Positions 1 to 63,859 of a DNA stretch of 63,859 nt are shown piece after piece (the stretch's first letter is position 1; each line of letters begins with the position of its first letter). A program made the position numbers and the translations under genes. The notes under the pieces were generated by a model. The model saw nothing but the letters and a program-made list of their open reading frames with translations. It searched no databases and was not told where the DNA came from. Source of the stretch: Deltaproteobacteria bacterium (GTDB lineage Bacteria; Desulfobacterota; Syntrophia; Syntrophales; UBA2192); NCBI GenBank assembly GCA_012728915.1, contig JAAYEC010000071.1, positions 1 to 63,859 on the forward strand. Direction: 5' to 3'.

Positions 1-133
1 CGTAGAAAATCTTCGCCTTCGTCGAGATGAACTTCTCCTCGTGCTGAAACCCGTCGCGGATCGTGATGTCGCCAATCATGACCTTCTTCGGCCATCGCGG
101 GAAAAGCTTCCTCAGATCGTACTCCGTTGCCAT
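1..133 (-). CDS. DRE-TIM metallolyase (HMG-CoA lyase / pyruvate carboxyltransferase-like), N-terminal part
   Basis: Only the first 44 codons lie in the window, reading leftward from an ATG at 131-133; the gene runs off the left edge. The visible start contains IGDITIRDGFQHEEKFI, which resembles the first strand of the TIM barrel in HMG-CoA lyase, isopropylmalate synthase and carboxyltransferase proteins, where the Asp-Thr-x-Arg-Asp segment binds the catalytic divalent metal. The barrel family is fairly clear. The substrate cannot be told from this fragment. A purine-rich GGGAGG lies a little further upstream than usual. The gene follows the peroxiredoxin on the same strand after 90 bases. Confidence 0.6.
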   Translation of the reverse strand, partial: MATEYDLRKLFPRWPKKVMIGDITIRDGFQHEEKFISTKAKIFY

Positions 134-223
134 ACCTCGAAAAACCTCCCTGTCTTTCCTTCTTTCTGTCGGTCTTCGCCGCTCCGCCGGGCATGCCCGT
201 CCCGGCAGAGGTCCATCGCCTGT

Positions 224-943
224 TCAGTCGCGTTCCATTTCGGTCTTCCAGACCTTCCAGACGTTGCCGACCAGGTCCGGGCCGGGTTTGAGAGTCAGCT
301 TGCCGGGACGCCACCCCGAGGGTGTGGCCTCCGTACCCCCCGTGTTGCGCACGTGCTGGAAGGCCTGAACCTGACGCAGGCTCTCCGAGACGTTGCGGCC
401 CACAGGCGGCGTCAGCACCTCGTAGCCCTGGATCACCCCGTCGGGATCGATGATGAATCGCCCCCGCGTCTCCACTCCCGCCACGTCGTCGAACACCCCG
501 AAGGCCGTCCCAACCTTGCCCCCAACATCCGAAAGCATCGGAAACGGGATGCCCTTCTTGACCATCTTGGAGAGCTCGTGGTCCACCCACATCTTGTGCA
601 CGAACACGCTGTCGATGCTCATCGTCAGCACCTGAACACCCAGCTTCTCGAATTCCGCGTATCGATCGGCGACCGCCGATACCTCCGTCGCTCAGACGAA
701 GGTGAAATCCCCCGGGTAGAAGCACAAAAGCACCCACTTGCCCAAGTAGTCCGACAGGTGCACGTTGATGAACTTGCCCTGGAAATATCCCGGCGCCATG
801 AAATCGGGCGCCTTCCGGCCGATCATGATCATGGGTTTCACCTCCTTCTTCTCTTCCTGTTGTGTCGCCGTTCCCTCTTTCACCGCTTCGCCGACGAGCC
901 CGCCCGTCGGCCTTGCGCATCCTGCCTTGATCTCTTCAGCCAA
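224..943 (-). CDS. prxU: Selenocysteine-containing peroxiredoxin (PrxU type), UGA at codon 84 read as Sec
   Basis: This AhpC/TSA-family peroxidase reduces hydrogen peroxide and organic peroxides in the cytoplasm. An in-frame TGA (692-694) sits exactly at the peroxidatic cysteine position in [19 protein letters not shown]. On both sides the reading frame continues with strong family similarity ([36 protein letters not shown]). A bacterial SECIS hairpin follows the UGA (separate entry), so I read it as selenocysteine, giving 239 residues. The only cysteines are Cys9 and Cys74; there is no C-terminal resolving Cys. The start used is TTG at 941-943, eight bases after AAGGAGG (952-958). An ATG at 830-832 also follows an AAGGAGG (841-847) at eight bases and would give 202 residues. 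The gene is 46 bases downstream of catalase and close to a PerR-type regulator. Selenocysteine machinery must be encoded elsewhere. Confidence 0.9.
665..680 (-). promoter_or_regulatory. Bacterial SECIS hairpin of prxU
   Basis: On the minus strand, 11 bases after the UGA (692-694), AUCGGC-GGUC-GCCGAU forms a perfect 6-bp stem (680-675 with 670-665) closed by a GGUC loop. A stem about 11 nt from the UGA and a loop with G in its first two positions match the known rule for bacterial SECIS elements; the E. coli fdhF loop also contains GGUC. The hairpin lies inside the coding frame, as bacterial SelB-dependent elements do. Confidence 0.85.
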
Positions 944-989
944 TTTCCTTACCTCCTTGTCATCGTTATGGTTCCCAATAACGAACAAC

Positions 990-2471
990 TCACCGATCCG
1001 TCTTCGGCACATCGGCAAGCGGAATGCCGATGGCCGCAGCAACCCCTCTTCCATAAGCCGGGTCGGCCTTGAGACAGTTGCCGATGTGCCGCATCTTTAC
1101 TTCCTCGGATGCCTCGTCGATGGCGCGGGCGGTGTTTTCGAAGAGCGCCTGCTTCTGCGCCGGGCTCATCAGGTTGAAGAGCAGGCCCGGCTGGGTGTAG
1201 TAGTCGCTGTCGTTCTTGCGGAAATCCCAGTGGCCGGCGGCCCCTTCCAGGGCAAGCGGCGGCTCGGAGAAGTCCGGCTGCTGCTGCCACTGGCCGAAGC
1301 TGTTGGGCTCGTAACCCAGGGTGCTGCCGTAGTTGCCGTCGACGCGCATGGCGCCGTCGCGGTGGAAACTGTGGTACGGGCACCGCGGTGCGTTGACCGG
1401 GATCTGGTGGTGGTTGACACCGAGCCGGTACCGCTGGGCATCGCCGTAGGAGAAGAGGCGTCCCTGGAGCATCTTGTCCGGTGAAAAGCCGATGCCCGGA
1501 ACCACGTTGGCCGGGTTGAAGGCGGACTGCTCCACGTCGGCAAAGTAGTTTTCCGGGTTGCGGTTCAATTCCAGGACGCCCACCTCGATCAGGGGATAGT
1601 CCTTTTTCAGCCACACTTTCGTGAGATCGAAGGGGTGGAACCGGTAGGTTGCCGCATCCTTTTCCGGCATGATCTGGACGGCCAGGGTCCAGCGGGGGAA
1701 CTCCCCTCTCTCGATGCTGTAGTACAGGTCGCGCTGATGGCTCTCCCGGCACTTGCCGATCACCGCCTCAGCTTCCTGGTCCGTGAGGTTCTTGATTCCC
1801 TGGTGGGTGGTCAGGTGGAACTTGACCCAGTACCGCTCCCGCTTCGGACTGATGAAACTGAAGGTGTGGCTGCCGAATCCGTGCATGTGCCGGTAGGTGG
1901 CCGGGATGCCACGGTCGCTCATCACGATGGTCACCTGGTGCAGGGCCTCGGGCAGCGAGCTCCAGAAGTCCCAGTTGTTCAGGGCGCTGCGCAGGTTCGT
2001 GCGGGGGTCGCGCTTGACGGCGTGGTTCAGATCGGGGAACTTCAGGGGGTCACGCAGGAAAAAGACGGGCGTGTTGTTCCCCACGAGGTCCCAGTTCCCC
2101 TCTTCAGTGTAGAACTTGACGGCGAAGCCCCGGATGTCGCGCTCCGCATCGGCGGCGCCTCGCTCGCCCGCCACGGTGGAAAAGCGGACAAAGCACTCGG
2201 TTTTCTTGCCGACCTGCGAGAAAAGCCTGGCCCTGGTATACCGGGTGATGTCCTTCGTGACGGTGAACGTGCCGAACGCCCCCGAACCCTTCGCGTGCAT
2301 CCGCCTCTCCGGGATCACCTCCCGGTCGAAGTGGGCGAGCTTTTCCAGGTACCAGACGTCTTGCAGCAGAACGGGGCCGCGAGGCCCCGCGGTCATGGTG
2401 TTCTGGTTGTCGACGACGGGTGCGCCGCTACGGGTGGTGAGCCTGCTCTTCGGGTCTTTTTTCCTGGCCAT
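990..2471 (-). CDS. katA: Monofunctional haem catalase
   Basis: This 493-residue clade-3-type catalase dismutates hydrogen peroxide to water and oxygen. The distal catalytic His59 is in [14 protein letters not shown]. The catalytic Asn is Asn132 in [11 protein letters not shown]. The proximal haem-ligand Tyr lies near residue 340 in [14 protein letters not shown]. The length is normal for small-subunit catalases and no signal peptide is seen, so it should be cytoplasmic. The ATG is preceded by GGGAGAGGAA. Upstream lies a PerR-box-like palindrome (2551-2565) and then the perR gene. Downstream on the same strand is the selenoprotein peroxiredoxin. Together these indicate a peroxide-inducible defence locus. 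Confidence 0.95.
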
Positions 2472-2550
2472 TTCCTCTCCCTATCCTTTTTTTGAAGACA
2501 CGTTTTATGGAGACCCTCTCAAGGCCTGCCTATTTTCAATTTTCCCTATT

Positions 2551-2565
2551 TTTTAATAATTATTC
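2551..2565 (-). promoter_or_regulatory. Candidate PerR box upstream of catalase
   Basis: TTTTAATAATTATTC matches 12 of the 14 fixed positions of the B. subtilis PerR box TTATAATNATTATAA and contains the palindrome AATAATTATT. It lies 80-94 bases upstream of the catalase ATG in an AT-rich island within otherwise GC-rich DNA. The adjacent regulator is PerR-like. Binding is inferred, not shown. Confidence 0.6.
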
Positions 2566-2593
2566 TTCATAACGGTCCGCAAAAAGTTCCCCA

Positions 2594-3043
2594 TCAATGT
2601 TTCTCCTGGCATTCAGGGCAAAGACCAAAGAAATCCAGGCGGTGATGGTAAATTTTATAGCCTGTTTTCCGGCTCATCTCCTCGCTGAGCGCATCGATGT
2701 TCACGAGTTCCGGATCCATCACCTTCTTGCACCTGACACAGATCGCATGCGGATGGGGCGACGGGTTGCTGCCGTCATATCGGTTGCTGCCGTCCGGGAA
2801 CCCGAGTTCGAGCACCTCATTGAGTTCCTTGAGAAGAGCGATGGTCTTGTAAACGGTTGCAAGGCTCGTCGTGGGGAATTCTGTCCTGACCTCCTGGTAG
2901 ATTTCGTCAACGCTCGGATGTCTTCGGCTGGCGGCAAGGATTTTCAGGATGGCCAGCCGCTGGGGTGTGATCCTGAAATCACGTTCCCGGAGCTTGGCGA
3001 GCATCTGCTCGACTCTCCTTTGCGGTTCAATTGAAGTTGCCAA
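2594..3043 (-). CDS. perR: Fur-family peroxide-responsive repressor (PerR-like)
   Basis: This is a 149-residue Fur-family winged-helix dimer. The DNA-recognition region is RITPQRLAILKIL to SLATVYKTIALL. The second domain carries two CxxC pairs (Cys102/105 and Cys142/145) for structural zinc. The PerR regulatory metal ligands are all found: His42, Asp90 (NRYDG), His97 and His99 (HPHAIC) and Asp110. An Asp rather than Glu at the last position is the feature that separates PerR from Fur. The TTG start at 3041-3043 gives the usual family length. An ATG at 3002-3004 with AAGGAGA nine bases upstream would give 136 residues. A consensus promoter lies upstream. The neighbours are catalase and peroxiredoxin. 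Confidence 0.85.
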   Translation of the reverse strand: MATSIEPQRRVEQMLAKLRERDFRITPQRLAILKILAASRRHPSVDEIYQEVRTEFPTTSLATVYKTIALLKELNEVLELGFPDGSNRYDGSNPSPHPHAICVRCKKVMDPELVNIDALSEEMSRKTGYKIYHHRLDFFGLCPECQEKH

Positions 3044-3090
3044 TCCCGTCCCTAAAGATTCGAAAATGACTGTCAGTTAATAACGTTTAT

Positions 3091-3119
3091 TTATTACATC
3101 GTAAAACTCACACTGTCAA
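3091..3119 (-). promoter_or_regulatory. Sigma-70-type promoter of perR
   Basis: On the minus strand, TTGACA (3119-3114) is followed after 17 bases by TAATAA (3096-3091) with a TG just before it (extended -10). The predicted start lies near 3084, about 40 bases upstream of the TTG start. The near-palindrome AATAACGTTTATT overlaps the start region and could be an autoregulatory site. Confidence 0.65.
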
Positions 3120-3332
3120 CCGCTTTTTCATTCGAGGCCCATGAGCGGATGGCCAAAGACAGTGATCGGGTCCCGGTGACGAATTTGCGGAAGCGCAGGT
3201 GCAGGGGCCGTGTTCAGGGAGCAGTCGGATATCTCGGCATTCTCACAGTGCCGACCTATGACGGCATTTTCGGAGGCGGCGTCCCGGCGGGTCCCCCGTT
3301 CTCATTCCGGTCACTCCCGAAACCGGTATCGC

Positions 3333-4025
3333 TCAATCGCTCGTCGGGCAGAGTCTGAATTCAAGGACAGCCCCGTTTTTCCCGAGGCTCTGACACAGGC
3401 GAGTCAGATTCTCTTCCTTTCGGGTATTGATGACCAGGTCGTATTCGAAGAATTGCCTGTCGTTGGTGACGGCCAGGCACATGTTCGATACCTTGAACCC
3501 GTGTTCCTTCATGAGGGTTCGGACCTCCGCCTCCGTCATCGCCCGGTCGCGGGGAAAACGAATGAACGTCTGGACATAAAGGAGCATGGGCAGCTGCCTC
3601 TCCACGAGCCGGTAGAAGGTCAGCGTGCTCAAAGCCATCGCCGTGACCATCGTCAAGGCGCTGTAGAAGCCGACACCGGCCAGGATGCCGATGGCCGCCG
3701 TGATCCAGATCGAGGCCGCCGTGGTCAGACCACGGATCGACGCCCCCTCCTTCATGATCACCCCGGCGCCGAGGAAGCCGATCCCCGTCATGATCCCCTG
3801 GGCCATGCGGGTGGGGTCCACCCTCACCGTCTCGATCATGGTTCCGGAGAACCAGTCCCGCTGATAGACGGTCACGATCATCAGGAGGCTCGATGCGATG
3901 CAAACAAGCGTGTGGGTGCGGAAACCCGCCGGCCGACCGTAGTAACTCCGCTCCAGTCCGATGAGGCCTCCGGCCACCATGGCCACGGCGAGGTGGATGA
4001 AGATGTCAAGCATTTCGTGATTCAT
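3333..4025 (-). CDS. mgtC: MgtC/SapB-family membrane protein
   Basis: This 230-residue protein has about five N-terminal membrane segments containing the MgtC core motifs: GGLIGLERSYYGRPAGFRTH, MTGIGFLGAGVIMKEG and RGLTTAASIWITAAIG. A soluble C-terminal domain of about 90 residues follows, resembling the ACT-like tail of MgtC proteins. Family members support growth at low Mg2+ and, in pathogens, modulate the F1Fo ATP synthase; they are not proven Mg2+ transporters. The gene is divergent from the LarA-like gene. Several other magnesium-linked genes lie in this window (23.2, 35.4 and 36.7 kb). The 290 bases between this gene's end and perR show only the perR promoter. Confidence 0.88.
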   Translation of the reverse strand: MNHEMLDIFIHLAVAMVAGGLIGLERSYYGRPAGFRTHTLVCIASSLLMIVTVYQRDWFSGTMIETVRVDPTRMAQGIMTGIGFLGAGVIMKEGASIRGLTTAASIWITAAIGILAGVGFYSALTMVTAMALSTLTFYRLVERQLPMLLYVQTFIRFPRDRAMTEAEVRTLMKEHGFKVSNMCLAVTNDRQFFEYDLVINTRKEENLTRLCQSLGKNGAVLEFRLCPTSD

Positions 4026-4210
4026 GGATGCCCTCCCCGAACGGATTCCGTCATACTTTGCACTCTACTACGGCTGCCGTGCAAGAAAAATTCCTTTTGC
4101 ATTATTTGCTTGATCTTTTCCCGCAAGTGCCATTAATTGAGCTTTCCTGTCCGCTCATAACGGGGAGGTGCACCCGGCGGCGGACGCGGATCAACGAACT
4201 GGAGGGTGTC

Positions 4211-5458
4211 ATGAAGCTGGAGATCCCCTACGGGGACGGCGTCGAACGGATCGAGTTGGCCGACCGCCATATCGAACAGGTGATCATCCCCAATGCCGTC
4301 CCATCCGTCGACGAGGAGCAAACGCTCCGGAGCGCCATTTTCAACCCGCTCAGCTCGCCCGGGATCGAGGAGTTTCTCCGGAACCGCCGGGACATTCTTC
4401 TGCTCGTCAATGATGCGACACGCCCCACGCCGACGGACGCCATCATGAGGATCGTCTACCCGCTGCTCCGGGGCAGGGACTTCAAGATCCTCATCGCCAC
4501 GGGGAGTCACCGGGCCCCGACCCGGGAGGAATACGACTTCATCTTCGGGGCGCTCTACGGGGAGATCAAGGACCGCGTACACGTCCACGATGCCAAAAAG
4601 AGCCCCTGCTACTCGCTCGGCAAGACGAGACACGGCAACGACCTGAGGCTCAATACCCTCGTCCGGGACGCCGACGCCATCATCCCGATCGGGAGCATCG
4701 AACCCCATTACTTTGCCGGGTACACCGGGGGCCGGAAGTGCCTCATGCCGGGAGTGGCGAGCTACGACTGCATCACGGCAAACCACAAACTTGCTATCTC
4801 GCCTGCTGCCCAGGCGATGGTCCTCAAGGGAAACCCCGTTGCGGAGGAGTTCGACGACGCCGAGCAGATTCTTGAAAAGCTGAATATTTTCGCAATCATG
4901 ACGGTTCTCGACGGCAAGCACCGCGTCTACGCGGCGGCCGCCGGCGACCTGAAGGAGTCGTTTTACTCGCTGCTGCCCCGGGCCGACGAGGTCTTCGTTG
5001 TCCCCATCCAGAGGCAGGCGGACATCGTGGTCACCGTGGCCCTGGAACCCAACGACATCGACCTCTATCAGTCCCAGAAAGCCCTGGACAACGGCAAGAC
5101 GGCCTTGAAGGACGGAGGGATCATCATCCTTGTCTCCGCCTGCCGCAGCGGGGTCGGCTCCCAGGCCTTCATGGACCTTCTCAGTTCTGAGCCGACCTGC
5201 AAGGCGGTCATCGACAAGCTCGACCGGGAATACAAGCTCGGGTACCACAAGGCCGGCAAGATGGCCGAGATCGGCGTCAAGGCCCGGATGTGGGCCGTCA
5301 CCCCGCTGGACAGGACCCTCATGAGCAAGGCCCACATGCGCCCCTTCGGAAGTGTTTCGGAGGCGCTCAGGGAGGCGCTCAAGGAAAAAGGCCCTTCCGC
5401 CCGGGTCACCTTTATCATGGATGGCGGCATGACCATCCCCAGGCTTTCGATATCCTGA
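4211..5458 (+). CDS. LarA-family nickel-dependent racemase/epimerase
   Basis: This 415-residue protein matches lactate racemase LarA. All residues that hold the nickel-pincer cofactor and substrate in Lactiplantibacillus LarA are present with the same or similar spacing: Asp68 and Arg71 (VNDATRP), His100 (ATGSHR), His166 (EPHYFAG), Lys176 (TGGRK, the covalent cofactor lysine) and His192 (ANHK). The ATG at 4211 follows GGAGGG closely. It precedes FAD-oxidase and Fe-S oxidoreductase genes, which suggests interconversion of a 2-hydroxyacid that the oxidase then consumes. LarA homologues act on varied 2-hydroxyacids, so lactate is not assured. The cofactor genes larB, larC and larE are not in the window. 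Confidence 0.85.
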   Translation: MKLEIPYGDGVERIELADRHIEQVIIPNAVPSVDEEQTLRSAIFNPLSSPGIEEFLRNRRDILLLVNDATRPTPTDAIMRIVYPLLRGRDFKILIATGSHRAPTREEYDFIFGALYGEIKDRVHVHDAKKSPCYSLGKTRHGNDLRLNTLVRDADAIIPIGSIEPHYFAGYTGGRKCLMPGVASYDCITANHKLAISPAAQAMVLKGNPVAEEFDDAEQILEKLNIFAIMTVLDGKHRVYAAAAGDLKESFYSLLPRADEVFVVPIQRQADIVVTVALEPNDIDLYQSQKALDNGKTALKDGGIIILVSACRSGVGSQAFMDLLSSEPTCKAVIDKLDREYKLGYHKAGKMAEIGVKARMWAVTPLDRTLMSKAHMRPFGSVSEALREALKEKGPSARVTFIMDGGMTIPRLSIS

Positions 5459-5536
5459 GGCCCCCGCTGCTCCGTTGACACGCAAGACGGGTTCCCTTAT
5501 AGTGGGCCGGCCCGAAAGGGAAATCCAGTTCCCTGC

Positions 5537-5565
5537 GCCGTGACGGCGGGCTCGCCGTCCACGGC
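5537..5565 (+). other. Hairpin between larA-like and glcD-like genes
   Basis: GCCGTGACGGCG pairs with CGCCGTCCACGGC (12 pairs, one bulged C, loop GGCT) in the 131-base gap. There is no T-run, so it is not a classical terminator. It may be an RNA-processing or stability element. Apart from this the gap holds only the ribosome binding site of the next gene. Confidence 0.4.
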
Positions 5566-5589
5566 TAGATCCCCACGGGAGGCATCTCG

Positions 5590-6978
5590 ATGATCACAGA
5601 CGATATCAAGAAGAAAATCCGCGATGTCGTGGGAGCGGAAAACGCCCTGGACGCCGACCTGGACCGTTTCGGCTATTCCTATGACGCATCCTTCGTGCCG
5701 CTGTTCCCGGCCAACAAGCCCGAGCTCGTCGTGCGCCCCGCGACGACCGAGGAGGTCTCCAGGGTCATGACCATCGCGAACGAGCACGGCATCCCGGTCA
5801 CGCCCCGCGGCGCCGCCACGGGACGGACCGGCGGGAGCATCCCCCTGAAGGGCGGCATTTCCATGTCGCTGGAGCGCATGACGCGGATCCTCGAACTCGA
5901 TGTGAACAACATGATGGTGTGGACCGAGGCGGGGGTGCGGACGATCGATCTCTACAACCACTGCGCCGCCAAGGGTCTCTTCTTTCCGCCGGACCCGGCG
6001 AGCTGGAAATTCTCCACCATCGGCGGCAACGTGGCCGAAAACGCGGGTGGCATGCGGGCCGTCAAGTACGGCGTAACCTCGAACTACGTCATGGGGCTCG
6101 AGGTGGTGCTCGCCGACGGCTCGGTGCTCCTCACGGGCGGCAAGGCCATCAAGAACGTGACGGGCTACAACCTCACGAGTCTCTTCACCGGCTCCGAGGG
6201 CACCCTGGGCATCATCACCAGGGCCCTGCTAAGGCTCATCCCCATGCCGAAGAAGCGCGGCACCCTGCAGCTCATGTTCCGCAGCCTTGACGACGGATGC
6301 ACCACGATCCACCAGATTCTGCAGGCGGGACTGCTACCCGCGGCGGCGGAGATCATGGACCGCTTCTGCCTCGAGGCCGTTGCAAGGCACCGCAAGACGG
6401 ACCTCGACCCGGCCATCGGCTGCTGCATCATCGTCGAGATCGACGGCGAAGACGACGCGGCCCTCGACAACCAGGCCAGGCGGATGGAGGAGGTGGCCAA
6501 ACGGTGCGGCGTCTACCAGTTCCGCATCGCCCAATCGCAGCAGGAGTCCGACGAGCTGTGGGCCATCCGCCGGGGCCTGAGCTCCGCCATCGCCAGCCTA
6601 GTGCCGAACCGGCTCGGAGAGGACATCTCGGTGCCCCGGGACGCCTTTCCCGAGGTGGTGCGCCGCATCAGCGCCATCGCCGAGAAGCACAGGCTCACGA
6701 TTGCCGTCTACGGCCACGCCGGAGACGGCAACATCCACCCCTCGGTGCTCTGCGACCTGAGCAAGCCCGGCGAGGAGGAGCGCGTCCATCGCGCCGTCGA
6801 GGAGATCTTCGACGCTGCCCTGGCCGTCGGGGGAACCCTGTCCGGTGAGCACGGCATCGGGATCACCAAGCGGCCTTACATCGCCAAGGCCCTCGGCGAG
6901 TCGGGGGTGAGGGCCCTGGGTGCCATCAAGCAGGCCCTCGACCCGAAGGGCATCCTCAACCCCGGAAAGATCTGGTGA
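5590..6978 (+). CDS. glcD: FAD-linked 2-hydroxyacid oxidase/dehydrogenase subunit (GlcD-like)
   Basis: This 462-residue member of the vanillyl-alcohol-oxidase flavoprotein family oxidises a 2-hydroxyacid such as D-lactate or glycolate to the oxoacid. The N-terminal FAD_binding_4 domain (about 35-215) has the cofactor loop PVTPRGAATGRTGGSIPLKG and the segment STIGGNVAENAGG. The C-terminal FAD-oxidase domain contains YGHAGDGNIHPSV (metal/substrate histidines) and ends with GEHGIGITKRPY. It is followed after 24 bases by the Fe-S subunit, the usual GlcD-GlcF arrangement, and it lies downstream of the LarA-like gene. Confidence 0.9.
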   Translation: MITDDIKKKIRDVVGAENALDADLDRFGYSYDASFVPLFPANKPELVVRPATTEEVSRVMTIANEHGIPVTPRGAATGRTGGSIPLKGGISMSLERMTRILELDVNNMMVWTEAGVRTIDLYNHCAAKGLFFPPDPASWKFSTIGGNVAENAGGMRAVKYGVTSNYVMGLEVVLADGSVLLTGGKAIKNVTGYNLTSLFTGSEGTLGIITRALLRLIPMPKKRGTLQLMFRSLDDGCTTIHQILQAGLLPAAAEIMDRFCLEAVARHRKTDLDPAIGCCIIVEIDGEDDAALDNQARRMEEVAKRCGVYQFRIAQSQQESDELWAIRRGLSSAIASLVPNRLGEDISVPRDAFPEVVRRISAIAEKHRLTIAVYGHAGDGNIHPSVLCDLSKPGEEERVHRAVEEIFDAALAVGGTLSGEHGIGITKRPYIAKALGESGVRALGAIKQALDPKGILNPGKIW

Positions 6979-7002
6979 GTCACGGAGTGAAACGGCAAAA
7001 CC

Positions 7003-8229
7003 ATGCGCAACGAACCGAATGACAAGCATCTTCAGGCGGCCCGCGAGATCGTCAGCCAGTGCGATCGCTGCGGTACCTGTCTTCCCGTCTGTCCCCTGTT
7101 CGACGTCAACAGCGTCGAGTCCTCGGGTGCGCGGGGCAAGAATGTCATCGCCCGGGCCCTGGTCGAGGGCGGCATCGAGGCCACGCCGGAGGCGCTCGCC
7201 AAGGTCAACTTCTGCCTGCTGTGCCGCGCCTGTGTCGAGGTCTGCCCCAGCAAGATCGCAACGGACGACGCGATGATCCACATCCGGCAGTACCTTGTCA
7301 ACCGGACGAGGGCTGCGAACACCCGGTACAAGGCGATGGGCGGCCTCCTCAAGAGCCGCGGCCTGGTGACGCTAGCGGCGGGCTCCCTTGCGCTGCTGCG
7401 CAAGCTGGGCCTCCACAGCGTCTTCCCCCACGGCATGGTGCCCGAGGAATACACGCGCGCCCACTTCCTGGCCGCCTTTGCCGGGCCGGCCGTGCTGGCC
7501 GGAAAAGCCCCCCCCTCCGATGCGGCCGTTACGGCGGCATCGCGCGTGGCCTACTTCGAGGGCTGCGGCATGCGGATGATGTTCCCCGAGGCCGCGGCGC
7601 AGACGCTCGACATCCTGAAGGCCGGGACCAGGCCCCTCGTGAAGGACAACGTCTGCTGCGGGCTGCCGCACCTGGCCCACGGCCTGCGCGACGAATTCCT
7701 GGCACTGGCGCGAAAGAACATCGAGCTCTACGAGGACGCCGAGGTCGTGGTGAGCGATTGCGCGAGCTGCGGGGGCACCCTGAAGCACATCGCCTCCTAT
7801 TTCGCCGACGATGAGCAGTGGAAGGACCGGGCGGCGGCGTTCAGCCGCAAGGTGATGGATCTGTCGGAGTATCTGGCCAGGACCGGCTACACGCCAAGGC
7901 AGAAGGCCGGAGCGACCTTTACATACCACGACCCGTGCCACCTGTCCCGGGGGCAGGGCATCCGGAAACAGCCGCGCGATCTGCTCCGGGCGGCCGGCAA
8001 CTTCGTCGAGATGAAGGATGCCGACGTCTGCTGCGGCGGGGCGGGGTCCTTTCACATGGACTATCCCGACATCGCCTCGAAGATCCTCGACAAGAAAAGG
8101 GCGAACATCGAGAGAACGGGCGCGGCCATCGTGGTGACCGGCTGCCCGGGATGCCTCATCCAACTCGCCAAGGCGGCGAAGGCCAGCGGCGGCAAGTTCA
8201 AGGCCATGCACATCAGCCAGGTCATCTGA
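7003..8229 (+). CDS. glcF: Fe-S oxidoreductase subunit with two CCG domains (GlcF-like)
   Basis: The 408-residue partner of the preceding flavoprotein. Two 4Fe-4S motifs lie at the N-terminus: Cys20/23/26/30 (CDRCGTCLPVC) and Cys71/74/77/81 (CLLCRACVEVC). Two cysteine-rich CCG domains follow (around NVCCGLPHL/DCASCGG and ADVCCGGAGSF/GCPGC), as in GlcF, heterodisulfide reductase HdrD and glycerol-3-phosphate dehydrogenase GlpC. It should pass electrons from the FAD subunit to the quinone pool or another carrier. No membrane anchor is visible. An energy-conserving syntrophic oxidation role is possible but inferred. Confidence 0.9.
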   Translation: MRNEPNDKHLQAAREIVSQCDRCGTCLPVCPLFDVNSVESSGARGKNVIARALVEGGIEATPEALAKVNFCLLCRACVEVCPSKIATDDAMIHIRQYLVNRTRAANTRYKAMGGLLKSRGLVTLAAGSLALLRKLGLHSVFPHGMVPEEYTRAHFLAAFAGPAVLAGKAPPSDAAVTAASRVAYFEGCGMRMMFPEAAAQTLDILKAGTRPLVKDNVCCGLPHLAHGLRDEFLALARKNIELYEDAEVVVSDCASCGGTLKHIASYFADDEQWKDRAAAFSRKVMDLSEYLARTGYTPRQKAGATFTYHDPCHLSRGQGIRKQPRDLLRAAGNFVEMKDADVCCGGAGSFHMDYPDIASKILDKKRANIERTGAAIVVTGCPGCLIQLAKAAKASGGKFKAMHISQVI

Positions 8230-8258
8230 CGGCGTTCGACGGTCATTCGGACGAAAAA

Positions 8259-8280
8259 CCCCCGCAGGAATCTGCGGGGG
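8259..8280 (-). terminator. Rho-independent terminator for leftward transcription
   Basis: A perfect 9-bp stem, CCCCCGCAG (8259-8267) with CTGCGGGGG (8272-8280), encloses a GAAT loop. Read on the minus strand it is followed by GTTTTTCG, so it terminates leftward transcription. The only leftward gene near it is the ABC-ATPase remnant. It may also stop rightward glcF transcripts less efficiently. Confidence 0.7.
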
Positions 8281-8289
8281 GGAGGCATG

Positions 8290-8526
8290 CTAAAACGGCA
8301 TCACGACGATGCGGCTGAAGTTGAGCCACAGGGGACTCCCCTCGGAGACGCCGTCGCCGGCCGCCGGCCCCGTCGCCCGGATTTCCAAAGGGCCCAGGGC
8401 CACGACACCTTCCGCCCCTTCCGTCGAAACCAGGCTTCCTTCCAGGAAATTGATCAGGCCGATGAAGTGGGCCACGAAGCGGTTGGCCCCGGCGTTTCGT
8501 AGATCTTCCGCGACGCGCCGGAAGTG
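8290..8526 (-). pseudogene. Remnant of an ABC transporter ATPase (C-terminal TOBE region)
   Basis: Read leftward, one frame gives RKIYETPG and the next frame continues ANRFVAHFIGLINFLEG to the stop at 8290. Together they reproduce the REIYETPANRFVAHFIG signature just after the nucleotide-binding domain of PotA/FbpC/UgpC-type ATPases. One base is missing near 8487 and everything upstream (Walker A and B) is absent. The stop and the downstream terminator survive. This looks like the decayed end of a lost transporter operon. It is not a copy of the intact ATPase at 30.9 kb, whose equivalent segment is different (GTPGEIYFHPRSRFAAEF). Beyond it, up to 8750, I see only the next gene's ribosome binding site. 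Confidence 0.65.
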
Positions 8527-8750
8527 AGCGCCTCATTCTCCGCCCTTCCACGTTTTGTTCGCCTGCGTTGAACGGATCATTCAACCCGTGGCCTCCGAGA
8601 GCGCCCCGGGGGCCTGCCCGCATCGGACCGGTCTTCCTTTAACCTCCCGGGATGAAAGGCGATTCCTGTTTTCTCCTGTGCCCTCCGCCGACTGGCACGG
8701 GTTTTTCAATGGCAAGGAGCAGAAAGACAAACCGAAGGAGGGCCTCTGCC

Positions 8751-9026
8751 ATGAAAAAGACCCTGTCGATCCTCGGACTCACCGCCTTCGTCGTGCTGAC
8801 CACGGCGACCTTCGCTCTTGCCGAATACCTGCTGGCCGGCCCGGGCAGCTTTCCCTACTTCCACCTCGGCTGTCTCATCGTCGGCGGGCTCACGATCGTC
8901 AGCCTCAAGCAGAAATACGTGAAACTCTACTTCGGCGAGGCGGCCGGCGCCTTTGCCCTGTACGCGGTTCTCATCGCCCTGTTCACCGCCCCCGTGGCTG
9001 AGGCCGTAAAGACGCTCATCAGCTAG
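8751..9026 (+). CDS. Small membrane protein of unknown function
   Basis: A 91-residue protein starting at ATG 8751, nine bases after GAAGGAGGG. It has three hydrophobic segments (about 4-24, 33-52 and 63-83); the first resembles a signal anchor ending in FALAEY. I recognise no family. Another small membrane protein gene follows after 50 bases on the same strand, so the two are probably co-transcribed. Confidence 0.7.
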   Translation: MKKTLSILGLTAFVVLTTATFALAEYLLAGPGSFPYFHLGCLIVGGLTIVSLKQKYVKLYFGEAAGAFALYAVLIALFTAPVAEAVKTLIS

Positions 9027-9076
9027 ACCGGCAGCGGACGCGACAGACCGATGCGGACAGACCCCGGGAGGATACC

Positions 9077-9391
9077 ATGAGAACAGGCCTTACGATGCAC
9101 ACACGCTGCGCCCTTTCGGACATCCTGGCCCTCGGCGCCTGGGGTTTCGTCATCGCCGCGGGCTCCCTGCTCTTCTTCTGGACGGGGGCCCTGATCGACG
9201 GCGCACTCAGCACGGAGCCCTGCTTCATGCTCGGGCTTCTCTTTCTCGCCGCGTTTCTCACAATCGGCCGGCTGTGGAAAAGGGCCTTCGCGCTCAAGGA
9301 GCGGATGCGCGACGGCCTCATCCCGGAAGAGGAGAGGAAGGTGCTCCGTCAGCTCGGCCGGACCGCGGTCACCCCTCCCTGGCATCAGTAG
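9077..9391 (+). CDS. Small two-helix membrane protein of unknown function
   Basis: A 104-residue protein with ATG at 9077 preceded by GGAGG. Two strong membrane helices lie at about 16-38 and 49-67, followed by a charged cytoplasmic tail (WKRAFALKERMRDGLIPEEERKVL). The frame ends at a TAG (9389-9391). Beyond the TAG the same frame continues with hydrophobic coding-like sequence (next entry), so the stop may mark recent damage rather than the ancestral end. Confidence 0.65.
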   Translation: MRTGLTMHTRCALSDILALGAWGFVIAAGSLLFFWTGALIDGALSTEPCFMLGLLFLAAFLTIGRLWKRAFALKERMRDGLIPEEERKVLRQLGRTAVTPPWHQ

Positions 9392-9618
9392 AGACGGCCG
9401 CACCGCGCCGTCGTCTGGTTCGCCCTGGAGGGCAGTCCGATTCTCGTCTTCGGGGCGTCTTGGGCTCCTCGGCATTCTTCATCGCCCGCGGCTTCCGGAT
9501 CCCCGTCCCGGAGTGGCTCGCCCCCCTGGCGACGTTTTTCATCGTGGGCTACTTCTTCTTCAAGTCGCGCTGGCAGACCCGGAAGGCGAAGGAATCGTCC
9601 CGGTTGGCAGAAGGGTGA
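9392..9618 (+). pseudogene. Probable frameshifted tail of a small membrane protein
   Basis: After the TAG at 9389-9391 the same frame reads RAVVWFALEGSPILVFGA. From about 9460 the next frame continues LGSSAFFIARGFRIPVPEW, LAPLATFFIVGYFFF and KSRWQTRKAKES to a TGA at 9616-9618. Joined, the two look like one membrane protein with two hydrophobic helices and a basic tail, interrupted by one frameshift. Alternatively, a 52-residue protein could start at TTG 9460. I do not recognise the family. Confidence 0.4.
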
Positions 9619-9744
9619 CGGTCCCGGCTGGAGCACCACCCCGCGCAAGCGATTGACGACGACGCTGGCCCCGGCGCCCCGGGAAGGCCGGTCGCCTCCT
9701 GCGGGCTCGCGACGTCCTGGGCTTCAGGGACGCCGTGGCGGAGT

Positions 9745-11136
9745 TCAGAGCAAGAAGATCGCCACGACGATGACCCCTGCAAACCCGGCCATGGCAGGCC
9801 AGAGGTTTCTTCGCGCGATTTCCACGGGATCCGACCCTGTGATGGCCGCTGCGGGGATCACGGCCCAGGGGATGATCGTACCGCCGCCCACGGCCACGGC
9901 GAAGAACTGGCCCAGCGCGCCGAGGGTTGCCACGTCGAGCTGCGTCGGGCCGCCGAGGGCCTGGGCGAGTGTGCCCACCAGCGGCAGCCCCGAGAACCCG
10001 GAGCCGTCGAGTCCGGTGATGCCGCCGACAATGGCCTGAATGACGGCGATGGGTACGGCGCTGAGGGGCACGGCATGGGCCAGGGCCTGTCCGAGGTCGA
10101 ACAGCAGACCCTTGGCGCCGGGACCAAAAATAGCCCTGGCCGTGTCGGGCGACCCCATGAAGAAGAAGGCTGCGATCAGCAGCACCGGCGCGAAGATCCG
10201 GATGCCGAACTGAAAACCGGCCCGGGTGTGCTCGGTGAGTTTCTCGAACCCTGCCTTGCCGTACCCGCCGAGGGCGACGAAGACCATCACGATCCCGACG
10301 GTTCCGCCGAGCAGGGCCGTGGCATCCCCGCCCCGAAGCTTCAGGGCGAGCATACCCACGACGTCGAGGGCGAAGAGCATAGCGATGACGGGCAGGGCGA
10401 TCCTCTTGAACCCCGGGCTGGCTGCCGTCCACTTCTCCCGCTCGTTCATGGTGTCGGGGGATACCTCAAAGGGGGCCCACTCGATGGGTCTGCCGGCGTT
10501 GGCCCGGATGTCCTGTCTGACGGAACGGAAGGACAGGGGCAGGGCGATGGCCGCCCAGACGAGCAGCATGGGAAGACTTTTCCACATGACGGAGTCGACG
10601 CTGATGCCGGCCGCTTTCGCCGTGATCCCCGGCGCGCCCTGGATGACGAAGTCCGTCGTCAGCGCGCAGCCGTAACCGAACATGCTGATCGCCATGGCGG
10701 CATTGATGGGCGAGAGGCCCGCCTTGATCGCCGCCGGGAGCAGCAGCGCCCCCACGAGCGCGATGGCCGGCGAGGGCCAGATGACCCAGGCCACGAGCAT
10801 GATGACGACCCCCATGGTCCAGAAGGCCACCTCCGGGCTGACGAGCATCTTCTGGACGGGCCGGAACATCATCTCGGCCAGGCCCGTCTCCTCGAGCATC
10901 TTCGCCATGGCGACGATGATCGAGATGATGGCGATGATCCCGAGCAACTCCGTGAAGGCTACCGTCAGGGAGTTGAAAACGGCCTGGACGGCCTTGACGA
11001 AGCTTCCCGTGACGACCCAGGCCAGCACAAAGGAGGCCACGATGCACACGATCGGCGTCTCCCTCCGCATGGCCATGGTGACGAGTACGACGACGATGAA
11101 AAACGCGTAAACCCAGTGTGCAGGCGTCAGCTCCAC
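9745..11136 (-). CDS. Ion-transporter-superfamily permease (carboxylate/anion type)
   Basis: A 463-residue polytopic protein with about 11-12 membrane helices. Two symmetry-related halves each carry a small-residue-rich segment (FGYGCALTTDFVIQGAPGI and AVGGGTIIPWAVIPAAAITG), the architecture of the IT superfamily (GntP, DcuC, CitMHS and TRAP large-subunit relatives). Substrate is unknown; an organic acid is the likeliest guess. Its ATG begins one base from the stop of the upstream flavoprotein gene on the same strand, so the two are translationally coupled and probably act on one compound. Confidence 0.75.
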   Translation of the reverse strand: MELTPAHWVYAFFIVVVLVTMAMRRETPIVCIVASFVLAWVVTGSFVKAVQAVFNSLTVAFTELLGIIAIISIIVAMAKMLEETGLAEMMFRPVQKMLVSPEVAFWTMGVVIMLVAWVIWPSPAIALVGALLLPAAIKAGLSPINAAMAISMFGYGCALTTDFVIQGAPGITAKAAGISVDSVMWKSLPMLLVWAAIALPLSFRSVRQDIRANAGRPIEWAPFEVSPDTMNEREKWTAASPGFKRIALPVIAMLFALDVVGMLALKLRGGDATALLGGTVGIVMVFVALGGYGKAGFEKLTEHTRAGFQFGIRIFAPVLLIAAFFFMGSPDTARAIFGPGAKGLLFDLGQALAHAVPLSAVPIAVIQAIVGGITGLDGSGFSGLPLVGTLAQALGGPTQLDVATLGALGQFFAVAVGGGTIIPWAVIPAAAITGSDPVEIARRNLWPAMAGFAGVIVVAIFLL

Positions 11137-11137
11137 G

Positions 11138-12418
11138 TCAGTTCCCTCCTCTGAACAGGTTCAGGAGACCCGCGTCTTCCACCCTCCTGCGGACGGCCTC
11201 CGGGTTTGTGTCGTAAAGCCCTCTCTCTCTCATCCGCTCGAAGTAGACCGAACCCGAAAAGGTGCACTTGAGGCCAAGGCCCTCTTTCGTGGCCATCTGC
11301 TCCCGCACGAACGTGACGGCGTCGCCCGAGGCGAGCGAGCAGGGCAGGATCAGCGGCTTTTCTCTCCGGGCGTGCCGCACGGCATTGTATCCCGCGAGCG
11401 TCCCCGTGACGATGGCCTCCGTGTGCCCCACGAGCAGGCCTGCCTTCTCGCCTGCACAGAAGAGGTTCTCGACCCCCCGCACCTTGAGGGTGTCATCCCG
11501 GGGGGACATGCCCACGTAACGGATGGAGTTTCCCAGCCCTCCGGCGTAGGGATCCTCGTAGCGGGCGTTCTCGAGGCCCCCGACCTTCCGCAGCGCCGCC
11601 AGCGGGAAGAAGGGCACCATGAGCTTGGCGTGCCCCGTGTCGAGCAGGACGAGGTTTTCCTGAAACGCGGGGATGGCGTACTGCTGGCAGGCCTTGATCG
11701 AGGTCCGGGCTTCCTTCTGCAGGGACAGGGGCAGAGGAATGACGACGACCCCCCTGTGATTCAGCTCGGCGACGAGGTCGTGCGAAAGGGATTCCTTCAG
11801 GAGCTTGCAGGAGCCGCTCATGGCGCCCACCTGGCCGTCCTTGCGGCCCATGATCTCACGGATGCCGCAGAGGGCCGTCACGCTGACCCTTCCCCCGAAG
11901 GCGGGGCAGCGCAGGACGCAGAGCACGCAGCCGTTGCCGTGCTTCGCGCACTGGCCGGGCGGGCCCGCCGTTCCCGTTGCGTCGACATAGGCGCCGGCCG
12001 CGAAGCTGACCGTCCCTTCGCCCTCCTTGCCGTGAATGGCGACGATGGCGCCGTTCCTCATCTCCACGTCGTTGATGCGGGTCGCAAGGCGGATCGCGAT
12101 GCCCCTGGACTCGAGGAAAGACCTCACGAGGGGCTCCATGGTGGCCACGTTGTACAGGGAGGCGTGGGAATGCCCCGGGAATTCGATGTTGCGGTGAAGG
12201 GTGTTGGCGTCGGTCAGATCGAAGAGGTCGCCCCCGCCCAAGGCGAGCATCTCCTCGGCCGCGGTGAACCGACCGTTGTTGCGCATGATGCCACCCACGA
12301 GCCCCGTTCCCAGGAGCATGTCCGTGCGCTCGACGAGGGTGACCTCGGCCCCCTGCTTTGCGGCGGCGAGGGCGGCGGCGCATCCGGCCCATCCCGCCCC
12401 GACGACCAGGATTCTCAT
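11138..12418 (-). CDS. FAD-dependent oxidoreductase (GidA/TrmFO-like fold)
   Basis: A 426-residue flavoprotein. The Rossmann motif GAGWAGCAAALAAAKQGAEV is at the very N-terminus and an acidic ribose-binding residue follows (TLVER). A second FAD motif, ENLFCAGEKAGLLVGHTEA, lies near residue 320. A cysteine-rich stretch (GNGCVLCVLRCPAFGG, near 150) could bind an Fe-S cluster or take part in redox. The arrangement recalls GidA/TrmFO flavoproteins, but the family-specific C-terminal domain is lacking. The ATG at 12416-12418 follows GGGGAGG. The permease gene follows directly, which argues for a catabolic rather than a tRNA-modifying role. Confidence 0.7.
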   Translation of the reverse strand: MRILVVGAGWAGCAAALAAAKQGAEVTLVERTDMLLGTGLVGGIMRNNGRFTAAEEMLALGGGDLFDLTDANTLHRNIEFPGHSHASLYNVATMEPLVRSFLESRGIAIRLATRINDVEMRNGAIVAIHGKEGEGTVSFAAGAYVDATGTAGPPGQCAKHGNGCVLCVLRCPAFGGRVSVTALCGIREIMGRKDGQVGAMSGSCKLLKESLSHDLVAELNHRGVVVIPLPLSLQKEARTSIKACQQYAIPAFQENLVLLDTGHAKLMVPFFPLAALRKVGGLENARYEDPYAGGLGNSIRYVGMSPRDDTLKVRGVENLFCAGEKAGLLVGHTEAIVTGTLAGYNAVRHARREKPLILPCSLASGDAVTFVREQMATKEGLGLKCTFSGSVYFERMRERGLYDTNPEAVRRRVEDAGLLNLFRGGN

Positions 12419-12553
12419 GGGGTTCCTCCCCGGGTTGAGGTGAGGCATCGTATCTGTTCTTTCGGGGCTTGTAAATGGGAAGAATATCCCCCGCACGAGA
12501 AAAACCCTAAGGCCCGAGGCCGACACTTCCGATGAAATAACCGGGGCATACCG

Positions 12554-12898
12554 ATGAAGACATCCGGGGAAGACCTGCACCAGTTCGAATACGGCGTCGG
12601 GCTTGCCTCCCTCGTTGTCCTCGTGGCCGGGCTGAACATCCTCGACGCCATCTTCACGCAGCTGATCCTCGCCGCGGGCGGCGCCGAGTGCAATTCCGTC
12701 GTCCGGGCGACCGTCGATGCCTACGGCGACCGGTTCTGGGTCTGGAAGATCGCCGCCTCCTCCTCCCTGCTCGCCCTGCCGTGTCTCTACAGCCGCCTCA
12801 GGCTCTTCCGGGCGATCCTGGCCGGCACGGCCCTGCTCTTCGCGGGGGTCATCTGCTGGCAGCTGCATGTTTTCGCCGCAGGTCCTCTGGGTCGCTGA
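12554..12898 (+). CDS. DUF5658-like small membrane protein
   Basis: A 114-residue protein with three membrane helices. GLNILDAIFTQLILAAGGAECNSVVRA is characteristic of DUF5658 proteins (a LNxxDxxxT helix, then an ExNPxxR-like loop; shown here in two overlapping parts). Function is unknown. It is transcribed away from the flavoprotein/permease pair and towards the amino-acid permease. Confidence 0.65.
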   Translation: MKTSGEDLHQFEYGVGLASLVVLVAGLNILDAIFTQLILAAGGAECNSVVRATVDAYGDRFWVWKIAASSSLLALPCLYSRLRLFRAILAGTALLFAGVICWQLHVFAAGPLGR

Positions 12899-12937
12899 AA
12901 ACCGGAAGCGCAAAACGCTCGCGATGCCAGGGGAGTA

Positions 12938-14206
12938 TCATCGTCTTCGGCACCCTCCTTGCTGCACCCGCCACACCGCGAACCCCGCCGCGATGACAGC
13001 CGCTCCCACGAGGCTCTCGAGAGGCCTCTGCGATGCCGTGAAGACGATCATCGCCGCCACCCCCGCAAGGAAAACCCAGGGGACGATCGGCCAGCCCGGC
13101 ACGGCCAGGGCGGCGCCCTCCCGCGCTTTGAGCCGAATCAGGGCCGCCACGGCAGCCGCCGTGCTCAGACTGAGGGTAAAGCCGATCCAGGTGAGCAGGG
13201 CCTCGAAGGTCGCACTCCAGAGAAAGAAGAGAGCCAGCCCCGCCTGGACGGCGATGGCCGCCCTCGGGGGGCCCGAGGCGACGGCAAGCCGCCCCGGCAG
13301 GTACCCGTCTGCCGCCATCTGCGCGTAGACGCGGGGCCCCGCCATCACGAGCGACGAGACGCTGCTGAGCAGCACGAGCGCGATAAGCCCCGCCACCGCC
13401 TCCTCCAGGGCGGCTCCGCCGATGGCCCGGGCGGCGATGCGCCCCACCTCGAGCTTTCCCGCCAGGTCGGCCGCCGGGGCCGAGAGGACGAATACGGCGT
13501 TGAGCGCCAGGTACAGGACGGTGACAATCGCCGTGCCGAGAATCAGCGATCGCGGGATCGTCCGCTCCGGCTCCCGGATCTCGCCACCCACGTACACGGC
13601 GGCGTTCCACCCGGAGTAGCTGAAGGAGATCCAGACGAGCGAGACCCCGAAGGCTGCCGCAGGAAAGGGAGGCGGGGAATCGACGGCGAGACCCGGCGTA
13701 CGGCCGGCTGCGTAGGCAACGAAGACCAGGATCAGGATGACCTTGAGCAGGACTGCCCCATTCTGCACCTGCGCGCCGCGACGGACCTCGGACGAGTGTA
13801 TCGCGGCAAACGCGAGGATCAGGGCGGTTCCGGCCAGGGCGGGAGGGGCGCCGCCGAACCAGGGCCTTGCGTACGCACCGAAGGCGAAGGCCGCCGCAGC
13901 GAGCGGCGCCGAGAAGCCCACGAAAAGCGACAGCCAGCCGGCCACGTAACCTGCCGCAGGGTGCAGGGCGCGGGAGAGAAACAGGTACTCGCCGCCTGAT
14001 TCGGGGATGCGCCGGGCCAGCGCCCCGTAGCACAGCGCCCCGAGGGCCGCCTGCAGCCCCCCAACGGCCCAGGCAAGCAGGACATAGAGCGGAGAGCCGA
14101 GGTCCTCGAGCAGGAACCCGCTCGTGGTGAACACGCCCGCCCCGATCATGTTGGCCACCACGAGCGCCGTGGCGCTCGTGAGTTCGAGGCTTCTCTGCGA
14201 CGTCAC
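12938..14206 (-). CDS. APC-superfamily amino-acid permease
   Basis: A 422-residue transporter with about 12 membrane helices. TM1 carries the amino-acid binding loop NMIGAGVFTTSG, and ESGGEYLFL, SFSYSGWNAAVYVGGEIREP and ARPVY-type segments (MAGPRVYAQMAADGYLP) are hallmarks of the amino acid-polyamine-organocation family. The GTG start at 14204-14206 follows GGAGGG. Substrate is undetermined. It stands alone, so there is no operon clue. Confidence 0.85.
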   Translation of the reverse strand: MTSQRSLELTSATALVVANMIGAGVFTTSGFLLEDLGSPLYVLLAWAVGGLQAALGALCYGALARRIPESGGEYLFLSRALHPAAGYVAGWLSLFVGFSAPLAAAAFAFGAYARPWFGGAPPALAGTALILAFAAIHSSEVRRGAQVQNGAVLLKVILILVFVAYAAGRTPGLAVDSPPPFPAAAFGVSLVWISFSYSGWNAAVYVGGEIREPERTIPRSLILGTAIVTVLYLALNAVFVLSAPAADLAGKLEVGRIAARAIGGAALEEAVAGLIALVLLSSVSSLVMAGPRVYAQMAADGYLPGRLAVASGPPRAAIAVQAGLALFFLWSATFEALLTWIGFTLSLSTAAAVAALIRLKAREGAALAVPGWPIVPWVFLAGVAAMIVFTASQRPLESLVGAAVIAAGFAVWRVQQGGCRRR

Positions 14207-14376
14207 ATCGCCCTCCCGCCGGGTACCGCCCCGGTGAACGGTCCAGGTGAAGTATAGGTGATCCGTCCCCCGGCGACAAGCGATATCCGGTCGACCCGGG
14301 CCCCGAAGTCGCGCCTTGAATCGGCGGGCCGGCTGGTTTACCATGTGTCGCAGGAAATCCGATCCAGGAGGGGACG

Positions 14377-14913
14377 ATGGACGGGCATGCATGGATACGG
14401 TGGGGGATTGCACTGGTGGTGGCGGCGCTGCTTGTCGGCATGCCAGCCCGGCAGGCCCCGGCGAAGGGACCGTCCACTCCCGGGAGCACGAGCCAGATGA
14501 CGGGGACCCCGGCGGGAGCCCTGCCGGCGAGCGTGATGATCGTGAAGAAATGGGACGGCGATTTTCCCGTCGCCGCGCTAAAGAAACTGCCCAGAGGCCA
14601 GCAGAAGGCCCCGGAAGGGTACATCGGGGACCCGGGCACATTCACGGAGGTGTGGAAGTCCTTCAGGCCGGGAGAAAAGGCGCCCCCCGTCGATTTCGGG
14701 ACGAACATGGTCGTGTTCACGCGCAACGTGAAGTTCTACAACCGCAAGGCCATCACGAGGGTCACCCTTCTGGACGGAATCATGGAGATCCGGGGTGTCG
14801 AGACGATGACGTCGGTGCCCGTGACGAACAAGGTGGCCATGGCCATGGCCGAAGTCCCCCGACAGGGGGTGAAGACCCTCCGGGCCGGCGACAAGTTCAT
14901 CCCCGTCAAGTGA
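14377..14913 (+). CDS. Secreted protein of unknown function
   Basis: A 178-residue protein with ATG preceded by AGGAGGGG. A typical Sec signal peptide spans about 1-30, with cleavage near APA-KG. The exported part begins with a Ser/Thr/Gly/Pro-rich linker and then a compact domain (about 50-178) containing FTEVWKSFRPGEKAPPVDFG and VVFTRNVKFYNRKAI. Similar exported domains occur as hypothetical proteins in deltaproteobacteria, as far as I recall; I know no function. No cysteines remain in the mature part. Confidence 0.7.
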   Translation: MDGHAWIRWGIALVVAALLVGMPARQAPAKGPSTPGSTSQMTGTPAGALPASVMIVKKWDGDFPVAALKKLPRGQQKAPEGYIGDPGTFTEVWKSFRPGEKAPPVDFGTNMVVFTRNVKFYNRKAITRVTLLDGIMEIRGVETMTSVPVTNKVAMAMAEVPRQGVKTLRAGDKFIPVK

Positions 14914-15060
14914 ATCCTCCGGCCGCGGCCTCGCCCGCGGGAAATAAAGCCTTGACCTGCCGGGGGGACTGTAGTAGCGTGGTGATGTGTCCGGCAGGGT
15001 CGGGAGAATCGGGCCGGGACGCCGGAGAAGGCAGATCAGCATTTTGACGCGTAGGGGTTG

Positions 15061-15092
15061 GCCGCCATACTCTCAAAGTGTGGCGGCTTTTT
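15061..15092 (+). terminator. Rho-independent terminator or leader attenuator upstream of the RRM gene
   Basis: GCCGCCATA (15061-15069) pairs with TGTGGCGGC (15079-15087) and is followed by TTTTT. It lies 148 bases after the secreted-protein gene and 77 bases before the RRM gene start. It could terminate the former or act as a 5'-leader attenuator for the latter. Confidence 0.7.
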
Positions 15093-15168
15093 GTTATCCG
15101 TTCGCGACACGGTTCCGGGCCGTGACGCGAGTGCCGCACGGCGGAGAGCCTTGATAAAGGAGATAGCC

Positions 15169-15480
15169 ATGAACAAGAAACTTTACGTCGGAAACCTCTC
15201 GAGCGAGGCGACGGAAGAGGAGCTGCGGTTCAATTTTTCCCAGGCGGGCACCGTCCTGTCGGTGAGTCTCATCAAGGACCGGATGACGGGTCTCAACAAG
15301 GGCTTCGGGTTCGTGGAGATGGAAACCGAGGAGGGCGCCCGGAAAGCCATCGAGTCCTTCAACGGGGGAGAGCTGCACGGCAAGGTCATCGTCGTGAGCG
15401 AGGCGAAGCCCCCGAAGGATCGCCCTGCGGGCGGAGGGTTCGGCAGGGGACCCGGGCGGCCGGGCGGGAGGCGCTATTGA
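15169..15480 (+). CDS. RRM-type RNA-binding protein
   Basis: A 103-residue protein made of one RNA-recognition motif and a Gly/Arg/Pro-rich tail. RNP2 is KLYVGNLS and RNP1 is KGFGFVEM; the tail resembles the RGG-like ends of bacterial Rbp proteins. Such proteins bind single-stranded RNA and are often cold-induced in cyanobacteria and proteobacteria. The ATG at 15169 follows AAAGGAGA. A hairpin with a T-run in the leader suggests control by attenuation. A paralogue lies at 61.1 kb. Confidence 0.92.
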   Translation: MNKKLYVGNLSSEATEEELRFNFSQAGTVLSVSLIKDRMTGLNKGFGFVEMETEEGARKAIESFNGGELHGKVIVVSEAKPPKDRPAGGGFGRGPGRPGGRRY

Positions 15481-15526
15481 TTCCTCCCGGCGATCCCTGT
15501 AATCGAAGGGCCCCGAGGTCCCCGGG

Positions 15527-16846
15527 ATGAGAGCCGGCATGGGTAAACCAAGACTGGTCCTGATCCACCCCGCACCCGACAAGGACCGCCTCATATCGCG
15601 GAGGAGAACGAAATCCTCCGTGGCCCAGCTGAACCTGCCCATCCTGGCGGCCCACGCCGACGACCGCTTCGACGTACGCATCCTCGACGAGAACGTCGAG
15701 GAGATCGACTTCGGCGCCGTCGAGGCCGATCTCGTCGGGATCTCGCTCATGACGAGCACCTCCCTGCGCGGATACGAAATCGCCGGCGATTTCCGTAAAC
15801 GGGGCATCCCCGTCGTCCTGGGGGGCATGCACGTCTTTTTCATGCAGGACGAGGCGCTGGTCCATGCCGACGCCCTCGTGGTCGGGGAGGGAGAGTACGC
15901 CTGGAACGACCTGCTGGACGATTTTCTGGCCGGCCGGTTGAAAAAGAGCTACCGCGCCGAACGGCTGCACGATCTCAAGGGCCTGCCGCGTCCGCGGCTG
16001 GATCTGCTCAGGCCCGGGGCCTATTCCTTCCCGAACGTCGTCGAGACCTCCCGGGGCTGCCCCAACAGATGCAACTACTGCGCGGTCACCGAGTTCTGGG
16101 GGACGAAATTCCGCTTCCGCCCCGTCGAGGAGGTAATCGACGAGATCAGGGCCCTGCCCACGGGGAACCTGCTTTTCATCGACGACAACCTGTTCGGCCA
16201 CCCGCCGCGCTCCAAGGAGCTGTTTCGCGCCCTGATCCCGCTGAAGCGCCGCTGGGTCGGCCAGGGCGACCTGCGGCTGGCGCGGGACCCGGAACTGCTG
16301 GACCTTGCCGCCCGGAGCGGCTGCAAATGGCTTTTCATGGGCTTCGAGACGACGAGTGTCGAGAACCTGAAGACCCTCGGCAAGGCCAGGCTCAACCGGG
16401 CTCCGGAATACGAGCGCTCCATCGCCGCCATCCACGGGGCGGGAATCAAGATTCTGGGTTCCTTCATGTTCGGGCTTGACAACGACGGCCCGGACGTCTT
16501 TGCCCGTACGCTCGACTTCTGCATCGAAAACCGCCTGGAGTGCGCGAACTTCTACCTCCTGACCCCCCTGCCCGGCACGAAGCTCTTCGACGACATGAAA
16601 AGACAGGGCCGCATCGAGCACTTCGACTGGTCGCGCTACGACGCCAACCACGTGGTCATCCGGCCGGGCAGCATGTCAAAAAAGGACCTGCTCGAAGGGT
16701 ACATCCGGACCTACCGATCCTTCTATTCGACCGGCTCCATCGCCAGGCGCGCACTCCGCACGAAGCGCGACAAGTTCCACACGGTTGCCATGAACGTGGG
16801 CCGCAAGCTCAACGCGCGTTACTTCGAGGAAGGCTGCCGGCTCTGA
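15527..16846 (+). CDS. B12-binding-domain radical SAM protein
   Basis: A 439-residue protein (435 if it starts at ATG 15539). The N-terminal half (about 1-160) is a Rossmann-like B12-binding region (DVRILDENVEEIDF, DLVGISLMTSTSLRGYEIA, GIPVVLGGMHVFFM). The radical SAM domain carries the CxxxCxxC cluster motif SRGCPNRCNYCAV and then ALPTGNLLFIDDNLFG and FMGFETTSVENLKTLGK. Class B enzymes of this layout methylate or rearrange unreactive carbons, including in lipid and natural-product pathways. Lacking biosynthetic neighbours, I cannot name the substrate. Confidence 0.85.
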   Translation: MRAGMGKPRLVLIHPAPDKDRLISRRRTKSSVAQLNLPILAAHADDRFDVRILDENVEEIDFGAVEADLVGISLMTSTSLRGYEIAGDFRKRGIPVVLGGMHVFFMQDEALVHADALVVGEGEYAWNDLLDDFLAGRLKKSYRAERLHDLKGLPRPRLDLLRPGAYSFPNVVETSRGCPNRCNYCAVTEFWGTKFRFRPVEEVIDEIRALPTGNLLFIDDNLFGHPPRSKELFRALIPLKRRWVGQGDLRLARDPELLDLAARSGCKWLFMGFETTSVENLKTLGKARLNRAPEYERSIAAIHGAGIKILGSFMFGLDNDGPDVFARTLDFCIENRLECANFYLLTPLPGTKLFDDMKRQGRIEHFDWSRYDANHVVIRPGSMSKKDLLEGYIRTYRSFYSTGSIARRALRTKRDKFHTVAMNVGRKLNARYFEEGCRL

Positions 16847-17158
16847 TGCACAAGGCGCACCCCGGCTCCTTTCCCGGGGCGGACGCGGCCCCCCTTTCCC
16901 GAACCGCCCCTCTGTTTCACTCCTTCGGGCGAAAAAGCGCCGCCCGCGGGTCGAACGCGCGATCCGGAGTCTTACGCCGCCGTCAGGGATTTGAACGGGG
17001 CTCATCAGATTCTCGCCAATGGCGGGGGTATCCCGGACGGCGTAGAAGTAATCAAGGGCCAATCCGGTCCGGCGGGAAGAAGCCTGGCGCTGCGGCTCAA
17101 GGGTCATGGCCAGCGGCCGTCTCCCGCGAAAGGCGGGATCGCCATGCGGGTCCCCGTG

Positions 17159-17208
17159 CCGAGCCCGGCGCTTCGGGTCGCCCCGCTGACCCGAAGCGCC
17201 GGGCTCGG
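17159..17208. repeat. Perfect 21-bp inverted repeat, 8-base loop
   Basis: The arm at 17159-17179 begins CCGAGCCCGGCGCTTCGGGT and is an exact reverse complement of 17188-17208; the loop is GCCCCGCT. There is no T-run on either side. It lies in the 418-base gap between the radical SAM gene and uspA, 57 bases before the uspA start. The rest of the gap (16847-17158) shows no convincing gene, tRNA or promoter. It could be a mobile palindromic (REP-like) unit, a protein-binding site or an RNA hairpin in the uspA leader. Confidence 0.85.
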
Positions 17209-17264
17209 GGAGAGGTCGGAAAGAGCAGGTTTTCCCAGGTCGGCACACAAAAAGGAGGCGCGCC

Positions 17265-17708
17265 ATGTTTACACCGAAATCGATCCTGGTTCCCACGGAC
17301 TTTTCGGAGCATTCCGACAGGGCCGTCCGGCAGGCCGTGGACATTGCCGAGCAGCACAACTCGAAGATCTACCTCCTGCACGTCGTCGATCGGCTGCAAC
17401 AGTGCGCCATCGACTACTGCATTCCCCAGGAGACCATGATGAAAGTCCAGTCCGACAGCGAGAAGGAGGCCGCGAAGAAGATGCGGGAGGAGGCCGAAAA
17501 GATCCTGAAGACAAAAAACATCGACCTCGTCTTCGACGTGAAGGCCGGAATTCCTTACGAGGAGATCCTGAAGGAGCAACAGGAGCGAAAGGCCGACCTC
17601 ATCGTCATCGCCTCCCACGGCCGGACGGGGCTTCTGAGAACGCTCATCGGTTCTGTGGCCGAGAGGGTGATGCGCGAGGCGAAATGCCCCGTTCTGCTCG
17701 TCCGTTAA
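17265..17708 (+). CDS. uspA: Universal stress protein (UspA family)
   Basis: A single-domain 147-residue UspA protein. The N-terminal strand is KSILVPTDFSEHSDRAV and the C-terminal nucleotide-binding signature is ASHGRTGLLRTLIGSVAERV followed by CPVLLVR, typical of ATP-binding members. A charged alpha-helical middle (EKEAAKKMREEAEKIL) separates them. Such proteins form cytoplasmic dimers and respond to starvation and redox stress. The start follows AAAGGAGG. A large palindrome lies 57 bases upstream, and a terminator hairpin follows. Confidence 0.92.
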   Translation: MFTPKSILVPTDFSEHSDRAVRQAVDIAEQHNSKIYLLHVVDRLQQCAIDYCIPQETMMKVQSDSEKEAAKKMREEAEKILKTKNIDLVFDVKAGIPYEEILKEQQERKADLIVIASHGRTGLLRTLIGSVAERVMREAKCPVLLVR

Positions 17709-17783
17709 GAAGCGCCGCCGCCCGGAGGATTGTCGAGCTCTCCCCGTCTTTCCCCGGTGTCGTCCCGGCGGTCTCTCGATCAA

Positions 17784-17815
17784 AAAACGGCGGACCCTCC
17801 CGGGCCCGCCGTTTT
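17784..17815. terminator. Bidirectional terminator between uspA and the leftward small gene
   Basis: AAAACGGCGG (17784-17793) pairs with CCGCCGTTTT (17806-17815). A-rich and T-rich flanks on the two sides suit termination in both directions, between two convergent genes. Confidence 0.8.
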
Positions 17816-17834
17816 CGAAGGGGAAGCGAACCCC

Positions 17835-18074
17835 TCAGGCAGCCTTCCTCTCCACCGCATCGCAATTCAGGCAGATCGAGAGACCCTGCCGGTAGATGAA
17901 ATCCATCACGTCGCCCTTCATCACGTTGGCAAGATCCTCCTGCCGGGCCTTTATCCGCCGCCTCTGGCAGCTCTGCTTCGTGATGAGCAGGTTGCCGGGC
18001 TGGTAGGGACATCGGATCATGTTCTGCCGGTTGCGGGTGATCCATTCGTTGATCTTCTTTTGCATGTCTCCCAT
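17835..18074 (-). CDS. Small four-cysteine protein of unknown function
   Basis: A 79-residue soluble protein; ATG at 18072-18074 is preceded by GAAAGGAGG. Its four cysteines (Cys22, Cys36, Cys68, Cys71; RCPYQ, SCQRR, CLNC) could bind zinc or a small cluster. Basic residues around Cys36 (KQSCQRRRIKARQ) hint at nucleic-acid contact. I recognise no named family. It is a single gene with its own terminator and is divergent from the response regulator gene. Confidence 0.65.
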   Translation of the reverse strand: MGDMQKKINEWITRNRQNMIRCPYQPGNLLITKQSCQRRRIKARQEDLANVMKGDVMDFIYRQGLSICLNCDAVERKAA

Positions 18075-18281
18075 GGCACCCTCCTTTCGATGCGCCTGCC
18101 GGCGGACGGTTTCGTCGTTGCGATTGTCCCGCAAATCCGGGGGAACCTCCATTTTCCGAAGCATGATTCCGTGCCTCGAAAGACCCCAAGGGGCTCTAAG
18201 GAAAAGGAGGGGATGCGCTAGGGATTAAGCCGAGGACGCATAAAGGGAATTTCCATTTCATCCAGCCCCGATCGATGGTAT

Positions 18282-18318
18282 AAAAAAAGAAAAACGCCGG
18301 TTCGGCGGCCGAAGGCGT
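18282..18318 (-). terminator. Leftward terminator upstream of the response regulator gene
   Basis: Read on the minus strand, ACGCCTTCGG (18318-18309) folds with CCGAA/GGCGT (18305-18294, two-base bulge) and is followed by TTTTTCTTTTTTT (down to 18282). No leftward gene lies between it and the histidine kinase stop at 19023. A kinase transcript would therefore run antisense through the whole response-regulator gene before stopping here. Rightward, no T-run follows. Confidence 0.65.
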
Positions 18319-18361
18319 CCCCATCTCCCGGGGCGCGGGGGCCCGGCGGGAGACAGGCGCG

Positions 18362-19018
18362 ATGGGTACCATACGGGTATTGCTAGCCGACGACCACAAG
18401 ATCATTCGCGACGGGCTCAGAACCCTGATCGACAGGGAGGCCGGAATGGAGGTGGTCGCCGAGGCGGAAAACGGCCGCAAGACCGTCCGGCTTGCCCAGA
18501 AGCTCCGCCCCAGCGTGGTTGTCATGGACGTGACCATGCCGGACATGAACGGGATCGATGCGACGAGGAAGATCGCGGAAGAGGCTTCCGGCGTCCGCGT
18601 CATCGGGCTGTCGATGCACTCGGACCGGAGGTATATCCTGGGCATGCTCGAGGCCGGCGCGAGCGGTTACCTGCTCAAGGATTGCGCCTTCGAGGAACTG
18701 GCGGCGGCCATACGGAATGTGGCGGCGGGGAATACCTACCTCAGCCCGAAGATCGCAGAGGTCGTCGTCAAGGGTTATCTCGACAGGACGCCCGGGTCTC
18801 CCCCCGGTCCGGGCTCCTCGCTGACCCCGCGCGAGCGGGAGGTTCTCCAGCTGCTGGCCGAAGGGATGGCCGCCAAGGAAATTGCCGCGCATCTCAACGT
18901 GAGCGTCAAGACCGTCGAGACGCACCGGCGCAACATGATGGAAAAGCTCAACATGCACAGCATCGCCGAGCTGACGAAATACGCCGTCCGCGAGGGGCTG
19001 GTGAGCATCGAGGGGTAG
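18362..19018 (+). CDS. NarL/FixJ-type response regulator
   Basis: A 218-residue regulator with an N-terminal receiver domain (phosphoacceptor Asp56 in VVVMDVTMP; acidic pair Asp10/Asp11; Lys in SGYLLKD). The C-terminal LuxR-type helix-turn-helix (about 150-218) contains LTPREREVLQLLAEG, KEIAAHLNVSVKTVETHRRN and KLNMHSIAELTKYA. It is a transcription factor activated by phosphorylation. Its stop is four bases from the end of the convergent histidine kinase gene, so it is the likely cognate partner. A second, output-less regulator of the same type lies at the kinase's other end. Confidence 0.93.
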   Translation: MGTIRVLLADDHKIIRDGLRTLIDREAGMEVVAEAENGRKTVRLAQKLRPSVVVMDVTMPDMNGIDATRKIAEEASGVRVIGLSMHSDRRYILGMLEAGASGYLLKDCAFEELAAAIRNVAAGNTYLSPKIAEVVVKGYLDRTPGSPPGPGSSLTPREREVLQLLAEGMAAKEIAAHLNVSVKTVETHRRNMMEKLNMHSIAELTKYAVREGLVSIEG

Positions 19019-19022
19019 CCCG

Positions 19023-22000
19023 TCATCGCCTTGCCGTCCGGTTCGTCCTGCCCGCCTGCCTGGGGCTTCCCGCCGTCTTCGGCAGAACCACGGTCACCCG
19101 GGCCCCCTTCCCCGGCTCGGAGTCGATCACAATGGTTCCCCCGTAGGATTTCACCCGTTCGCGAATACTGAAAAGGCCGAAGCCGCCCTCCGCTCCGGCC
19201 AGGCCGATATCCCCTGCATCGAACCCCGAGCCGTCATCGGCGACGATCACCCTGACGAACTTCCCTTCTTCGGCGATCCGGATGTCGGCGTTGCGCGCCC
19301 GGCTGTGCTTGACCACGTTCTGGACAAGCTCCTTGACGACCTGGAAGATCATCAGGTCCAGCTCCTGGCCCAGGTTGCCGAGTTTTCCCGAAAAGGTGCA
19401 CGCAAAGGAAATGTCCTGTCGGGCCCTCACGTCCTCGGCCAGCGCGTCCACCGCCGCCTGCAGCCCCATGTCGTAGAGCACGGGATTGGTGATGTCGGTC
19501 ATCAGCGCCCTCGTCTGGCGGATGGACTGGCCGATGAGCTCCTCGGCCTCGGAGACCGCCTTCCGGCCGTCTTCGCCGCCGGGCATGCTCCTCAACAGGT
19601 CGAGCCGCATCTTTGCGGCCGCCAGCGTCTGCGCCACCTCGTCGTGCAGGACGCCGGAAATCCGCTTCCGTTCCCGTTCCTCGGCGATGACGAGCTCCGA
19701 GGCCAGCCGCCGCAGGTCGTCACGGCTCCGTTCCAGGTCCTCCATGAGTATCACCAGCTCCGCCGTGCGCTCCCTCACCTTCTCCTCCAGCCCCTCCTTT
19801 GCCTCCCTCAGGGCCTCCTCGACCTGTTTGCTCTCCGTGGCGTCGATGCAGATGCCGGACATGCTCAAGGGTTCGCCGTTGCCGCTGTAGACCGTCCTGC
19901 CCCGGGCGCGTATCCAGCGCAGCCGGCCGTCGGGGCGGATGATGCGGAACTCGTTCTCCAGGGGTATCCCCTCCCGCACCGAGCGCAGGATCCGCTGCGT
20001 GGCCGGCTGCCGGTCGTCCGGATGGACGGTCCCCTGCCAGGTCTGGAACGTGGCCGGGGTCGCGGGGTCGAGGCCGAACAGGGAGTAGAGTTCCTCCGAC
20101 CAGGTGATCGCTCCCGACGGGATGTCCCATCCCCAGATCCCGGCATTGGCCGCCAGCTGGGCGATCTTGAGCAGTTCATGATGGGCGCGGAGGGCTTCCT
20201 CGGCCCTCCTGCGTTCCGTGATATCCCGCCCGAAGGAGATCGTCCCCTTCACCGTCCCGCCCTCGCGAAGCTCGCTGTTGCGCCACGAGATGATCCGTTC
20301 CCGGCCGTCCTGGGTCAGGATGGGATTCTCGTATTCCTCGGGCAGGGCGCCCTCGTGAAGGCGGCTGAACGCCTCCCAGGCGGACGGGAACCGGTCCCTC
20401 GGCACGACGACCTCGAACCAGTTGCGGCCCAGGATCTCGGCGCGGGCGTATCCGGTCACCTTTTCGGCCTGATCGTTGAACGTCATGACGTTGGCCGCCG
20501 CGTCGAGCCCGATGATGAGGACGTTGGCCGTCCGGATGAGCGTCTCGGCATAGTCCTTGGCCAGCTGGAGGGCCTCCGTGCGCTCCGCAACCCGCCTCTC
20601 GAGGGACTCGTTGATCTCCCGGAGGGCGGTCTCGGCCTTTCGGACTTCCGTGATGTCCCGGGCCGCGGCGAAGAGGCCCAGGATTTCCCCGGCGCTGTTC
20701 CGGTAGACGCTTGCGTGATACATGACGTCCGTCGTCTTCCCGCCTGCATGACGGATCGTGAGCGGGTAGTCGCGGACTTCGCTTTCGGCGAAGGCCTTCC
20801 GGTAGCCGCGCCGCGCCGCGCCGGGATCGGTGAAATAGTCGGAGAAATCCGTGCCGATGAGGCGATCGCGCGCGAGCCCCGTGACCTGCTCCGTGGCCCG
20901 GTTCACGTCCGTGATCCGGCCTTCCCGGCTGATGGTGACCAGCGGGTCGAGGCTTGCCTCGAGCAGACTGCGCCCGTAATCCACGGCGGCCAGCAGCTCT
21001 GCCGTCCTCTCTCGGACTCTTCGCTCCAGAAGATCATTCGCTTCCCGTAGTTTCTCCTCGATCCGCTTTCTCTGGGAGACGTCGCGGATGATGATCGTCC
21101 GGGTCGCGCGTTCACCGGATCCTGTCTCCGGGGAAACGGACAGCTCGGCGGGGAAGGTCGTCCCGTCCCTTTTCGCCATTTCCATCTCCACGTCGCGGCA
21201 GGACTGGCGGGAAAGGCACCCTTCGAACTCGGCAAGAGACGATTTCGACACCATGATCTCCGCCACGCTCCGGCCGGCGGCCTCGTCCCGGCGGTATCCG
21301 AGCGTTTCCTCGGCGGCCGGGTTCATCAGGATGATCTTCCCCTCCCGGTCGATGGCCAGAACGGGATCGGCGGCCATTTCGATGAGGGTTTTGTAGTGCG
21401 TTTCGGACTCCCGGAAGAACGCGGCAAGTTCCCGCTCGACGGTTGTACCCCTGCTCCTGGCCTCGCCCAGGGCGTTGAACGATGCCACGACCAGGTACAC
21501 GTTTCCCAGGTACTGCGCCGCCCGCCCGAGCCAGTTGAGCGGACTCCCCGGCACCGCGACGGCGATGCCGACGAGCCCCGTGGCGATCAGCAGCAGCGCG
21601 TTGACGGTATAGAGGAGAAAGCCGCCTCTCCTTTCCGCATAAACCGTCATCATCAGCAGGGCGGACGTCAACAGAAGGGTGACGGACAGGGTGAGCACGA
21701 CCTGCCGGAGGATCGTGGGCCTTTCCCCGGCGATGAAAAAAGACGGCATCGACTGCAGAGCGGTTTCGGTTGCCAGGATTGCCCCCAGCGCAAGGATCGC
21801 GGCGCAGGCCGCCATGGCGACGGTGCCCCGGCGCTTTTCGATCTTCAGCGCAATTCCGAATGACGTATTGAGGGCGCTCCAGAAGAAAAGCAAAGAGGCA
21901 CATAGCACCCCCAGGTTATGAACCGTTTCCGCTTCGTCCGGCCCGTGGGGAGGGCGGATCATCCACCCAGAGATCAGGGAGGTCAGGCCGAACGCAAGCA

Positions 22001-22280
22001 CGCCGCAACCCAGGAGCAGCACATTTAAAAACCCGCCGCGCAGAAAACTCCTGAAACACAGCGCGGTGATCAGCACGCCAAGGCCCGTGATGAAAACGGT
22101 GTTCAGGACGAGAAGCAGCCAGGGCGGCTCGAAGACATACCGGGAAGAGCGGAGTTCGGGTCCGGCCCCGGCGAGGATGCCGAAACACAGGATGGCCAGC
22201 AGGACGGGCAGGGATTCAATCCGGCTGAGCAGGGGGAATGCCACCTTCTTCTTGCCAGGCGTTCCCGATGGACGGGCCAT
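19023..22280 (-). CDS. Membrane-bound multi-PAS histidine kinase (NarX-like HisKA_3)
   Basis: A 1085-residue sensor. The ATG at 22278-22280 follows AAAGGAGA. About eight membrane helices (25-270) form a MASE-like sensor without a large periplasmic loop. Four PAS domains follow at roughly 290-400, 415-535, 545-660 and 675-800; the last is a PAS_3 type with GWDIPSGAITWSEELYSLFG. After a coiled coil, the HisKA_3 domain has the phospho-acceptor His879 in RKRISGVLHDEVAQ. The HATPase domain carries the N box ELVQNVVKHS and DDGSGFD. Such kinases phosphorylate NarL-type regulators, and one lies at each end of the gene. The signal may be redox, a ligand or the membrane state. Confidence 0.92.
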   Translation of the reverse strand: MARPSGTPGKKKVAFPLLSRIESLPVLLAILCFGILAGAGPELRSSRYVFEPPWLLLVLNTVFITGLGVLITALCFRSFLRGGFLNVLLLGCGVLAFGLTSLISGWMIRPPHGPDEAETVHNLGVLCASLLFFWSALNTSFGIALKIEKRRGTVAMAACAAILALGAILATETALQSMPSFFIAGERPTILRQVVLTLSVTLLLTSALLMMTVYAERRGGFLLYTVNALLLIATGLVGIAVAVPGSPLNWLGRAAQYLGNVYLVVASFNALGEARSRGTTVERELAAFFRESETHYKTLIEMAADPVLAIDREGKIILMNPAAEETLGYRRDEAAGRSVAEIMVSKSSLAEFEGCLSRQSCRDVEMEMAKRDGTTFPAELSVSPETGSGERATRTIIIRDVSQRKRIEEKLREANDLLERRVRERTAELLAAVDYGRSLLEASLDPLVTISREGRITDVNRATEQVTGLARDRLIGTDFSDYFTDPGAARRGYRKAFAESEVRDYPLTIRHAGGKTTDVMYHASVYRNSAGEILGLFAAARDITEVRKAETALREINESLERRVAERTEALQLAKDYAETLIRTANVLIIGLDAAANVMTFNDQAEKVTGYARAEILGRNWFEVVVPRDRFPSAWEAFSRLHEGALPEEYENPILTQDGRERIISWRNSELREGGTVKGTISFGRDITERRRAEEALRAHHELLKIAQLAANAGIWGWDIPSGAITWSEELYSLFGLDPATPATFQTWQGTVHPDDRQPATQRILRSVREGIPLENEFRIIRPDGRLRWIRARGRTVYSGNGEPLSMSGICIDATESKQVEEALREAKEGLEEKVRERTAELVILMEDLERSRDDLRRLASELVIAEERERKRISGVLHDEVAQTLAAAKMRLDLLRSMPGGEDGRKAVSEAEELIGQSIRQTRALMTDITNPVLYDMGLQAAVDALAEDVRARQDISFACTFSGKLGNLGQELDLMIFQVVKELVQNVVKHSRARNADIRIAEEGKFVRVIVADDGSGFDAGDIGLAGAEGGFGLFSIRERVKSYGGTIVIDSEPGKGARVTVVLPKTAGSPRQAGRTNRTARR

Positions 22281-22652
22281 GGCGCCATCTCCTTTGGTGC
22301 AATCGCGAAGCCGCCGATTCCACAACGCTCCCCTGCGGAAGGGATTCGGGCTTCCCACCGAACCCTTCTCCGGGCTTTCCCGGGAGACTTCGACCCGCGG
22401 ATGCCGCTGTCCGGGGCCCTCTGCCGGGAGGGCCCCGGACGGGAGAGTCTGTAGTGTAAGCGATTTCGTGCCGGATTGCATGTGAAAACGGGGCGCCGCT
22501 GCCGCCCCGCCGCTGGCGACGCCTCCTGCGATATTTCTTCCGTCCTTTTCAGGGATTTCCTGATTTGTTTTTGAGCGGCCATGGGCTAGAGAGAATGCAG
22601 GGCATATGACCGCAGGCTCTTCGAAACGACGAACCTCCCCCCGCACACGGGA
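22281..22652. other. Divergent intergenic region with a 12-bp palindrome
   Basis: This 372-base gap separates the kinase from the receiver-only gene and should hold both promoters, but I see no convincing -35/-10 pair. A perfect GC-rich palindrome, GTCCGGGGCCCT (22409-22420) with AGGGCCCCGGAC (22429-22440) and an 8-base loop, has no T-run. It could be an operator or an RNA hairpin in the kinase leader. Confidence 0.5.
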
Positions 22653-23039
22653 ATGGGTGACATGAACACCAGGGTACTGCTCGTCGACGATCACAAGATG
22701 TTCCGCGATGGACTCCGGGTGCTGATCAACGCCGAACCGGGGATGGAGGTCGTGGGCGAAGCCGTCGACGGCAGGGAGGCCGTCGAGATGGCCCGCCGGC
22801 TCTCGCCCGACGTGGCCGTCATGGACATCAGCATGCCGGGGATGAACGGGATCGAGGCAATGAGGCATCTCCTGCAGGACAACCCGAAGATCAAGGTGGT
22901 CATGCTCTCCATGTATTCAAGCGGTCCCCTGGTGAGCAGCGTCCTGGCGGCGGGCGCCTCGGGCTACGTCCTGAAGGGATCCGACTTCTCCGAGCTGGCC
23001 GAGGCGATCCGCAGTGCCTGCGGCCGGAAGGACTCCTGA
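22653..23039 (+). CDS. Receiver-only response regulator (NarL type, no output domain)
   Basis: A 128-residue receiver domain (125 if it starts at ATG 22662). Phosphoacceptor Asp58 is in VAVMDISMPGMNG, the acidic pair is in LLVDDHK, and the conserved Lys is in SGYVLKG. It is closely similar to the receiver of the regulator at 18.4 kb (HKMFRDGLRVLI against HKIIRDGLRTLI), so the two are paralogues. The frame stops right after the last receiver helix with RSACGRKDS, and no helix-turn-helix can be read in any frame downstream. It may be a phosphate sink or decoy for the adjacent kinase, or a truncated gene. Confidence 0.85.
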   Translation: MGDMNTRVLLVDDHKMFRDGLRVLINAEPGMEVVGEAVDGREAVEMARRLSPDVAVMDISMPGMNGIEAMRHLLQDNPKIKVVMLSMYSSGPLVSSVLAAGASGYVLKGSDFSELAEAIRSACGRKDS

Positions 23040-23146
23040 GTGAACACCCGCTCCCCGTCGCGACGGCATCGCCTCCGGCCCGGGACTGGCTCCTGCACAC
23101 GGCGGGAGACCGGTTTCTTGCGGGAGAGGCCCGGCCCTGCGAATCC

Positions 23147-23155
23147 TGCTATAAT
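23147..23155 (+). promoter_or_regulatory. Extended -10 promoter element upstream of the P-type ATPase
   Basis: TGCTATAAT is a perfect extended -10 (TGnTATAAT) whose TATAAT lies about 42 bases before the ATPase ATG. No good -35 is placed at 17 bases, which extended -10 promoters can tolerate. Confidence 0.5.
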
Positions 23156-23197
23156 GGCGGGCAGCCGCACACATCCCGCAGAACGCCGGGGGAGCTC

Positions 23198-25738
23198 ATG
23201 CCGCAGAACGTGGAATCCCTGGAGCGGTTCTGGGCCGTTGCCGACCCGGAGCTGATCCGGTCCCTTCAGAGCGGCCCGCAGGGCCTTTCGAAGGAAGAAG
23301 CCTCGAACCGCCTCGTACTCCACGGGCGAAATTTCCTCCGGGCGAAGAAGCGAACCGACGTCCCGGCCCTGCTCCTTTCGCAGTTCTCCAGCCCCATCAT
23401 CCTGATCCTCATTTCCGCCGCCGTCATCTCTTTGCTTCTCGGCGACTCCGCCGATGCCGTCATCATCCTCGTCATCGTCGGGCTCAGCGGCCTGCTGGGC
23501 TTCTGGCAGGAGCGGGGCGCCGCCGGGGCCATGGAGACGCTTCTGGCTCTCGTCGAGGTCAAAGCGGCGGTGCTCCGCGACGGGGCAGAGGCGGAGGTCC
23601 CTCTCGAGGAGGTCGTGCCGGGCGATGTCGTGCTGCTTCGGGCGGGAGACACAATCCCGGGGGACTGCCGGATCCTGGAGTCGAGGGATCTCTTCGTCGA
23701 CGAGTCGACCCTCACGGGGGAGACGTTCCCCGTCGACAAGCAGGCCGGGATCCTGCCGCAGGACACCCCGCTCGCCGGGCGGAACAACGCCCTTTTCATG
23801 GGGACCCACGTGGTGAGCGGTACGGCCCGCGCCCTCGTCGTCAAGACGGGCCTTTCGACCGAATTCGGCCGGATCTCCGAGCGGCTGCGGTTCAGGCCCC
23901 CCGAAACGGGCTTCGAAATCGGCGTACGGCGGCTCGGCTATCTCCTCATGGAGGTTACCCTGTTCATCGTCATCCTCGTCTTCGGGTTCAATGTCTACCT
24001 CCAGCGGCCCGTCCTGGAGTCCTTCCTCTTCGCCATGGCGCTTGCCGTTGGCCTGACCCCCCAGCTCCTGCCCGCCGTCATCACCGTGAATCTCGCCCAC
24101 GGCGCCCGGCGAATGGCCGTAAAGCGCGTCATCGTGAAGCGTCTGGCCTCCATCGAGAACTTCGGCAGCATGAACATCCTGTGCTCCGACAAGACGGGGA
24201 CCCTCACGGAGGGCGCCGTCCGGCTCCGCGAGGCCCTGGACATCGAGGGCAACCGCAGCGAACAGGTTCTCCTGCACGCGGTTCTCAACTCTGTTTTCGA
24301 GACGGGCTTCCCCAACCCCATCGACGATGCCGTCCGCGCCGTCGGCGGGAAGGCGCCCGCAGGCTGGGAAAAGCTCGACGAAGTCCCCTACGATTTCGTG
24401 CGGAAGCGGTTGAGCATTCTCGCGGCCCGGGACGGCAGGTCTGTCATGATCACAAAGGGGGCCTTCCGGAACGTGCTGGACGTCTGTTCTGCGGCGGCCG
24501 CCCCCGGGGGGGCCTCCCTGGAGCTGCGGGCCGTTTGCGCGCAGATCGAGAGGCGATTCGAGGATCTGAGCCGGCAGGGATTCCGCGCACTCGGTGTCGC
24601 CGTTCGCGAGATGGACGGCGCTGCCGCCATCGGAAAGGAAAGCGAAGAGGCCATGACCTTCCTGGGCTTCCTCGTCTTCGAAGACCCCCCGAGGGCGAAC
24701 ATGGAGGAGACGATCGGAACGCTGCGGGAGCTCGGCGTTCGGCTGAAGGTGATCACGGGAGACAATGCCGTCGTTGCCGCCGCCGTCGGCGGCCGGGTGG
24801 GGCTTGACCGGTCGACGATCCTCACAGGCCGCGATCTTCGCGCGATGAGCGACGAGGCGCTGGCGCAGCGCCTGGGCGATGTGGAGATCTTTGCCGAGAT
24901 CGAGCCGAACCAGAAGGAACGGATCATCCGCGCCCTGAAGAAGGGAGGGAGCATCGTGGGTTACATGGGCGACGGGATCAACGACGCCTCGGCGCTTCAT
25001 GCCGCCGATGTGGGCATCTCCGTCGACAGCGCCGTGGACGTGGCCAGGGAGGCGGCCGACATCGTCCTTCTGGACCGCAGCCTCGAGATCCTCGTGGACG
25101 GGGTCCGCGAGGGCCGGAAGACCTTCGCCAACACGATGAAGTACGTCTTCATGGCCACGAGCGCCAACTTCGGCAACATGTTCAGCATGGCGGGGGCCTC
25201 CCTGTTCCTGCCGTTTCTTCCTCTGCTGCCCACGCAGATCCTGCTGACGAACCTGCTCACCGATCTGCCCGAGATGACGATTTCGACGGACAGCGTCGAC
25301 CGGGAACTCTTGGAGCGGCCGCAGCGGTGGGACATCCGGTTCATCCGGACCTTCATGATCGTCTTCGGGCTCCTGAGCTCCGTCTTCGATTATCTGACGT
25401 TCGGGGTTCTTCTGCTCGTCCTGAAGGCCGCACCGGAGATGTTCCGGACAGGGTGGTTCATAGAGTCGGTCGTGTCGGCCTCGCTCATCGTCCTGGTCAT
25501 CCGGACCCGCAAGCCCTTCTTCCGGAGCCCGCCGGGGCGGCTGCTGTTCACCGCCACGCTCGCCGTGGGGGCCGCCGCGGTCATCCTGCCTTTCACGCCG
25601 CCGGGGACCCTCTTCGAGTTCAGCCCCATTCCCCCGGAGTTCATCGCCCTCATGGGCGCCATCGTCGCGGCCTACGTTCTCGCCGCCGAGGGGGCCAAGA
25701 GGGTCTTCTATGCGCGCATCGCGCAGGGCCGCCCCTGA
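23198..25738 (+). CDS. mgtA: P-type ATPase, MgtA-like (P3B) magnesium importer
   Basis: An 846-residue P-type ATPase. The actuator domain has DESTLTGETFPV, the phosphorylated Asp331 is in CSDKTGTLTEG, and the hinge region has YMGDGINDASALHAADVGIS. The C-terminal membrane region carries segments typical of MgtA/MgtB: SSVFDYLTFGVLLLV, FRTGWFIESVVSASLIV and IRTRKPFF. These put it in the P3B class that moves Mg2+ into the cytoplasm. About 10 helices are visible. The N-terminus is short, without a heavy-metal domain. No mgtA-type regulatory leader is evident. It is followed by a hairpin terminator. MgtC and MgtE-N homologues occur elsewhere in the window. Confidence 0.88.
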   Translation: MPQNVESLERFWAVADPELIRSLQSGPQGLSKEEASNRLVLHGRNFLRAKKRTDVPALLLSQFSSPIILILISAAVISLLLGDSADAVIILVIVGLSGLLGFWQERGAAGAMETLLALVEVKAAVLRDGAEAEVPLEEVVPGDVVLLRAGDTIPGDCRILESRDLFVDESTLTGETFPVDKQAGILPQDTPLAGRNNALFMGTHVVSGTARALVVKTGLSTEFGRISERLRFRPPETGFEIGVRRLGYLLMEVTLFIVILVFGFNVYLQRPVLESFLFAMALAVGLTPQLLPAVITVNLAHGARRMAVKRVIVKRLASIENFGSMNILCSDKTGTLTEGAVRLREALDIEGNRSEQVLLHAVLNSVFETGFPNPIDDAVRAVGGKAPAGWEKLDEVPYDFVRKRLSILAARDGRSVMITKGAFRNVLDVCSAAAAPGGASLELRAVCAQIERRFEDLSRQGFRALGVAVREMDGAAAIGKESEEAMTFLGFLVFEDPPRANMEETIGTLRELGVRLKVITGDNAVVAAAVGGRVGLDRSTILTGRDLRAMSDEALAQRLGDVEIFAEIEPNQKERIIRALKKGGSIVGYMGDGINDASALHAADVGISVDSAVDVAREAADIVLLDRSLEILVDGVREGRKTFANTMKYVFMATSANFGNMFSMAGASLFLPFLPLLPTQILLTNLLTDLPEMTISTDSVDRELLERPQRWDIRFIRTFMIVFGLLSSVFDYLTFGVLLLVLKAAPEMFRTGWFIESVVSASLIVLVIRTRKPFFRSPPGRLLFTATLAVGAAAVILPFTPPGTLFEFSPIPPEFIALMGAIVAAYVLAAEGAKRVFYARIAQGRP

Positions 25739-25767
25739 ACGTCCCTGGTCGGGCCGGCAGACAGGAA

Positions 25768-25790
25768 AGCCCGGCCGATCCGGCCGGGCT
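25768..25790. terminator. Hairpin between convergent genes
   Basis: AGCCCGGCCG (25768-25777) pairs with CGGCCGGGCT (25781-25790) around an ATC loop, between the ends of the ATPase gene and the LysM gene. The flanks are only weakly T-rich (CCTCTGCG). Confidence 0.65.
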
Positions 25791-25816
25791 CCTCTGCGTC
25801 CGATGAGGGCGAGTCC

Positions 25817-26386
25817 CTATTTCCCGACAACGAGTTTCTGCCCGGGCCTGACCGGGTCGTCCTCGCCGAGGTTGTTGAGCTTGCGCAGCTCGGCGGGCTT
25901 CATCCCGTATTTCTTGCTGATGCCGAAGACGGTTTCACCCTTCTGGACCGTGTGCGTTTTCCTGCCCGCCGAAACGGCCGGCTTTTCCTTTTTTTCCTTG
26001 ACCGCCGCTTTCGGCTTTTCCGCCGCCGCGGCGACGGGCCTCTTTTCCAGGGTCTCGACACGCTGCGCGAGCGTGTCGATCTTTCCGGCGAGGGCCGCCT
26101 CGGCCCCCTCGGCGGGCAGCCTTGCCTGCAGGGCCGCCTGCTGCTTCTCCAGCGCCACGATCTTCTGCTCCATGGCAGAGAGCTTCGTCTGCATGAGTCG
26201 GGCCTCTTCCTTGGAAACCCCGCCGCTTCCGAGCATCAGGTAGATGCCCCCGAGGACGGCAAGCACCGCAACCCCGACGGCGGCGATCACGCCGATCTTT
26301 TTCTTGTCCGGCCCCGACTGTCTGCGTTCCGGCGAGTAGACCTCCTCCTCCGCGTCCATCAATCGGATTTCGGGATCCTCGGGCAT
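25817..26386 (-). CDS. Membrane-anchored LysM-domain protein
   Basis: A 189-residue bitopic protein. A charged cytoplasmic start (1-30) is followed by a single membrane helix (about 31-51). A coiled coil with heptads follows (KLSAMEQKIVALEKQQAALQ and KIDTLAQRVETLEK), then an Ala/Lys/Pro linker. The C-terminal LysM motif (about 144-187) is HTVQKGETVFGISKKYGMK to GQKLVVG. LysM binds peptidoglycan N-acetylglucosamine, so the protein should span from inner membrane to cell wall. It lies 176 bases downstream of an exported coiled-coil protein on the same strand. Confidence 0.85.
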   Translation of the reverse strand: MPEDPEIRLMDAEEEVYSPERRQSGPDKKKIGVIAAVGVAVLAVLGGIYLMLGSGGVSKEEARLMQTKLSAMEQKIVALEKQQAALQARLPAEGAEAALAGKIDTLAQRVETLEKRPVAAAAEKPKAAVKEKKEKPAVSAGRKTHTVQKGETVFGISKKYGMKPAELRKLNNLGEDDPVRPGQKLVVGK

Positions 26387-26562
26387 GGCAATGCATCCTC
26401 CTGGCTCTTATTAGGCCCCCTCCTGACCCAGGAGCCCTATACCATATATTTGCAACGCGTGAAACCAAAAAACCGGTTCTCGAGAGCCTTTGCCGGGGAT
26501 AGGCGGCGGCGGCGGTTGTCCCCCTCGTCCCTCGCGACACCCGCCGCGCGCAGCGCAGGCGG

Positions 26563-27774
26563 CTACTGGACCGTGAAGGGGTGGGATGCCTTTCCGATGA
26601 GCACCCACTGGCCATTGACCAGTTTCCAGGCGTGAACCAGGAGGGCATAGCGGCCGGGCGTCGTGACCGTCAGGCTCTGCGAGCTCGACTGGTTGGTGAA
26701 GGTTACGGGCCCCTGGGGGTCTCCCACGGCGCCCCAGGTGAACCCGTACATCTCGCCGGGGGCTTCGGGGGCGATCCTCGCCTCGAAGCTCCCCCGTGCC
26801 GCCCCGTTGCGGAGCGCCAGGGCGGCAGGTCCGGAGATGGAGACTCTCTGCTGCACCCGGGGCCCGCCGGTAATGCAGCGGGAGGCCTCGGCGGTCTTGA
26901 GCCACTGCCGGCCCTCCCACCTCCACGCGGCGACCCGGACGGTGTTGGTTCCTTCTCCGGGGATGGTCACCTTCGCCCGATCCCCGTTGCCCCCGAAGAC
27001 CCTTCCGTTGACGCTCCACACGAATCCGTATTGAGCCTCCGGGACCGGCGAAACAAGCCGGGCCCGCAGCGTGATTTCCTCGCCGGCGAAGCCCTGCGCG
27101 GCCGAGGCGTCAATGACCAGCGCCGACCCGGACGAGTCCGGCTCTCGCCCCGCTGCGGGCTCCAGCGCCCGGCAGCGCTCCTGCTGCTCCGCGATTTCCG
27201 CCTCCGCAGGCCTCGCCTCCCGGGCAACGTAGTTCCGCCGGGACTGCAGGTTCATCTGTAGAACCGACAGGGTGTCTTCCGTCTCCTGTCGTTGCTGCGC
27301 CAGGGGTGGAAGCTCGGCTCTCAGGCGCGAAAGCTCCGGGTTCACTTCCTCGCCGAGCCTCCGGCTCATCCGGTCCAGGCGGCTGCAGGCGCCCGACAGC
27401 GACGGCAGCCAGGCCTCCCGACACTCGGTCTCGGCCTTTGGCAGATCGGCCGTCAGGGTCCTGTGCTCCGTTTCCAGCAAGGCAAGCCTCTTCGAAGACT
27501 CCCCGTGTTTCGCGTTCAGGGTGTCCAGCTTCGCCTGCAGCTCGGCGGCGTGCGCCTCCATGCCGGGCAGGTCGGCCTTCATGCGGTCGTAGTACAGCGC
27601 CTCGTCGATCATCTGGGCCAACTTGTGCCGGCAGGCGGCGTAGCCGGCCCTGCCCGTTCGGCTAAGGTCGTCGATTCCCTGGGCCTCCGAGGGACCCGCG
27701 GACGGCGGGAACGTCAGAACGAAGAGGACGAACAGGGCAAGCCCGGCGGGGCGTCGAAACAGGAAAGCGGACAT
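26563..27774 (-). CDS. Exported coiled-coil protein with two tandem Ig/PKD-like repeats
   Basis: A 403-residue protein with a signal peptide (about 1-31, ending SEAQG). The region 45-200 is a long alpha-helical coiled coil. The C-terminal half is an internal duplication. Repeat 1 (about 215-300) contains EAQYGFVWSVNGRVFG and VRVAAWRWEGRQWLKTAEA; repeat 2 (about 310-403) contains GEMYGFTWGAVGDPQG and LLVHAWKLVNGQWVLIGKA. The YGFxW and AWxxxxGQW elements align well. The fold is probably beta-sandwich (PKD/Ig-like). Function is unknown; an envelope adhesion or scaffold role is a guess. Confidence 0.75.
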   Translation of the reverse strand: MSAFLFRRPAGLALFVLFVLTFPPSAGPSEAQGIDDLSRTGRAGYAACRHKLAQMIDEALYYDRMKADLPGMEAHAAELQAKLDTLNAKHGESSKRLALLETEHRTLTADLPKAETECREAWLPSLSGACSRLDRMSRRLGEEVNPELSRLRAELPPLAQQRQETEDTLSVLQMNLQSRRNYVAREARPAEAEIAEQQERCRALEPAAGREPDSSGSALVIDASAAQGFAGEEITLRARLVSPVPEAQYGFVWSVNGRVFGGNGDRAKVTIPGEGTNTVRVAAWRWEGRQWLKTAEASRCITGGPRVQQRVSISGPAALALRNGAARGSFEARIAPEAPGEMYGFTWGAVGDPQGPVTFTNQSSSQSLTVTTPGRYALLVHAWKLVNGQWVLIGKASHPFTVQ

Positions 27775-28161
27775 CGGGATTCCTCTCAGGGTGGATTTCG
27801 CCGTTTTTCATGCAGGAGCGGTGCCAGCCGCCTGCCTGTCGCAAGGGGTCGGAAATTTGAACGGGAAGGACGATAAACGTATGCTGCGCGGGGGCATCGG
27901 CATGGGTCCGCCGCCCCGGGCACCGCCGCGGAGGGGGGGGAGGGCGTCCCTCATCGCGTTTTGCTGACGGGATACTAACTTCTCGATTTTCGGGTGGATT
28001 TTCTCTTTCTTCGGGCCGGTTCGCCGGCGCCCGCGCCTGCAAAATGAGCGGCGCCGCCTACAGGACGTCTTCCCGATCGGGCGACGATAAGATCAAGGGG
28101 ATTGGTATCCCGTTTGCAGGGAGAACCGTCCGGATCACCCAATTCACAGAGGAGGTATTTC
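27775..28161. other. Divergent intergenic region, no confident element
   Basis: 387 bases between two divergent genes for exported proteins. It includes a G-rich run (about 27932-27942) and a ribosome binding site GGAGG just before 28162. I find no convincing promoter pair, riboswitch or RNA gene. Confidence 0.5.
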
Positions 28162-28578
28162 ATGTCTCGCAAGTCAATCATTCTCTGTCTCACCCTTTCC
28201 CTCGTCCTGCTTGTGGCCGGCAGCGCCTTTGCCGCGACGTTCAGCGGCACCGTGACCACGAGCAAGAAGGAAAGCCAGATGGCCCTTCCGAAGGATGTCC
28301 CTCTGGCCGGCGCGCAGATCATTGTCGGCAAGGACCTGCAGCTCGATGTCGGCGGCTCCGGGGCCGACACCATCCGGGGCAAGGTGGCCGCGAAGATGAC
28401 GACGAACGACAAGGGGAAATTCACGGCGAACCTGCCGAGCGGCAAGTACACCGTCATCCTGTGGAAGACCCGGTACACGCCTGCCACCTACACGGTGACC
28501 GTGCCGAAGACGAACTTCCGGGGGCAGATCAGCGTTCAGAATCAGCGGATCCTCCACACGAGCCTCTCGTTCAAGTAA
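28162..28578 (+). CDS. Secreted beta-sandwich protein (carboxypeptidase-regulatory-like)
   Basis: A 138-residue protein. A Sec signal peptide (about 1-24) ends SAFA-ATF. The mature domain begins TFSGTVTT and has GKVAAKMTTNDKGKFTANLPSGKYTVILWKTRY (split here in thought into two strands), the usual pattern of a carboxypeptidase regulatory-like or TonB-plug-associated beta sandwich. No catalytic residues or cysteines are present. The ATG at 28162 follows AGAGGAGG. A 12-bp hairpin follows the gene. It is probably a periplasmic or surface structural protein. Confidence 0.7.
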   Translation: MSRKSIILCLTLSLVLLVAGSAFAATFSGTVTTSKKESQMALPKDVPLAGAQIIVGKDLQLDVGGSGADTIRGKVAAKMTTNDKGKFTANLPSGKYTVILWKTRYTPATYTVTVPKTNFRGQISVQNQRILHTSLSFK

Positions 28579-28617
28579 GCCCTCGAAGGGCGTTTTCGAT
28601 CCTGTTTCAGGCCATAA

Positions 28618-28647
28618 GGAGGCAGGGCCGCTGTCGGCCCTGCCTCC
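28618..28647. terminator. 12-bp hairpin between convergent genes
   Basis: GGAGGCAGGGCC (28618-28629) pairs perfectly with GGCCCTGCCTCC (28636-28647) around GCTGTC. It has no T-run but lies between converging genes ending at 28578 and 28676. Confidence 0.6.
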
Positions 28648-28675
28648 AGCGTCACCAGAATCCCCCGTGCCTCCC

Positions 28676-29011
28676 TCATGGCCGATTCGCGCATGGCGAA
28701 TAGTAGGAGCTGAACACCCGGTTGTCCCGGCAGTCGAATCCCCGATGGCGCATCTTGAATTGGTGGAGGCCGAAGTCCACCTCGCGGTAGAGCTCCTTCG
28801 CCCGCAGCTCTCCGAGGAGAAACCGGATCTTGGTCTCCTCGATGAAGCGGATGAGGTCGACGATTTCGCGCTTCAGGGAAGCTGCCGTCCTGCCGTCGTC
28901 AAAGGGGGCGACGGCCTTGGCAATTTCACGCTGCAGATCCCCTTTGAGGTCTTCGCTGCCGATGACGCCGAGGATTTCATCCCGTACGGAGAAAAGCTGC
29001 TCATGGCTCAT
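28676..29011 (-). CDS. Protein of unknown function, coupled to the upstream gene
   Basis: A 111-residue, mostly alpha-helical soluble protein with charged helices (EIAKAVAPFDDGRTAASLKR, EIVDLIRFIEETKIRFLLGE). I recognise no family. Its ATG overlaps the stop of the upstream gene (ATGA at 29008-29011), which indicates translational coupling and a shared task. The final part contains two cysteines (FDCRDN, YSPCANRP). Confidence 0.6.
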   Translation of the reverse strand: MSHEQLFSVRDEILGVIGSEDLKGDLQREIAKAVAPFDDGRTAASLKREIVDLIRFIEETKIRFLLGELRAKELYREVDFGLHQFKMRHRGFDCRDNRVFSSYYSPCANRP

Positions 29012-29340
29012 CGTCCCTGTTTCCCCCGTGTCCGTTCCGGTTTGCCCGCAAGGTCGAAGAAGTCACAGATCCGCACGAAGAGCCGACGAAGCTCCTTCTC
29101 CTCCGTGACTCTCACGGAAATTTTCTTGCCCTTCAGGATTGCCCTTCCCAACTCGCCGATGCAGGGGGAATCCCCCTGGCTCGTGATGACGATGACCGCG
29201 TCATCCGACTTTTCCAGCACGATCAGGTCGCCCGCCGGGCAGTGCTCTTCCCCGACGAGAGAGCGGAGGTCCGCCGAGTTGAAATATCGGGGGCACGGCA
29301 TGTCCTCGTGCATGTAGACCATGGCAACGTCCTGTGCCAT
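29008..29340 (-). CDS. Protein of unknown function, first gene of a coupled pair
   Basis: A 110-residue protein; ATG at 29338-29340 follows GGGAGG. It starts MAQDVAMVYMHEDMPCPRYF. A predicted beta-rich part (DLIVLEKSDDAVIVITSQGD) is followed by a basic helical tail (LRRLFVRICDFFDLAGK). Cys16, Cys34 and Cys60 lie in CPRYF, EHCPAG and SPCIGEL contexts. I recognise no family. The downstream gene overlaps it by four bases. Confidence 0.6.
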   Translation of the reverse strand: MAQDVAMVYMHEDMPCPRYFNSADLRSLVGEEHCPAGDLIVLEKSDDAVIVITSQGDSPCIGELGRAILKGKKISVRVTEEKELRRLFVRICDFFDLAGKPERTRGKQGR

Positions 29341-29953
29341 CGTGGCACCTCCCTGGGATTTTTGCCGGGTCGTATTCTCCGGTGCCCGAGTGCGAGAGGC
29401 AACCCGTGTGCCGTTGCGGGTTGATCTCAGAATTCCCAATGATACCGGGATCGTGGAAGGGGCCGGGGCCGGGATCCCCGCAGGCAGGGCTGCGTGCCGC
29501 TGTCCCGCGGCGGACCCCGGCAGACCGAATGTCGTGGATAATCGGACCCTTGCGCAGGCATGCCGGAACGGAATAGTCTGATCTGGAGCGGCTGCTCCGG
29601 GACCCGCTGCAGCGCCTGGCCCTGTCTCGGACATCTCCCCGCGGGCGCCGAAAGACCGTTTGTCCCTTGTCCTTTATTTTCCCGGGTCGGCATGATATGA
29701 ACATGGCCCTCGGAACGGAGACGGAGTTTCCCATACCCGCTCCTCGGGGTACGCGAGCCGCTCGGCAGTGCCGGGCCCCGGCCTCCTGCAAAGGGGCCGT
29801 CCGGGGCAGCGGTGCCCTTCGAGTGCCGCCTCAGGGCCTGCCGTTTCTGCCGCGGTGGACCCGACCGGCTGATTGGGGGCATCGAATGCGCCCGTACGCC
29901 AGAACCGAAACGTCTCACCGGTCCTGCGTTGACATCTTTGGAAGGAGGAAGTC
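29341..29953. other. 613-base intergenic region upstream of the ABC operon
   Basis: This is the longest gene-free stretch in the window. I see a small hairpin (AACCCG/CGGGTT near 29400-29421), the AT-richer segment TTTATTTTCCCGGG with TATGAA about 29673-29700 that could be a weak rightward promoter, and the ribosome binding site GGAAGGAGG before 29954. No thiamine, molybdate or other riboswitch pattern is recognisable. Confidence 0.45.
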
Positions 29954-30937
29954 ATGAACCCCATCGTCCGCACGCTGATTGTCGCCGCCGCCCTGCTCTG
30001 CCTCGCCCTGCCGGGCGCGTCATGGGCGGCAAAGGAAGTCGTCCTGTATTCGTCCAATCCGCCCGAGGCTATCGACCTGGTGAGCAAGGGCTTCGAGAAG
30101 AAAACAGGGATCAAGGTCTCCACGGTGCGGCTTGGCACCGGCGAGGCGATGAAGCGCATCCAGGCCGAGAAGGACCGGCCCCTGTGCGACATCTTCTGGA
30201 GCGGCGATGTGGCCGTCCTCGACACGGCAAAGGAATTTTTCATGCCCTACCGCTCGCCCCAGGCGAAGGCCCTGCCCGCGGGCTACATCGACAAGACGGA
30301 ACGCTGGACGAGCACCAACACCCACGTCATGGTCATCATGCTCAACAAGTCCCTCGTGAAAGAGGGCGACCGGCCCGGGGCCTGGAAGGATCTCCTCGAT
30401 CCGAAATGGAAGGGCAAGCTCGTCATGGCCAACCCCGAGAAGTCCGGCTCGGCCTACGCCCAGGTCTACGGGATCTGGAAGCTGTACGGCTGGGAGGGCA
30501 TCAGGAAGCTCATTGCCAACGCCAAGGTTCTCGACAGCTCGAGCCTGATCTACAAGGGTGTCGCCGCGGGGGAATACCCCGTCGGGATCACAATGGAGTA
30601 CGCCGCCCACCGCTACGTCGCGGGCGGCGACAGGAACGTCGCCATCGTCTACCCCGCCGACGGGGCCTTCCTCGCCCCCGAGGCGGCGGCGATCGTAAAG
30701 GGCGCCCCGCACGCCGAGGAGGCCAGGAAGTTCTTCGACTACCTGCTCTCCAAGGAGGTCCAGGACGAGATCTTCCGGCAGTTCTCGCGCCGGCCGGCGC
30801 GGCTCGATGCGGCGGCGGTCAAGGGACTGCCCGCCCTGAAGGCGATCCCGGTGCTGAAGACCTTCGATCTCATGGAGGCCACGGCGAAGGAGAAGGAGAT
30901 CCTGAAGCAGTGGAAGCAGATCATCCTCTCGAAGTAG
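29954..30937 (+). CDS. ABC transporter periplasmic binding protein (Fe3+/phosphonate-type)
   Basis: A 327-residue class-II periplasmic binding protein with a signal peptide ending SWA-AKE. Mature sequence starts VVLYSSNPPEAIDLVSKGFEKKTG and contains LLDPKWKGKLVMANPEKSGS, the pattern of FbpA, ThiB and 2-aminoethylphosphonate binding proteins. The paired tyrosines that bind iron in FbpA are not evident (MEYAAHRY instead). I therefore leave the ligand open; an aminophosphonate-like or small organic ligand is as likely as iron. Genes for the ATPase (7 bases on) and a double-domain permease follow. Confidence 0.85.
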   Translation: MNPIVRTLIVAAALLCLALPGASWAAKEVVLYSSNPPEAIDLVSKGFEKKTGIKVSTVRLGTGEAMKRIQAEKDRPLCDIFWSGDVAVLDTAKEFFMPYRSPQAKALPAGYIDKTERWTSTNTHVMVIMLNKSLVKEGDRPGAWKDLLDPKWKGKLVMANPEKSGSAYAQVYGIWKLYGWEGIRKLIANAKVLDSSSLIYKGVAAGEYPVGITMEYAAHRYVAGGDRNVAIVYPADGAFLAPEAAAIVKGAPHAEEARKFFDYLLSKEVQDEIFRQFSRRPARLDAAAVKGLPALKAIPVLKTFDLMEATAKEKEILKQWKQIILSK

Positions 30938-30944
30938 GCCGGGC

Positions 30945-32003
30945 ATGCAGGTTGTCCTGAAGGGCATCAGCAAGGTGTTCGGAAAGCTTCGCGCCGTGGA
31001 CGATGTGAGCCTCGAGATCGGCGACGGAGACTTTTTCACGCTGCTGGGTCCCAGCGGCTGCGGCAAGACGACGCTGCTTCGGGTGATCGCCGGCTTCTAT
31101 CCTCCCGACGGGGGGGAGGTGTACTTCGGCGAGAGGCTCGTGAACGACGTCCCGCCGCACCGGCGTGAGACGGGGATGGTCTTTCAGAACTATGCCCTCT
31201 TTCCCCACCTCACCGTCCGGGAGAACATCGCCTACGGCCTGAGGGTCCGCAAGGTCGGACGGGCCGAGATGGACGCCCGCATCGGGGAGATGATCCGCGG
31301 CGTACGCCTCGAGGGGCTCGAAAAGCGTTTCCCGGGCCAGCTCTCGGGCGGGCAGCAGCAGCGGGTCGCGCTCGCCCGGGCGCTTGTCATCTCGCCGCAG
31401 ATCCTGCTCATGGACGAACCCCTTTCGAACCTCGACGCCAAGCTGCGCGTCGCCATGCGCGAGGAGATCCGCCGCATCCAGAAAGAGCTCGGGATCACCA
31501 CGATCTACGTCACCCATGACCAGGAGGAGGCGATGGCCGTCTCGGACCGGATCGCGATTCTCAACCTCGGTAGGCTCGAGCAGCTGGGAACCCCCGGCGA
31601 GATCTACTTCCACCCCCGAAGCCGCTTTGCCGCCGAGTTCATGGGCGGCAGCAACCTCTTCGAGATGCGAGTGCTGAGCTGCGACGAGGCTGTGCCCAGG
31701 CTTCGCGCCGAGATCAACGGGTTCCCCCTCACCCTGAAAGCCCGGCGGCCTGCCTGCGATCGGGCGTATCTCTCCGTGCGGCCCGAGTGGGTACGCCTCA
31801 CGGAGGATGCCGGAGAGGACGTCGTCGAGGGGACCGTGGAGAGCGCGACGTTCCTGGGGGCGCTGGTTCGGTACCGCGTGAAGGCCCTGGGCGGCCATGT
31901 CACGATCGAGGTCCACACCCCCCGCTCGGAGGACATCCGGCTCGAGGGAGCGTCCGTCCGGTTCCGGTTCGACCCGGAACGGCTCGCGATCCTGGGGGAC
32001 TGA
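30945..32003 (+). CDS. ABC transporter ATP-binding protein
   Basis: A 352-residue CUT1/Fbp/Pot-type ATPase. Walker A is GPSGCGKTT, the Q-loop is MVFQNYALFPH, the signature is LSGGQQQRVALARAL, Walker B is ILLMDEPLSNLD and the H-loop is YVTHDQEEAM. A C-terminal TOBE domain (about 235-350) follows the GEIYFHPRSRFAAEFMG link and may sense regulators. It powers import by the permease that starts 9 bases downstream. Confidence 0.93.
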   Translation: MQVVLKGISKVFGKLRAVDDVSLEIGDGDFFTLLGPSGCGKTTLLRVIAGFYPPDGGEVYFGERLVNDVPPHRRETGMVFQNYALFPHLTVRENIAYGLRVRKVGRAEMDARIGEMIRGVRLEGLEKRFPGQLSGGQQQRVALARALVISPQILLMDEPLSNLDAKLRVAMREEIRRIQKELGITTIYVTHDQEEAMAVSDRIAILNLGRLEQLGTPGEIYFHPRSRFAAEFMGGSNLFEMRVLSCDEAVPRLRAEINGFPLTLKARRPACDRAYLSVRPEWVRLTEDAGEDVVEGTVESATFLGALVRYRVKALGGHVTIEVHTPRSEDIRLEGASVRFRFDPERLAILGD

Positions 32004-32012
32004 GGGGAGGCC

Positions 32013-33662
32013 ATGCCGCGCATCGTCAATGCCTGGAACGGGGTGTTCGTCCTGGCCTTCGCCGTCATCTTCCTGGCCGTCGTCTACCCCATGTTCACCA
32101 TCTTCCGGGCGAGCTTCGTGAGCCCCGAGACGGGAGGCTGGTCCCTGGAGAGCTACCGGGCGATCTTCCACTACCCCTTCTACCGGCGCTGCCTCGAGAA
32201 CAGCCTCTTCGTGAGCGTGGTCTCCACGGCGCTGTCGGTGGCCATCGGCGTGCCCTTCGCCTTCTTCCTGTCACGCTACGAGATGCCGGGCAAGAACGTC
32301 ATCAAGACGCTTGCGACGCTGCCTCTCATCCTGCCCACTTTCATCGGGGCCGAGGCCTGGCTGCTGCTGGCCGGGCGCAACGGCCTCTTCTTCAACCTGT
32401 TCCAGAAGGTCGGGGTCGAACTCCCGAGCATCTACGGCTGGAAGGGCATCGTGCTCGTCTTCACCCTGCAGTTCTTTCCATACGTCTTTCTGATGGTCTC
32501 GGCCGCCATCAACTCCATCGACCGCTCTCTCGAGGAGGCGGCCACGAATCTGGGTGCGGGCCGGCTGCGGGTCTTCCTGACCGTCACGGTCCCGACGGTT
32601 ACCCCGGCTGTTCTTGCCGGGGCGCTCATCGTCTTCTACCTCTCCATCGAGAACTTCGGCGTGCCCATCCTCATCGGCGAGGACTTCCGCGTGCTTTCCG
32701 TGCAGGCCTACAACGAGTTCATCAGCGAGATGGGCGGCAACCCCTCCATGGCGGGGGCCCTCAGCACGGTGCTTCTCGTCGTCACCATGGGCCTGACTCT
32801 CCTGCAGAAATACTGGGTCGAGCGAAAAAGCTACGCCATGTCGGCGGTCCGACGGCCCGAGGTGGTGCGTGCAAGGCCCGTCGCCACGCTCCTGATGTGG
32901 CTGTTCTGCGCGGGAATCGTCTTCACGGCCCTTTTCCCCTTCGTCGTCGTCATGGTCTCCTCCGTCACCAAGACGTCGGGGCCCGTCATGTACTACGGCG
33001 AATTCAGCCTGGAGAACTTCGTCAAGGCCTTTACCATCGCCCCCCGGCCCATCGTCAATTCCTTCTTCCTCGCCACCGTCTCGACCCTCCTGGGGATCGT
33101 CTTCGGCCTGCTGGTGAGCTACCTGCTGGTGAGGCGGCGTGGAAAGATGAGCTACCTGCTCGACGCGCTGGTCATGCTGCCCCTGGCCATCGCCGGAACC
33201 GTGCAGGGCATCGCCCTGGCGGCGACATACAACACGGGCTACATCGTCCTGACAGGGACATGGATGATCCTGGCTCTGGCCTACTTCATCCGCAAGGTGC
33301 CCTTCTCGATCAAGACGACGTCGTCGCTGCTCGAGCAGATCGACAAGTCCGTTGAGGAGGCCTCGATCAACCTCGGCGTTCCCCCGTTCCGCTCTTTCCT
33401 CAAGGCCGTGGTGCCAACGATGCTGCCGGGGATCGTCGCCGGGGCCATCATCATGTGGGTGACGACGCTGGCGGAGCTGAGCTCGACGATCGTCCTGTAC
33501 TACGGCCCCTGGGCGACGATGACCGTGGAGATCTTCCAGCGGATGGGCAGCGGCGAGTTCGGCCCGGCATCGGCCTACGCCACGATCCTCATCGTCTCCG
33601 TCCTCATCCCGCTGTTTTTCCTGCAGAGGGTCATGGGCAAGGACTTGACGACGGCGCTTTAA
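32013..33662 (+). CDS. ABC transporter permease, two fused transmembrane domains
   Basis: A 549-residue permease with two homologous halves of about six helices each (about 1-265 and 290-549), the FbpB-like architecture. Each half has an EAA coupling loop: EEAATNLGAGRLRVFLTVTV in the first and VEEASINLGVPPFRSFLKAV in the second. It forms the membrane channel alone as a pseudo-dimer with two copies of the preceding ATPase. The gene ends the three-gene operon; no clear terminator follows. Confidence 0.93.
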   Translation: MPRIVNAWNGVFVLAFAVIFLAVVYPMFTIFRASFVSPETGGWSLESYRAIFHYPFYRRCLENSLFVSVVSTALSVAIGVPFAFFLSRYEMPGKNVIKTLATLPLILPTFIGAEAWLLLAGRNGLFFNLFQKVGVELPSIYGWKGIVLVFTLQFFPYVFLMVSAAINSIDRSLEEAATNLGAGRLRVFLTVTVPTVTPAVLAGALIVFYLSIENFGVPILIGEDFRVLSVQAYNEFISEMGGNPSMAGALSTVLLVVTMGLTLLQKYWVERKSYAMSAVRRPEVVRARPVATLLMWLFCAGIVFTALFPFVVVMVSSVTKTSGPVMYYGEFSLENFVKAFTIAPRPIVNSFFLATVSTLLGIVFGLLVSYLLVRRRGKMSYLLDALVMLPLAIAGTVQGIALAATYNTGYIVLTGTWMILALAYFIRKVPFSIKTTSSLLEQIDKSVEEASINLGVPPFRSFLKAVVPTMLPGIVAGAIIMWVTTLAELSSTIVLYYGPWATMTVEIFQRMGSGEFGPASAYATILIVSVLIPLFFLQRVMGKDLTTAL

Positions 33663-33752
33663 ACCGGGGGATCGGCCCGGGGGATGGGGCAGGATGGCAA
33701 CAATCCGCCCGACCGCTGGCGCCGGATCGGGGGGCAGGCGGCAGAGAGAGGA

Positions 33753-34061
33753 TTACTGCACTTCGAGGATGCAGTTCTCGCCGCCGTACCGGTTCCAGCA
33801 TCGGGTCGTGCAGCAGGGGTCATCGGTCCAGATGCCGTCGACGACGAACCGATACTCGTATCGTCCAGGGCGGAGATAGAAGACGACCTTCCAGTTGCCG
33901 TCCGGCTCCCGCTTGAGGGGGCGCCTGGCGGGGTCCCATTCGTTGAAGGTTCCGGCCACCGCCACCTCGCGGGCATGAGGGGCGTAGACGGAGAAGGTGA
34001 CCCGTTTCTTGCCCGTCCCGGGTACCGGCGTGCCGCGTTTGCTTCCACGGGTTCGTGTCAT
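33753..34061 (-). CDS. Stand-alone glycogen-binding-like (CBM48/AMPK-type) domain protein
   Basis: A 102-residue protein. After a basic N-terminus, the sequence KRVTFSVYAPHAREVAVAG, FNEWDPARRPLKRE, DGNWKVVFYLRPGRYEYRF and VVDGIWTDDP reads as an early-set beta sandwich of the CBM48/isoamylase-N type, with Trp in the NEW and GNW positions that stack on alpha-glucans. The C-terminus has three cysteines (CCTTRC) and one more. Such isolated domains may target glycogen or act as regulatory subunits. No glycogen gene is nearby. Confidence 0.82.
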   Translation of the reverse strand: MTRTRGSKRGTPVPGTGKKRVTFSVYAPHAREVAVAGTFNEWDPARRPLKREPDGNWKVVFYLRPGRYEYRFVVDGIWTDDPCCTTRCWNRYGGENCILEVQ

Positions 34062-34153
34062 CGCTTCCCTCCTTAATATACATTCATGATAGTGACCCCT
34101 GTCAAAAACTTCAACCGTTTTTGAGGCGGCCCCGGCGGTCCGGTAAGCGCGGT

Positions 34154-34587
34154 TTCACCCGCATCCACCGGGTGGACGCAGGGTTCGACGAGAGGGGCTT
34201 CACCGACGCCTGTATGGACGCGTTGTTTCGGGTCCAGGCGGCCTGGCGAATCTCGACTTGTCTCCGGTCCGAAACATCCTGACCGACGAGATGTACGAGG
34301 TTCTTTCGGAAGACACCCGGAAGCTGAGAACGGAAAGAAAGATCAACCGGCTGGACAACATCGCCGTTCGCTCCGCCGACATCACGGAGGCCTGGCAGGA
34401 GTCGGGCCAGGATTCCATCACTGTCAGATTCCTCGCCAGCCTGCTGGACTGCACGATCGACGAATCGACCGGGCAGGTCGTCTCCGGACGCAGGACGGAA
34501 CCCGTCAAGTTCGAGGAGTACTGGACCGTCGCCCGTCTCGGCGGGGAAAACGCCTGGCGGCTCTCGGCCATTCAGCAGCCGCAGTGA
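34154..34587 (+). pseudogene. Frameshifted remnant of a Tim44-domain protein
   Basis: From 34154 one frame reads FTRIHRVDAGFDERGF and DACMDALFRVQAAW. At about 34250 the next frame takes over with LDLSPVRNILTDEMYEVLSED and continues through VRFLASLLDCTIDESTG and VKFEEYWTVARLGG to the TGA. Together these match the bacterial Tim44-like domain (DxxFD...F.R.Q.AW...DL..VR..LT..MY). The N-terminal signal and membrane segments are missing. One frameshift and a lost 5' end imply a pseudogene, unless the C-terminal part starting at 34258 is still translated. Confidence 0.65.
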
Positions 34588-34619
34588 AAACCCGGGTTTC
34601 GGGTCCGGGGAAAACCGGA

Positions 34620-34668
34620 GGGGCCTCGCGATCGCCGCCAGGCCCCGGTCTGTTCTCCTCTTTTCCCG
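34620..34668 (+). terminator. Weak hairpin with T-rich tail between convergent genes
   Basis: GGGGCCT (34620-34626) pairs with AGGCCCC (34640-34646), followed by a T-rich stretch (TGTTCTCCTCTTTT). It lies between the Tim44 remnant and the leftward B12-fold gene. Confidence 0.45.
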
Positions 34669-34680
34669 ACACCCTGCTGC

Positions 34681-35082
34681 TCAGTGCGTCTGCTTGATGT
34701 TGGCCCGGGCCCAGTCGATGAGTTCCTGGATAGTCGTGCCCAAGGGGAAGAAGCGGACGATGCCGACCTCCTTCAGCTTCGGGATGTCCTCGTAGCTGAG
34801 GAAGCCGCCCGCCGTCACGCCGATGTCCCGGGCGCCGGCCCTGTCGAGGAGGTGCATGACTTTCCGGATGTCGTCGATCTGTGCGCCGGGGAGCGTCGTG
34901 ATCCCGATGTGATCCACGTCTTCCTGGATAGCCGAGGTCACGATGGCTTCCGGCGTCTGCGTTTCCGTGTAGATGATCTCGAAGCCCGACTCCCGGAAGG
35001 CCAGGGCGAGTTTCAGCACGGAGTTTTCGTACCCCTCGCCGAACTTGGCCATGAGGATCCTGACCCTTTTTTCGTCCTGCAT
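34681..35082 (-). CDS. Cobalamin-binding-domain-like protein lacking the cobalamin histidine
   Basis: A 133-residue Rossmann-like protein resembling the small B12 domain of methylmalonyl-CoA mutase: RILMAKFGEGYENSVLKLAL, then TPEAIVTSAIQEDVDHIGIT, TLPGAQIDDIRKVMHLL and FFPLGTTIQELIDW. The DxHxxG motif that supplies the cobalt-ligand histidine is replaced by EGYENS (Glu, Tyr and Ser at the three positions), so base-off/His-on binding is not possible. It may bind B12 differently, bind another ligand or be a structural partner. A consensus promoter lies 118 bases upstream. No mutase gene is adjacent. Confidence 0.8.
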   Translation of the reverse strand: MQDEKRVRILMAKFGEGYENSVLKLALAFRESGFEIIYTETQTPEAIVTSAIQEDVDHIGITTLPGAQIDDIRKVMHLLDRAGARDIGVTAGGFLSYEDIPKLKEVGIVRFFPLGTTIQELIDWARANIKQTH

Positions 35083-35199
35083 CCGTCCTCTCCTGTCCGC
35101 TCGTTCCTGTGCCGTTGTTCCGGGGCCGGCTCGCGTTTCCCGGCGGTTGCCCGCGGGGAACGGCCGCTGACGCAGCGCCTTGACGGGACGTCGTGGCTT

Positions 35200-35228
35200 T
35201 TTATAGAAAACCGCCCGTGGGGTGTCAA
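35200..35228 (-). promoter_or_regulatory. Consensus sigma-70 promoter of the B12-fold gene
   Basis: On the minus strand, TTGACA (35228-35223, perfect) and TATAAA (35205-35200) are 17 bases apart. This is one of the best promoters in the window. It should give a leader of about 110 bases. Confidence 0.7.
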
Positions 35229-35268
35229 GGGAAATCGCCTGTCCGCCGCCTTCGGCGGCAGAACCGGA

Positions 35269-35297
35269 TTGACTTTTCCGTTTGCCGGGCTTATAGG
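35269..35297 (+). promoter_or_regulatory. Promoter of the PRC/MgtE-N/CBS - Nramp operon
   Basis: TTGACT (35269-35274) and TATAGG (35292-35297) are separated by 17 bases and point rightward. The leader to the ATG at 35434 is about 130 bases. The remainder of the 351-base divergent gap (35083-35433) shows a GCCGCC-TTC-GGCGGC hairpin at 35244-35258 between the two promoters. No metal riboswitch is recognisable. Confidence 0.55.
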
Positions 35298-35433
35298 GAC
35301 ATGTTGTTTCGAGGTGCGCCCAGCACCGTACCTGCACGTTTCCTCCCCGGGCAATCAAGGAAAGACGGCGCCCTTGCCGGAGAGGGCGCGGGTCTGGTTC
35401 CCTCCAGACGAAGGCCGGACGGGGGTGAGAATC

Positions 35434-36651
35434 ATGATCACGGACAGCATCTATCTGAGCGAACTCCTGGACCGCCCCCTCCTGGACAAGAAGGGGGACG
35501 CCATCGGCAGGATCCGGGACCTCAGCGTAGCGCCCGGCGACCCCTTTCCCTGCGTGGAAGGCCTCTACGTCAAGACGCACGGGGGGACGGCGTACATCTC
35601 CATGAAAGAGATCAGCGTGCTGAATAAGCGGGTCGTCACGATCCGGGGGGACGCGGGCTCCGTCACCTACGCAGAACCCCGCCAGAGGGAGATCCTGATC
35701 GCGAAGCACATCCTGGACAGGCAGATCGTCGACGTCAACGGCGTGAAGGTCGTCCGAGTCAACGATGTGCAGCTGGGCCAGGTAAACGACCATTTCGGCG
35801 TACTCGCCATCGACGTGGGGTTCGGGGGGCTCCTCCGGAGGCTCGGCTTCGGGAAGGCGAGGAAGGGCTCACTCATTCCCTGGCGCTACGTGACGACGCT
35901 GGAGCCGGGACTCGACCGGCTGACGCTCACCATGACCCGCAAGAGCCTGGCCGAGATGCACCCCGTCGACATGGCGGAGATCCTTTCCCAGGTCTCGATG
36001 CAGGAGCGGACGGCCCTGCTCAGCGCCCTTGACGAGGAGACGGCGGGCGACATCATCGGTGAGCTGGACGACGAGACGGCGGCCAAGATCATCAACGAGA
36101 TGGAGCCGGAGAAGGCCGCCGACGTACTCGAGCACATGGCTCCCGACGAGGCGGCCGACGTCCTGGGAGACCTGCCCGAGAAGAAGGCCGTCGAACTCCT
36201 CAGCCGGATGGAGAAGGAGGAGGCCGAGGAGGTCCGGGAGCTTCTCGAGCACGACGAGGACACGGCGGGCGGTCTCATGACGACGGACTACGTGTGTTTC
36301 CCGCCCGACATGACGGCCGAGGAGGTCATGAAGGAGCTGCGGCTGCTGGCTCCCGACATCGAGATGATCTACTATCTCTACGTCGTGGACCGGGAGGAGC
36401 GTCTCCTCGGGGTGCTCTCGCTCAAGGACCTGATCCTGGCGTCGCCCAGGGCCGAGCTTGCGGCCATCATGGTGACCAACCCCAAGAAGGTGTTCGCCAC
36501 GGAGGACAAGAAGGAGGTGGCCGAGATGGTCTCGCGCTACAACCTCTACGCCATCCCCGTTGTGGACGAGGAGGATCGCATCCTGGGCATCATCACCGTG
36601 GACGACGTGGTGGACATGCTGCTGCCCACGCCGCTCAGAAGGAAGCGCTAG
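35434..36651 (+). CDS. PRC-barrel / MgtE-N / CBS-pair protein without a membrane domain
   Basis: A 405-residue soluble protein. Two PRC-barrel-like modules at the N-terminus (LSELLDRPLLDKKGDAIGRI; HILDRQIVDVNGVKVVRVND) are followed by an MgtE N-terminal superhelical domain (about 170-275) with repeats such as MEPEKAADVLEHM and MAPDEAADVLGDL. A CBS pair (about 280-400) includes HDEDTAGGLMTTDY, GVLSLKDLIL and GIITVDDVVDMLL. In MgtE channels these two domains sense cytoplasmic Mg2+ and gate the pore, but here the pore domain is absent. The next gene, three bases on, is an Nramp-like transporter, so this protein probably gates or senses for it. Confidence 0.88.
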   Translation: MITDSIYLSELLDRPLLDKKGDAIGRIRDLSVAPGDPFPCVEGLYVKTHGGTAYISMKEISVLNKRVVTIRGDAGSVTYAEPRQREILIAKHILDRQIVDVNGVKVVRVNDVQLGQVNDHFGVLAIDVGFGGLLRRLGFGKARKGSLIPWRYVTTLEPGLDRLTLTMTRKSLAEMHPVDMAEILSQVSMQERTALLSALDEETAGDIIGELDDETAAKIINEMEPEKAADVLEHMAPDEAADVLGDLPEKKAVELLSRMEKEEAEEVRELLEHDEDTAGGLMTTDYVCFPPDMTAEEVMKELRLLAPDIEMIYYLYVVDREERLLGVLSLKDLILASPRAELAAIMVTNPKKVFATEDKKEVAEMVSRYNLYAIPVVDEEDRILGIITVDDVVDMLLPTPLRRKR

Positions 36652-36654
36652 GCC

Positions 36655-37911
36655 ATGCTCAAGTGGCTGCAGGGGATAGACCGGAAGAGACTGCTGTTCT
36701 TCCTCAGCATCATCGGTCCCGGGTTCATCACGGCCAACGTGGACAATGACGCCGCAGGCATCACCACGTACTCGGTGGCGGGCTCCCACTACGGCTACGC
36801 CCTGCTGTGGTCGTTCATCCCCATGCTTGCGCTGCTCATCGTCGTGCAGGAGATGGTGGCCCGGCTCGGCGTCGTGACGGGCAAGGGCCTCTCGGACCTC
36901 ATCCGGGAGGAGTTCGGGGTGAAGACCACGGTGTTCGTCATGCTCGCCCTGCTCGTCACCAACCTGGGAACCTGCGCGGCCGAGTTTGCGGGCCTCGCCG
37001 CGAGCCTGGAGATCTTCGGGATCAGCCGCTATTTCTCGGTGCCCCTGGCCTGCGGGGTCATCTGGCTGCTCGTGGTGAGGGGGAACTACAAGACCGTCGA
37101 GAGGGTGTTTCTCGGCGCCTGCATCATCTACTTCTCCTACATCCTGTCGGGGTTCATGGCGCAGCCCGACTGGGGGGAGGTGGCGCGGCACACCGTGCGA
37201 CCGACGTTTCACATGGATGCCGCCTTTATCGGCCTTCTCATCGGCATGGTCGGCACGACGATTTCACCCTGGATGCAGTTCTACCAGCAGGCGGCCATCG
37301 TGGAAAAAGACATCCCCCTGGAGCAATACCGGTTCGTCCGCTGGGACGTGATTCTCGGCTGCGTCATGGCCTCGACGGTCGCCTTCTTCATCGTCACGGC
37401 CTGCGGCGCCACGCTTCATGCCGGCGGCTTCGTCATCCACACCGCCGAGGACGCTGCCATGGCCCTCGCGCCGCTGGCCGGCGAATTCGCGAAGATCCTC
37501 TTCGCCGTGGGCCTCGTGAACGCATCGCTCTTTGCCGCCACGATCCTGCCCCTCTCCACGACCTACACGATCTGCGAAGGCATGGGCTGGGAGTCCGGCG
37601 TGAACAAGGACTTCCACGAGGCGCCCCAGTTCATGGGCCTCTACACGGGGCTCATCCTCTTCAGCGGGGGGCTGATCCTCATCCCCGGGGCGCCGCTCAT
37701 CCGAATCATGCTCGTCTCGCAGATCATCAACGGGGTCCTGCTGCCCTTCGTCCTGATCTTCATCCTGCTGCTCATCAACAAGAAGGACCTCATGGGCGCC
37801 TACGTCAACAGCCGCCTCAGCAACTGGCTCTCCTGGAGCTCCGTGGCCGTCCTCATCGGGCTCAGCCTCGTCCTCATCGTCCTGGGGGTTCAGCAGGTGT
37901 TTGCGGGTTGA
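36655..37911 (+). CDS. Atypical Nramp-family divalent metal transporter
   Basis: A 418-residue protein with about 11 helices, starting GPGFITANVDNDAAGITTYS in TM1. Where classic MntH has DPGN, this has D(32)AAG: the Asp stays, the Asn is lost. In TM6, the classic MPH motif becomes SPW (VGTTISPWMQFYQQ), so the soft-metal-selective Met is missing. Loss of that Met is known in Nramp-related magnesium transporters, so Mg2+ or another hard cation is a reasonable inference. The three-base spacing to an MgtE-N/CBS sensor protein supports this. Classic Mn2+/Fe2+ uptake is less likely. Confidence 0.85.
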   Translation: MLKWLQGIDRKRLLFFLSIIGPGFITANVDNDAAGITTYSVAGSHYGYALLWSFIPMLALLIVVQEMVARLGVVTGKGLSDLIREEFGVKTTVFVMLALLVTNLGTCAAEFAGLAASLEIFGISRYFSVPLACGVIWLLVVRGNYKTVERVFLGACIIYFSYILSGFMAQPDWGEVARHTVRPTFHMDAAFIGLLIGMVGTTISPWMQFYQQAAIVEKDIPLEQYRFVRWDVILGCVMASTVAFFIVTACGATLHAGGFVIHTAEDAAMALAPLAGEFAKILFAVGLVNASLFAATILPLSTTYTICEGMGWESGVNKDFHEAPQFMGLYTGLILFSGGLILIPGAPLIRIMLVSQIINGVLLPFVLIFILLLINKKDLMGAYVNSRLSNWLSWSSVAVLIGLSLVLIVLGVQQVFAG

Positions 37912-38006
37912 ACCCGGTCCGCCCGGCCTGTCCCGTCTGTCCGGTCAGGAGCCCACCCCCGGGTTTTCCCTTTCCAATTCATCCGGAGGGCGATAAAATC
38001 CCATCC

Positions 38007-38933
38007 ATGGAACGGGAAAAGAAACTGCTGCTGATCCTGGCGTTCACGGCGACCCTGATGGTCTTGGAGGCCGCCGGAGGGATCGTCAGCGGCAGCCTCG
38101 CCCTGCTCAGCGACGCGGGGCATATGCTGACCGATTCGCTTGCCGTTTTCCTCAGCTACCTGGCCATCCGCTGGAGCCGCAGGCCCCCCAATCACCGCAA
38201 GACCTTCGGTTACCACCGCGCCGAGATCCTCGTGGCCCTGGCCAACGGGGTGTCACTCGCCGCCATTTCCGGCTACATCTTCTACGAGGCGGTCCTCCGC
38301 TTCTTTTATCCCCAGGAGATCAAGACGGGCATCCTCCTCGCCGTTGCGGCGATCGGCCTGGCCGGGAATCTTTTCGGGTTGTTCATCCTGAAGGGGGAGA
38401 GCCACGAGAACCTGAACGTGCGCAGCGCCTTCTTCCACATCCTGGCCGACGCGCTGTCCTCCGTGGGGGTGATCGCCGGCGGCGTCGTCATCTGGTTTAC
38501 GGGCTGGTATCTGGTCGACTCGCTGATCGGCGTTCTCATCGGCGGGATTGTCCTGCGCGGGGCCGTTGCCCTCGTCCTGGAATCGGGGGAAATCCTCCTG
38601 GAGTCCACCCCCCGGGACATCGATCTAACGGGTTTGCGCCGGGAGGTCTGCGAAATCGAAGGCGTCGAGGACCTGCATGACATCCACATCTGGACCATCG
38701 GCTCGGGGATGAGGGCCTTGAGCGCCCACGTTCTGACCGCGGACATCTCGACCCGCGAGAGCCAGGAGATCGCCTGCCGCATCCGCGCCGTCCTGGCCGA
38801 GCGGTTCAACATCGCCCACACGACCCTCGAGATGGAGTGCGAGATCTGCGGCGATGCCTGCCGGTTCGACCTCCCGGAAAAAGGTCCCCGTGGCCCGGGC
38901 GCGCCACCGGGCCAGGATCCCCCCTGCGAATAG
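38007..38933 (+). CDS. Cation diffusion facilitator (ZitB/CzcD-type zinc exporter)
   Basis: A 308-residue CDF protein with six membrane helices and a cytoplasmic C-terminal domain. The metal site pairs are present: His39/Asp43 in TM2 (SDAGHMLTDS) and His/Asp in TM5 (FFHILADALSS). This HD-HD set is typical of Zn2+/Co2+/Cd2+ exporters that use proton antiport. The C-terminal domain contains VEDLHDIHIWTIGSGMRALSAH. The C-terminal end adds cysteines (ECEICGDAC) that may bind metal. The gene lies 95 bases after the Nramp-like gene on the same strand. Confidence 0.92.
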   Translation: MEREKKLLLILAFTATLMVLEAAGGIVSGSLALLSDAGHMLTDSLAVFLSYLAIRWSRRPPNHRKTFGYHRAEILVALANGVSLAAISGYIFYEAVLRFFYPQEIKTGILLAVAAIGLAGNLFGLFILKGESHENLNVRSAFFHILADALSSVGVIAGGVVIWFTGWYLVDSLIGVLIGGIVLRGAVALVLESGEILLESTPRDIDLTGLRREVCEIEGVEDLHDIHIWTIGSGMRALSAHVLTADISTRESQEIACRIRAVLAERFNIAHTTLEMECEICGDACRFDLPEKGPRGPGAPPGQDPPCE

Positions 38934-38947
38934 ACGAATTCAGGCCG

Positions 38948-39973
38948 TCACTCGATCTGCTTGTCCGTCCAGAATTCAAAGCGCTCGCCGCGGTCGTTGA
39001 CGAGCACCGACGTCACCTCGCCGAACCGGAGCCGGACGCGCCGTCCCTCGAACTCATAGCCCCAGGGGCACCAGCCCTTCTTGGCGTCGAGGACCCACTT
39101 CTCCCCGTTTGCGCGCTCCACGACGAGCTCTCCCGTGTGTAAATCTTCCACCAGGAGGGCCTCTTCGAGATCCCGGTCGTCTTCCATCGACCCCTGCTTC
39201 CGACGGTCCTCGCCGCCGGACCGGTCGTCCTTCCGCTGCCGCCTCAGAAGCTGTGCGGCCTCCCGGTCCAGCATCCACCGGAGCTCCCCGTGCAAGGGCC
39301 GTATTGCCTGCGCCGGGAGCGCCCCGGGCCGGCAGGATCCCTCCAGGACATCCCGGGCGGCGGCCGCCTTGGTCTTTCCCGCGACGAGAAAGACAACCGT
39401 CCGGGCCGCGTTGATCGCGGCAGGAGTCAACGTGATCCGCCACCCCTTGCGGGCATCCACGTCATGACCGACCACCCAGCGAGCCGTTTCCCGGATCGGC
39501 CCGGTCCCCGGAAAGAGAGAGGCCGTGTGGCCGTCTTCACCGAGACCGAGCAGGACGAGGTCAAAGGTGAAGAGGGGATCCCCGTGCGGCCCAAAGAAAT
39601 CGCGAAGCAGCTTCTCGTACAGGGCCGCCGCCTCTGCGGGTTCCATCTCTCCGCGGATCCGGTGAACGTTTCCCGGCGGGATGGGGACGTGGTCGAGAAG
39701 CCGCTCCCGGGCGAAGCGGTAGTTGCTCTCTCTATGGTCCGGGGGCACGCAGCGCTCGTCTCCCCAGAACAGGTGAACCCGGCCCCAGGGGATCTGCGAC
39801 GCGAACGGGGGCGCGGCCAGGAGGCCGTAGAGCGTCTCGGGCGTCCTGCCGCCGCTGAGTGCCGTGGTGAACCGGCCCCGCGCCGAGACGGCCCCGGCCG
39901 CCTGCGCGGCGAAGAGAGTCGCCGCCGCACCGGCCAGGGCGGCCGGCGATGAGAAGATGTCAAGATGGGTCAT
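38948..39973 (-). CDS. pgl: 6-phosphogluconolactonase with an extra C-terminal domain
   Basis: A 341-residue protein. Residues 1-245 form a DevB-type 6-phosphogluconolactonase (TTALSGGRTPETLYGLL, LFWGDERCVPPDHRESNYR, GLGEDGHTASLFPG), which hydrolyses 6-phosphogluconolactone to 6-phosphogluconate. A charged linker (RRQRKDDRSGGEDRRKQG) leads to about 75 extra residues (VEDLHTGELVVERANGEK, GWCPWGYEFEGRRVRL, RGERFEFWTDKQ) absent from ordinary Pgl. An internal ATG within GSMEDD could also start this part as a separate protein. It is the last gene of the sugar-phosphate cluster. Confidence 0.87.
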   Translation of the reverse strand: MTHLDIFSSPAALAGAAATLFAAQAAGAVSARGRFTTALSGGRTPETLYGLLAAPPFASQIPWGRVHLFWGDERCVPPDHRESNYRFARERLLDHVPIPPGNVHRIRGEMEPAEAAALYEKLLRDFFGPHGDPLFTFDLVLLGLGEDGHTASLFPGTGPIRETARWVVGHDVDARKGWRITLTPAAINAARTVVFLVAGKTKAAAARDVLEGSCRPGALPAQAIRPLHGELRWMLDREAAQLLRRQRKDDRSGGEDRRKQGSMEDDRDLEEALLVEDLHTGELVVERANGEKWVLDAKKGWCPWGYEFEGRRVRLRFGEVTSVLVNDRGERFEFWTDKQIE

Positions 39974-40027
39974 AGGCGGTCCCAATCCGGCCCCGGCCTC
40001 CGCTGATCCGCCGGGGATGGCAACCGG

Positions 40028-40762
40028 CTAGAACTCTCCGCCGAAATCGCTCGGGGAGATCCCGCCTTCTCCCCGCTTGATGTGGCGAATCCCCCCGGGG
40101 CCGGCGATGACCACGTCCGAAGCAAGGCCCAGGAAGAGCCCGTGCTCCACGACTCCGGCACGGCCCTTGATCTTCTCGGCCAGCGCATGGGGCCGCTCGA
40201 TCGCCCCGAAGTTGCACTCCAGGATCCAGTTGCCGCAATCCGTGTGGTAGGGGCTCCGGTCGGCATTTCTGCGCAGCGAGACCTTCGCCCCCAGGGATTC
40301 CAGGAACAGGGCCTGGGAGCGCCAGCCGAAGGGGATCACCTCCACGGGGACGCCGCGTTTCCTGCCCAGGACGGGCGTGAGCTTGGATTCGTCGACAACG
40401 ATCACCTCGCGCCGGCTTGCCTGGGCGACGATCTTCTCCCGCAGCAGCGCCCCGCCGCCACCCTTGATCATGTTGAGTTGCGGGTCCACCTCGTCGGCCC
40501 CGTCGATGGTGAGGTCGATGACGGGGATTTCGTCGAAGGCCCTCAGCGGCATGCCGCACCGCATGGCCTCCTCCTCGACCTGATAGGAGCTGGGCACCCC
40601 GATCACGTCCTTCAGCCGGCCTGTTTTCAGCTTTTCCGCCAGGATCGCCACGGCATGGATGGCCGTGCTGCCGTGGCCCAGGCCGACGATCATTCCCGGC
40701 TGCACCAGGTCGGCGGCGTAGGCCGCCGCCTGCCTCTTGAGCTGAATCGAATCGATCGTCAT
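40028..40762 (-). CDS. rpiA: Ribose-5-phosphate isomerase A
   Basis: A 244-residue RpiA interconverting ribulose-5-phosphate and ribose-5-phosphate in the cytoplasm. Motifs: VGLGHGSTAIHAV (phosphate binding), LTIDGADEVDPQLNMIKGGG (catalytic acidic residues) and LLREKIVA. Usual start and length. It sits 51 bases after the Tal-Pgi gene and 54 bases before pgl, in one minus-strand operon. Confidence 0.95.
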   Translation of the reverse strand: MTIDSIQLKRQAAAYAADLVQPGMIVGLGHGSTAIHAVAILAEKLKTGRLKDVIGVPSSYQVEEEAMRCGMPLRAFDEIPVIDLTIDGADEVDPQLNMIKGGGGALLREKIVAQASRREVIVVDESKLTPVLGRKRGVPVEVIPFGWRSQALFLESLGAKVSLRRNADRSPYHTDCGNWILECNFGAIERPHALAEKIKGRAGVVEHGLFLGLASDVVIAGPGGIRHIKRGEGGISPSDFGGEF

Positions 40763-40813
40763 GGTTCCCTCCTTCGCTGTCGCCCGCGCTCCCCGAGCGG
40801 GCCCGGCTGTTCC

Positions 40814-43603
40814 TTATTGAATCCCCTCCGTGAGCAGCGCAAGCCTCCCGACGATGTCCGGGCCCAGGTGCAGGCGGATGACCCTGCGTCCTCTCGACAG
40901 AAGGGCCTGACGGTCTCCCGCGGCCTGAGCGGCCTCGAGGATGCCGAACGTCAGGGAACCTGCCGGGGATCCCGGTTCATCGGGGATCGGGACATCCTCC
41001 CCGCTGTCCGCCGTCAGCTGGATGAAGACCCCCCTGCCGGCATCCCCCTTGTGGAGCTGACCCGTCGAGTGCAGGTAGCGCGGCCCGTACCCCACGGTCA
41101 CGGGGACCCGGTAACGGTCGCGCAGCCTCGTGCGGAACATCTGGAGCAGGATGTCCGTCTCGTCCGAGGGCGGCAGCCAGGCCATGATCGCGATGTAGCC
41201 CCCCTGGGGGAGCTGTTCCAGAAAGCCTTCCAGCGCGCTCATGGTGTCCTTGCCCTTCACCTGCCCGTACACCTCGACGCCCCCGAAACGCAGAGCCGGT
41301 TCCTCTTCCGGCAGCCTCCCGCTGGCCCTGAAGGCCTCCATGGCGTCGCGCGCGGCGGCCTTTGCGGCCTCCACGTCGGGCTGATCGAAGGGATTGATGC
41401 CGAGGAAGCGGCCCGCCACCGCGGTGGCCATCATCCAGAGGAAAAACTGTCCGCCCAGATCGTCGGGGCCGCGGAGCCGGAAGATCTCCACGGGGTGCCC
41501 TGCCTCCTCGATCTCACGGAGGAAAGAAGGGCGGAGCGGCTCCCCCTCGGCCTCGAGACCCACGAAGAGGCGATCCTGACCGTACACCCCGGGGCGGCCG
41601 GGCGCCTCGTGGAGCACCGGGAGGATCCCCTTGCCTTCCTTGCCGGTGCTCTCGGCGATGAGTTGCTCCACCCAGTCGCCGAAGTGCTGCAGGGAGGGGG
41701 AGGTGACAAGGGTCAGCTTGTCCCGGCCGATCTGCGCGAGTCTCCCCAGGAATGCCCCCAGCCTCGCGCCGTGATTGTCCCCCGCCACGGGACAATTGCT
41801 CGTATCGCAGTTGGCGGCCATCGTCGCCGCCTTCCCGAGGATTGCTCTCACGTCGACGCCGATCAGCGCCGCCGGTACGAGGCCGAAAAAGGAAAGCGCG
41901 GAGAACCGTCCGCCGATGTCCGGGTCGTTCAGGAAGACCCGGCGGAACCCGTGTTGCCGCGCCAGCGACTCCAGCGCGGAGCCGGGATCGGTGATAGCGG
42001 CAAAATGCCCGCCGGCCCGTTCCCGGCCGAGCCTTTCGCAGGTCCATCCGTAGAAGAAATTGAAGAACGAGAGGATCTCCACTGTCGTCCCCGATTTTGA
42101 CGAGACGATGAACAGGGTCCTGGTCGTGTCGAGCGAGCCTGCCTTGCGCAGGACGGCGGCGGGGTCCGTGCTGTCCAGGACGGCAAGCTCCGGGTGGCCG
42201 GCCGCGCTGCCGAAGGTCTTGGCGAACACCTCCGGGGCGAGGCTCGAGCCGCCCATCCCCAGCAGCAGCGCCTGCGTGAACCCTTCGGAGCGAACGGCCT
42301 TTGCGAACTCCTCGATCTCGTCGACGTGCTCCACCATGCCGAAGGGGCTCGAGAGCCAGCCGAGGCGGTTTACAATCTCCTCCGGGCCGGGCTTCCAGAG
42401 GGTGTGATCCTTTGCCCAGATGCGGTCCATCACGCGGTCTTTCCGCAGTCCGGCCAGGCCCTCGTCGATCGCCGCGGAAAACGATCCGGCCTTGGTGGAT
42501 TCCGACGCCCAGCCCGAACGGATCTGGCCGCGCTTCGAGTGGATGGACGCCATGAGGGCATCGAGGGAGGTCTCGAAGGCAAGCACGCCTTCGCGCTGCA
42601 GCTCGTCGGCGATCTCGTTCATGCCGATCCCCAGGCCCTCGATCCCGTCGAGAACCCGGCGCGCCTCCCGCACGCCCCGGCGCAGCGTCGGCGTCGCCGT
42701 CCCATGGTCGAGGAAGGCCTGGAGGGTGGCCGGGGGGACCGTGTTCACCGTGTCCGGGCCGATCAGTTCGTCGACGTAGAGCGTGTCGGGGTAGCGCGGG
42801 TTCTTCGTGCCCGTGCTCCCCCAGAGCACGCGCTGCACCCTGGCGCCCTGCCCGGCAAGCTTCTCCCATCGCTTCCATCCCGAGATCGCCCGGAAGCGGT
42901 CGTAGACCAGGCGGGCGGCGGCGATGGCCGCTTTTCCCTGCAGGTCTTTGTTTCCCAGGGCCTCGAGCTTTTTGTCCACCGCCGTGTCGATGCGGCTCAC
43001 GAAAAAGGAGGCCACGGAGGCCACCCGGCGAGGGTCGCCTCCCCTGGAGAGGAGCCTCTCGATGCCGGCAATGTAGGCCCTCGCTGCCGCCTCGTAATGG
43101 TCAAGCGAAAAGATGAGGGTCACGTTCACGTTGATCCCCTCGGCGATGAGGGCCTCGATGGCGGGGATGCCTTCCGCCGTGGCGGGGACCTTGATCATCG
43201 CGTTGGGCCGGCCGAGGACCTTGAAAAGCGTCCGGGCCTCGGCGATGGTTCCCTCCGTGTCGTGGGCAAGCTTCGGGTTTGCCTCGAGGCTCACGTAGCC
43301 GTCGGCTCCCTCCGTGGCGTCCCAGACGGGACGGAAGAGGTCGGCCGCCCGCCGGATGTCGTCGAGGGCCAGCGCGAGGTAGATTTCGTCGTTCGTTTTT
43401 CCCTCATCGACGAGTTCCCGAAGGGCCTCGTCGTAGTCCGCGCTTCCCGCGATGGCCTTCTCGAGGATGGTAGGGTTCGAGGTGACGCCGGTGACGCCGC
43501 GGGCGATGAGGGCCTCCAGCTCGCCGGAGTCGATCAGCGAGCGGCGGATAAAATCCAGCCAGATGGACTGGCCCAGCCGGTTGAGATTCCTGATTACGGT
43601 CAT
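40814..43603 (-). CDS. tal-pgi: Bifunctional transaldolase / glucose-6-phosphate isomerase
   Basis: A 929-residue fusion. Residues 1 to about 365 are a transaldolase (GVTGVTSNPTILEKAI; Schiff-base Lys in NAMIKVPATAEG; NVNVTLIFSLDHYEAAA). Residues about 385-929 are a phosphoglucose isomerase-like SIS protein (LLGMGGSSLAPEVF, FIVSSKSGTTVEILSFFNFF, SALSFFGLVPAALIG). It links the non-oxidative pentose phosphate branch to fructose-6-phosphate/glucose-6-phosphate exchange. Such Tal-Pgi fusions are known in several bacterial phyla. A promoter lies upstream, just after the transketolase terminator; rpiA and pgl follow. Confidence 0.93.
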   Translation of the reverse strand: MTVIRNLNRLGQSIWLDFIRRSLIDSGELEALIARGVTGVTSNPTILEKAIAGSADYDEALRELVDEGKTNDEIYLALALDDIRRAADLFRPVWDATEGADGYVSLEANPKLAHDTEGTIAEARTLFKVLGRPNAMIKVPATAEGIPAIEALIAEGINVNVTLIFSLDHYEAAARAYIAGIERLLSRGGDPRRVASVASFFVSRIDTAVDKKLEALGNKDLQGKAAIAAARLVYDRFRAISGWKRWEKLAGQGARVQRVLWGSTGTKNPRYPDTLYVDELIGPDTVNTVPPATLQAFLDHGTATPTLRRGVREARRVLDGIEGLGIGMNEIADELQREGVLAFETSLDALMASIHSKRGQIRSGWASESTKAGSFSAAIDEGLAGLRKDRVMDRIWAKDHTLWKPGPEEIVNRLGWLSSPFGMVEHVDEIEEFAKAVRSEGFTQALLLGMGGSSLAPEVFAKTFGSAAGHPELAVLDSTDPAAVLRKAGSLDTTRTLFIVSSKSGTTVEILSFFNFFYGWTCERLGRERAGGHFAAITDPGSALESLARQHGFRRVFLNDPDIGGRFSALSFFGLVPAALIGVDVRAILGKAATMAANCDTSNCPVAGDNHGARLGAFLGRLAQIGRDKLTLVTSPSLQHFGDWVEQLIAESTGKEGKGILPVLHEAPGRPGVYGQDRLFVGLEAEGEPLRPSFLREIEEAGHPVEIFRLRGPDDLGGQFFLWMMATAVAGRFLGINPFDQPDVEAAKAAARDAMEAFRASGRLPEEEPALRFGGVEVYGQVKGKDTMSALEGFLEQLPQGGYIAIMAWLPPSDETDILLQMFRTRLRDRYRVPVTVGYGPRYLHSTGQLHKGDAGRGVFIQLTADSGEDVPIPDEPGSPAGSLTFGILEAAQAAGDRQALLSRGRRVIRLHLGPDIVGRLALLTEGIQ

Positions 43604-43740
43604 GACGGCCCTCCTCGAGCGGACAGGCGCAAGGGGCGCTGAGAAACGGAAGGCTGTTCGCGGAACGGGAGCAATCAGGATGCCCTGCTCCCGGGTTGAT
43701 CACCGGGCAGGAAAAAGCAGCGCCTGCGTGCGCTGCCCCA

Positions 43741-43769
43741 TTTATACACAATCGCCCCGGATTAAACAA
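43741..43769 (-). promoter_or_regulatory. Candidate promoter of the tal-pgi / rpiA / pgl operon
   Basis: On the minus strand, TTGTTT (43769-43764) and TATAAA (43746-43741) are 17 bases apart. It overlaps the tail of the transketolase terminator, so the downstream operon can be read separately from glk-tkt. The leader would be about 130 bases. Confidence 0.55.
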
Positions 43770-43801
43770 GCCCGGCATTGCCTGCGGGGGCAATGCCGGG
43801 C
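43770..43801 (-). terminator. 13-bp hairpin terminator after transketolase
   Basis: GCCCGGCATTGCC (43770-43782) pairs perfectly with GGCAATGCCGGGC (43789-43801) around TGCGGG. On the minus strand it is followed by TTGTTTAAT, a short T-rich tail, 28 bases after the transketolase stop. Confidence 0.7.
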
Positions 43802-43829
43802 CCTGTCTGTCCGTCCAGAAACCCTGGGA

Positions 43830-45865
<2,036 letters not shown>

Positions 45866-45869
<4 letters not shown>

Positions 45870-46879
45870 CTGGACGATCTGCTCCTTGTTCCGGATTCGG
45901 CCTCGAGCCCCAGCGCCGCGGCCCCCAGCAGTGCCGCTCGCGGATTCATGATGACGAAAACGGGAACCCTCTCGAGGAGGTCCCGCATCCGCCCCTTTTG
46001 GAGGAAGGCCTCTGTAAACCCCTTTTTTTTCAGGATCGGGAGGACCCGGGGCGGCAGCCCTCCCCCGAGGAAAACGCCCCCCGTGGCCAGCGTCCTCAGG
46101 GCCAGGTTGCCCGCCTCGGCGCCGAGGATGGAGGCGAAGAGGTCGAGCGCCCTGACACAGATATCACAGGGAGTTTCCGGGTCAAGCGCTTTTTCGATGA
46201 TGACCGGCACCGGGTCCACGACGCCGGCCAGAGCCGCCCCGAGCCACCGGGGTTGCCCGGCGAGGCCCTCGTCCCGCAGGAAGCCGTAGAGATTCGCGAT
46301 CCCGATGCCCGAACAGACCCGTTCGTAGCTCACGTGACCGTGGCGGCGCCTGAGATACACCGCAAGCCGGTCCTGCAGCGGGGTGAGCGGAGCAAAGTCG
46401 GCGTGTCCGCCCTCGGAGGGCATGGCCCGGTACTGCCTGCCGTCCCAGCAGAGACAAGCCTCGCCGAGGCCCGTCCCCGGGGCGATGACGGCCCGGTTGC
46501 CGTGGCGCAGGGACGCCGCTTCCCGCAGGCAGACGAAGTCTGTCCTGCGCAACAGGGGCACGGAGACGGCGATCGCCTCGACGTCGTTGATCAGCTTTGC
46601 CGACCGGAACCTGAAGGTCTTGCGCAGGCGGGTCTCGCCGATCGTCCAGGGAAGGTTCGTGATCTTCGACGTCCCCCGCGTCACCGGGCCCGCAACGGCC
46701 ATGACGGCCTCTGATGCCCGGTGGTCGGTTTCGCCGAGGAATTGCCCGACGGCGGCCTCCAGGCTTTCGTAACGGGTGCTGGCGTAAACCGTCTCGGCCA
46801 AGGGCCGGCGAAGCCCGCGTTCCCGGGAGAAGAGCCCGAAATGAAGTTTTGTGCCGCCGATGTCGCCTGCCAGTATCAC
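45866..46879 (-). CDS. glk: Glucokinase (Glk family)
   Basis: A 337-residue kinase phosphorylating glucose with ATP. ATP-binding phosphate loop [16 protein letters not shown], second phosphate motif [11 protein letters not shown] and [14 protein letters not shown] near the C-terminus. It belongs to the proteobacterial Glk group (with its ExGH-like [10 protein letters not shown]), not ROK. GTG at 46877-46879 is chosen because the family starts right there; a purine stretch AGCAGG precedes it. It is the first gene of the glk-tkt pair. Confidence 0.92.
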
Positions 46880-46953
46880 GACACGCCTGCTTTCCCTGAA
46901 CGTCGAGTTGGCCGGTTCGCTTCTCCGCCCCAATGAAACCCGTTCAGGCCGGA

Positions 46954-47865
46954 TTATTGCCCCGGGCCCGGCGGCTTCTCTCCCTTCGGAGGCTGCGCCG
47001 CTTCGGCCCCGACGCCGTCCGGTTGCGCCTGTTCCCGTTTCCCGCCGCCACCGGTGTCCTCCGTGCCGGATCCGCGCCCTGGCGGAGCCGGTGAGCCCGT
47101 GTCAGAGGGCGGCCCGTCGGGGGGCGCCCTCATGATGTCCTCGTACTCCTCGATCACGATGCCCCGCCGGACCATGATCCCGTAGACGATCTCGGCCCTC
47201 TTCTCGACGTACTTCGACGCGCCGGCGGGGTTGAGCCTCAGCGGGTTGGGCAGGACGACGGCAAGACGGGCCGCCTCCATGGGCGCAAGCTCCGCGGCGG
47301 ACTTGCCGTAGTAGTGCCTCGATGCCGCCTCGATGCCGAAGATCCCGTCGCCCCACTCGGCCACGTTCAGGTAAAGCTCCAGGATGCGCCGCTTGGACAG
47401 GTTGTTCTCGATCCGCCAGGTGAGGATCGCTTCCCGGATTTTTCTCAGCGGGTTCTTCGAAGGGGAGAGGAAGAGGTTCTTGGCGAGCTGCTGGCTGATC
47501 GTGCTGCCGCCGTATTTGAGTTTTCCCAGCCTGAGGTCCTTCTCGACGGCCTTCTGAATGGCCTCGAAGTCGAACCCCTCGTGGGAGTAAAACTTGTCGT
47601 CCTCGGCGATCAGGACGGCCTTCGCGGCATAGGGGGAGATCCTCGAGAGCGGCACGTACACCTGCTGGATCTTCCGGTTCTTGAGCCCCTTGAATTCCCA
47701 CTCGATCTCCCGGTGGGTCATGAAGGCGGTTTTCCCCGGGTTCCTCTTCTGCAGCGCCGCCACGTCGTCGTAGTAGAAGGCCGTGGAGAGGTAGACGATC
47801 ACCGCCCCGGCGAAGAGAAGGACGCCGATGATAAAAAACCGGATAAATTTCTTCAGCAGGCCCAT
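46954..47865 (-). CDS. mtgA: Monofunctional biosynthetic peptidoglycan transglycosylase
   Basis: A 303-residue GT51 enzyme that polymerises lipid II glycan. One N-terminal membrane helix (about 8-28) anchors it. The catalytic Glu is in LIAEDDKFYSHEGFDF and the second motif is GGSTISQQLAKNLFLSPSKN. RRILELYLNVAEWGDGIFGIE completes the domain. No transpeptidase domain follows; instead there is a Pro/Gly-rich, probably disordered tail of about 60 residues, which is longer than in standard MtgA. ATG at 47863-47865 is used. Confidence 0.92.
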   Translation of the reverse strand: MGLLKKFIRFFIIGVLLFAGAVIVYLSTAFYYDDVAALQKRNPGKTAFMTHREIEWEFKGLKNRKIQQVYVPLSRISPYAAKAVLIAEDDKFYSHEGFDFEAIQKAVEKDLRLGKLKYGGSTISQQLAKNLFLSPSKNPLRKIREAILTWRIENNLSKRRILELYLNVAEWGDGIFGIEAASRHYYGKSAAELAPMEAARLAVVLPNPLRLNPAGASKYVEKRAEIVYGIMVRRGIVIEEYEDIMRAPPDGPPSDTGSPAPPGRGSGTEDTGGGGKREQAQPDGVGAEAAQPPKGEKPPGPGQ

Positions 47866-47928
47866 GTCTCGGACTCGTCCCGGATGCGGACAGGATTTTC
47901 TATCGTCAATCAGTCGGGAAATCAATCA

Positions 47929-48597
47929 TCAATTTGCTCCCCCGCGGCCCGGGCGGGCGGCGATGAACCGGATGATCCCCATGAAGCCCAGGCGCCGGCT
48001 CTCAACGATTTCAAGCCCCGCGGCGCGCGCGAGGTCTTCCGTCCGGTGGGCGATGTGCTCCCCGGCGAACCGGACCGTCGCAACGTTCAGCAGATCCATG
48101 AGGGGCCCGATGACGGGACGGTCGATCCGCACGTGGTCGAGCAGGAGGATGCGCCCCTCGGCTTTCGTCACGCGACCCATCTCCCGCAGGCACGGGACGG
48201 GGTCGCGCAGGGAGCAGAAGACGAAGGTCGCCGCGGCGGTGTCGAAGACCCCGTCGGGAAAGGGAAGGCGGCAGATGTCCGCTTCGCAGAACCGGACGCC
48301 GAGGCCTTTCCCCCGGGCCCGCTCCATGGCCGTTCGCAGCATTCCCTCCGAGAGGTCGCAGGCCGTGATTTCGGCGCCTGCCGGATAGTAGGGAAGGTTC
48401 AGCCCGGTGCCTGCCCCCATCTCCAGGATCCGCCCCGAGGCGTGGTGCCACAGCACGCCCCGCCAGTTCTTCAGGTGCCGCTCGGAGAGCCGCTCGACAA
48501 GCCCGTAATGCCTGGCCAGGCGGTTCCAGCGCGTCCGCGTGTCCCGGGAGAGATTGCCGTCCTGCAGGTCTTCCAAGGGCCCCTCCGACGGGTTCAA
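47929..48597 (-). CDS. Class I SAM-dependent methyltransferase (UbiE/Methyltransf_11-like)
   Basis: A methyltransferase of about 222 residues. Motif I is RILEMGAGTGLNLPYYP, motif II is ITACDLSEGML, then CEADICRLPFPDGVFDTAAATFVFCSLRD and the acidic GRILLLDHVR. Length and motifs fit phospholipid N-methyltransferase or UbiE-like enzymes; substrate unknown. The start is uncertain: TTG at 48595-48597 avoids overlap with the divergent metallo-beta-lactamase gene, whose ATG is 100 bases away. The last segment (GFMGIIRFIAARPG) is hydrophobic. Confidence 0.85.
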   Translation of the reverse strand: MNPSEGPLEDLQDGNLSRDTRTRWNRLARHYGLVERLSERHLKNWRGVLWHHASGRILEMGAGTGLNLPYYPAGAEITACDLSEGMLRTAMERARGKGLGVRFCEADICRLPFPDGVFDTAAATFVFCSLRDPVPCLREMGRVTKAEGRILLLDHVRIDRPVIGPLMDLLNVATVRFAGEHIAHRTEDLARAAGLEIVESRRLGFMGIIRFIAARPGRGGAN

Positions 48598-48697
48598 TTG
48601 TGTTGCATGCCCGCCGCAACTGGTATATGAATCATTCGTTGCGTTCTGTCCAGTTCGTATACACCCCCCGGCGCTCAAAGGACTGCGAGGCTTTCCC

Positions 48698-50080
48698 ATG
48701 AAGATCACCTTCCTCGGCGCGGCGAGAAAAGTCACGGGTTCCTGTTTTCACCTCTCTGTCAACGGCCTGCAGGTTCTCGTGGACTGCGGGATGCACCAAG
48801 GCCTCGATTCCGATGCGCTCAACCGCAAGCCCTTCGCGTTCGACCCGCGGGCTATCGATGTCGTCTTTCTCACGCATGCCCACATCGACCACACGGGTCT
48901 CGTCCCGCGCCTGGTCCGGGAGGGCTTCCGGGGCAAGATCGTCACGACGGCCGCCACGGCGGAACTGTCCCGGATCATGCTGGCCGACTCGGCCCACATC
49001 CAGGAGATGGACGCCCAGTGGATGACGAGGAAAAACCTGCGGGCCGGCATCGAAAAGGCCGTCGAGCCGCTCTATACCGTCGAGGACGCCATCGCTTCCA
49101 TTCCCTTCTTCGAGAAGAGGCAGTACGACGAGACCTACGCCCTGGACCACGTGATCCGCTACCGCTTCTGCGATGCCGGGCACATCCTCGGATCGGGGAC
49201 CCTCGAGCTGTGGTACCGGGGCGACGCGAAAAAGAAAATCATCTTTTCGGGCGACATCGGGAAAAAAGGCAACCCTATCATCCAGGACCCCGTGCATGCG
49301 GACGAGACCGATTACGTGGTGGTGGAGTCCACCTATGGGAACCGCATGCACAAGGGTGCGGAAGACAGCCTCGAGGAACTTGCCGATGCCGTCCGGACGA
49401 CCTTCAAGCGGGGAGGGAACGTGTACATCCCCGCCTTTGCCGTGGGCCGCACGCAGGACTTGCTCTATGTCTTCAACAAGCTCGTTCGCGAGGGGCGGCT
49501 TGCCTCGCCGCTCGACGTCTACGTGGACAGCCCGCTGGCCGAGGAGGCCACGAAGGTCTATGCCTCCCATCCCGAGCTCTTCGACGAGGAGACGAAACGA
49601 CTCATGGCCAGCAAGAAAGGCAGGACCGTTCGCCTCCGCTTCACCTCCTCGGTCCAGGAATCCATGAAGCTCAACCAGGTCTCCTCGGGCGCGGTGATCA
49701 TGGCCGGAAGCGGGATGTGCGAAGGCGGGCGCATCCGCCACCACCTGAAGCACAACCTCTGGCGCCCCGAGTGCAGCGTTGTCTTCGTGGGGTACCAAGC
49801 CAAGGGGACCCTGGGGCGGGCCATCGTCGACGGTGCAAAGGATGTCTGGATTCTCGGCGAAAGGGTCGCCGTCCGGTCCCGCGTCTTCACCATCGGCGGG
49901 TTTTCGGCCCACGCCGACCAGAAGGAGCTGCTGGAGTGGCTGGGCCTCTTCAAAAACAAGCCCGAGGTCTTCATCGTCCACGGCGAAGAGACGAGCGCCC
50001 TGGAGTTCGAAAAACAGGTGAAGGCGCAGCTGGGCCTCAGGACACGGGTGCCTGAAATGGGGGAGAGCTTTGAAATTTGA
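48698..50080 (+). CDS. Metallo-beta-lactamase/beta-CASP RNA nuclease
   Basis: A 460-residue CPSF73-like nuclease. The di-zinc motif 2 is LTHAHIDHTGLVPRL, motif 3 His is in DAGHILGSGTLE and motif 4 Asp in IIFSGDIGKKGNP. The beta-CASP insert (about 210-350) is followed by GFSAHADQKELLEWL and VHGE near the C-terminus. Such bacterial proteins process or degrade RNA in the cytoplasm. The start MKITFLGAARKVTGSC is typical for the family. The gene is divergent from the methyltransferase. Confidence 0.92.
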   Translation: MKITFLGAARKVTGSCFHLSVNGLQVLVDCGMHQGLDSDALNRKPFAFDPRAIDVVFLTHAHIDHTGLVPRLVREGFRGKIVTTAATAELSRIMLADSAHIQEMDAQWMTRKNLRAGIEKAVEPLYTVEDAIASIPFFEKRQYDETYALDHVIRYRFCDAGHILGSGTLELWYRGDAKKKIIFSGDIGKKGNPIIQDPVHADETDYVVVESTYGNRMHKGAEDSLEELADAVRTTFKRGGNVYIPAFAVGRTQDLLYVFNKLVREGRLASPLDVYVDSPLAEEATKVYASHPELFDEETKRLMASKKGRTVRLRFTSSVQESMKLNQVSSGAVIMAGSGMCEGGRIRHHLKHNLWRPECSVVFVGYQAKGTLGRAIVDGAKDVWILGERVAVRSRVFTIGGFSAHADQKELLEWLGLFKNKPEVFIVHGEETSALEFEKQVKAQLGLRTRVPEMGESFEI

Positions 50081-50126
50081 AGCAGGGAAGTGGTGAAGTT
50101 GGGAACGGGGGGGATAGGGATCAGTT

Positions 50127-50621
50127 TCAACCGGTCCGTGCTTCTTGACTTCCTGGCTTCCTGATTTCTGTCTTTTTTGGGGCGATGACGCCGGTGCGGG
50201 AGAAGGGGAATGCGCGGTCGAACAGGCCGGCTTTCACGAGCGCCTTGCCTTCGATCTTGTACGACAGCTCCTGGCCGGCGAGGTAGAGCCTGGCGACCCC
50301 GCCCAGGCTTCCGAAGCGGGCCGTCACGGGAATCTCGACGGGGGCCGACGAGGAGGCGGCAACGGTCACCTCCTTCCGGAGCGCGCCGCCGCCCGTTTCC
50401 CGGTTGTTGAGATGAACGGTGTAGTCAATCGATTTCAGGCGCAACTCGTAGCCGTTGGGGTTTTTGACCTCGGCCACGAACAGCAGATCCGCGTCGGTCA
50501 GCGAGAGCTGGCGTACGTGAATCTCCCGGAGGGTAATAACGGGCTCTTCGAAGAAAAGGCCGGTGCAGCCCGTCGTGACCATGGCCAGGACGAGCAGAAA
50601 GGCTGCGCGTATCCGGAACAT
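50127..50621 (-). CDS. LEA14/WHy-domain lipoprotein
   Basis: A 164-residue lipoprotein. The signal ends in the lipobox-like VTTGC (Cys19). The mature domain (FEEPVITLREIHVRQLSLTD, LLFVAEVKNPNGYELRLKSI, VEIPVTARFGSL) is a water-stress/hypersensitive (WHy, LEA type 2) beta sandwich, with the NPNxxxL signature. In bacteria such lipoproteins are linked to desiccation or envelope stress; the exact role is unknown. Confidence 0.85.
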   Translation of the reverse strand: MFRIRAAFLLVLAMVTTGCTGLFFEEPVITLREIHVRQLSLTDADLLFVAEVKNPNGYELRLKSIDYTVHLNNRETGGGALRKEVTVAASSSAPVEIPVTARFGSLGGVARLYLAGQELSYKIEGKALVKAGLFDRAFPFSRTGVIAPKKTEIRKPGSQEARTG

Positions 50622-50701
50622 GGCTTTCTTCTATGTGAAAGCGGTCGGGCTGTCAACCGGCAACCGGGCGCGCGGGTAAACGGGGCGGGAGCAGGGGCGG
50701 C

Positions 50702-50905
50702 ATGGGTTCTCGTATTCGCGAATGGCTGAGGAACGCGAAATTCGCCTACTGGATCATCGTCTGGGGACTGGTGTTCTTTGCCTTCGTGATTGTCCTGGGG
50801 ATGGCGGAAATCATCACGACCCGGCAGATCCTGCTGATGGGCCAGGCGTATTTCTTTCTGCTGATGATCGGGATGCTCCTGCAGATGATCGCGAGGAGAT
50901 TGTGA
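50702..50905 (+). CDS. Small two-helix membrane protein of unknown function
   Basis: A 67-residue protein: basic N-terminus (SRIREWLRNAKFAYW), two membrane helices (about 16-36 and 44-63) and a basic C-terminus (ARRL). ATG follows GCAGGGG. I recognise no family. It stands alone between genes on the other strand. Confidence 0.5.
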   Translation: MGSRIREWLRNAKFAYWIIVWGLVFFAFVIVLGMAEIITTRQILLMGQAYFFLLMIGMLLQMIARRL

Positions 50906-50989
50906 GCGGCCCGGCGGCCGACGTGATCGGGGGCCGGCGATCGGATTTCTTCCGGAGTTTTCACCGGGCGCCGGCTGCCGAACACGGGA

Positions 50990-51220
50990 TCAGTCTTCTC
51001 TGAGCATCTTGACCCTGGCGACGATCGAGATGTCGATCCTCTTCTCCAACTCGGCGTACTGCCACTCCATGTCTTCCACGTAACAGCGGATGTCGGAGTG
51101 GCCCGGAATGCTCAGCCGGATGCGTTCGCCGGTTCTCGGCAGCATGGAGATGGGGATCTCGCAGTTGTAGAGAAAATTCTTGTTCGTGCCCGAAAAGACC
51201 ACGCTGATCCTGTCACTCAT
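50990..51220 (-). CDS. Small protein of unknown function
   Basis: A 76-residue protein; ATG at 51218-51220 follows AAAGGAG. The sequence starts SDRISVVFSGTNKNFLYNCE and continues SMLPRTGERIRLSIPGHSDI with a beta-rich, hydrophobic/charged alternation, ending in SIVARVKMLRED. A PilZ-like or small beta-barrel fold is possible but I cannot confirm it. The short length and clear ribosome binding site support a real gene. Confidence 0.6.
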   Translation of the reverse strand: MSDRISVVFSGTNKNFLYNCEIPISMLPRTGERIRLSIPGHSDIRCYVEDMEWQYAELEKRIDISIVARVKMLRED

Positions 51221-51390
51221 CGCCGCTCCTTTTCTGCGGCCCCGGCCGCCGGCGCCGTGCGGGTCACACACGATCCCCCGGACGATCGTGCGTAAGCCCT
51301 CTGGTATCATTATCGGCAATCGGTCCAATTTCATGAAGGTTTCCTTAGATCATCGGGATGGGGCGCTGCCCCGGGAAGGAGGGGATCGGG

Positions 51391-52224
51391 ATGGAGCTGA
51401 AAGGCAAGGCAGTCGTTGTCACGGGCGGGGCCATGGGAATCGGCCTTGCCACCTCGAAGAGGCTAGTGCGCGAGGGCTGTGCCGTAACCATCTGGGATCT
51501 CAATGCCTCCGCCCTGGAGGACGCCAAGAGGGAATTGGAGGTCCTGCGCGGCCGGGTGTTCACCCATGCCTGCGACGTGACAGACAAGACCCGCGTGTAT
51601 GAACTAGCCAAAACGGCCGCCTCGGAGATGGGCCAGGTGGACATCCTGATCAACAACGCGGGATACGTCATGGGCGGCGATTTCCTGGAGCAGCCCGACG
51701 AAGTCTGGGAAAAGACCATCGCCGTCAACCTGACGTCCATGATCTACACGATCAGGGCCTTTCTGCCGGCCATGTACGAGCGCAACAGCGGCTGCGTCGT
51801 GAACATCTCCTCGGCCTCGGCCACCCTCGGGGTCCCGAGCCTGTCCATGTATGCCGCCACGAAGTGGGCCGTCTGGGGCCTGACGGAGTCGATGCGCTTC
51901 GAGGCTTGGGAGCGGGGCAAGAGGGGCGTGCAGTGGTCCTCCATCCACCCGAGCTACATCGCCAGGGGCATGTTCGAGGGCGCCAGGCTCGGGTTTCCGG
52001 GCAACCTGATCGCGCCGCTCCTCAAGGATCACGACGTGATTGCCGAGGCCATCGTGGAGTCGGCCCTGAAGCGGGGGAACTATTCCCCGAAACGCCCCTG
52101 GACGGTCAACCTGATCCCGCGGTTGAGACTTCTGCCCGATGCCTGGTTCCAGGCGCTCGTCGTCCTGCTGGGGGTCACGGGGAGCATGAAGAACTGGGTG
52201 GGGCGGGGTAAAGAAAGGAGTTAA
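51391..52224 (+). CDS. Short-chain dehydrogenase/reductase
   Basis: A 277-residue classical SDR. The nucleotide loop is VVTGGAMGIGLATSKRL, the active-site Ser is in VVNISSASATLG and the Tyr/Lys pair is in YAATKWAVWG; INNAGYVMGGDF supplies the NAG motif. It probably oxidises or reduces an alcohol/ketone with NAD(P)(H). The C-terminal extension (about 230-277) has a hydrophobic stretch (AWFQALVVLLGVTGSM) that may bind a membrane. ATG at 51391 follows GAAGGAGGGG. The substrate is unknown. Confidence 0.88.
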   Translation: MELKGKAVVVTGGAMGIGLATSKRLVREGCAVTIWDLNASALEDAKRELEVLRGRVFTHACDVTDKTRVYELAKTAASEMGQVDILINNAGYVMGGDFLEQPDEVWEKTIAVNLTSMIYTIRAFLPAMYERNSGCVVNISSASATLGVPSLSMYAATKWAVWGLTESMRFEAWERGKRGVQWSSIHPSYIARGMFEGARLGFPGNLIAPLLKDHDVIAEAIVESALKRGNYSPKRPWTVNLIPRLRLLPDAWFQALVVLLGVTGSMKNWVGRGKERS

Positions 52225-52433
52225 GAAGAGGGGAGGTCGGGAAGTGCGGATAGGATAAGAAATTCAAGAGAAATTCATGTTATGGACGCCCTTGCCGATA
52301 GAAATAGAGGTGGTATGGTTCTTGAAGTTCTGATCGGGCCTGAAAGGCAGGGACAGATTCTGCTTACGTCCAGTCCACAATTTTGGTAAAAGAAACAAGA
52401 GGGTAGAAACCCGTTATTCCGCCGGTGCCTCGA
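52225..52433. other. AT-richer intergenic segment with a possible 35-codon ORF
   Basis: Base composition drops visibly below the neighbours here. An open frame from an ATG near 52281 (MDALADRNRGGMVLEVLIGP and on to a TAA near 52389) has no family or good ribosome binding site. It contains GGGACAGATTCTGCTTA, which resembles short palindromic or transposase-associated motifs of some deltaproteobacteria. No complete element is present. Confidence 0.35.
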
Positions 52434-53075
52434 ATGAACTTTTTTACAAAACCCGTTTTCCTTGCCGCGGTGTTGTGCGGATTGACGCTGGGCGTGCTTT
52501 CCCCGGCCCATGCCGACATCTACCGCTACACCGACGAGAACGGGGTCATGCACATTACCAACCTGCCCACCAGCCCCGATTACAAGCTCTGGATCAAGGA
52601 GCGGCGGGTGATCATCAGGGCCGGCATTGACATGACGAAGTACGGTCCCCTGATCCAGAAGGCCTCTGACAGGTACAAAGTCGACTACTCCCTGGTCAAG
52701 GCCGTCATCAAGGCCGAGTCGAACTTTAACCACAGGGCCGTCTCGCCCAAGGGCGCCCAGGGCCTCATGCAGCTCATGCCCAAGACGGCCTCGACCCTCC
52801 AGGTCCGGGACAGCTTCGAGCCCGAGTCCAACATCGAGGGCGGCGTCAAGTACCTGCGCTATCTCATGAACGTCTACAACGGCCACCTGCCGCTGGCCCT
52901 GGCTGCCTACAACGCGGGCGAGAAGGCCGTGGCGAAATACGGCGGCATCCCCCCCTACACGGAGACGCAGGGCTACGTCAGGCGCGTCATGGCCCTCTAC
53001 AAGCAGTACAGCGCGGAGCCGAAGGAGGGCAGGACGGCGATCGTGTCCATGCGGCCCGAGGTCGTCAGCGATTAG
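52434..53075 (+). CDS. Lytic transglycosylase (Slt type) with N-terminal DUF4124
   Basis: A 213-residue exported enzyme. The signal peptide (about 1-27) ends AHA-DIY. A short DUF4124 segment follows (DIYRYTDENGVMHITNLP), then the Slt/goose-lysozyme domain (about 80-190) with catalytic Glu in VIKAESNFNHRAVSPKGAQG, LMQLMPKTAS and AAYNAGEKAVAKYGG. It cleaves peptidoglycan glycan strands to anhydro-muropeptides in the periplasm. ATG 52434 is used; a GTG nine bases earlier is possible. Confidence 0.9.
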   Translation: MNFFTKPVFLAAVLCGLTLGVLSPAHADIYRYTDENGVMHITNLPTSPDYKLWIKERRVIIRAGIDMTKYGPLIQKASDRYKVDYSLVKAVIKAESNFNHRAVSPKGAQGLMQLMPKTASTLQVRDSFEPESNIEGGVKYLRYLMNVYNGHLPLALAAYNAGEKAVAKYGGIPPYTETQGYVRRVMALYKQYSAEPKEGRTAIVSMRPEVVSD

Positions 53076-53179
53076 GGGGTCCGGTCTCGGGAATCGGAAA
53101 AGGAAAGCCCCCTTTCCCCGCTCTGAACAAGGGGGAGAAGGGGGCGTTTGCTTGCCCTGTGTCCGGTTGCTTGAGTCCG

Positions 53180-53647
53180 TTATTTAACCCGCGTCCACGT
53201 GTCCGTTCGTCCGATCAGCGAGATGCCGATGAACCCCCGGACGTTGAGGATGTCCGGTGACTCGAGCGTCATCTTGCACTTGTAGTCCTTGCCGTTTTCC
53301 GGGTCGTAGATCATCCCGTCCTCCCAGAGGTTGTCCCTGATGAAGCTGAAGTCCCGCAGGATGACGAGGCCCAGGATGGGCTGGCTCCGCTTCGCTGCAT
53401 CCGGGTTTTCACGGTCCACCTTCTGCTTGCCGGCCATGCCTTTCTTGTCGTCGGCGGGGTAGAGGGGCTCTTTCAGCCATACAATCTTGCCGTAGTACTT
53501 GCCCCCTGCCTGGTAGATCTCCACGTGTGCCGTCTGCTTGCCGTTGAGCCATTTCCCAACGACGGCATCCGGCCCTGCGGCCTGCGCCGCCGAGAGCGCG
53601 AACAGACACGCCAGAATAAAGCCCAGTGCGAATCCGGTCTTTTTCAT
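53180..53647 (-). CDS. DUF2147 family exported protein
   Basis: A 155-residue protein with a signal peptide (about 1-24, AQA-AGP). The mature domain reads VVGKWLNGKQTAHVEIYQAG, GKYYGKIVWLKEPLYP and DYKCKMTLESPDILNVRGFI, the conserved pattern of DUF2147, a lipocalin-like periplasmic beta barrel of unknown function. ATG at 53645-53647 follows AGGAGGAAG. An imperfect G/C-rich hairpin lies between it and the convergent transglycosylase gene (around 53104-53142). Confidence 0.88.
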   Translation of the reverse strand: MKKTGFALGFILACLFALSAAQAAGPDAVVGKWLNGKQTAHVEIYQAGGKYYGKIVWLKEPLYPADDKKGMAGKQKVDRENPDAAKRSQPILGLVILRDFSFIRDNLWEDGMIYDPENGKDYKCKMTLESPDILNVRGFIGISLIGRTDTWTRVK

Positions 53648-53889
53648 CTTCCTTCCTCCTCGGATGCGGTTGACGGTTCTTGACAGAAACGGTTTGATCG
53701 CGCAGGGGCGTGCCGGGTCCGACAGGGGTTGGGCCCCCGGCCGAAGGCGGAACGGGACCCCATGACGGCTGCAGCAGCCGACGGGAAGCATACCGAAGAA
53801 ACGCCCGGAAAGGAAGAAGAAAAGCTCCATTTCAGCGGCAACCGGGGAACCCGGGGTCTCCTGAGTCTCGCGACCCCGGCAGGACGCCG

Positions 53890-55242
53890 TCAGCCCTGAC
53901 CCAGCCGCTCGGAGATGGCCCGCGCGGCCAGGATGCCGCTTGCCGAAGCCTGTAGAAGGCCGCGGGTGATCCCCGCACCGTCGCCGACGGCAAAGAGGTT
54001 CGCAATCGCTGTCTCGAGCGCCTTCGAGACCTCGATACGGTTCGAGTAGAACTTGACCTCCACGCCGTAGAGCAGCGTGTGGCGCGAACTGACACCCGGG
54101 GCAAGGCTGTCCATGGCCTGGAGCATCTCGATGATGTTCTTGAGGTGCCGGTAGGGGAAAACGAAGCTCAAATCGCCGGGGGTCGCCGCAGCCAGCGTGG
54201 GCCTCGTGAGGCACTTGGCGATTCGTTCCCTCGTGGAGCGGCGCCCCTGGAGGAGATCGCCCAGCCTCTGCACGATGACCCCCTGTCCCAGCAGGTTGGC
54301 CAGCTGGGCGATGTAGCGGCCGTACGCGATGGGGTCGTCAAAGGGTTCCGTGAAGGAGCTGCTCACGAGGATGGCGAAATTGGTGTTGTCGGATTTCTTC
54401 GATGCGTAGCTGTGGCCGTTCACGGTGACGAGCCCCTCGTTGCTCTCGACCACCACCTCCCCGTAGGGGTTCATGCAGAAGGTGCGCACCCGGTCGTCGA
54501 AGCTCTTCGAGTAGTAGACCAGCTTGGATTCGTAGCTCACGTCGGTCAACGGCTTGAGAACCGTGGCGGGCAGCTCGACGCGGACGCCGATGTCGACGGC
54601 GCTGGCCCTCGTCCGGATCCCCAGGGCCCTTGCCTCCCGTTTCATCCAGGAAGCCCCCGAGCGGCCCGGCGCCGCGATCACGTGGCGGCCGTAGCGGGTC
54701 TCGCCGTCGGCGAGCTTGACCCCGATGATCCGTCCCTCCTGGGCCAGCAGCGACTCCACGCGGCAGTCCGTGCAGATCTCGATCTTTCCGGCCAGCGATT
54801 CATACATGCGGCCCAGCACGTCGATGCAGTTCTCCGTCCCGATGTGGCGTATCCGGGAGGGGATGAACTCCAGCCCTGCCAGCCTAGCCTTCTCGCCCAG
54901 CTCCTCCCCCTCGGGGGAGAGATCGCCGAAGAGCCGGTCCGGGGCCCCGTGCTCGACGTAGAGGCGGTCCGCCTCCTGGAGAAGATCGTAGAGGGATTTG
55001 ACGTCGAGGAAATCGCCGAGATTCCCGCCCACCTCCGTGGAAAGGGTCAGCTTGCCGTCGCTGTAAGCCCCTGCGCCGCCCCAGCCGCAGAGCATGTCGC
55101 CCGCGCAGCTGCGGCTGCGCTCCCCGATGCCTTTCCCCTGCTCGAGAAGGAGGACATCCCTTGCGCCCCCTTCAGCCAGTGTCAGCGCCGCAAAGATCCC
55201 CGCAGGCCCGCCGCCGACGATGATAACCTCGTACTCCTTCAT
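53890..55242 (-). CDS. FAD-dependent oxidoreductase (COG2509-like)
   Basis: A 450-residue flavoprotein: N-terminal dinucleotide motif VIIVGGGPAGIFAALTLAEG and acidic ribose ligand (LLLEQGKG), RSCAGDMLCGWGGAGAYSDG near residue 45, GRHVIAAPGRSGASW and the C-terminal FAD motif NLFAVGDGAGITRGLLQAS. This set matches the uncharacterised FAD-dependent dehydrogenase group COG2509, related to HI0933/GidA proteins. The WGGAGAYSDGK segment is distinctive of that group. Substrate is unknown. The ATG at 55240-55242 is used; downstream of it the neighbouring gene ends after 65 bases. Confidence 0.82.
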   Translation of the reverse strand: MKEYEVIIVGGGPAGIFAALTLAEGGARDVLLLEQGKGIGERSRSCAGDMLCGWGGAGAYSDGKLTLSTEVGGNLGDFLDVKSLYDLLQEADRLYVEHGAPDRLFGDLSPEGEELGEKARLAGLEFIPSRIRHIGTENCIDVLGRMYESLAGKIEICTDCRVESLLAQEGRIIGVKLADGETRYGRHVIAAPGRSGASWMKREARALGIRTRASAVDIGVRVELPATVLKPLTDVSYESKLVYYSKSFDDRVRTFCMNPYGEVVVESNEGLVTVNGHSYASKKSDNTNFAILVSSSFTEPFDDPIAYGRYIAQLANLLGQGVIVQRLGDLLQGRRSTRERIAKCLTRPTLAAATPGDLSFVFPYRHLKNIIEMLQAMDSLAPGVSSRHTLLYGVEVKFYSNRIEVSKALETAIANLFAVGDGAGITRGLLQASASGILAARAISERLGQG

Positions 55243-55306
55243 TCCGGCCTCCCGGAGGGAAATGTCTCGACCTCTCGTGTTGTGCATGGACCGTGCCCGC
55301 GGCCGG

Positions 55307-56065
55307 TCATGGAAGGTCCGCTAGCGCGTTGACCCGGGCCGTGACGATGTTGAGCTCGCCAAAAAGACCGAGGACCGCGCCGGGGTTCAGCGAGAGCGAC
55401 GGCATGAACACCGCCGCGAAATGGTGCCGGCCGTCCAGGGAGGTCCCCGGGTTTTGCACGATCCCTGTCAGGCAGTTGATTCCGTGCCGCTCGGCAGCCG
55501 CCCCGAGGAGTTCCCCCTGTATTCCGCCCTGGAAAGGAAGAAAAATCAGGAGAGAGGCGCCGCGGCTTCGTGCCGCGCCTTTCCCGAGCAACGTTTCGCA
55601 GTCGACCCGGATATCGTCGTAGGGGTCGAGAAAAATCAGGTCGTACGGGTCGCTTGTGTCCAATATATCACAGCCGGACCGGATTTGCAGCGTCTCGGCC
55701 GTGCCGGCGGGGAAACTCGCAAGGGCTTCCGGGTTTGTGTCGAACAGGAACGGCCTGAGATGCCCCTCAGCAGCCAGGCCTGCGAGGGTCACGCTTCCCG
55801 CGTACCTCCCGCGGGCCAGGAAAGGCTCCTGGAGCCTGCGGAAGGTCGGGACATGGAAACGCTCGCGGATCCGCTCCGCGAGCGCGGCGGCGATGTTGTA
55901 CTCCGGAAATCCGCAGAACGTGTCGGCATACCGCAGGGGAGCCCCTTCGTTGTGCCGGCGCAGGAACCGGACGATCTCCACGAGCCAGCCGTGCTTGAGC
56001 AGGTCTCCAAGGTTGCCGGGATTGTATCGTACCCGATTCGGTTCTTGCCTTGAGCCCTTTGCCAT
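55307..56065 (-). CDS. RlmJ-like SAM-dependent methyltransferase
   Basis: A 252-residue protein starting with NPGNLGDLLKHGWLVEIVRF, similar to the GNHADVLKH entry of the 23S rRNA m6A methyltransferase RlmJ. SAM-site-like YADTFCGFPEYN follows. The catalytic position reads DLIFLDPYDDI, where RlmJ has DPPY: one Pro is replaced. So it may modify a different target or be catalytically altered. Toward the C-terminus GRHHFAAVFMPSL is conserved-looking. It is a single gene. Confidence 0.65.
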   Translation of the reverse strand: MAKGSRQEPNRVRYNPGNLGDLLKHGWLVEIVRFLRRHNEGAPLRYADTFCGFPEYNIAAALAERIRERFHVPTFRRLQEPFLARGRYAGSVTLAGLAAEGHLRPFLFDTNPEALASFPAGTAETLQIRSGCDILDTSDPYDLIFLDPYDDIRVDCETLLGKGAARSRGASLLIFLPFQGGIQGELLGAAAERHGINCLTGIVQNPGTSLDGRHHFAAVFMPSLSLNPGAVLGLFGELNIVTARVNALADLP

Positions 56066-56089
56066 ATGCCGTCAGCTGCGGCGCAGCCG

Positions 56090-56359
56090 CTAATACCCAA
56101 AATACGCCTGCATCCACGTCCTCTTCATCATCGTGAAGTACGCCTCCGGCAGCGTCCCGTGCAGTCCGGGGACACTCTCGAAAAAACTCCGGTAGCCCTC
56201 CTGCCGGCGCTTCACCGCCAGCATTCGGCGGAATTCCGCCATGTCGCAGGCGGGATCGAGGATCTTCCGGCCGATCCCCCGTCCGCTCACGAGGGCAAAG
56301 GGGACGCCCTGGCCGGAGGCCCTCGAGGCGAGGCCCGCCGCATCGCCTGCCTGTTTCAT
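56090..56359 (-). CDS. Protein of unknown function, last gene of the 5'-nucleotidase operon
   Basis: An 89-residue soluble protein. It starts KQAGDAAGLASRASGQGVPF and contains CDMAEFRRMLAVKRRQEGYR with a single Cys and a hydrophobic C-terminus (TMMKRTWMQAYFGY). I recognise no family. Its ATG overlaps the stop of the preceding 72-residue gene by four bases (ATGA at 56356-56359), so the two are translated together. Confidence 0.6.
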   Translation of the reverse strand: MKQAGDAAGLASRASGQGVPFALVSGRGIGRKILDPACDMAEFRRMLAVKRRQEGYRSFFESVPGLHGTLPEAYFTMMKRTWMQAYFGY

Positions 56360-56574
56360 TCGCCAGGCTTGGCCGTGAAGATCCGCGTTCCGTCGCGCAG
56401 CGACCCCTCGAGGCCGATATCGAAGCCGGAGGCATCACGCACGGCCAGATCGCCGGCCTCGGCGGCATCGTAGAGGGCTTGATCGCAGGCGATGAGGGCG
56501 TGCTTTACCTTCATGCCCCGATGGAGCGTGACCCCGCGTCCGTTGACGTAAACGGTGATCCTGTCTTCGCTCAT
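56356..56574 (-). CDS. Small ubiquitin-like-fold protein of unknown function
   Basis: A 72-residue protein reading RITVYVNGRGVTLHRGMKVK, HALIACDQALYDAAEAG and GSLRDGTRIFTAKPGE. The pattern (beta strand, VNG turn, helix, DG turn, strand) resembles a ThiS/ferredoxin-like beta-grasp fold, but no Fe-S cysteines or C-terminal GG are present. It overlaps the 5'-nucleotidase stop by four bases and precedes another unknown gene with the same overlap. Confidence 0.6.
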   Translation of the reverse strand: MSEDRITVYVNGRGVTLHRGMKVKHALIACDQALYDAAEAGDLAVRDASGFDIGLEGSLRDGTRIFTAKPGE

Positions 56575-58073
56575 GGCGTCACCACAATCCTTCCTTCCGT
56601 TCGGGGGGACACGGGAGAGTGTTTCTTGAGGTACTCCAGGAATGCGTCCCTCACGTTGTCTCCGATGACGGCGTTCCTTCCCTCGCGGAACACGCCGAAT
56701 CGGTCGCCGCCCGCGGCGAGGAAATCGTTGGTCGTCACCCGGTAGGTGCGCGACGGCTCCGCCGGCGTGCCGCCGACGGCCAGTTCCTTCACGCGGGAGC
56801 CCTCGGGAGCCGACAGGTCGTAGACGACCCTGAGGCCCGAAACCTGCAGCATGCCGTCCGTCCTCGCGTTCTGCTCGAGGATGCTCACGAGCTGCGCCCC
56901 CGTGAGGTCCATGGTCATGAGGTTGTTGTCGAAGGGCAGCAGCATGAAGACCTGCTCCAGCGAGATCGTTCCCCTCGGGAGGGTCGTGCGGATGCCCCCG
57001 TTGTTCTGGACCGCCACGTCCGCCCCGGTGGCCCATCGCATCGCGTCGCAGACGAGGTTGCCGAGATTGGACTCGAAGGGCCGCTTGGCCAGATCGACGC
57101 GGGTCTCCCCGACGGCACGTCCGAATTCCTCGCGGATCTGATCGTCGTAGGTTTTGATGACTGCCGCCACGGCGGCGTCGACGGGGTCGCCGGGGCCCGC
57201 CTTGACCTTTCGCAGGATCCGCTTTTCGGGGCAACGGACCACTCTTCGCGACTCCCTGTCCACGGCGATCGCCAGCACCCCGAGCTGTTGCCCGTAGTAG
57301 CCGGCCTGGACGATCCGCGTCGCTCCGACCGTCACGGCGGTTTTCACCTCCGTGTGGCTGTGGCCTCCCACGATCAGGTCGATCCCTTCGACCTTCGAGG
57401 CCAATTCCCTGTCCTCGTCGAGCCCCAGGTGCGACAGGACGACGACGGGGCCGGCCCCTTCCTTCCTGAGCTTCGCGATGAGCCCCGGAAGGACCTTCTC
57501 GACGGCAGCCACCCTGAACCCTTTCAGGTTTTCCGGCTTGGTGGCGTAGTGCGTCTCGGGGGTGGTGATCCCGATGACGGCAATCTTCAGCCCCTTCTTC
57601 CGGATGAGGATATAGGGTTTCACGCCCGGCAGGAGCGCACCCCGCTCGTCGAGGATGTTGGCCGAGAGGAACGGGAAGGACGCCGCCTTCCGAAGGTCCT
57701 GAAAGGCCTCCATCCCCCAGTCGAACTCGTGGTTGCCCACGGTCATGGCGTCGAACCCCATGCGGTTCATGGTTTCGATGACGGGCCTGCCGCGGAAGAG
57801 GTTCGAGATCGGCGTCCCCTGGAACATGTCCCCGGCCGAGAGCAGAATCGTTCCCTTCGGGTTCTTTTCCCGTTCCTCGGCGACCATTTTCGCGATCCGG
57901 GCCATCCCCCCCGTCGCCGGCTTGCCTTCCTTGCCCGGTTTCGGAAGGAGGTTGCCGTGGAAGTCATTGATGTGGAGGATCGTCAGATCGACGGTTTCGG
58001 CGGCGGCAGGGGAGAACAACGCGGATGCGAGCAACAGGAAAAGCGTGAGCCGGAACAAGGGGGCTTTTTGCAT
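56571..58073 (-). CDS. Exported 5'-nucleotidase / 2',3'-cyclic phosphodiesterase (UshA-like)
   Basis: A 500-residue periplasmic enzyme with a signal peptide (about 1-26, SPAAA-ETV). The metallophosphatase domain has DLTILHINDFHGNLLP, SAGDMFQGTP, MTVGNHEFDWG and IVGGHSHTEV, which hold two divalent metals. The C-terminal nucleotide-binding domain contains ESNLGNLVCDAMRWAT, NNGGIRTTLPRG and TNDFLAAGGDRFGVF. It dephosphorylates nucleotides outside the cytoplasm to salvage nucleosides and phosphate. Two unknown small genes are translationally coupled after it. Confidence 0.93.
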   Translation of the reverse strand: MQKAPLFRLTLFLLLASALFSPAAAETVDLTILHINDFHGNLLPKPGKEGKPATGGMARIAKMVAEEREKNPKGTILLSAGDMFQGTPISNLFRGRPVIETMNRMGFDAMTVGNHEFDWGMEAFQDLRKAASFPFLSANILDERGALLPGVKPYILIRKKGLKIAVIGITTPETHYATKPENLKGFRVAAVEKVLPGLIAKLRKEGAGPVVVLSHLGLDEDRELASKVEGIDLIVGGHSHTEVKTAVTVGATRIVQAGYYGQQLGVLAIAVDRESRRVVRCPEKRILRKVKAGPGDPVDAAVAAVIKTYDDQIREEFGRAVGETRVDLAKRPFESNLGNLVCDAMRWATGADVAVQNNGGIRTTLPRGTISLEQVFMLLPFDNNLMTMDLTGAQLVSILEQNARTDGMLQVSGLRVVYDLSAPEGSRVKELAVGGTPAEPSRTYRVTTNDFLAAGGDRFGVFREGRNAVIGDNVRDAFLEYLKKHSPVSPRTEGRIVVTP

Positions 58074-58184
58074 GAAGACGCACCATCCTCGGCAGATTTT
58101 TTCCGGGGCGACGGAGCGATTGACGGCTCCTGCCGCTCGGTTCAATTTAATGAACGGGACGTACCGGATCAAGAAAAAACGCCG

Positions 58185-59300
58185 TTATTTCTTCAGCCGT
58201 TCCTTGAGCTTCCTGATCCTCCGGTAGGATTCGTCGATCCGCTCCAGGGGGATGGCGCCATTGGCGACAAGGGACCGGATCGTCGCGACGGCCCGGGCTG
58301 CGATATCTTCCTCGTAGACGGAATTGTTGGCGAACAGCAGGATGTCCACACCCGCGAGGATCGCCCGGCGTATCGTCGTCTCGAGGCGATAGCGGTCTGC
58401 AATGGCCTTCATCTGCAGGTCATCGGAGATCACGACGCCGTCGTAGCCCATCTGCCGCCGCAGAAGGTCGTTGAGGGTCTTGTCCGAGAGGGTGGCCGGC
58501 CAATCGGGGTCGAGCGTTTTGTTGTAGATGTGCGCTGTCATGACCATGTCGACGTTTCCCAGCCGGATCAGGTTTTGAAAGGGTTCGAGCTCCACGGCGG
58601 ACCACCGGCCCGTCACGTCGACGAACCCCTCGTGGGTGTCTCCTGCCGAGCTGCCGTGTCCCGGGAAGTGCTTCGGGGCCGTGAGGACCCCGTGACGACG
58701 ATGGGCATCGATGACGGCCGCCGCGTGGCGGGTCACCGTGTCGGGGTTGCGCGAGAAGCTCCGCTCGAGTTTTCCGACAACCGGGTTGTCCGGGTTGACG
58801 TCGAGGTCCGCCACGGGGGCAAAATTGAGATTGATGCCGAGCCCCGCAAGGGTCTTTGCCGTGGTCTCCGCCTGTCCTGCCGTCTTGCCGGGATCGCCGC
58901 CGGCTGCGAGACGCTTCTGGGAAAGGGTCGGGGGGAAGCCCGCCTTTTCCTTGAGACGTGTGATCCGGCCTCCTTCCTGGTCGACGGCAATGAACAGGGG
59001 CGTCCCTGCCGTTTTCCGCAGCGAAGCGGCGAGGGCTCCGAGCTGCCCGGGCGATTCGATATTGCGGCCCCAGGTGCGGGAGGGCACGTCGTAGTCGAAG
59101 AGGATCACCCCGCCGATATGACGCTCTCGGATGTCCCGCGCAATGGGGTCCCGATCCGAAACGGAGAGACCCCGGAACCCCACCATGATCATCTGGCCGA
59201 TCTTTTCCTCGAGGCCTGGCCCCGGCCCGGGACCGGCAGCCTCGGGCGCGGCCCCCGCAAGGAGGGAGAACGCGATCCATGCACAGAGCAGATGCCGCAT
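58185..59300 (-). CDS. Exported GH3 beta-N-acetylhexosaminidase (NagZ-like)
   Basis: A 371-residue GH3 enzyme. Unlike cytoplasmic NagZ it has a signal peptide (about 1-22), so it acts in the periplasm or outside. The general acid loop KHFPGHGSSAGDTHEGF is the NagZ signature (Asp-His dyad), and GYDGVVISDDLQMKAI contains the catalytic Asp nucleophile. LFIAVDQEGGRITRL and INLNFAPVADLDVNP complete the fold. It removes terminal N-acetylglucosamine, as in peptidoglycan recycling. It lies 111 bases upstream of the nucleotidase gene. Confidence 0.92.
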   Translation of the reverse strand: MRHLLCAWIAFSLLAGAAPEAAGPGPGPGLEEKIGQMIMVGFRGLSVSDRDPIARDIRERHIGGVILFDYDVPSRTWGRNIESPGQLGALAASLRKTAGTPLFIAVDQEGGRITRLKEKAGFPPTLSQKRLAAGGDPGKTAGQAETTAKTLAGLGINLNFAPVADLDVNPDNPVVGKLERSFSRNPDTVTRHAAAVIDAHRRHGVLTAPKHFPGHGSSAGDTHEGFVDVTGRWSAVELEPFQNLIRLGNVDMVMTAHIYNKTLDPDWPATLSDKTLNDLLRRQMGYDGVVISDDLQMKAIADRYRLETTIRRAILAGVDILLFANNSVYEEDIAARAVATIRSLVANGAIPLERIDESYRRIRKLKERLKK

Positions 59301-59368
59301 GGGGACCTTTTACCGGATAAGCGCGCAAAAAGATAGGGGGATCCTGCGGGAACGAAGCAAGATTTCTG

Positions 59369-59396
59369 TTGATTGTCGCGGCCTCGTGGTTATATT
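59369..59396 (+). promoter_or_regulatory. Candidate promoter of the NAPE-PLD-like gene
   Basis: TTGATT (59369-59374) and TATATT (59391-59396) are separated by 16 bases, 48 bases before the GTG start. Confidence 0.5.
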
Positions 59397-59444
59397 TAGA
59401 TCACTTGGCCCGTTCCGAACAAGAGGGGACAGGGGGGGACGACA

Positions 59445-60491
59445 GTGCGAATACCATGGATCCTGATCACCGCCATCACCCTTCTCGCGGTCGTTTCCGC
59501 CGGTCCCGCCCCGGCACGGGGGCAGGCGAAGGACATTGAGGCGCTGGCCCGTGAAAGGGCCCATCACGCCAACCCGGGGTTTCGCAACCCCTGGATGACG
59601 GAAGAGCGGGCGGGAGAAACCCTGAGGCTTCTCGAGTGGAAGATCAGCACCAACCCCTACCGGAAGGAAAAGAGGCAGAGGCCCTACTTTCCCGTCACGA
59701 AGCCCGACGTGGCCTCGATCCTGAAAGCCGAGGACTCCGTCACCTACCTTGGGCACGCAACGCTCTGGCTGAGGGTAAACGGCCAGAATATCCTGACCGA
59801 CCCCGTCTTCGGGGACATCCTGTATTTCATTGACCGCTACGCGCCCTTTCCCCTGCTGCCCGAGGAACTCCCCCCGGTCCAGGTCGTCCTCATTTCGCAC
59901 AGTCACTACGATCATCTCGACAAGGACAGCGTCCGGAAGATCGGCGCGGGGCCCCTCTACCTCACGCCGATGGGCTACCGCGATTGGTTCGAAGACGTCC
60001 TGCCCGGCGCCAGGGTCATCGAGCTCGACTGGTTCCAGAAGTACACGATCCACGGCGTCACCTACCGGCTGCTTCCCGTGCAGCACTGGACGAAGCGGAC
60101 GCCCTGGGATACGAACAGGCGCCTGTGGGGCTCCTGGCTCGTCGAATCGGCGAACCGGAAGATATACTTTGCGGGGGATTCCGGGTACTTCCCGGGATTC
60201 GCCGAATACGGCCGCAAGTTCGGTCCCATGGATGCGGCGTTATTGCCGATCGGGGCCTATGAGCCGCGCTGGTTCATGTCGGTCTACCATCTGGATCCCG
60301 ACGAGGCCGTGAAGGCGTACAGGGAACTTCGGGCAGAGGTGCTCATCCCCCAGCAATGGGGTGTATTCGACCTGACGGACGAGCCGATGGACATGCCGGC
60401 CCGGGACTATCGGAAGGCCGCCCAAAAGGCGGGGCTGACGGAGCAACAGGCCCCGATCGTTCCGCACGGCGGCACCTATTTTCTGCCCTGA
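59445..60491 (+). CDS. Exported metallo-beta-lactamase-fold hydrolase (NAPE-PLD/UlaG-like)
   Basis: A 348-residue protein with a GTG start and a signal peptide or anchor (about 1-27). The metal motif is LISHSHYDHLD, followed by PLYLTPMGYRDWF, VQHWTKRTPWDTNRRLWGSW (where NAPE-PLD proteins have their HW and WGS motifs) and YFAGDSGYFPGFAEYG. PHGGTYFLP closes the chain. The family includes N-acylphosphatidylethanolamine phospholipase D and the lactonase UlaG. A phospholipid-like substrate in the envelope is plausible, given the signal. Confidence 0.85.
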   Translation: MRIPWILITAITLLAVVSAGPAPARGQAKDIEALARERAHHANPGFRNPWMTEERAGETLRLLEWKISTNPYRKEKRQRPYFPVTKPDVASILKAEDSVTYLGHATLWLRVNGQNILTDPVFGDILYFIDRYAPFPLLPEELPPVQVVLISHSHYDHLDKDSVRKIGAGPLYLTPMGYRDWFEDVLPGARVIELDWFQKYTIHGVTYRLLPVQHWTKRTPWDTNRRLWGSWLVESANRKIYFAGDSGYFPGFAEYGRKFGPMDAALLPIGAYEPRWFMSVYHLDPDEAVKAYRELRAEVLIPQQWGVFDLTDEPMDMPARDYRKAAQKAGLTEQQAPIVPHGGTYFLP

Positions 60492-60619
60492 TATGCCCAG
60501 GCCAGTAAAAAAGAGAGGGGAAGGGGATAAAGGGCAAGAAGATGCGTGGCTGAGAACTCCCGGGCGCGGGAATTCGAAAGGCTGCGCCGATCGTCTCACC
60601 TTCTCGACTCCCTGTCTTT

Positions 60620-60886
60620 TCACAGGACGATTTTCACGGCGGGGTGCCTGCGCAGGCCTTCGTAGATCTCGAGTCGGCACTCTTCGCTTGCGACGACGAT
60701 ATCCACGTTCAGGCAGTGGTACCTTCCGGTCACGCTGCGATTCGACGGGGTGACGGTGTGGGGGCGCTCCTGGATCACCTCGGCAATGGCGCTCCGCAGA
60801 CGCTCCATGTCCGTCCCGATGACTTTGTAGCCCCAGGGGCAGGGATAATCAATTTCGGGCCCGCGGCCCCGGCGGTTGATGATCAA
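60620..60886 (-). CDS. DUF493 (YbeD-like) protein
   Basis: An 88-residue DUF493 protein: IDYPCPWGYKVIGTDMERLR, then HTVTPSNRSVTGRYHCLNVD and REIYEGLRRHPAVK-like end (LEIYEGLRRHPAVKIVL). The fold is an ACT-like alpha/beta sandwich; E. coli YbeD sits near lipoate genes and its role is unclear. The start is a TTG. It stands alone. The 205 bases before the next gene show only a small hairpin, GGGTCTCCCG-TTT-CCGGGAGACCC (61031-61054). Confidence 0.85.
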   Translation of the reverse strand: MIINRRGRGPEIDYPCPWGYKVIGTDMERLRSAIAEVIQERPHTVTPSNRSVTGRYHCLNVDIVVASEECRLEIYEGLRRHPAVKIVL

Positions 60887-61091
60887 GGCTCTACCCCGGA
60901 TTCGTCTCGGCTCATAAAATCCGGCGGCAGGCTTCTGTCACGGGTATCCGCGTCCCTTGCATGCACAACTGCGCACGCGGCCATCCGGATGACAATCCTA
61001 TTGCGGAACGGGAGCCGATGAAACGTTCGGGGGTCTCCCGTTTCCGGGAGACCCCGATGTCCTGCGGTTGTTGCGAGAAAAAATCCGAGGT

Positions 61092-61394
61092 CTAGTAACG
61101 GGGCCTTCCGCCGCCGCCGGGACGCCGCATTCCGCCGCCGCGACCGTCGTCCTGGCGGGGACGCGCCTCGTTGACATTCAGCTTCCGCCCCTTCAGATCC
61201 TTTCCGTTCATCCCGCTGATGGCAGCCTGGGCCTGCTCAGCAGAGCCCATTTCGACAAAGCCGAAACCTTTTGATTGTCCGCTCATCTTGTCCTTGATGA
61301 TCGTCACGGTCTCAACCTGCCCGAACGCTTCGAACGCCTGCTTGAGATCCTCTTCCGTGACACTGTAAGGCATGTTCCCGACGTAAATCTTCAT
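61092..61394 (-). CDS. RRM-type RNA-binding protein (paralogue)
   Basis: A 100-residue RRM protein with Gly/Arg-rich tail. RNP2 is KIYVGNMP and RNP1 is KGFGFVEM. The tail (DDGRGGGMRRPGGGGRPRY) is longer and richer in RGG-like repeats than in the 15.2-kb paralogue. ATG follows CCAGGAGA. It lies 139 bases downstream of a DEAD-box helicase gene on the same strand, the common cold-shock/RNA-remodelling pairing. Confidence 0.93.
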   Translation of the reverse strand: MKIYVGNMPYSVTEEDLKQAFEAFGQVETVTIIKDKMSGQSKGFGFVEMGSAEQAQAAISGMNGKDLKGRKLNVNEARPRQDDGRGGGMRRPGGGGRPRY

Positions 61395-61533
61395 CGACCT
61401 CTCCTGGAAAATAGATGTTTCCTGTGATGATCCCCCTATCCTGGTCCGGCTTTAACGAAAAACTAAAGGAGTGGTTATCACAACCGGGGCGCGACTGCAA
61501 TGTTAATCATGCCCCCTGCAACGTGCTTTTTGA

Positions 61534-62862
61534 TCATCGGGCGCTCCGTACCCGGCGGGCTTTCGATCGCGGCGTCGAAAAGAGCGTCACCTTCCGGGCC
61601 TTTTCCGGGAATCCCGCGGCGGCGTGAAACGCCGCAAAGACCGACAGGTCGCTCGGCGGCGGCTGCGGTCTCGGGGCCTCCTCCACGCGGTCGCGTTCCC
61701 CGCGCCTTCCGCGCCCGCCCCTCCCGCCGGGTTTCGGCTGAGCGGTGTAGTCGAAGTCCTCGAGCGTCCTGCGCTCGATCTCTTCGCCCAGCACCCGTTC
61801 GATTTCCCAGACGAACGCCCGGTCTTCCCGGGTGACGAAGGTGAAGGCATCCCCCGTCCTCTCGGCGCGGCCCGTCCTCCCGATGCGGTGAGTGTAGGCG
61901 TCGACGGTGTCGGGCATGTCGTAGTTGATCACGTGGGAGATCCGGGAAATGTCGAGGCCGCGGGCGGCGATGTCGGTGGCCACCAGGATCCGGTACTTTC
62001 CCTGCCGGAAGCCGTTGAGCGCCTCCTGGCGCTGGCTCTGGGAGAGGTCCCCCTGGAGAAAGGTGACGGGGAGTCCCGCCTTCTTCAGGCTTTTTGCCAC
62101 GCGCGTCGCGCGGTCCTTGGTCCGGGTGAACACGAGGACGGAGTCCGTGTCCGTTCGGTCCAGGATCTTCATGAGCAGCGCTGTCTTGAGATGCTGCTCG
62201 ACGGGATACAGGGCGTGGGAGACCGTCCCCACGGGCGCGGCCTCGCCCACCTGGACAGTGACAGGATCTGTCAGGATGTCCCGGGCCAGATCCCGGATTT
62301 CTTCCGGCATGGTGGCCGAGAACAGGAGGGTCTGACGCCTGGCGGGGATGCGGCCCAGGATTCTTCGGACGTCGGGCATGAAGCCCATGTCGAACATGCG
62401 GTCCGCCTCGTCCAGGACCAAAACTTCCAGGCCGGTGAGGTCGATGACCCCCTGGTCCATGAGGTCCAGAAGCCTTCCCGGACAGGCCACGACGATCTCG
62501 GCGCCCTCACGAAGCTTTCGGATCTGGGGGTTTTGCTTCACGCCGCCGTACACGGTGACGCTCTTCACTTTCGTCTTGCGGCCCAGCTGGCCTATGGCTT
62601 CGTGGATCTGCTCGGCCAGCTCGCGGGTGGGGGCGATGATGAGAGCGCGGACACGCCTGCGCGGCCCCGACATCAGCCGCTGCAGAATGGGCAGACCGAA
62701 GGCTGCGGTCTTCCCCGTCCCGGTCTGCGCCATCCCCATGACATCGCGACCGTTCAGGATGAGAGGGATACACCGGGACTGGATGGGTGTGGGTTCCTCG
62801 TACCCGAGGGCCTCGACGCCGGCCTGGATCTGCGGATGCAACTCGAACGACTTGAAACTCAT
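61534..62862 (-). CDS. rhlE: DEAD-box RNA helicase (RhlE-like)
   Basis: A 442-residue ATP-dependent RNA helicase. Q motif LGYEEPTPIQSRCIPLIL, motif I MAQTGTGKTAAFGLP, motif II VLDEADRMFDMGF, motif III LFSATMPEEI, then ATDIAARGLDISRISHVINY and HRIGRTGRAERTG. The C-terminal tail has a Gly/Arg patch (GRGGRGRRGERDR) before a final basic end, as in RhlE. It remodels RNA structure in ribosome assembly or decay. RRM and small basic protein genes flank it on the same strand. Confidence 0.95.
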   Translation of the reverse strand: MSFKSFELHPQIQAGVEALGYEEPTPIQSRCIPLILNGRDVMGMAQTGTGKTAAFGLPILQRLMSGPRRRVRALIIAPTRELAEQIHEAIGQLGRKTKVKSVTVYGGVKQNPQIRKLREGAEIVVACPGRLLDLMDQGVIDLTGLEVLVLDEADRMFDMGFMPDVRRILGRIPARRQTLLFSATMPEEIRDLARDILTDPVTVQVGEAAPVGTVSHALYPVEQHLKTALLMKILDRTDTDSVLVFTRTKDRATRVAKSLKKAGLPVTFLQGDLSQSQRQEALNGFRQGKYRILVATDIAARGLDISRISHVINYDMPDTVDAYTHRIGRTGRAERTGDAFTFVTREDRAFVWEIERVLGEEIERRTLEDFDYTAQPKPGGRGGRGRRGERDRVEEAPRPQPPPSDLSVFAAFHAAAGFPEKARKVTLFSTPRSKARRVRSAR

Positions 62863-62960
62863 GAACGGACAAACCTCTTTTCTGGCATTTCTGACTTGCT
62901 GGCCGGCGGGGTTCCCCGCCTGCCCGCTTTCGCTTTTTCGCGGGCCGTTGATAAAATCGC

Positions 62961-63125
62961 TTACGCTTCGGCTTCCGGGGCGGTCTCCGCGATGTTCACG
63001 GACTCTTCATCCGCTGCGGTTCTCGTGCTCTTGCCCTGGCGCCTGGCCATCTTCTCGCTTGCTTTTCTCTGTCTTTCCAGCTCCTTCTGTCTCTTGATGA
63101 ACTGGTTGTGGTTTCGCTTTCCCAT
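62961..63125 (-). CDS. Small basic protein upstream of the helicase
   Basis: A 54-residue protein; ATG at 63123-63125 is preceded by AAGGAGG. It begins GKRNHNQFIKRQKELERQRK, a strongly basic amphipathic helix (ASEKMARRQGKS), and ends in an acidic tail (DEESVNIAETAPEAEA). Similar short proteins starting GKRxHNxFxKRQKE are, as far as I recall, common in deltaproteobacteria as hypothetical proteins. RNA binding or a ribosome role would fit the basic N-terminus and the neighbouring helicase. It is 98 bases before the helicase gene on the same strand. Confidence 0.75.
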   Translation of the reverse strand: MGKRNHNQFIKRQKELERQRKASEKMARRQGKSTRTAADEESVNIAETAPEAEA

Positions 63126-63168
63126 GGTCCTCCTTGCTTGAGCCGGCAGGCTCTGCATCAATCAGGCC

Positions 63169-63204
63169 AAAAAAAATCCCCGCGGCCTCTCACAGGCTCT
63201 GGGG
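63169..63204 (-). terminator. Terminator after the YgbA-like gene
   Basis: On the minus strand, CCCC (63204-63201) pairs with GGGG (63181-63178), and AGCC-side bases (63197-63194) pair with 63188-63185 after a 3x3 internal loop, followed by ATTTTTTTT (eight T's at 63176-63169). The T-run is strong and the stem imperfect. Confidence 0.65.
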
Positions 63205-63263
63205 ACATTATGTGTCACGACCGGTTCAAAGCGAGCTTAACGTAACGCTTTTTCAAGCATTTG

Positions 63264-63626
63264 TCAAGGGTTATTTCCCTTTCTGCCTTTCCGGCCGGGA
63301 CCTGCCGGCGCTTTCCGGCGCCCGTCGGCGAGGTGAACGACGGCAAGCAGGGGGTGCTTCCAGAGCATCCGGGGGCCCGAGTATCGCATAACGTCCCGGA
63401 TTTTTTCGCGCATCTCGGTCTTGTAGCAATGGACAGGGCAACGGGCGCAGGTTGGCTTGTCCTTGCCGTAGGGACACGCCTCCAGGCGCTTTCCGGCGTA
63501 GGCCAGCAGTTCCCGGCATGTCGAACAGAGCCCTTGCCTGTTGCCGTGGCAATCCCGGCAGAAGAGCCGGATCATGGCCTCCACGGTCTTCCGCTCGCGT
63601 TCGATCCGGGGGTGGGTTTGCAACAT
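63264..63626 (-). CDS. YgbA-like (nitrous oxide-stimulated promoter family) protein
   Basis: A 120-residue protein whose core RLEACPYGKDKPTCARCPVH, CYKTEMREKIRDVMRYSGPR and MLWKHPLLAVVHLADGRR matches E. coli YgbA (PF11756). The cysteine pattern CPYG-x-C-x2-C-x3-C and an N-terminal FCRDCHG/GLCSTC set suggest metal binding. YgbA belongs to the NsrR (nitric oxide) regulon in enterobacteria and supports recovery from nitrosative stress; that role is inferred here. The next gene to the right is cytochrome P460-like, which also hints at N-oxide chemistry. Confidence 0.88.
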   Translation of the reverse strand: MLQTHPRIERERKTVEAMIRLFCRDCHGNRQGLCSTCRELLAYAGKRLEACPYGKDKPTCARCPVHCYKTEMREKIRDVMRYSGPRMLWKHPLLAVVHLADGRRKAPAGPGRKGRKGNNP

Positions 63627-63647
63627 GCTGTCAATAGGCTGCGGGGG

Positions 63648-63859
63648 CTACTTCAGCTTGCTGGTCCAGGTGTAGTCATTGGTCTTCTGGGCCTCGTGGC
63701 ATTTGATGCACTCGTCGACCTTGCCCTCCTGGGTCACCTTGCCGCCGGCGGTGACCTGCGCCCAGTACCAGTCGCCGCCCTTGGGATTGTAGCCCTTGAC
63801 CTTGTACATGATGTCGACCCACTTGAGCTTCTTGTTCTTGTCGAAGTTGTCCTGGATGA
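63648..63859 (-). CDS. Cytochrome P460-like haem protein, C-terminal part
   Basis: The last 69 codons of a gene that enters from the right edge; stop at 63648-63650. The sequence reads KKLKWVDIMYKVKGYNPKGG, DWYWAQVTAGGKVTQEGKVD and then ECIKCHEAQKTNDYTWTSKL. The single CIKCH haem-c motif near the C-terminus and the preceding WYW... strand match cytochrome P460 / c'-beta type proteins, which handle hydroxylamine, NO or act as electron carriers. A signal peptide would be outside the window. Confidence 0.75.
   Translation of the reverse strand, partial: IQDNFDKNKKLKWVDIMYKVKGYNPKGGDWYWAQVTAGGKVTQEGKVDECIKCHEAQKTNDYTWTSKLK

Follow-up and report, generated by a model that had tools for sequence, protein, structure and literature searches.

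A selenocysteine-type peroxiredoxin gene (prxU) of a Syntrophales bacterium with a conserved second ribosome-binding site and possible second start inside its frame

The PrxU protein of Peptoclostridium (Eubacterium) acidaminophilum is the founding member of its family (reportedly described by Sohling et al. in 2001) and was reportedly published as a protein of 203 residues with selenocysteine (Sec) at position 47. In RefSeq the corresponding megaplasmid gene is annotated as prxU with a product of 240 residues (WP_084481301.1). PrxU is an already known selenoprotein with a curated model (NCBIfam NF040737, peroxi_PrxU), related in fold and active-site motif to the typical 2-Cys peroxiredoxins (AhpC/Prx1). 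Within this wider group, human Prx4 carries a Cys-bearing N-terminal extension ahead of its Prx1-type core. Closer to the organism studied here, selenoprotein peroxiredoxins are listed for the syntrophic deltaproteobacteria Syntrophus aciditrophicus and Syntrophobacter fumaroxidans, in passages that mention no start site, N-terminal Cys or resolving Cys (PMC1794560).

Identity of the gene and its surroundings

The window analysed here is a stretch of 63,859 nucleotides from a Deltaproteobacteria bacterium of the order Syntrophales (assembly GCA_012728915.1, contig JAAYEC010000071.1), and the gene in question lies close to its first position, downstream of two genes on the same strand:

224..943, (-) strand: long frame of prxU from a TTG start to a TGA stop at 226-224, 239 residues including Sec84, translated with TGA as U
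692..694, (-) strand: TGA codon of Sec84, the peroxidatic residue (192 of the 198 homologues read in all have TGA here, and 6 have Cys)
990..2471, (-) strand: katA catalase directly upstream of prxU, with a gap of 46 nt (Pfam Catalase, 635 bits)
2594..3043, (-) strand: Fur/PerR-type regulator upstream of katA (Pfam FUR; the best NCBIfam match, to a PerR model, falls short of that model's cut-off)

When TGA is taken as Sec, the frame running from 943 to 224 encodes a complete AhpC/Prx1-type peroxiredoxin, its TTG start having been assigned by the Shine-Dalgarno sequence and alignment. The product matches NF040737 with 409.7 bits (cut-off 270) over model positions 2-233 of 233, contains the Pfam domains AhpC-TSA and 1-cysPrx_C, and has TFVU at residue 84, the peroxidatic T-x-x-U position. 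In its AlphaFold2 model the core is predicted with confidence (mean pLDDT 87.7), and the fold matches are typical 2-Cys peroxiredoxins, the closest solved relative being Arabidopsis PrxA/BAS1 (5zte, described as a C119S mutant), whose peroxidatic Cys column aligns with the TGA. The locus is one more member of the known PrxU family, and its selenoprotein part is ordinary.

An earlier note on this DNA had recognized a selenoprotein peroxiredoxin of the PrxU type with a TGA on the peroxidatic Cys and family sequence on both flanks, as these matches and the read-through bear out. The coordinates that it gave, 224-943, are correct, although the minus strand went unmentioned (the (+) strand holds no peroxiredoxin and was rejected as the coding strand). 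As it had also anticipated, translation table 11 without recoding breaks the frame into two fragments, 224-631(-) and 692-1054(-). Its description of the gene as hidden is not really apt, since the PrxU family has a name and a curated model of its own, and the P. acidaminophilum gene is already annotated in RefSeq with the read-through. Three features had escaped the note: the second ribosome-binding site with its start inside the gene, an N-terminal Cys that is invariant, and the missing C-terminal resolving Cys.

The nearest relatives of the window gene are found in Syntrophaceae metagenome-assembled genomes (about 89-90% identity). The P. acidaminophilum protein is 65% identical to it over 97% of the query and shares the UGA at position 84, the extension with Cys9 and the lack of a C-terminal resolving Cys; its gene differs in having an upstream ATG in place of TTG, and it is followed by a gene for an Mrp/NBP35 ATPase, whereas the window prxU stands in a perR-katA-prxU row. 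This row (990-3043 plus prxU), in which regulator, catalase and prxU share one strand, is likely a peroxide-response operon. A conserved katA/perR neighbourhood was considered and rejected, as the gene order is not constant among relatives: of about 110 loci, 5 have katA beside prxU and 12 have a Fur homologue.

Selenocysteine codon and SECIS hairpin

The earlier note had pointed to a hairpin that starts 11 nt after the TGA and carries a GGUC loop, and we see both:

665..680, (-) strand: bacterial SECIS hairpin, stem AUCGGC/GCCGAU with the GGUC loop at 674-671 (assigned by covariation and the published bSECIS rules)

According to these rules the distance from UGA to the apical loop is 16-37 nt, the upper stem has 4-16 bp and the energy is -7.5 kcal/mol or lower, with a G in the first two loop positions and N1-N2 able to pair (PMC13188914). 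The window hairpin AUCGGC-GGUC-GCCGAU places its loop 17 nt after the UGA on an upper stem of 6 bp. Its energy is within the threshold (-8.5 kcal/mol for the centroid fold, which has the hairpin alone, minimum -12.2 kcal/mol), but it is not unusual against dinucleotide shuffles (z 0.2 to 0.8), and the minimum-energy fold of 61 nt favours a shifted triloop. Folding energy was therefore dropped as a SECIS criterion, and covariation was used instead.

The covariation is found at silent positions. The third bases of codons +6 and +7, which form the loop pair, are A..U in 113 and G..C in 75 of the TGA-bearing homologues (together 188/192), while at other Ala and Val codons of these genes all four bases occur in third position. 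On the tree the loop switched at least 21 times between its A-U and G-C states; the P. acidaminophilum hairpin has an AGUU loop where the window has GGUC. The third bases of codons +5 and +8 form Watson-Crick pairs in 189 of 192 genes, with all four pair types represented. Neither loop form is kept in the Cys homologues inspected (0/4). With at least 21 A-U/G-C swaps at silent positions, the homologues of this hairpin form an extensive natural collection on which the SECIS loop rule can be examined. Two TGA-bearing loci (L204 and L211, codons TCG ATA GCG) are without an A-U/G-C loop pair, and their SECIS elements may be built differently.

A search of the same genome (81 contigs, stated to be 100% complete), which the earlier note had proposed as a check, yielded tRNA-Sec (anticodon TCA), SelA, SelB and SelD. 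The selD gene (genome G000, contig C79:39544-40467, L013) itself contains an in-frame TGA, and the selenophosphate synthetase of this organism is likely a selenoprotein. SelD is known as a selenoprotein in other bacteria.

Already in the first set of relatives, taken from a genome collection, TGA was present at the column in 80 of 80. The full set of 198 was drawn from two overlapping collections and consists of those fetched homologues that the motif search recognized, the others being left out; it includes a few near-duplicates (e.g. L027/L111 and L061/L177), for which the thinned counts given below allow. The Sec/Cys pairs at this column that the earlier note had suggested comparing exist among these homologues, as in L125 (Cys) and L134 (Sec), two copies of the extended PrxU within one genome. 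In the Cys copy L125 the SECIS loop is gone, whereas the N-terminal Cys remains and a GGAGG still precedes the core ATG.

The UGA of the window is very probably decoded as Sec, a reading as well supported as sequence allows because covariation at silent positions of the hairpin follows the demands of a bacterial SECIS. Its rival, that a Cys codon was damaged in a pseudogene or misread in sequencing to give the TGA, could appeal to the split that a plain gene caller produces. It has a negligible probability given the covarying hairpin and the complete Sec machinery, and we regard it as refuted by the 192 homologues from many phyla with TGA in the same column.

N-terminal extension and its invariant cysteine

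Most PrxU proteins begin with an extension of 32-42 residues, which consists of one invariant Cys within a motif (GCARPTGG or SCVKPAKGP) and a variable linker. In the window the relevant features are as follows:

833..943, (-) strand: N-terminal extension of 37 residues, AGCARPTGG followed by a variable disordered linker, with synonymous diversity under the invariant motif
917..919, (-) strand: codon of Cys9, invariant in a 60-sequence alignment, the proposed resolving Cys
323..325, (-) strand: Thr207 where typical 2-Cys peroxiredoxins have their C-terminal resolving Cys (EATPSGW instead of EVCPAGW)

The extension motif appears to be translated, because its synonymous codons vary freely while the residues remain constant. 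In the AlphaFold2 model residues 18-34 of the linker have pLDDT below 50, as expected of a disordered segment; the model is of a monomer and cannot show whether Cys9 reaches Sec84.

Unlike the typical 2-Cys enzymes, the window PrxU combines this Cys-bearing extension with Sec as the peroxidatic residue and with ATPSGW in place of the VCPxxW motif that holds their resolving Cys. The loss is widespread in the family: the C-terminal Cys is absent from 153 and present in 13 of the extended homologues (n=166; the replacement is mostly Thr), compared with 12 and 17, respectively, of those lacking the extension (n=29). A tree test of extension against C-terminal Cys loss was not significant, with few independent events; replacement of the C-terminal Cys by the extension was thus dropped as a phylogenetic test and is kept as a lead.

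These observations suggest that in the long form Cys9, carried by the linker, resolves the oxidized Sec, a role proposed because Thr stands where the C-terminal resolving Cys would normally be. Rather unlikely, in our view, is that Cys9 serves inter-subunit disulfides or the docking of a redox partner, with the oxidized Sec being reduced by an external thiol alone (a 1-Sec mechanism). The extension of human Prx4, which also bears a Cys (a C51A entry and a C245 mutant entry are among the fold matches), makes other roles such as inter-subunit disulfides possible by analogy, although Prx4 is Cys-based, keeps its C-terminal resolving Cys and has no internal bacterial start. Short forms with neither Cys9 nor a C-terminal Cys also exist in Firmicutes. 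Against such a role speak the skew between extension and C-terminal Cys and the Cys-type copy L125, where the extension is present and the C-terminal Cys is again absent. A clade of loci (L078, L081, L086, L088, L091, L092 and L094, mostly from Syntrophomonadaceae and other Firmicutes) has neither extension nor C-terminal Cys; its members carry a Cys at 24 residues beyond the Sec, which may represent a third means of active-site resolution.

A second ribosome-binding site and possible second start within prxU

The boundary between extension and core coincides with a second set of initiation signals in the same frame:

951..958, (-) strand: Shine-Dalgarno sequence AAGGAGGT of the long start (TTG at 943-941), duplex energy -12.2 kcal/mol
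840..847, (-) strand: internal Shine-Dalgarno sequence AAGGAGGT, duplex energy -12.3 kcal/mol, kept in 152 of 160 extended homologues
830..832, (-) strand: internal in-frame ATG (Met38), the first residue of the core, predicted to yield a short form of 202 residues with Sec47

The P. acidaminophilum gene has the same arrangement, an internal AAGGAGG..ATG (AAAAAGGAGGAGATGTCTATG), from which a product of 203 residues with Sec47 is predicted. A start codon occurs at the core boundary in 160 of 161 extended homologues (ATG in 152, GTG in 7 and TTG in 1). Synonymous resampling of these genes leaves a Shine-Dalgarno 4-mer before this codon in 103±5 of 160 cases (maximum 118 in 300 runs) as against the 152 observed, and at the other ATGs of the same genes the 4-mer precedes 135 of 804. 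When the set is thinned to one representative per 85% identity, the internal Shine-Dalgarno sequence is found in 76 of 81. Anti-Shine-Dalgarno duplex energies of -8 kcal/mol or lower characterize the internal start in 147 of 160 extended prxU genes, whereas the base rate in the window is 3 of 33 long ORFs with an in-frame ATG of this energy at codons 20-60. The second ribosome-binding site and start are conserved beyond codon choice. Two starts are common rather than universal, the internal Shine-Dalgarno sequence being absent from L061, L072 and L177.

Homologues lacking the extension (L230, L231, L200, L201 and L078) start at the same place, with the same Shine-Dalgarno sequence untranslated; L230 and L231 are about 80% identical to the extended L151 and L152.

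On these grounds translation of the prxU mRNA very probably begins at two sites in one frame, and we infer that the gene yields both a long protein and a shorter one made up of the core. An unlikely alternative is that translation starts at 943 only and that AAGGAGGT..ATG at the core boundary reflects conservation of the linker peptide K-E-V-x-x-M or is left over from an ancestral start. In P. acidaminophilum RefSeq indeed gives only the long form, and the KE peptide favours AGGAG, a preference that by itself accounts for some two thirds of the Shine-Dalgarno matches (the null of 103/160). The excess over this null argues against a peptide constraint, as do 11 genes in which the internal GGAG lies in another codon frame and encodes another peptide (e.g. 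L146, CAAGGAGGAACGCGCATG, as well as L184, L194 and L197) and those where GTG or TTG replaces ATG and Met is absent. The internal site also equals the main start in strength (mean duplex energies of -10.5 and -10.6 kcal/mol, respectively), and a relic should not persist across phyla beside a freely varying linker.

The opposite possibility, that the internal start is the only real one and the extension an untranslated or misread leader, would agree with the strong Shine-Dalgarno sequence at the core start and with the 203 residues and Sec47 reportedly published for the E. acidaminophilum protein, the very values that the internal start predicts. It is nevertheless very improbable: the extension keeps its Cys and motif under free synonymous change, has a start of its own with a Shine-Dalgarno 4-mer in 154 of 156 cases, and is in frame with the core in all extended loci but L039 (on a 3-kb contig).

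Our preferred explanation as a whole, a Sec-decoded prxU with two starts and with Cys9 resolving in the long form, has in our estimate a probability of about 0.7. UGA 694-692 would be read as Sec84 by SelB and tRNA-Sec through the hairpin at 680-665, and the Sec84 selenolate would reduce peroxide; the catalase and Fur/PerR-type regulator nearby suggest a role in peroxide defence of this anaerobe. Initiation at the upstream site (TTG 943, Shine-Dalgarno sequence 958-951) would give the long form with the invariant Cys9 on a flexible linker, most likely the resolving thiol for the oxidized Sec, and initiation at the internal site (ATG 832, Shine-Dalgarno sequence 847-840) a core-only form with the same Sec as Sec47. 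For short subunits, resolution would depend on an external thiol or on Cys9 from an adjacent long subunit. More tentatively, and at somewhat less than even odds, the tandem in-frame ribosome-binding sites may supply long subunits with the tethered resolving Cys and short subunits without it for mixed oligomers, and so set the ratio of self-resolved to externally resolved selenium sites.

The second Shine-Dalgarno sequence and in-frame start in prxU are apparently unreported; our literature search, thin in subscription journals, found no description of internal translation starts in peroxiredoxins of bacteria, PrxU included. If the N-terminus of the 203-residue protein was measured on the protein itself, the short form would already have experimental support.

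Overall, the conserved second start and the tethered Cys are what this locus adds to the picture of the known PrxU family. A tethered N-terminal Cys that takes over from the C-terminal Cys would give a Prx1-type enzyme a different mode of active-site resolution. If the internal start is used, work on a single form sees only half of the enzyme, and both the annotation and the assays of PrxU would change.

Follow-up and report, generated by a model that had tools for sequence, protein, structure and literature searches.

The gene at 34681..35082 on the reverse strand of the window (the whole stretch of 63,859 nucleotides that was analysed) belongs to a clade of stand-alone B12-binding domains that are related to the small domain of acyl-CoA mutases, lack the cobalt-ligand motif DxHxxG, have, in the genomes examined, no mutase large subunit of their own and are under purifying selection. 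What might such a domain hold when its ligand motif is gone? The most likely answer, put forward tentatively from the sequence comparisons, is that it holds a cobamide, or a compound with a cobamide-like tail, without coordination by histidine, and serves independently of mutases as a carrier, buffer or sensor partner. The family is a variant of a known domain, and its sequences suggest that this domain has taken on another job. The range 34681-35228 singled out in an earlier note on this DNA comprises the gene plus its promoter, with the following parts, all on the reverse strand:

34681..35082 (stop codon included), reverse: gene for a stand-alone MCM-type B12-binding domain of 133 amino acids (open reading frame and profile matches)
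34735..34749, reverse: F112-P-x-G-T116, in which F112 corresponds by position arithmetic to Phe722 of human MMUT (structural alignment)
34804..34809, reverse: G92-G93, counterpart of the GG element (alignment columns)
34891..34899, reverse: T62-T63-L64, counterpart of the S-x-L element (alignment columns)
34909..34911, reverse: codon of His58 (family compared with DGHDRG rows)
35020..35037, reverse: E16-G17-Y18-E19-N20-S21, counterpart of DGHDRG, with Y18 at the cobalt-ligand site (alignment)
35087..35094, reverse: possible Shine-Dalgarno stretch AGGAGAGG (read from the sequence)
35200..35228, reverse: sigma-70-type promoter TTGACA-17-TATAAA (exact match, kept in all six genus copies)

Domain identity and predicted fold

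Profile search recognizes in the 133-residue protein a B12-binding domain only, with no fused radical-SAM domain (Pfam PF02310, E 3e-11, 43.6 bits against a cut-off of 32.1). The NCBIfam model TIGR00640 (acid_CoA_mut_C) also matches it, at 92.8 bits against a cut-off of 57.45, and because this score exceeds the cut-off for the mutase domain, members of the family are likely to be annotated as parts of a B12-dependent mutase, an annotation that both their motif and the missing partner contradict. The AlphaFold2 model (mean pLDDT 91) has five strands and five helices in a Rossmann-type cobalamin fold; it may lean towards canonical domains, because these make up 27 of the 41 rows of its input alignment. 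Among solved chains, Foldseek and structural alignment place 2yxb closest (Z 20.5, rmsd 1.7 Å over 130 aligned residues, 37% identity), followed by 4r3u_C, the small subunit of 2-hydroxyisobutyryl-CoA mutase (Z 20.1); identity to both chains is 36-37%. The predicted five-stranded domain, with this pLDDT and the Z-score to 2yxb, is consistent with the view of the earlier note that the rest of the fold is intact. The target thus resembles the TIGR00640 mutase small domain, as seen in 2yxb and 4r3u_C, in fold, length, GG and S/T-x-L element, but differs from it in lacking DxHxxG, in a loop that is one residue shorter, in a His58 found only in the family and in having no mutase partner that could be found.

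Loss of the motif across a clade

In the alignment DGHDRG falls on E16-S21, bearing out that DxHxxG has become EGYENS in the target, with one residue deleted just ahead of it relative to the canonical loop. Three loci match in the same genome: the target, a stand-alone DGHDRG domain with 40% identity to it, and a DGHDRG domain fused to a mutase. The alignment of relatives and named genomes has 112 rows, with certain genomes occurring twice; DGHDRG is present in 83 of these rows, and the remaining 29 make up the family of the target. The canonical rows used here and below are a sample, drawn from the matches listed in a pattern-driven scan and from relatives. In a tree with 21 canonical domains the family forms one clade with a support of 100/100.

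With the order, class and phylum searches added, the roster, drawn from Syntrophales and their relatives within Desulfobacterota, stands at 42 distinct genes. This count leaves out second reads of genomes already counted (L033, L034, L037, L041, L035, L036, L146, L147, L170 and L177) and two canonical loci (L179 and L181); it includes a split copy in genome G050 (L019), which is absent from the tree and from the columns of the 31-row alignment. Not one of the 42 genes has the full DxHxxG motif, so that its loss is a trait of the family. At the cobalt-ligand site (site 18), 24 genes have Tyr, 12 have His and 6 have Phe. None of the 42 keeps the final Gly of the motif (+3), which gives way to Ala in 36, Ser in 4 and Thr in 2, and site 16, that of the Asp partner, varies among E, D, R, Q, A and T. 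At least eight changes among His, Tyr and Phe are needed at site 18 on the 31-row tree. Since this site is always one of the three and has switched repeatedly, what is kept is an aromatic ring and not a metal ligand; imidazole is tolerated there, though not needed. Because close orthologues differ naturally at this site, they lend themselves to a direct test of what the cobalt ligand does.

The earlier note had proposed that homologues with His at this site would mark the change as a lone mutation. In part such homologues do exist, because 12 of the 42 carry His, two of them (L007 and L008) in the genus of the target; the alignment nevertheless reveals a loss of the motif throughout the clade, and not a lone mutation.

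Distribution and genomic neighbourhood

The class search, which covered 155 genomes with the same reach as the order search, found 24 with a member at E <= 1e-38, plus the split G050 copy. In the phylum search (an even draw of 395 genomes, with at most 10 candidates scored in each) 14 passed, or 13 without the canonical G203. Holders span nine family-level groups (f1, f9, f15, f16, f18, f53, f69, f90 and f109), to which the split copy adds a tenth, f17. Named holders among the matches listed are Syntrophaceae, Syntrophobacteraceae, Desulfobacteraceae, Desulfosoma and Desulfacinum MAGs, the top-scoring named record among them being Syntrophaceae bacterium UBA5744 (Syntrophales). No family copy was seen in G002, a seventh genome of the target's genus that is 86% complete. 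The split copy itself (G050:C68:3377-3749) lies in two matches near a contig end and may reflect a frameshift, an assembly error or a pseudogene.

Among 18 holders searched for CobS, 14 have a match; the other four, the window's own genome included, showed none. That genome (G000) is listed as 100% complete and the same-genus G005 does have a CobS match, which raises the possibility of cobamide auxotrophy in the former, a member of a genus that uses B12.

Within the window, the neighbours of the target encode Tim44-like, CBM48, ABC permease, MgtE-type transporter and Nramp transporter proteins. The Tim44-like open reading frame, directly downstream at 34258-34587 and convergent with the target, is short, and its match is confined to the latter portion of the Pfam profile. 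At other loci the neighbours include RtcB, two-component systems, RmlD, an AMP-binding enzyme, dephospho-CoA kinase, RuvB and cysteinyl-tRNA synthetase, among others. None of the 30 neighbours scanned was named as a cobamide-synthesis family; one (at L186) is a MobA-like NTP transferase, a broad class. When open reading frames from 21 loci were clustered, those recurring in at least three family-level groups were the family itself, open reading frames that overlap it or other genes, two-component regulators and three adjoining genes, the last confined to four loci (L042, L044, L186 and L189). Pfam names two of these three, RtcB (L042) and archease (L186), both in the opposite orientation to the family gene. 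A conserved operon partner was accordingly rejected: none recurs across family-level groups, RtcB and archease being limited to those four loci and antiparallel. The family gene stands alone.

A pocket partly kept and partly rebuilt

The S-x-L and GG elements surround the lower ligand in base-off/His-on cobalamin domains. Their counterparts, T62-x-L64 and G92-G93, are present in all 31 family rows, with the Ser of S-x-L replaced by Thr, which also bears a hydroxyl. Examples of positions conserved in more than 90% of both the 31 family and the 82 canonical rows are G15, G17, G33, E35, E54, D57 and G60 and, likewise, L64, G66, G92, G93, G107, F112 and G115. By position arithmetic from the structural alignment, F112, F29 and L121 correspond to Phe722, Phe638 and Ala731 of human MMUT; site 29 is Phe in 26 of 35 rows. 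These three MMUT residues are discussed around the lower ligand in PMC6759758.

Other positions set the family apart. His58 occurs in 42/42 family genes against 0/82 readable DGHDRG rows (one of the 83 being unread at this site), where the residue is instead A (24), L (23), V (13), C (12), M (4), G (4) or I (2). Residues I59, I61, T62, P65, A91, F94, F111 and P113 are specific to the family at more than 85% of the 31 rows, and six of them (I61, P65, A91, F94, F111 and P113) are nearly invariant. Given up, on the other hand, are canonical residues that include the His, Arg and Gly of the motif, the Pro of site 96 and the His of site 68 in the loop after strand 3, which is present in 82/82 canonical rows and variable in the family. 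Compared with canonical domains, the loops of the ligand face have undergone two one-residue deletions as well as changes of GAH to GAx and of TPG to PxG. GGG has mostly become AGG in the family, and AGG is also seen in 9/82 canonical rows.

Which ligand would fit such a pocket?

The favoured reading, that of a His-free cobamide holder, would run as follows. The retained lower-ligand pocket may take up a cobamide or a compound that bears a similar nucleotide tail; the ligand would be held base-off and without coordination by His, and an aromatic ring (Tyr, His or Phe) would occupy the old ligand position. The role would then lie outside mutases: the protein would be abundant and carry or buffer cobamides, or it would act as a sensor and bind to a partner protein. 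The loss of the cofactor, as claimed in the earlier note, is not borne out, given that the lower-ligand elements are kept and that His-less domains which bind cobalamin are known, as reported in PMC13331322: Arg lies below the corrin in TsrM and QueG and Trp in TokK, and cobalamin domains that lack a His ligand have precedents in TsrM, TokK and OxsB. With the cobalamin-dependent radical-SAM enzymes, in which another residue may sit under the cobalt (PMC13331322), the target shares the Rossmann-type fold without a His ligand; their domain, however, is fused to a radical-SAM domain and that of the target stands alone, and it is the post-strand-3 loop that supplies the residue beneath the cobalt in OxsB and TsrM. 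The small B12-type co-regulators LAerR and SAerR act outside mutases, as would be the case for the target, but a helical cap and a His ligand (PMC9144470) set them apart from it, since the target consists of the five-strand domain alone. Conservation of the pocket is no proof of cobamide binding, because the kept residues may be structural in the fold; and the altered ligand-face loops, the four of 18 holders in which CobS was not found, the lack of a cobamide-synthesis neighbour among those scanned and seven large-subunit pieces with no B12 domain nearby were all counted against this reading.

Could the pocket instead now serve a ligand that is not a cobamide, such as another tetrapyrrole, CoA or a nucleotide? 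By analogy with the SCHIC domain of AppA this is possible, though on balance unlikely. It would explain why the ligand-face loops were altered together and why His58, in 42/42, is accompanied by I59, I61, T62, P65, A91, F94, F111 and P113, and it has a precedent in AppA, whose SCHIC domain has a B12-type fold in which the ligand has changed to heme (PMC9144470). Yet the elements of the lower-ligand pocket are retained, and the SCHIC post-strand-3 loop of eight residues, which goes with a shifted His heme ligand (PMC9144470), has no counterpart here: five residues, the canonical length, separate strand 58-63 from helix 69-81, with no insertion relative to the 82 canonical rows. Nor does the target's family have a fixed His at the ligand site, and Phe at site 18 in 6/42 disfavours a general metal ligand there.

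What is the significance of either ligand? If a cobamide is bound without His, syntrophs and sulfate reducers would have in this family a further carrier, buffer or sensor with which to handle cobamides; if another ligand is bound, the family would represent another change of cofactor in a B12-type fold, after the heme-holding SCHIC domain. In the literature surveyed, a partial collection consisting mostly of titles and abstract openings, no description of a His-less mutase-type small domain was found. It is conceivable, though rather doubtful, that we are dealing with an undescribed family of free-standing mutase-type B12 domains in which cobalt coordination has given way to a new chemistry, with an interchangeable aromatic residue (Y/H/F) in the pocket and an invariant His58, and that it uses a different cofactor or reads a cobamide-pool signal in syntrophic and sulfate-reducing bacteria.

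Mutases in the same genomes

A large subunit was present in 22/22 genome handles (some of which are the same genome twice), in 11/11 holders and in 15/16 holders; none was seen in the remaining holder, G040, which is 80% complete. Pairing was examined in twelve further genomes, all with a completeness of 90% or more and 11 with a family member, and TIGR00640-type matches outside the family were counted as partner domains. Each of the 30 large subunits has such a domain no more than 800 bp away, and 0/12 family genes adjoin a large subunit; 29 of the 30 partner domains score well above the cut-off and one, in G268, is partial and below it. In the single-contig G524 all three large subunits are paired, the nearest pair being 1.4 Mb from the family gene. 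Across 16 holders, 35 of 42 large-subunit pieces (PF01642) have a non-family B12 domain within 300 bp, none has the family gene there, and 0/16 family genes adjoin a large subunit; 15 of the contigs that bear the family gene carry no large subunit and that of G005 carries one 370 kb away. Pairing is incomplete in G001, G021, G050 and G051, because seven pieces in these genomes, several of them split or short, have no B12 domain close by. In the genomes examined, the family is thus no missing mutase subunit and has no large subunit of its own. In G017, G033 and G021, genomes of about 2 Mb, the acyl-CoA mutases are greatly expanded, with 11 to 15 large-subunit matches each, some of them pieces.

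These counts bear on two further explanations. It is improbable that the protein binds no ligand and acts as a protein-binding adaptor, or mimics the mutase small subunit as a decoy, docking, for example, on the large subunit or the G-protein chaperone. The idea draws on the presence of mutases in nearly all holders and on a related domain complexed with the chaperone MeaB (8dpb) among the structural matches; it is weakened by G040, as far as a genome of that completeness can tell, by ligand-pocket positions that remain conserved and by the variability of site 68. Less probable still, and strongly disfavoured, is that the protein serves as the usual small subunit of a two-subunit acyl-CoA mutase whose large subunit is encoded at another locus. 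The TIGR00640 score, the 4r3u_C fold and the seven large-subunit pieces that lack a nearby B12 domain would fit it, but it was rejected in view of the pairing of 30/30 large subunits (the three of G524 included) with domains of their own outside the family and of the 0/12 family genes adjoining one. In the window's genome, moreover, both large subunits (2/2) already have another B12 domain, and the cobalt ligand is not conserved in the family. A decaying paralogue or lone mutation is scarcely credible: although His is found in 12/42 relatives and the G050 copy is split into two matches, dN/dS values of 0.06-0.20 (15 pairs among the six genus copies), on which decay was rejected, indicate purifying selection on the family, which is one clade across at least nine family-level groups with many invariant columns.

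A promoter of the genus

The promoter named in the earlier note is confirmed as an exact TTGACA-17-TATAAA at 35228..35200 on the reverse strand, the TATAAA matching the TATAAT consensus in 5/6 positions; its end lies 117 bp from the start codon. The pattern TTGACA-N16-18-TATAA occurs once in the window and in none of 100 shuffles; the 2.79 Mb genome has 14 occurrences, as opposed to one for a reversed-pattern control; of the 13 other genomic occurrences, eight were examined and two of these loci have a tRNA. The promoter is kept in 6/6 genus copies, the target included, with 11/12 matches and at 45 to 167 bp from the start.

Is it a trait of the whole family? When 25 upstream regions were compared with 300 Markov resamples each, the six genus copies were reached by 0 or 1 resample, L009 by 8, L011 by 12 and the remaining 17 by at least 31. 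A strong promoter across the family was therefore rejected, most upstreams outside the genus being no better than resampled sequence, and the promoter is best regarded as a trait of the target's genus. A known RNA leader was likewise discarded, the only match upstream being to mir-1178 (E 0.14, far below the cut-off).

The codon adaptation index of the target, 0.765, is second among 20 hand-chosen open reading frames of the window, when calculated from four reference genes of one locus that themselves range from 0.70 to 0.75; the B12 domain of the genome's own mutase reaches 0.833 and the canonical paralogue 0.697. Together, promoter and codon use make high expression of the target plausible, as the earlier note had anticipated. 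The six copies from the genus, finally, share the N-terminal sequence MQDEK, and the upstream region of L006 / L034 contains about 120 bases more than that of L005, from the same genus, between the conserved promoter and the start codon.
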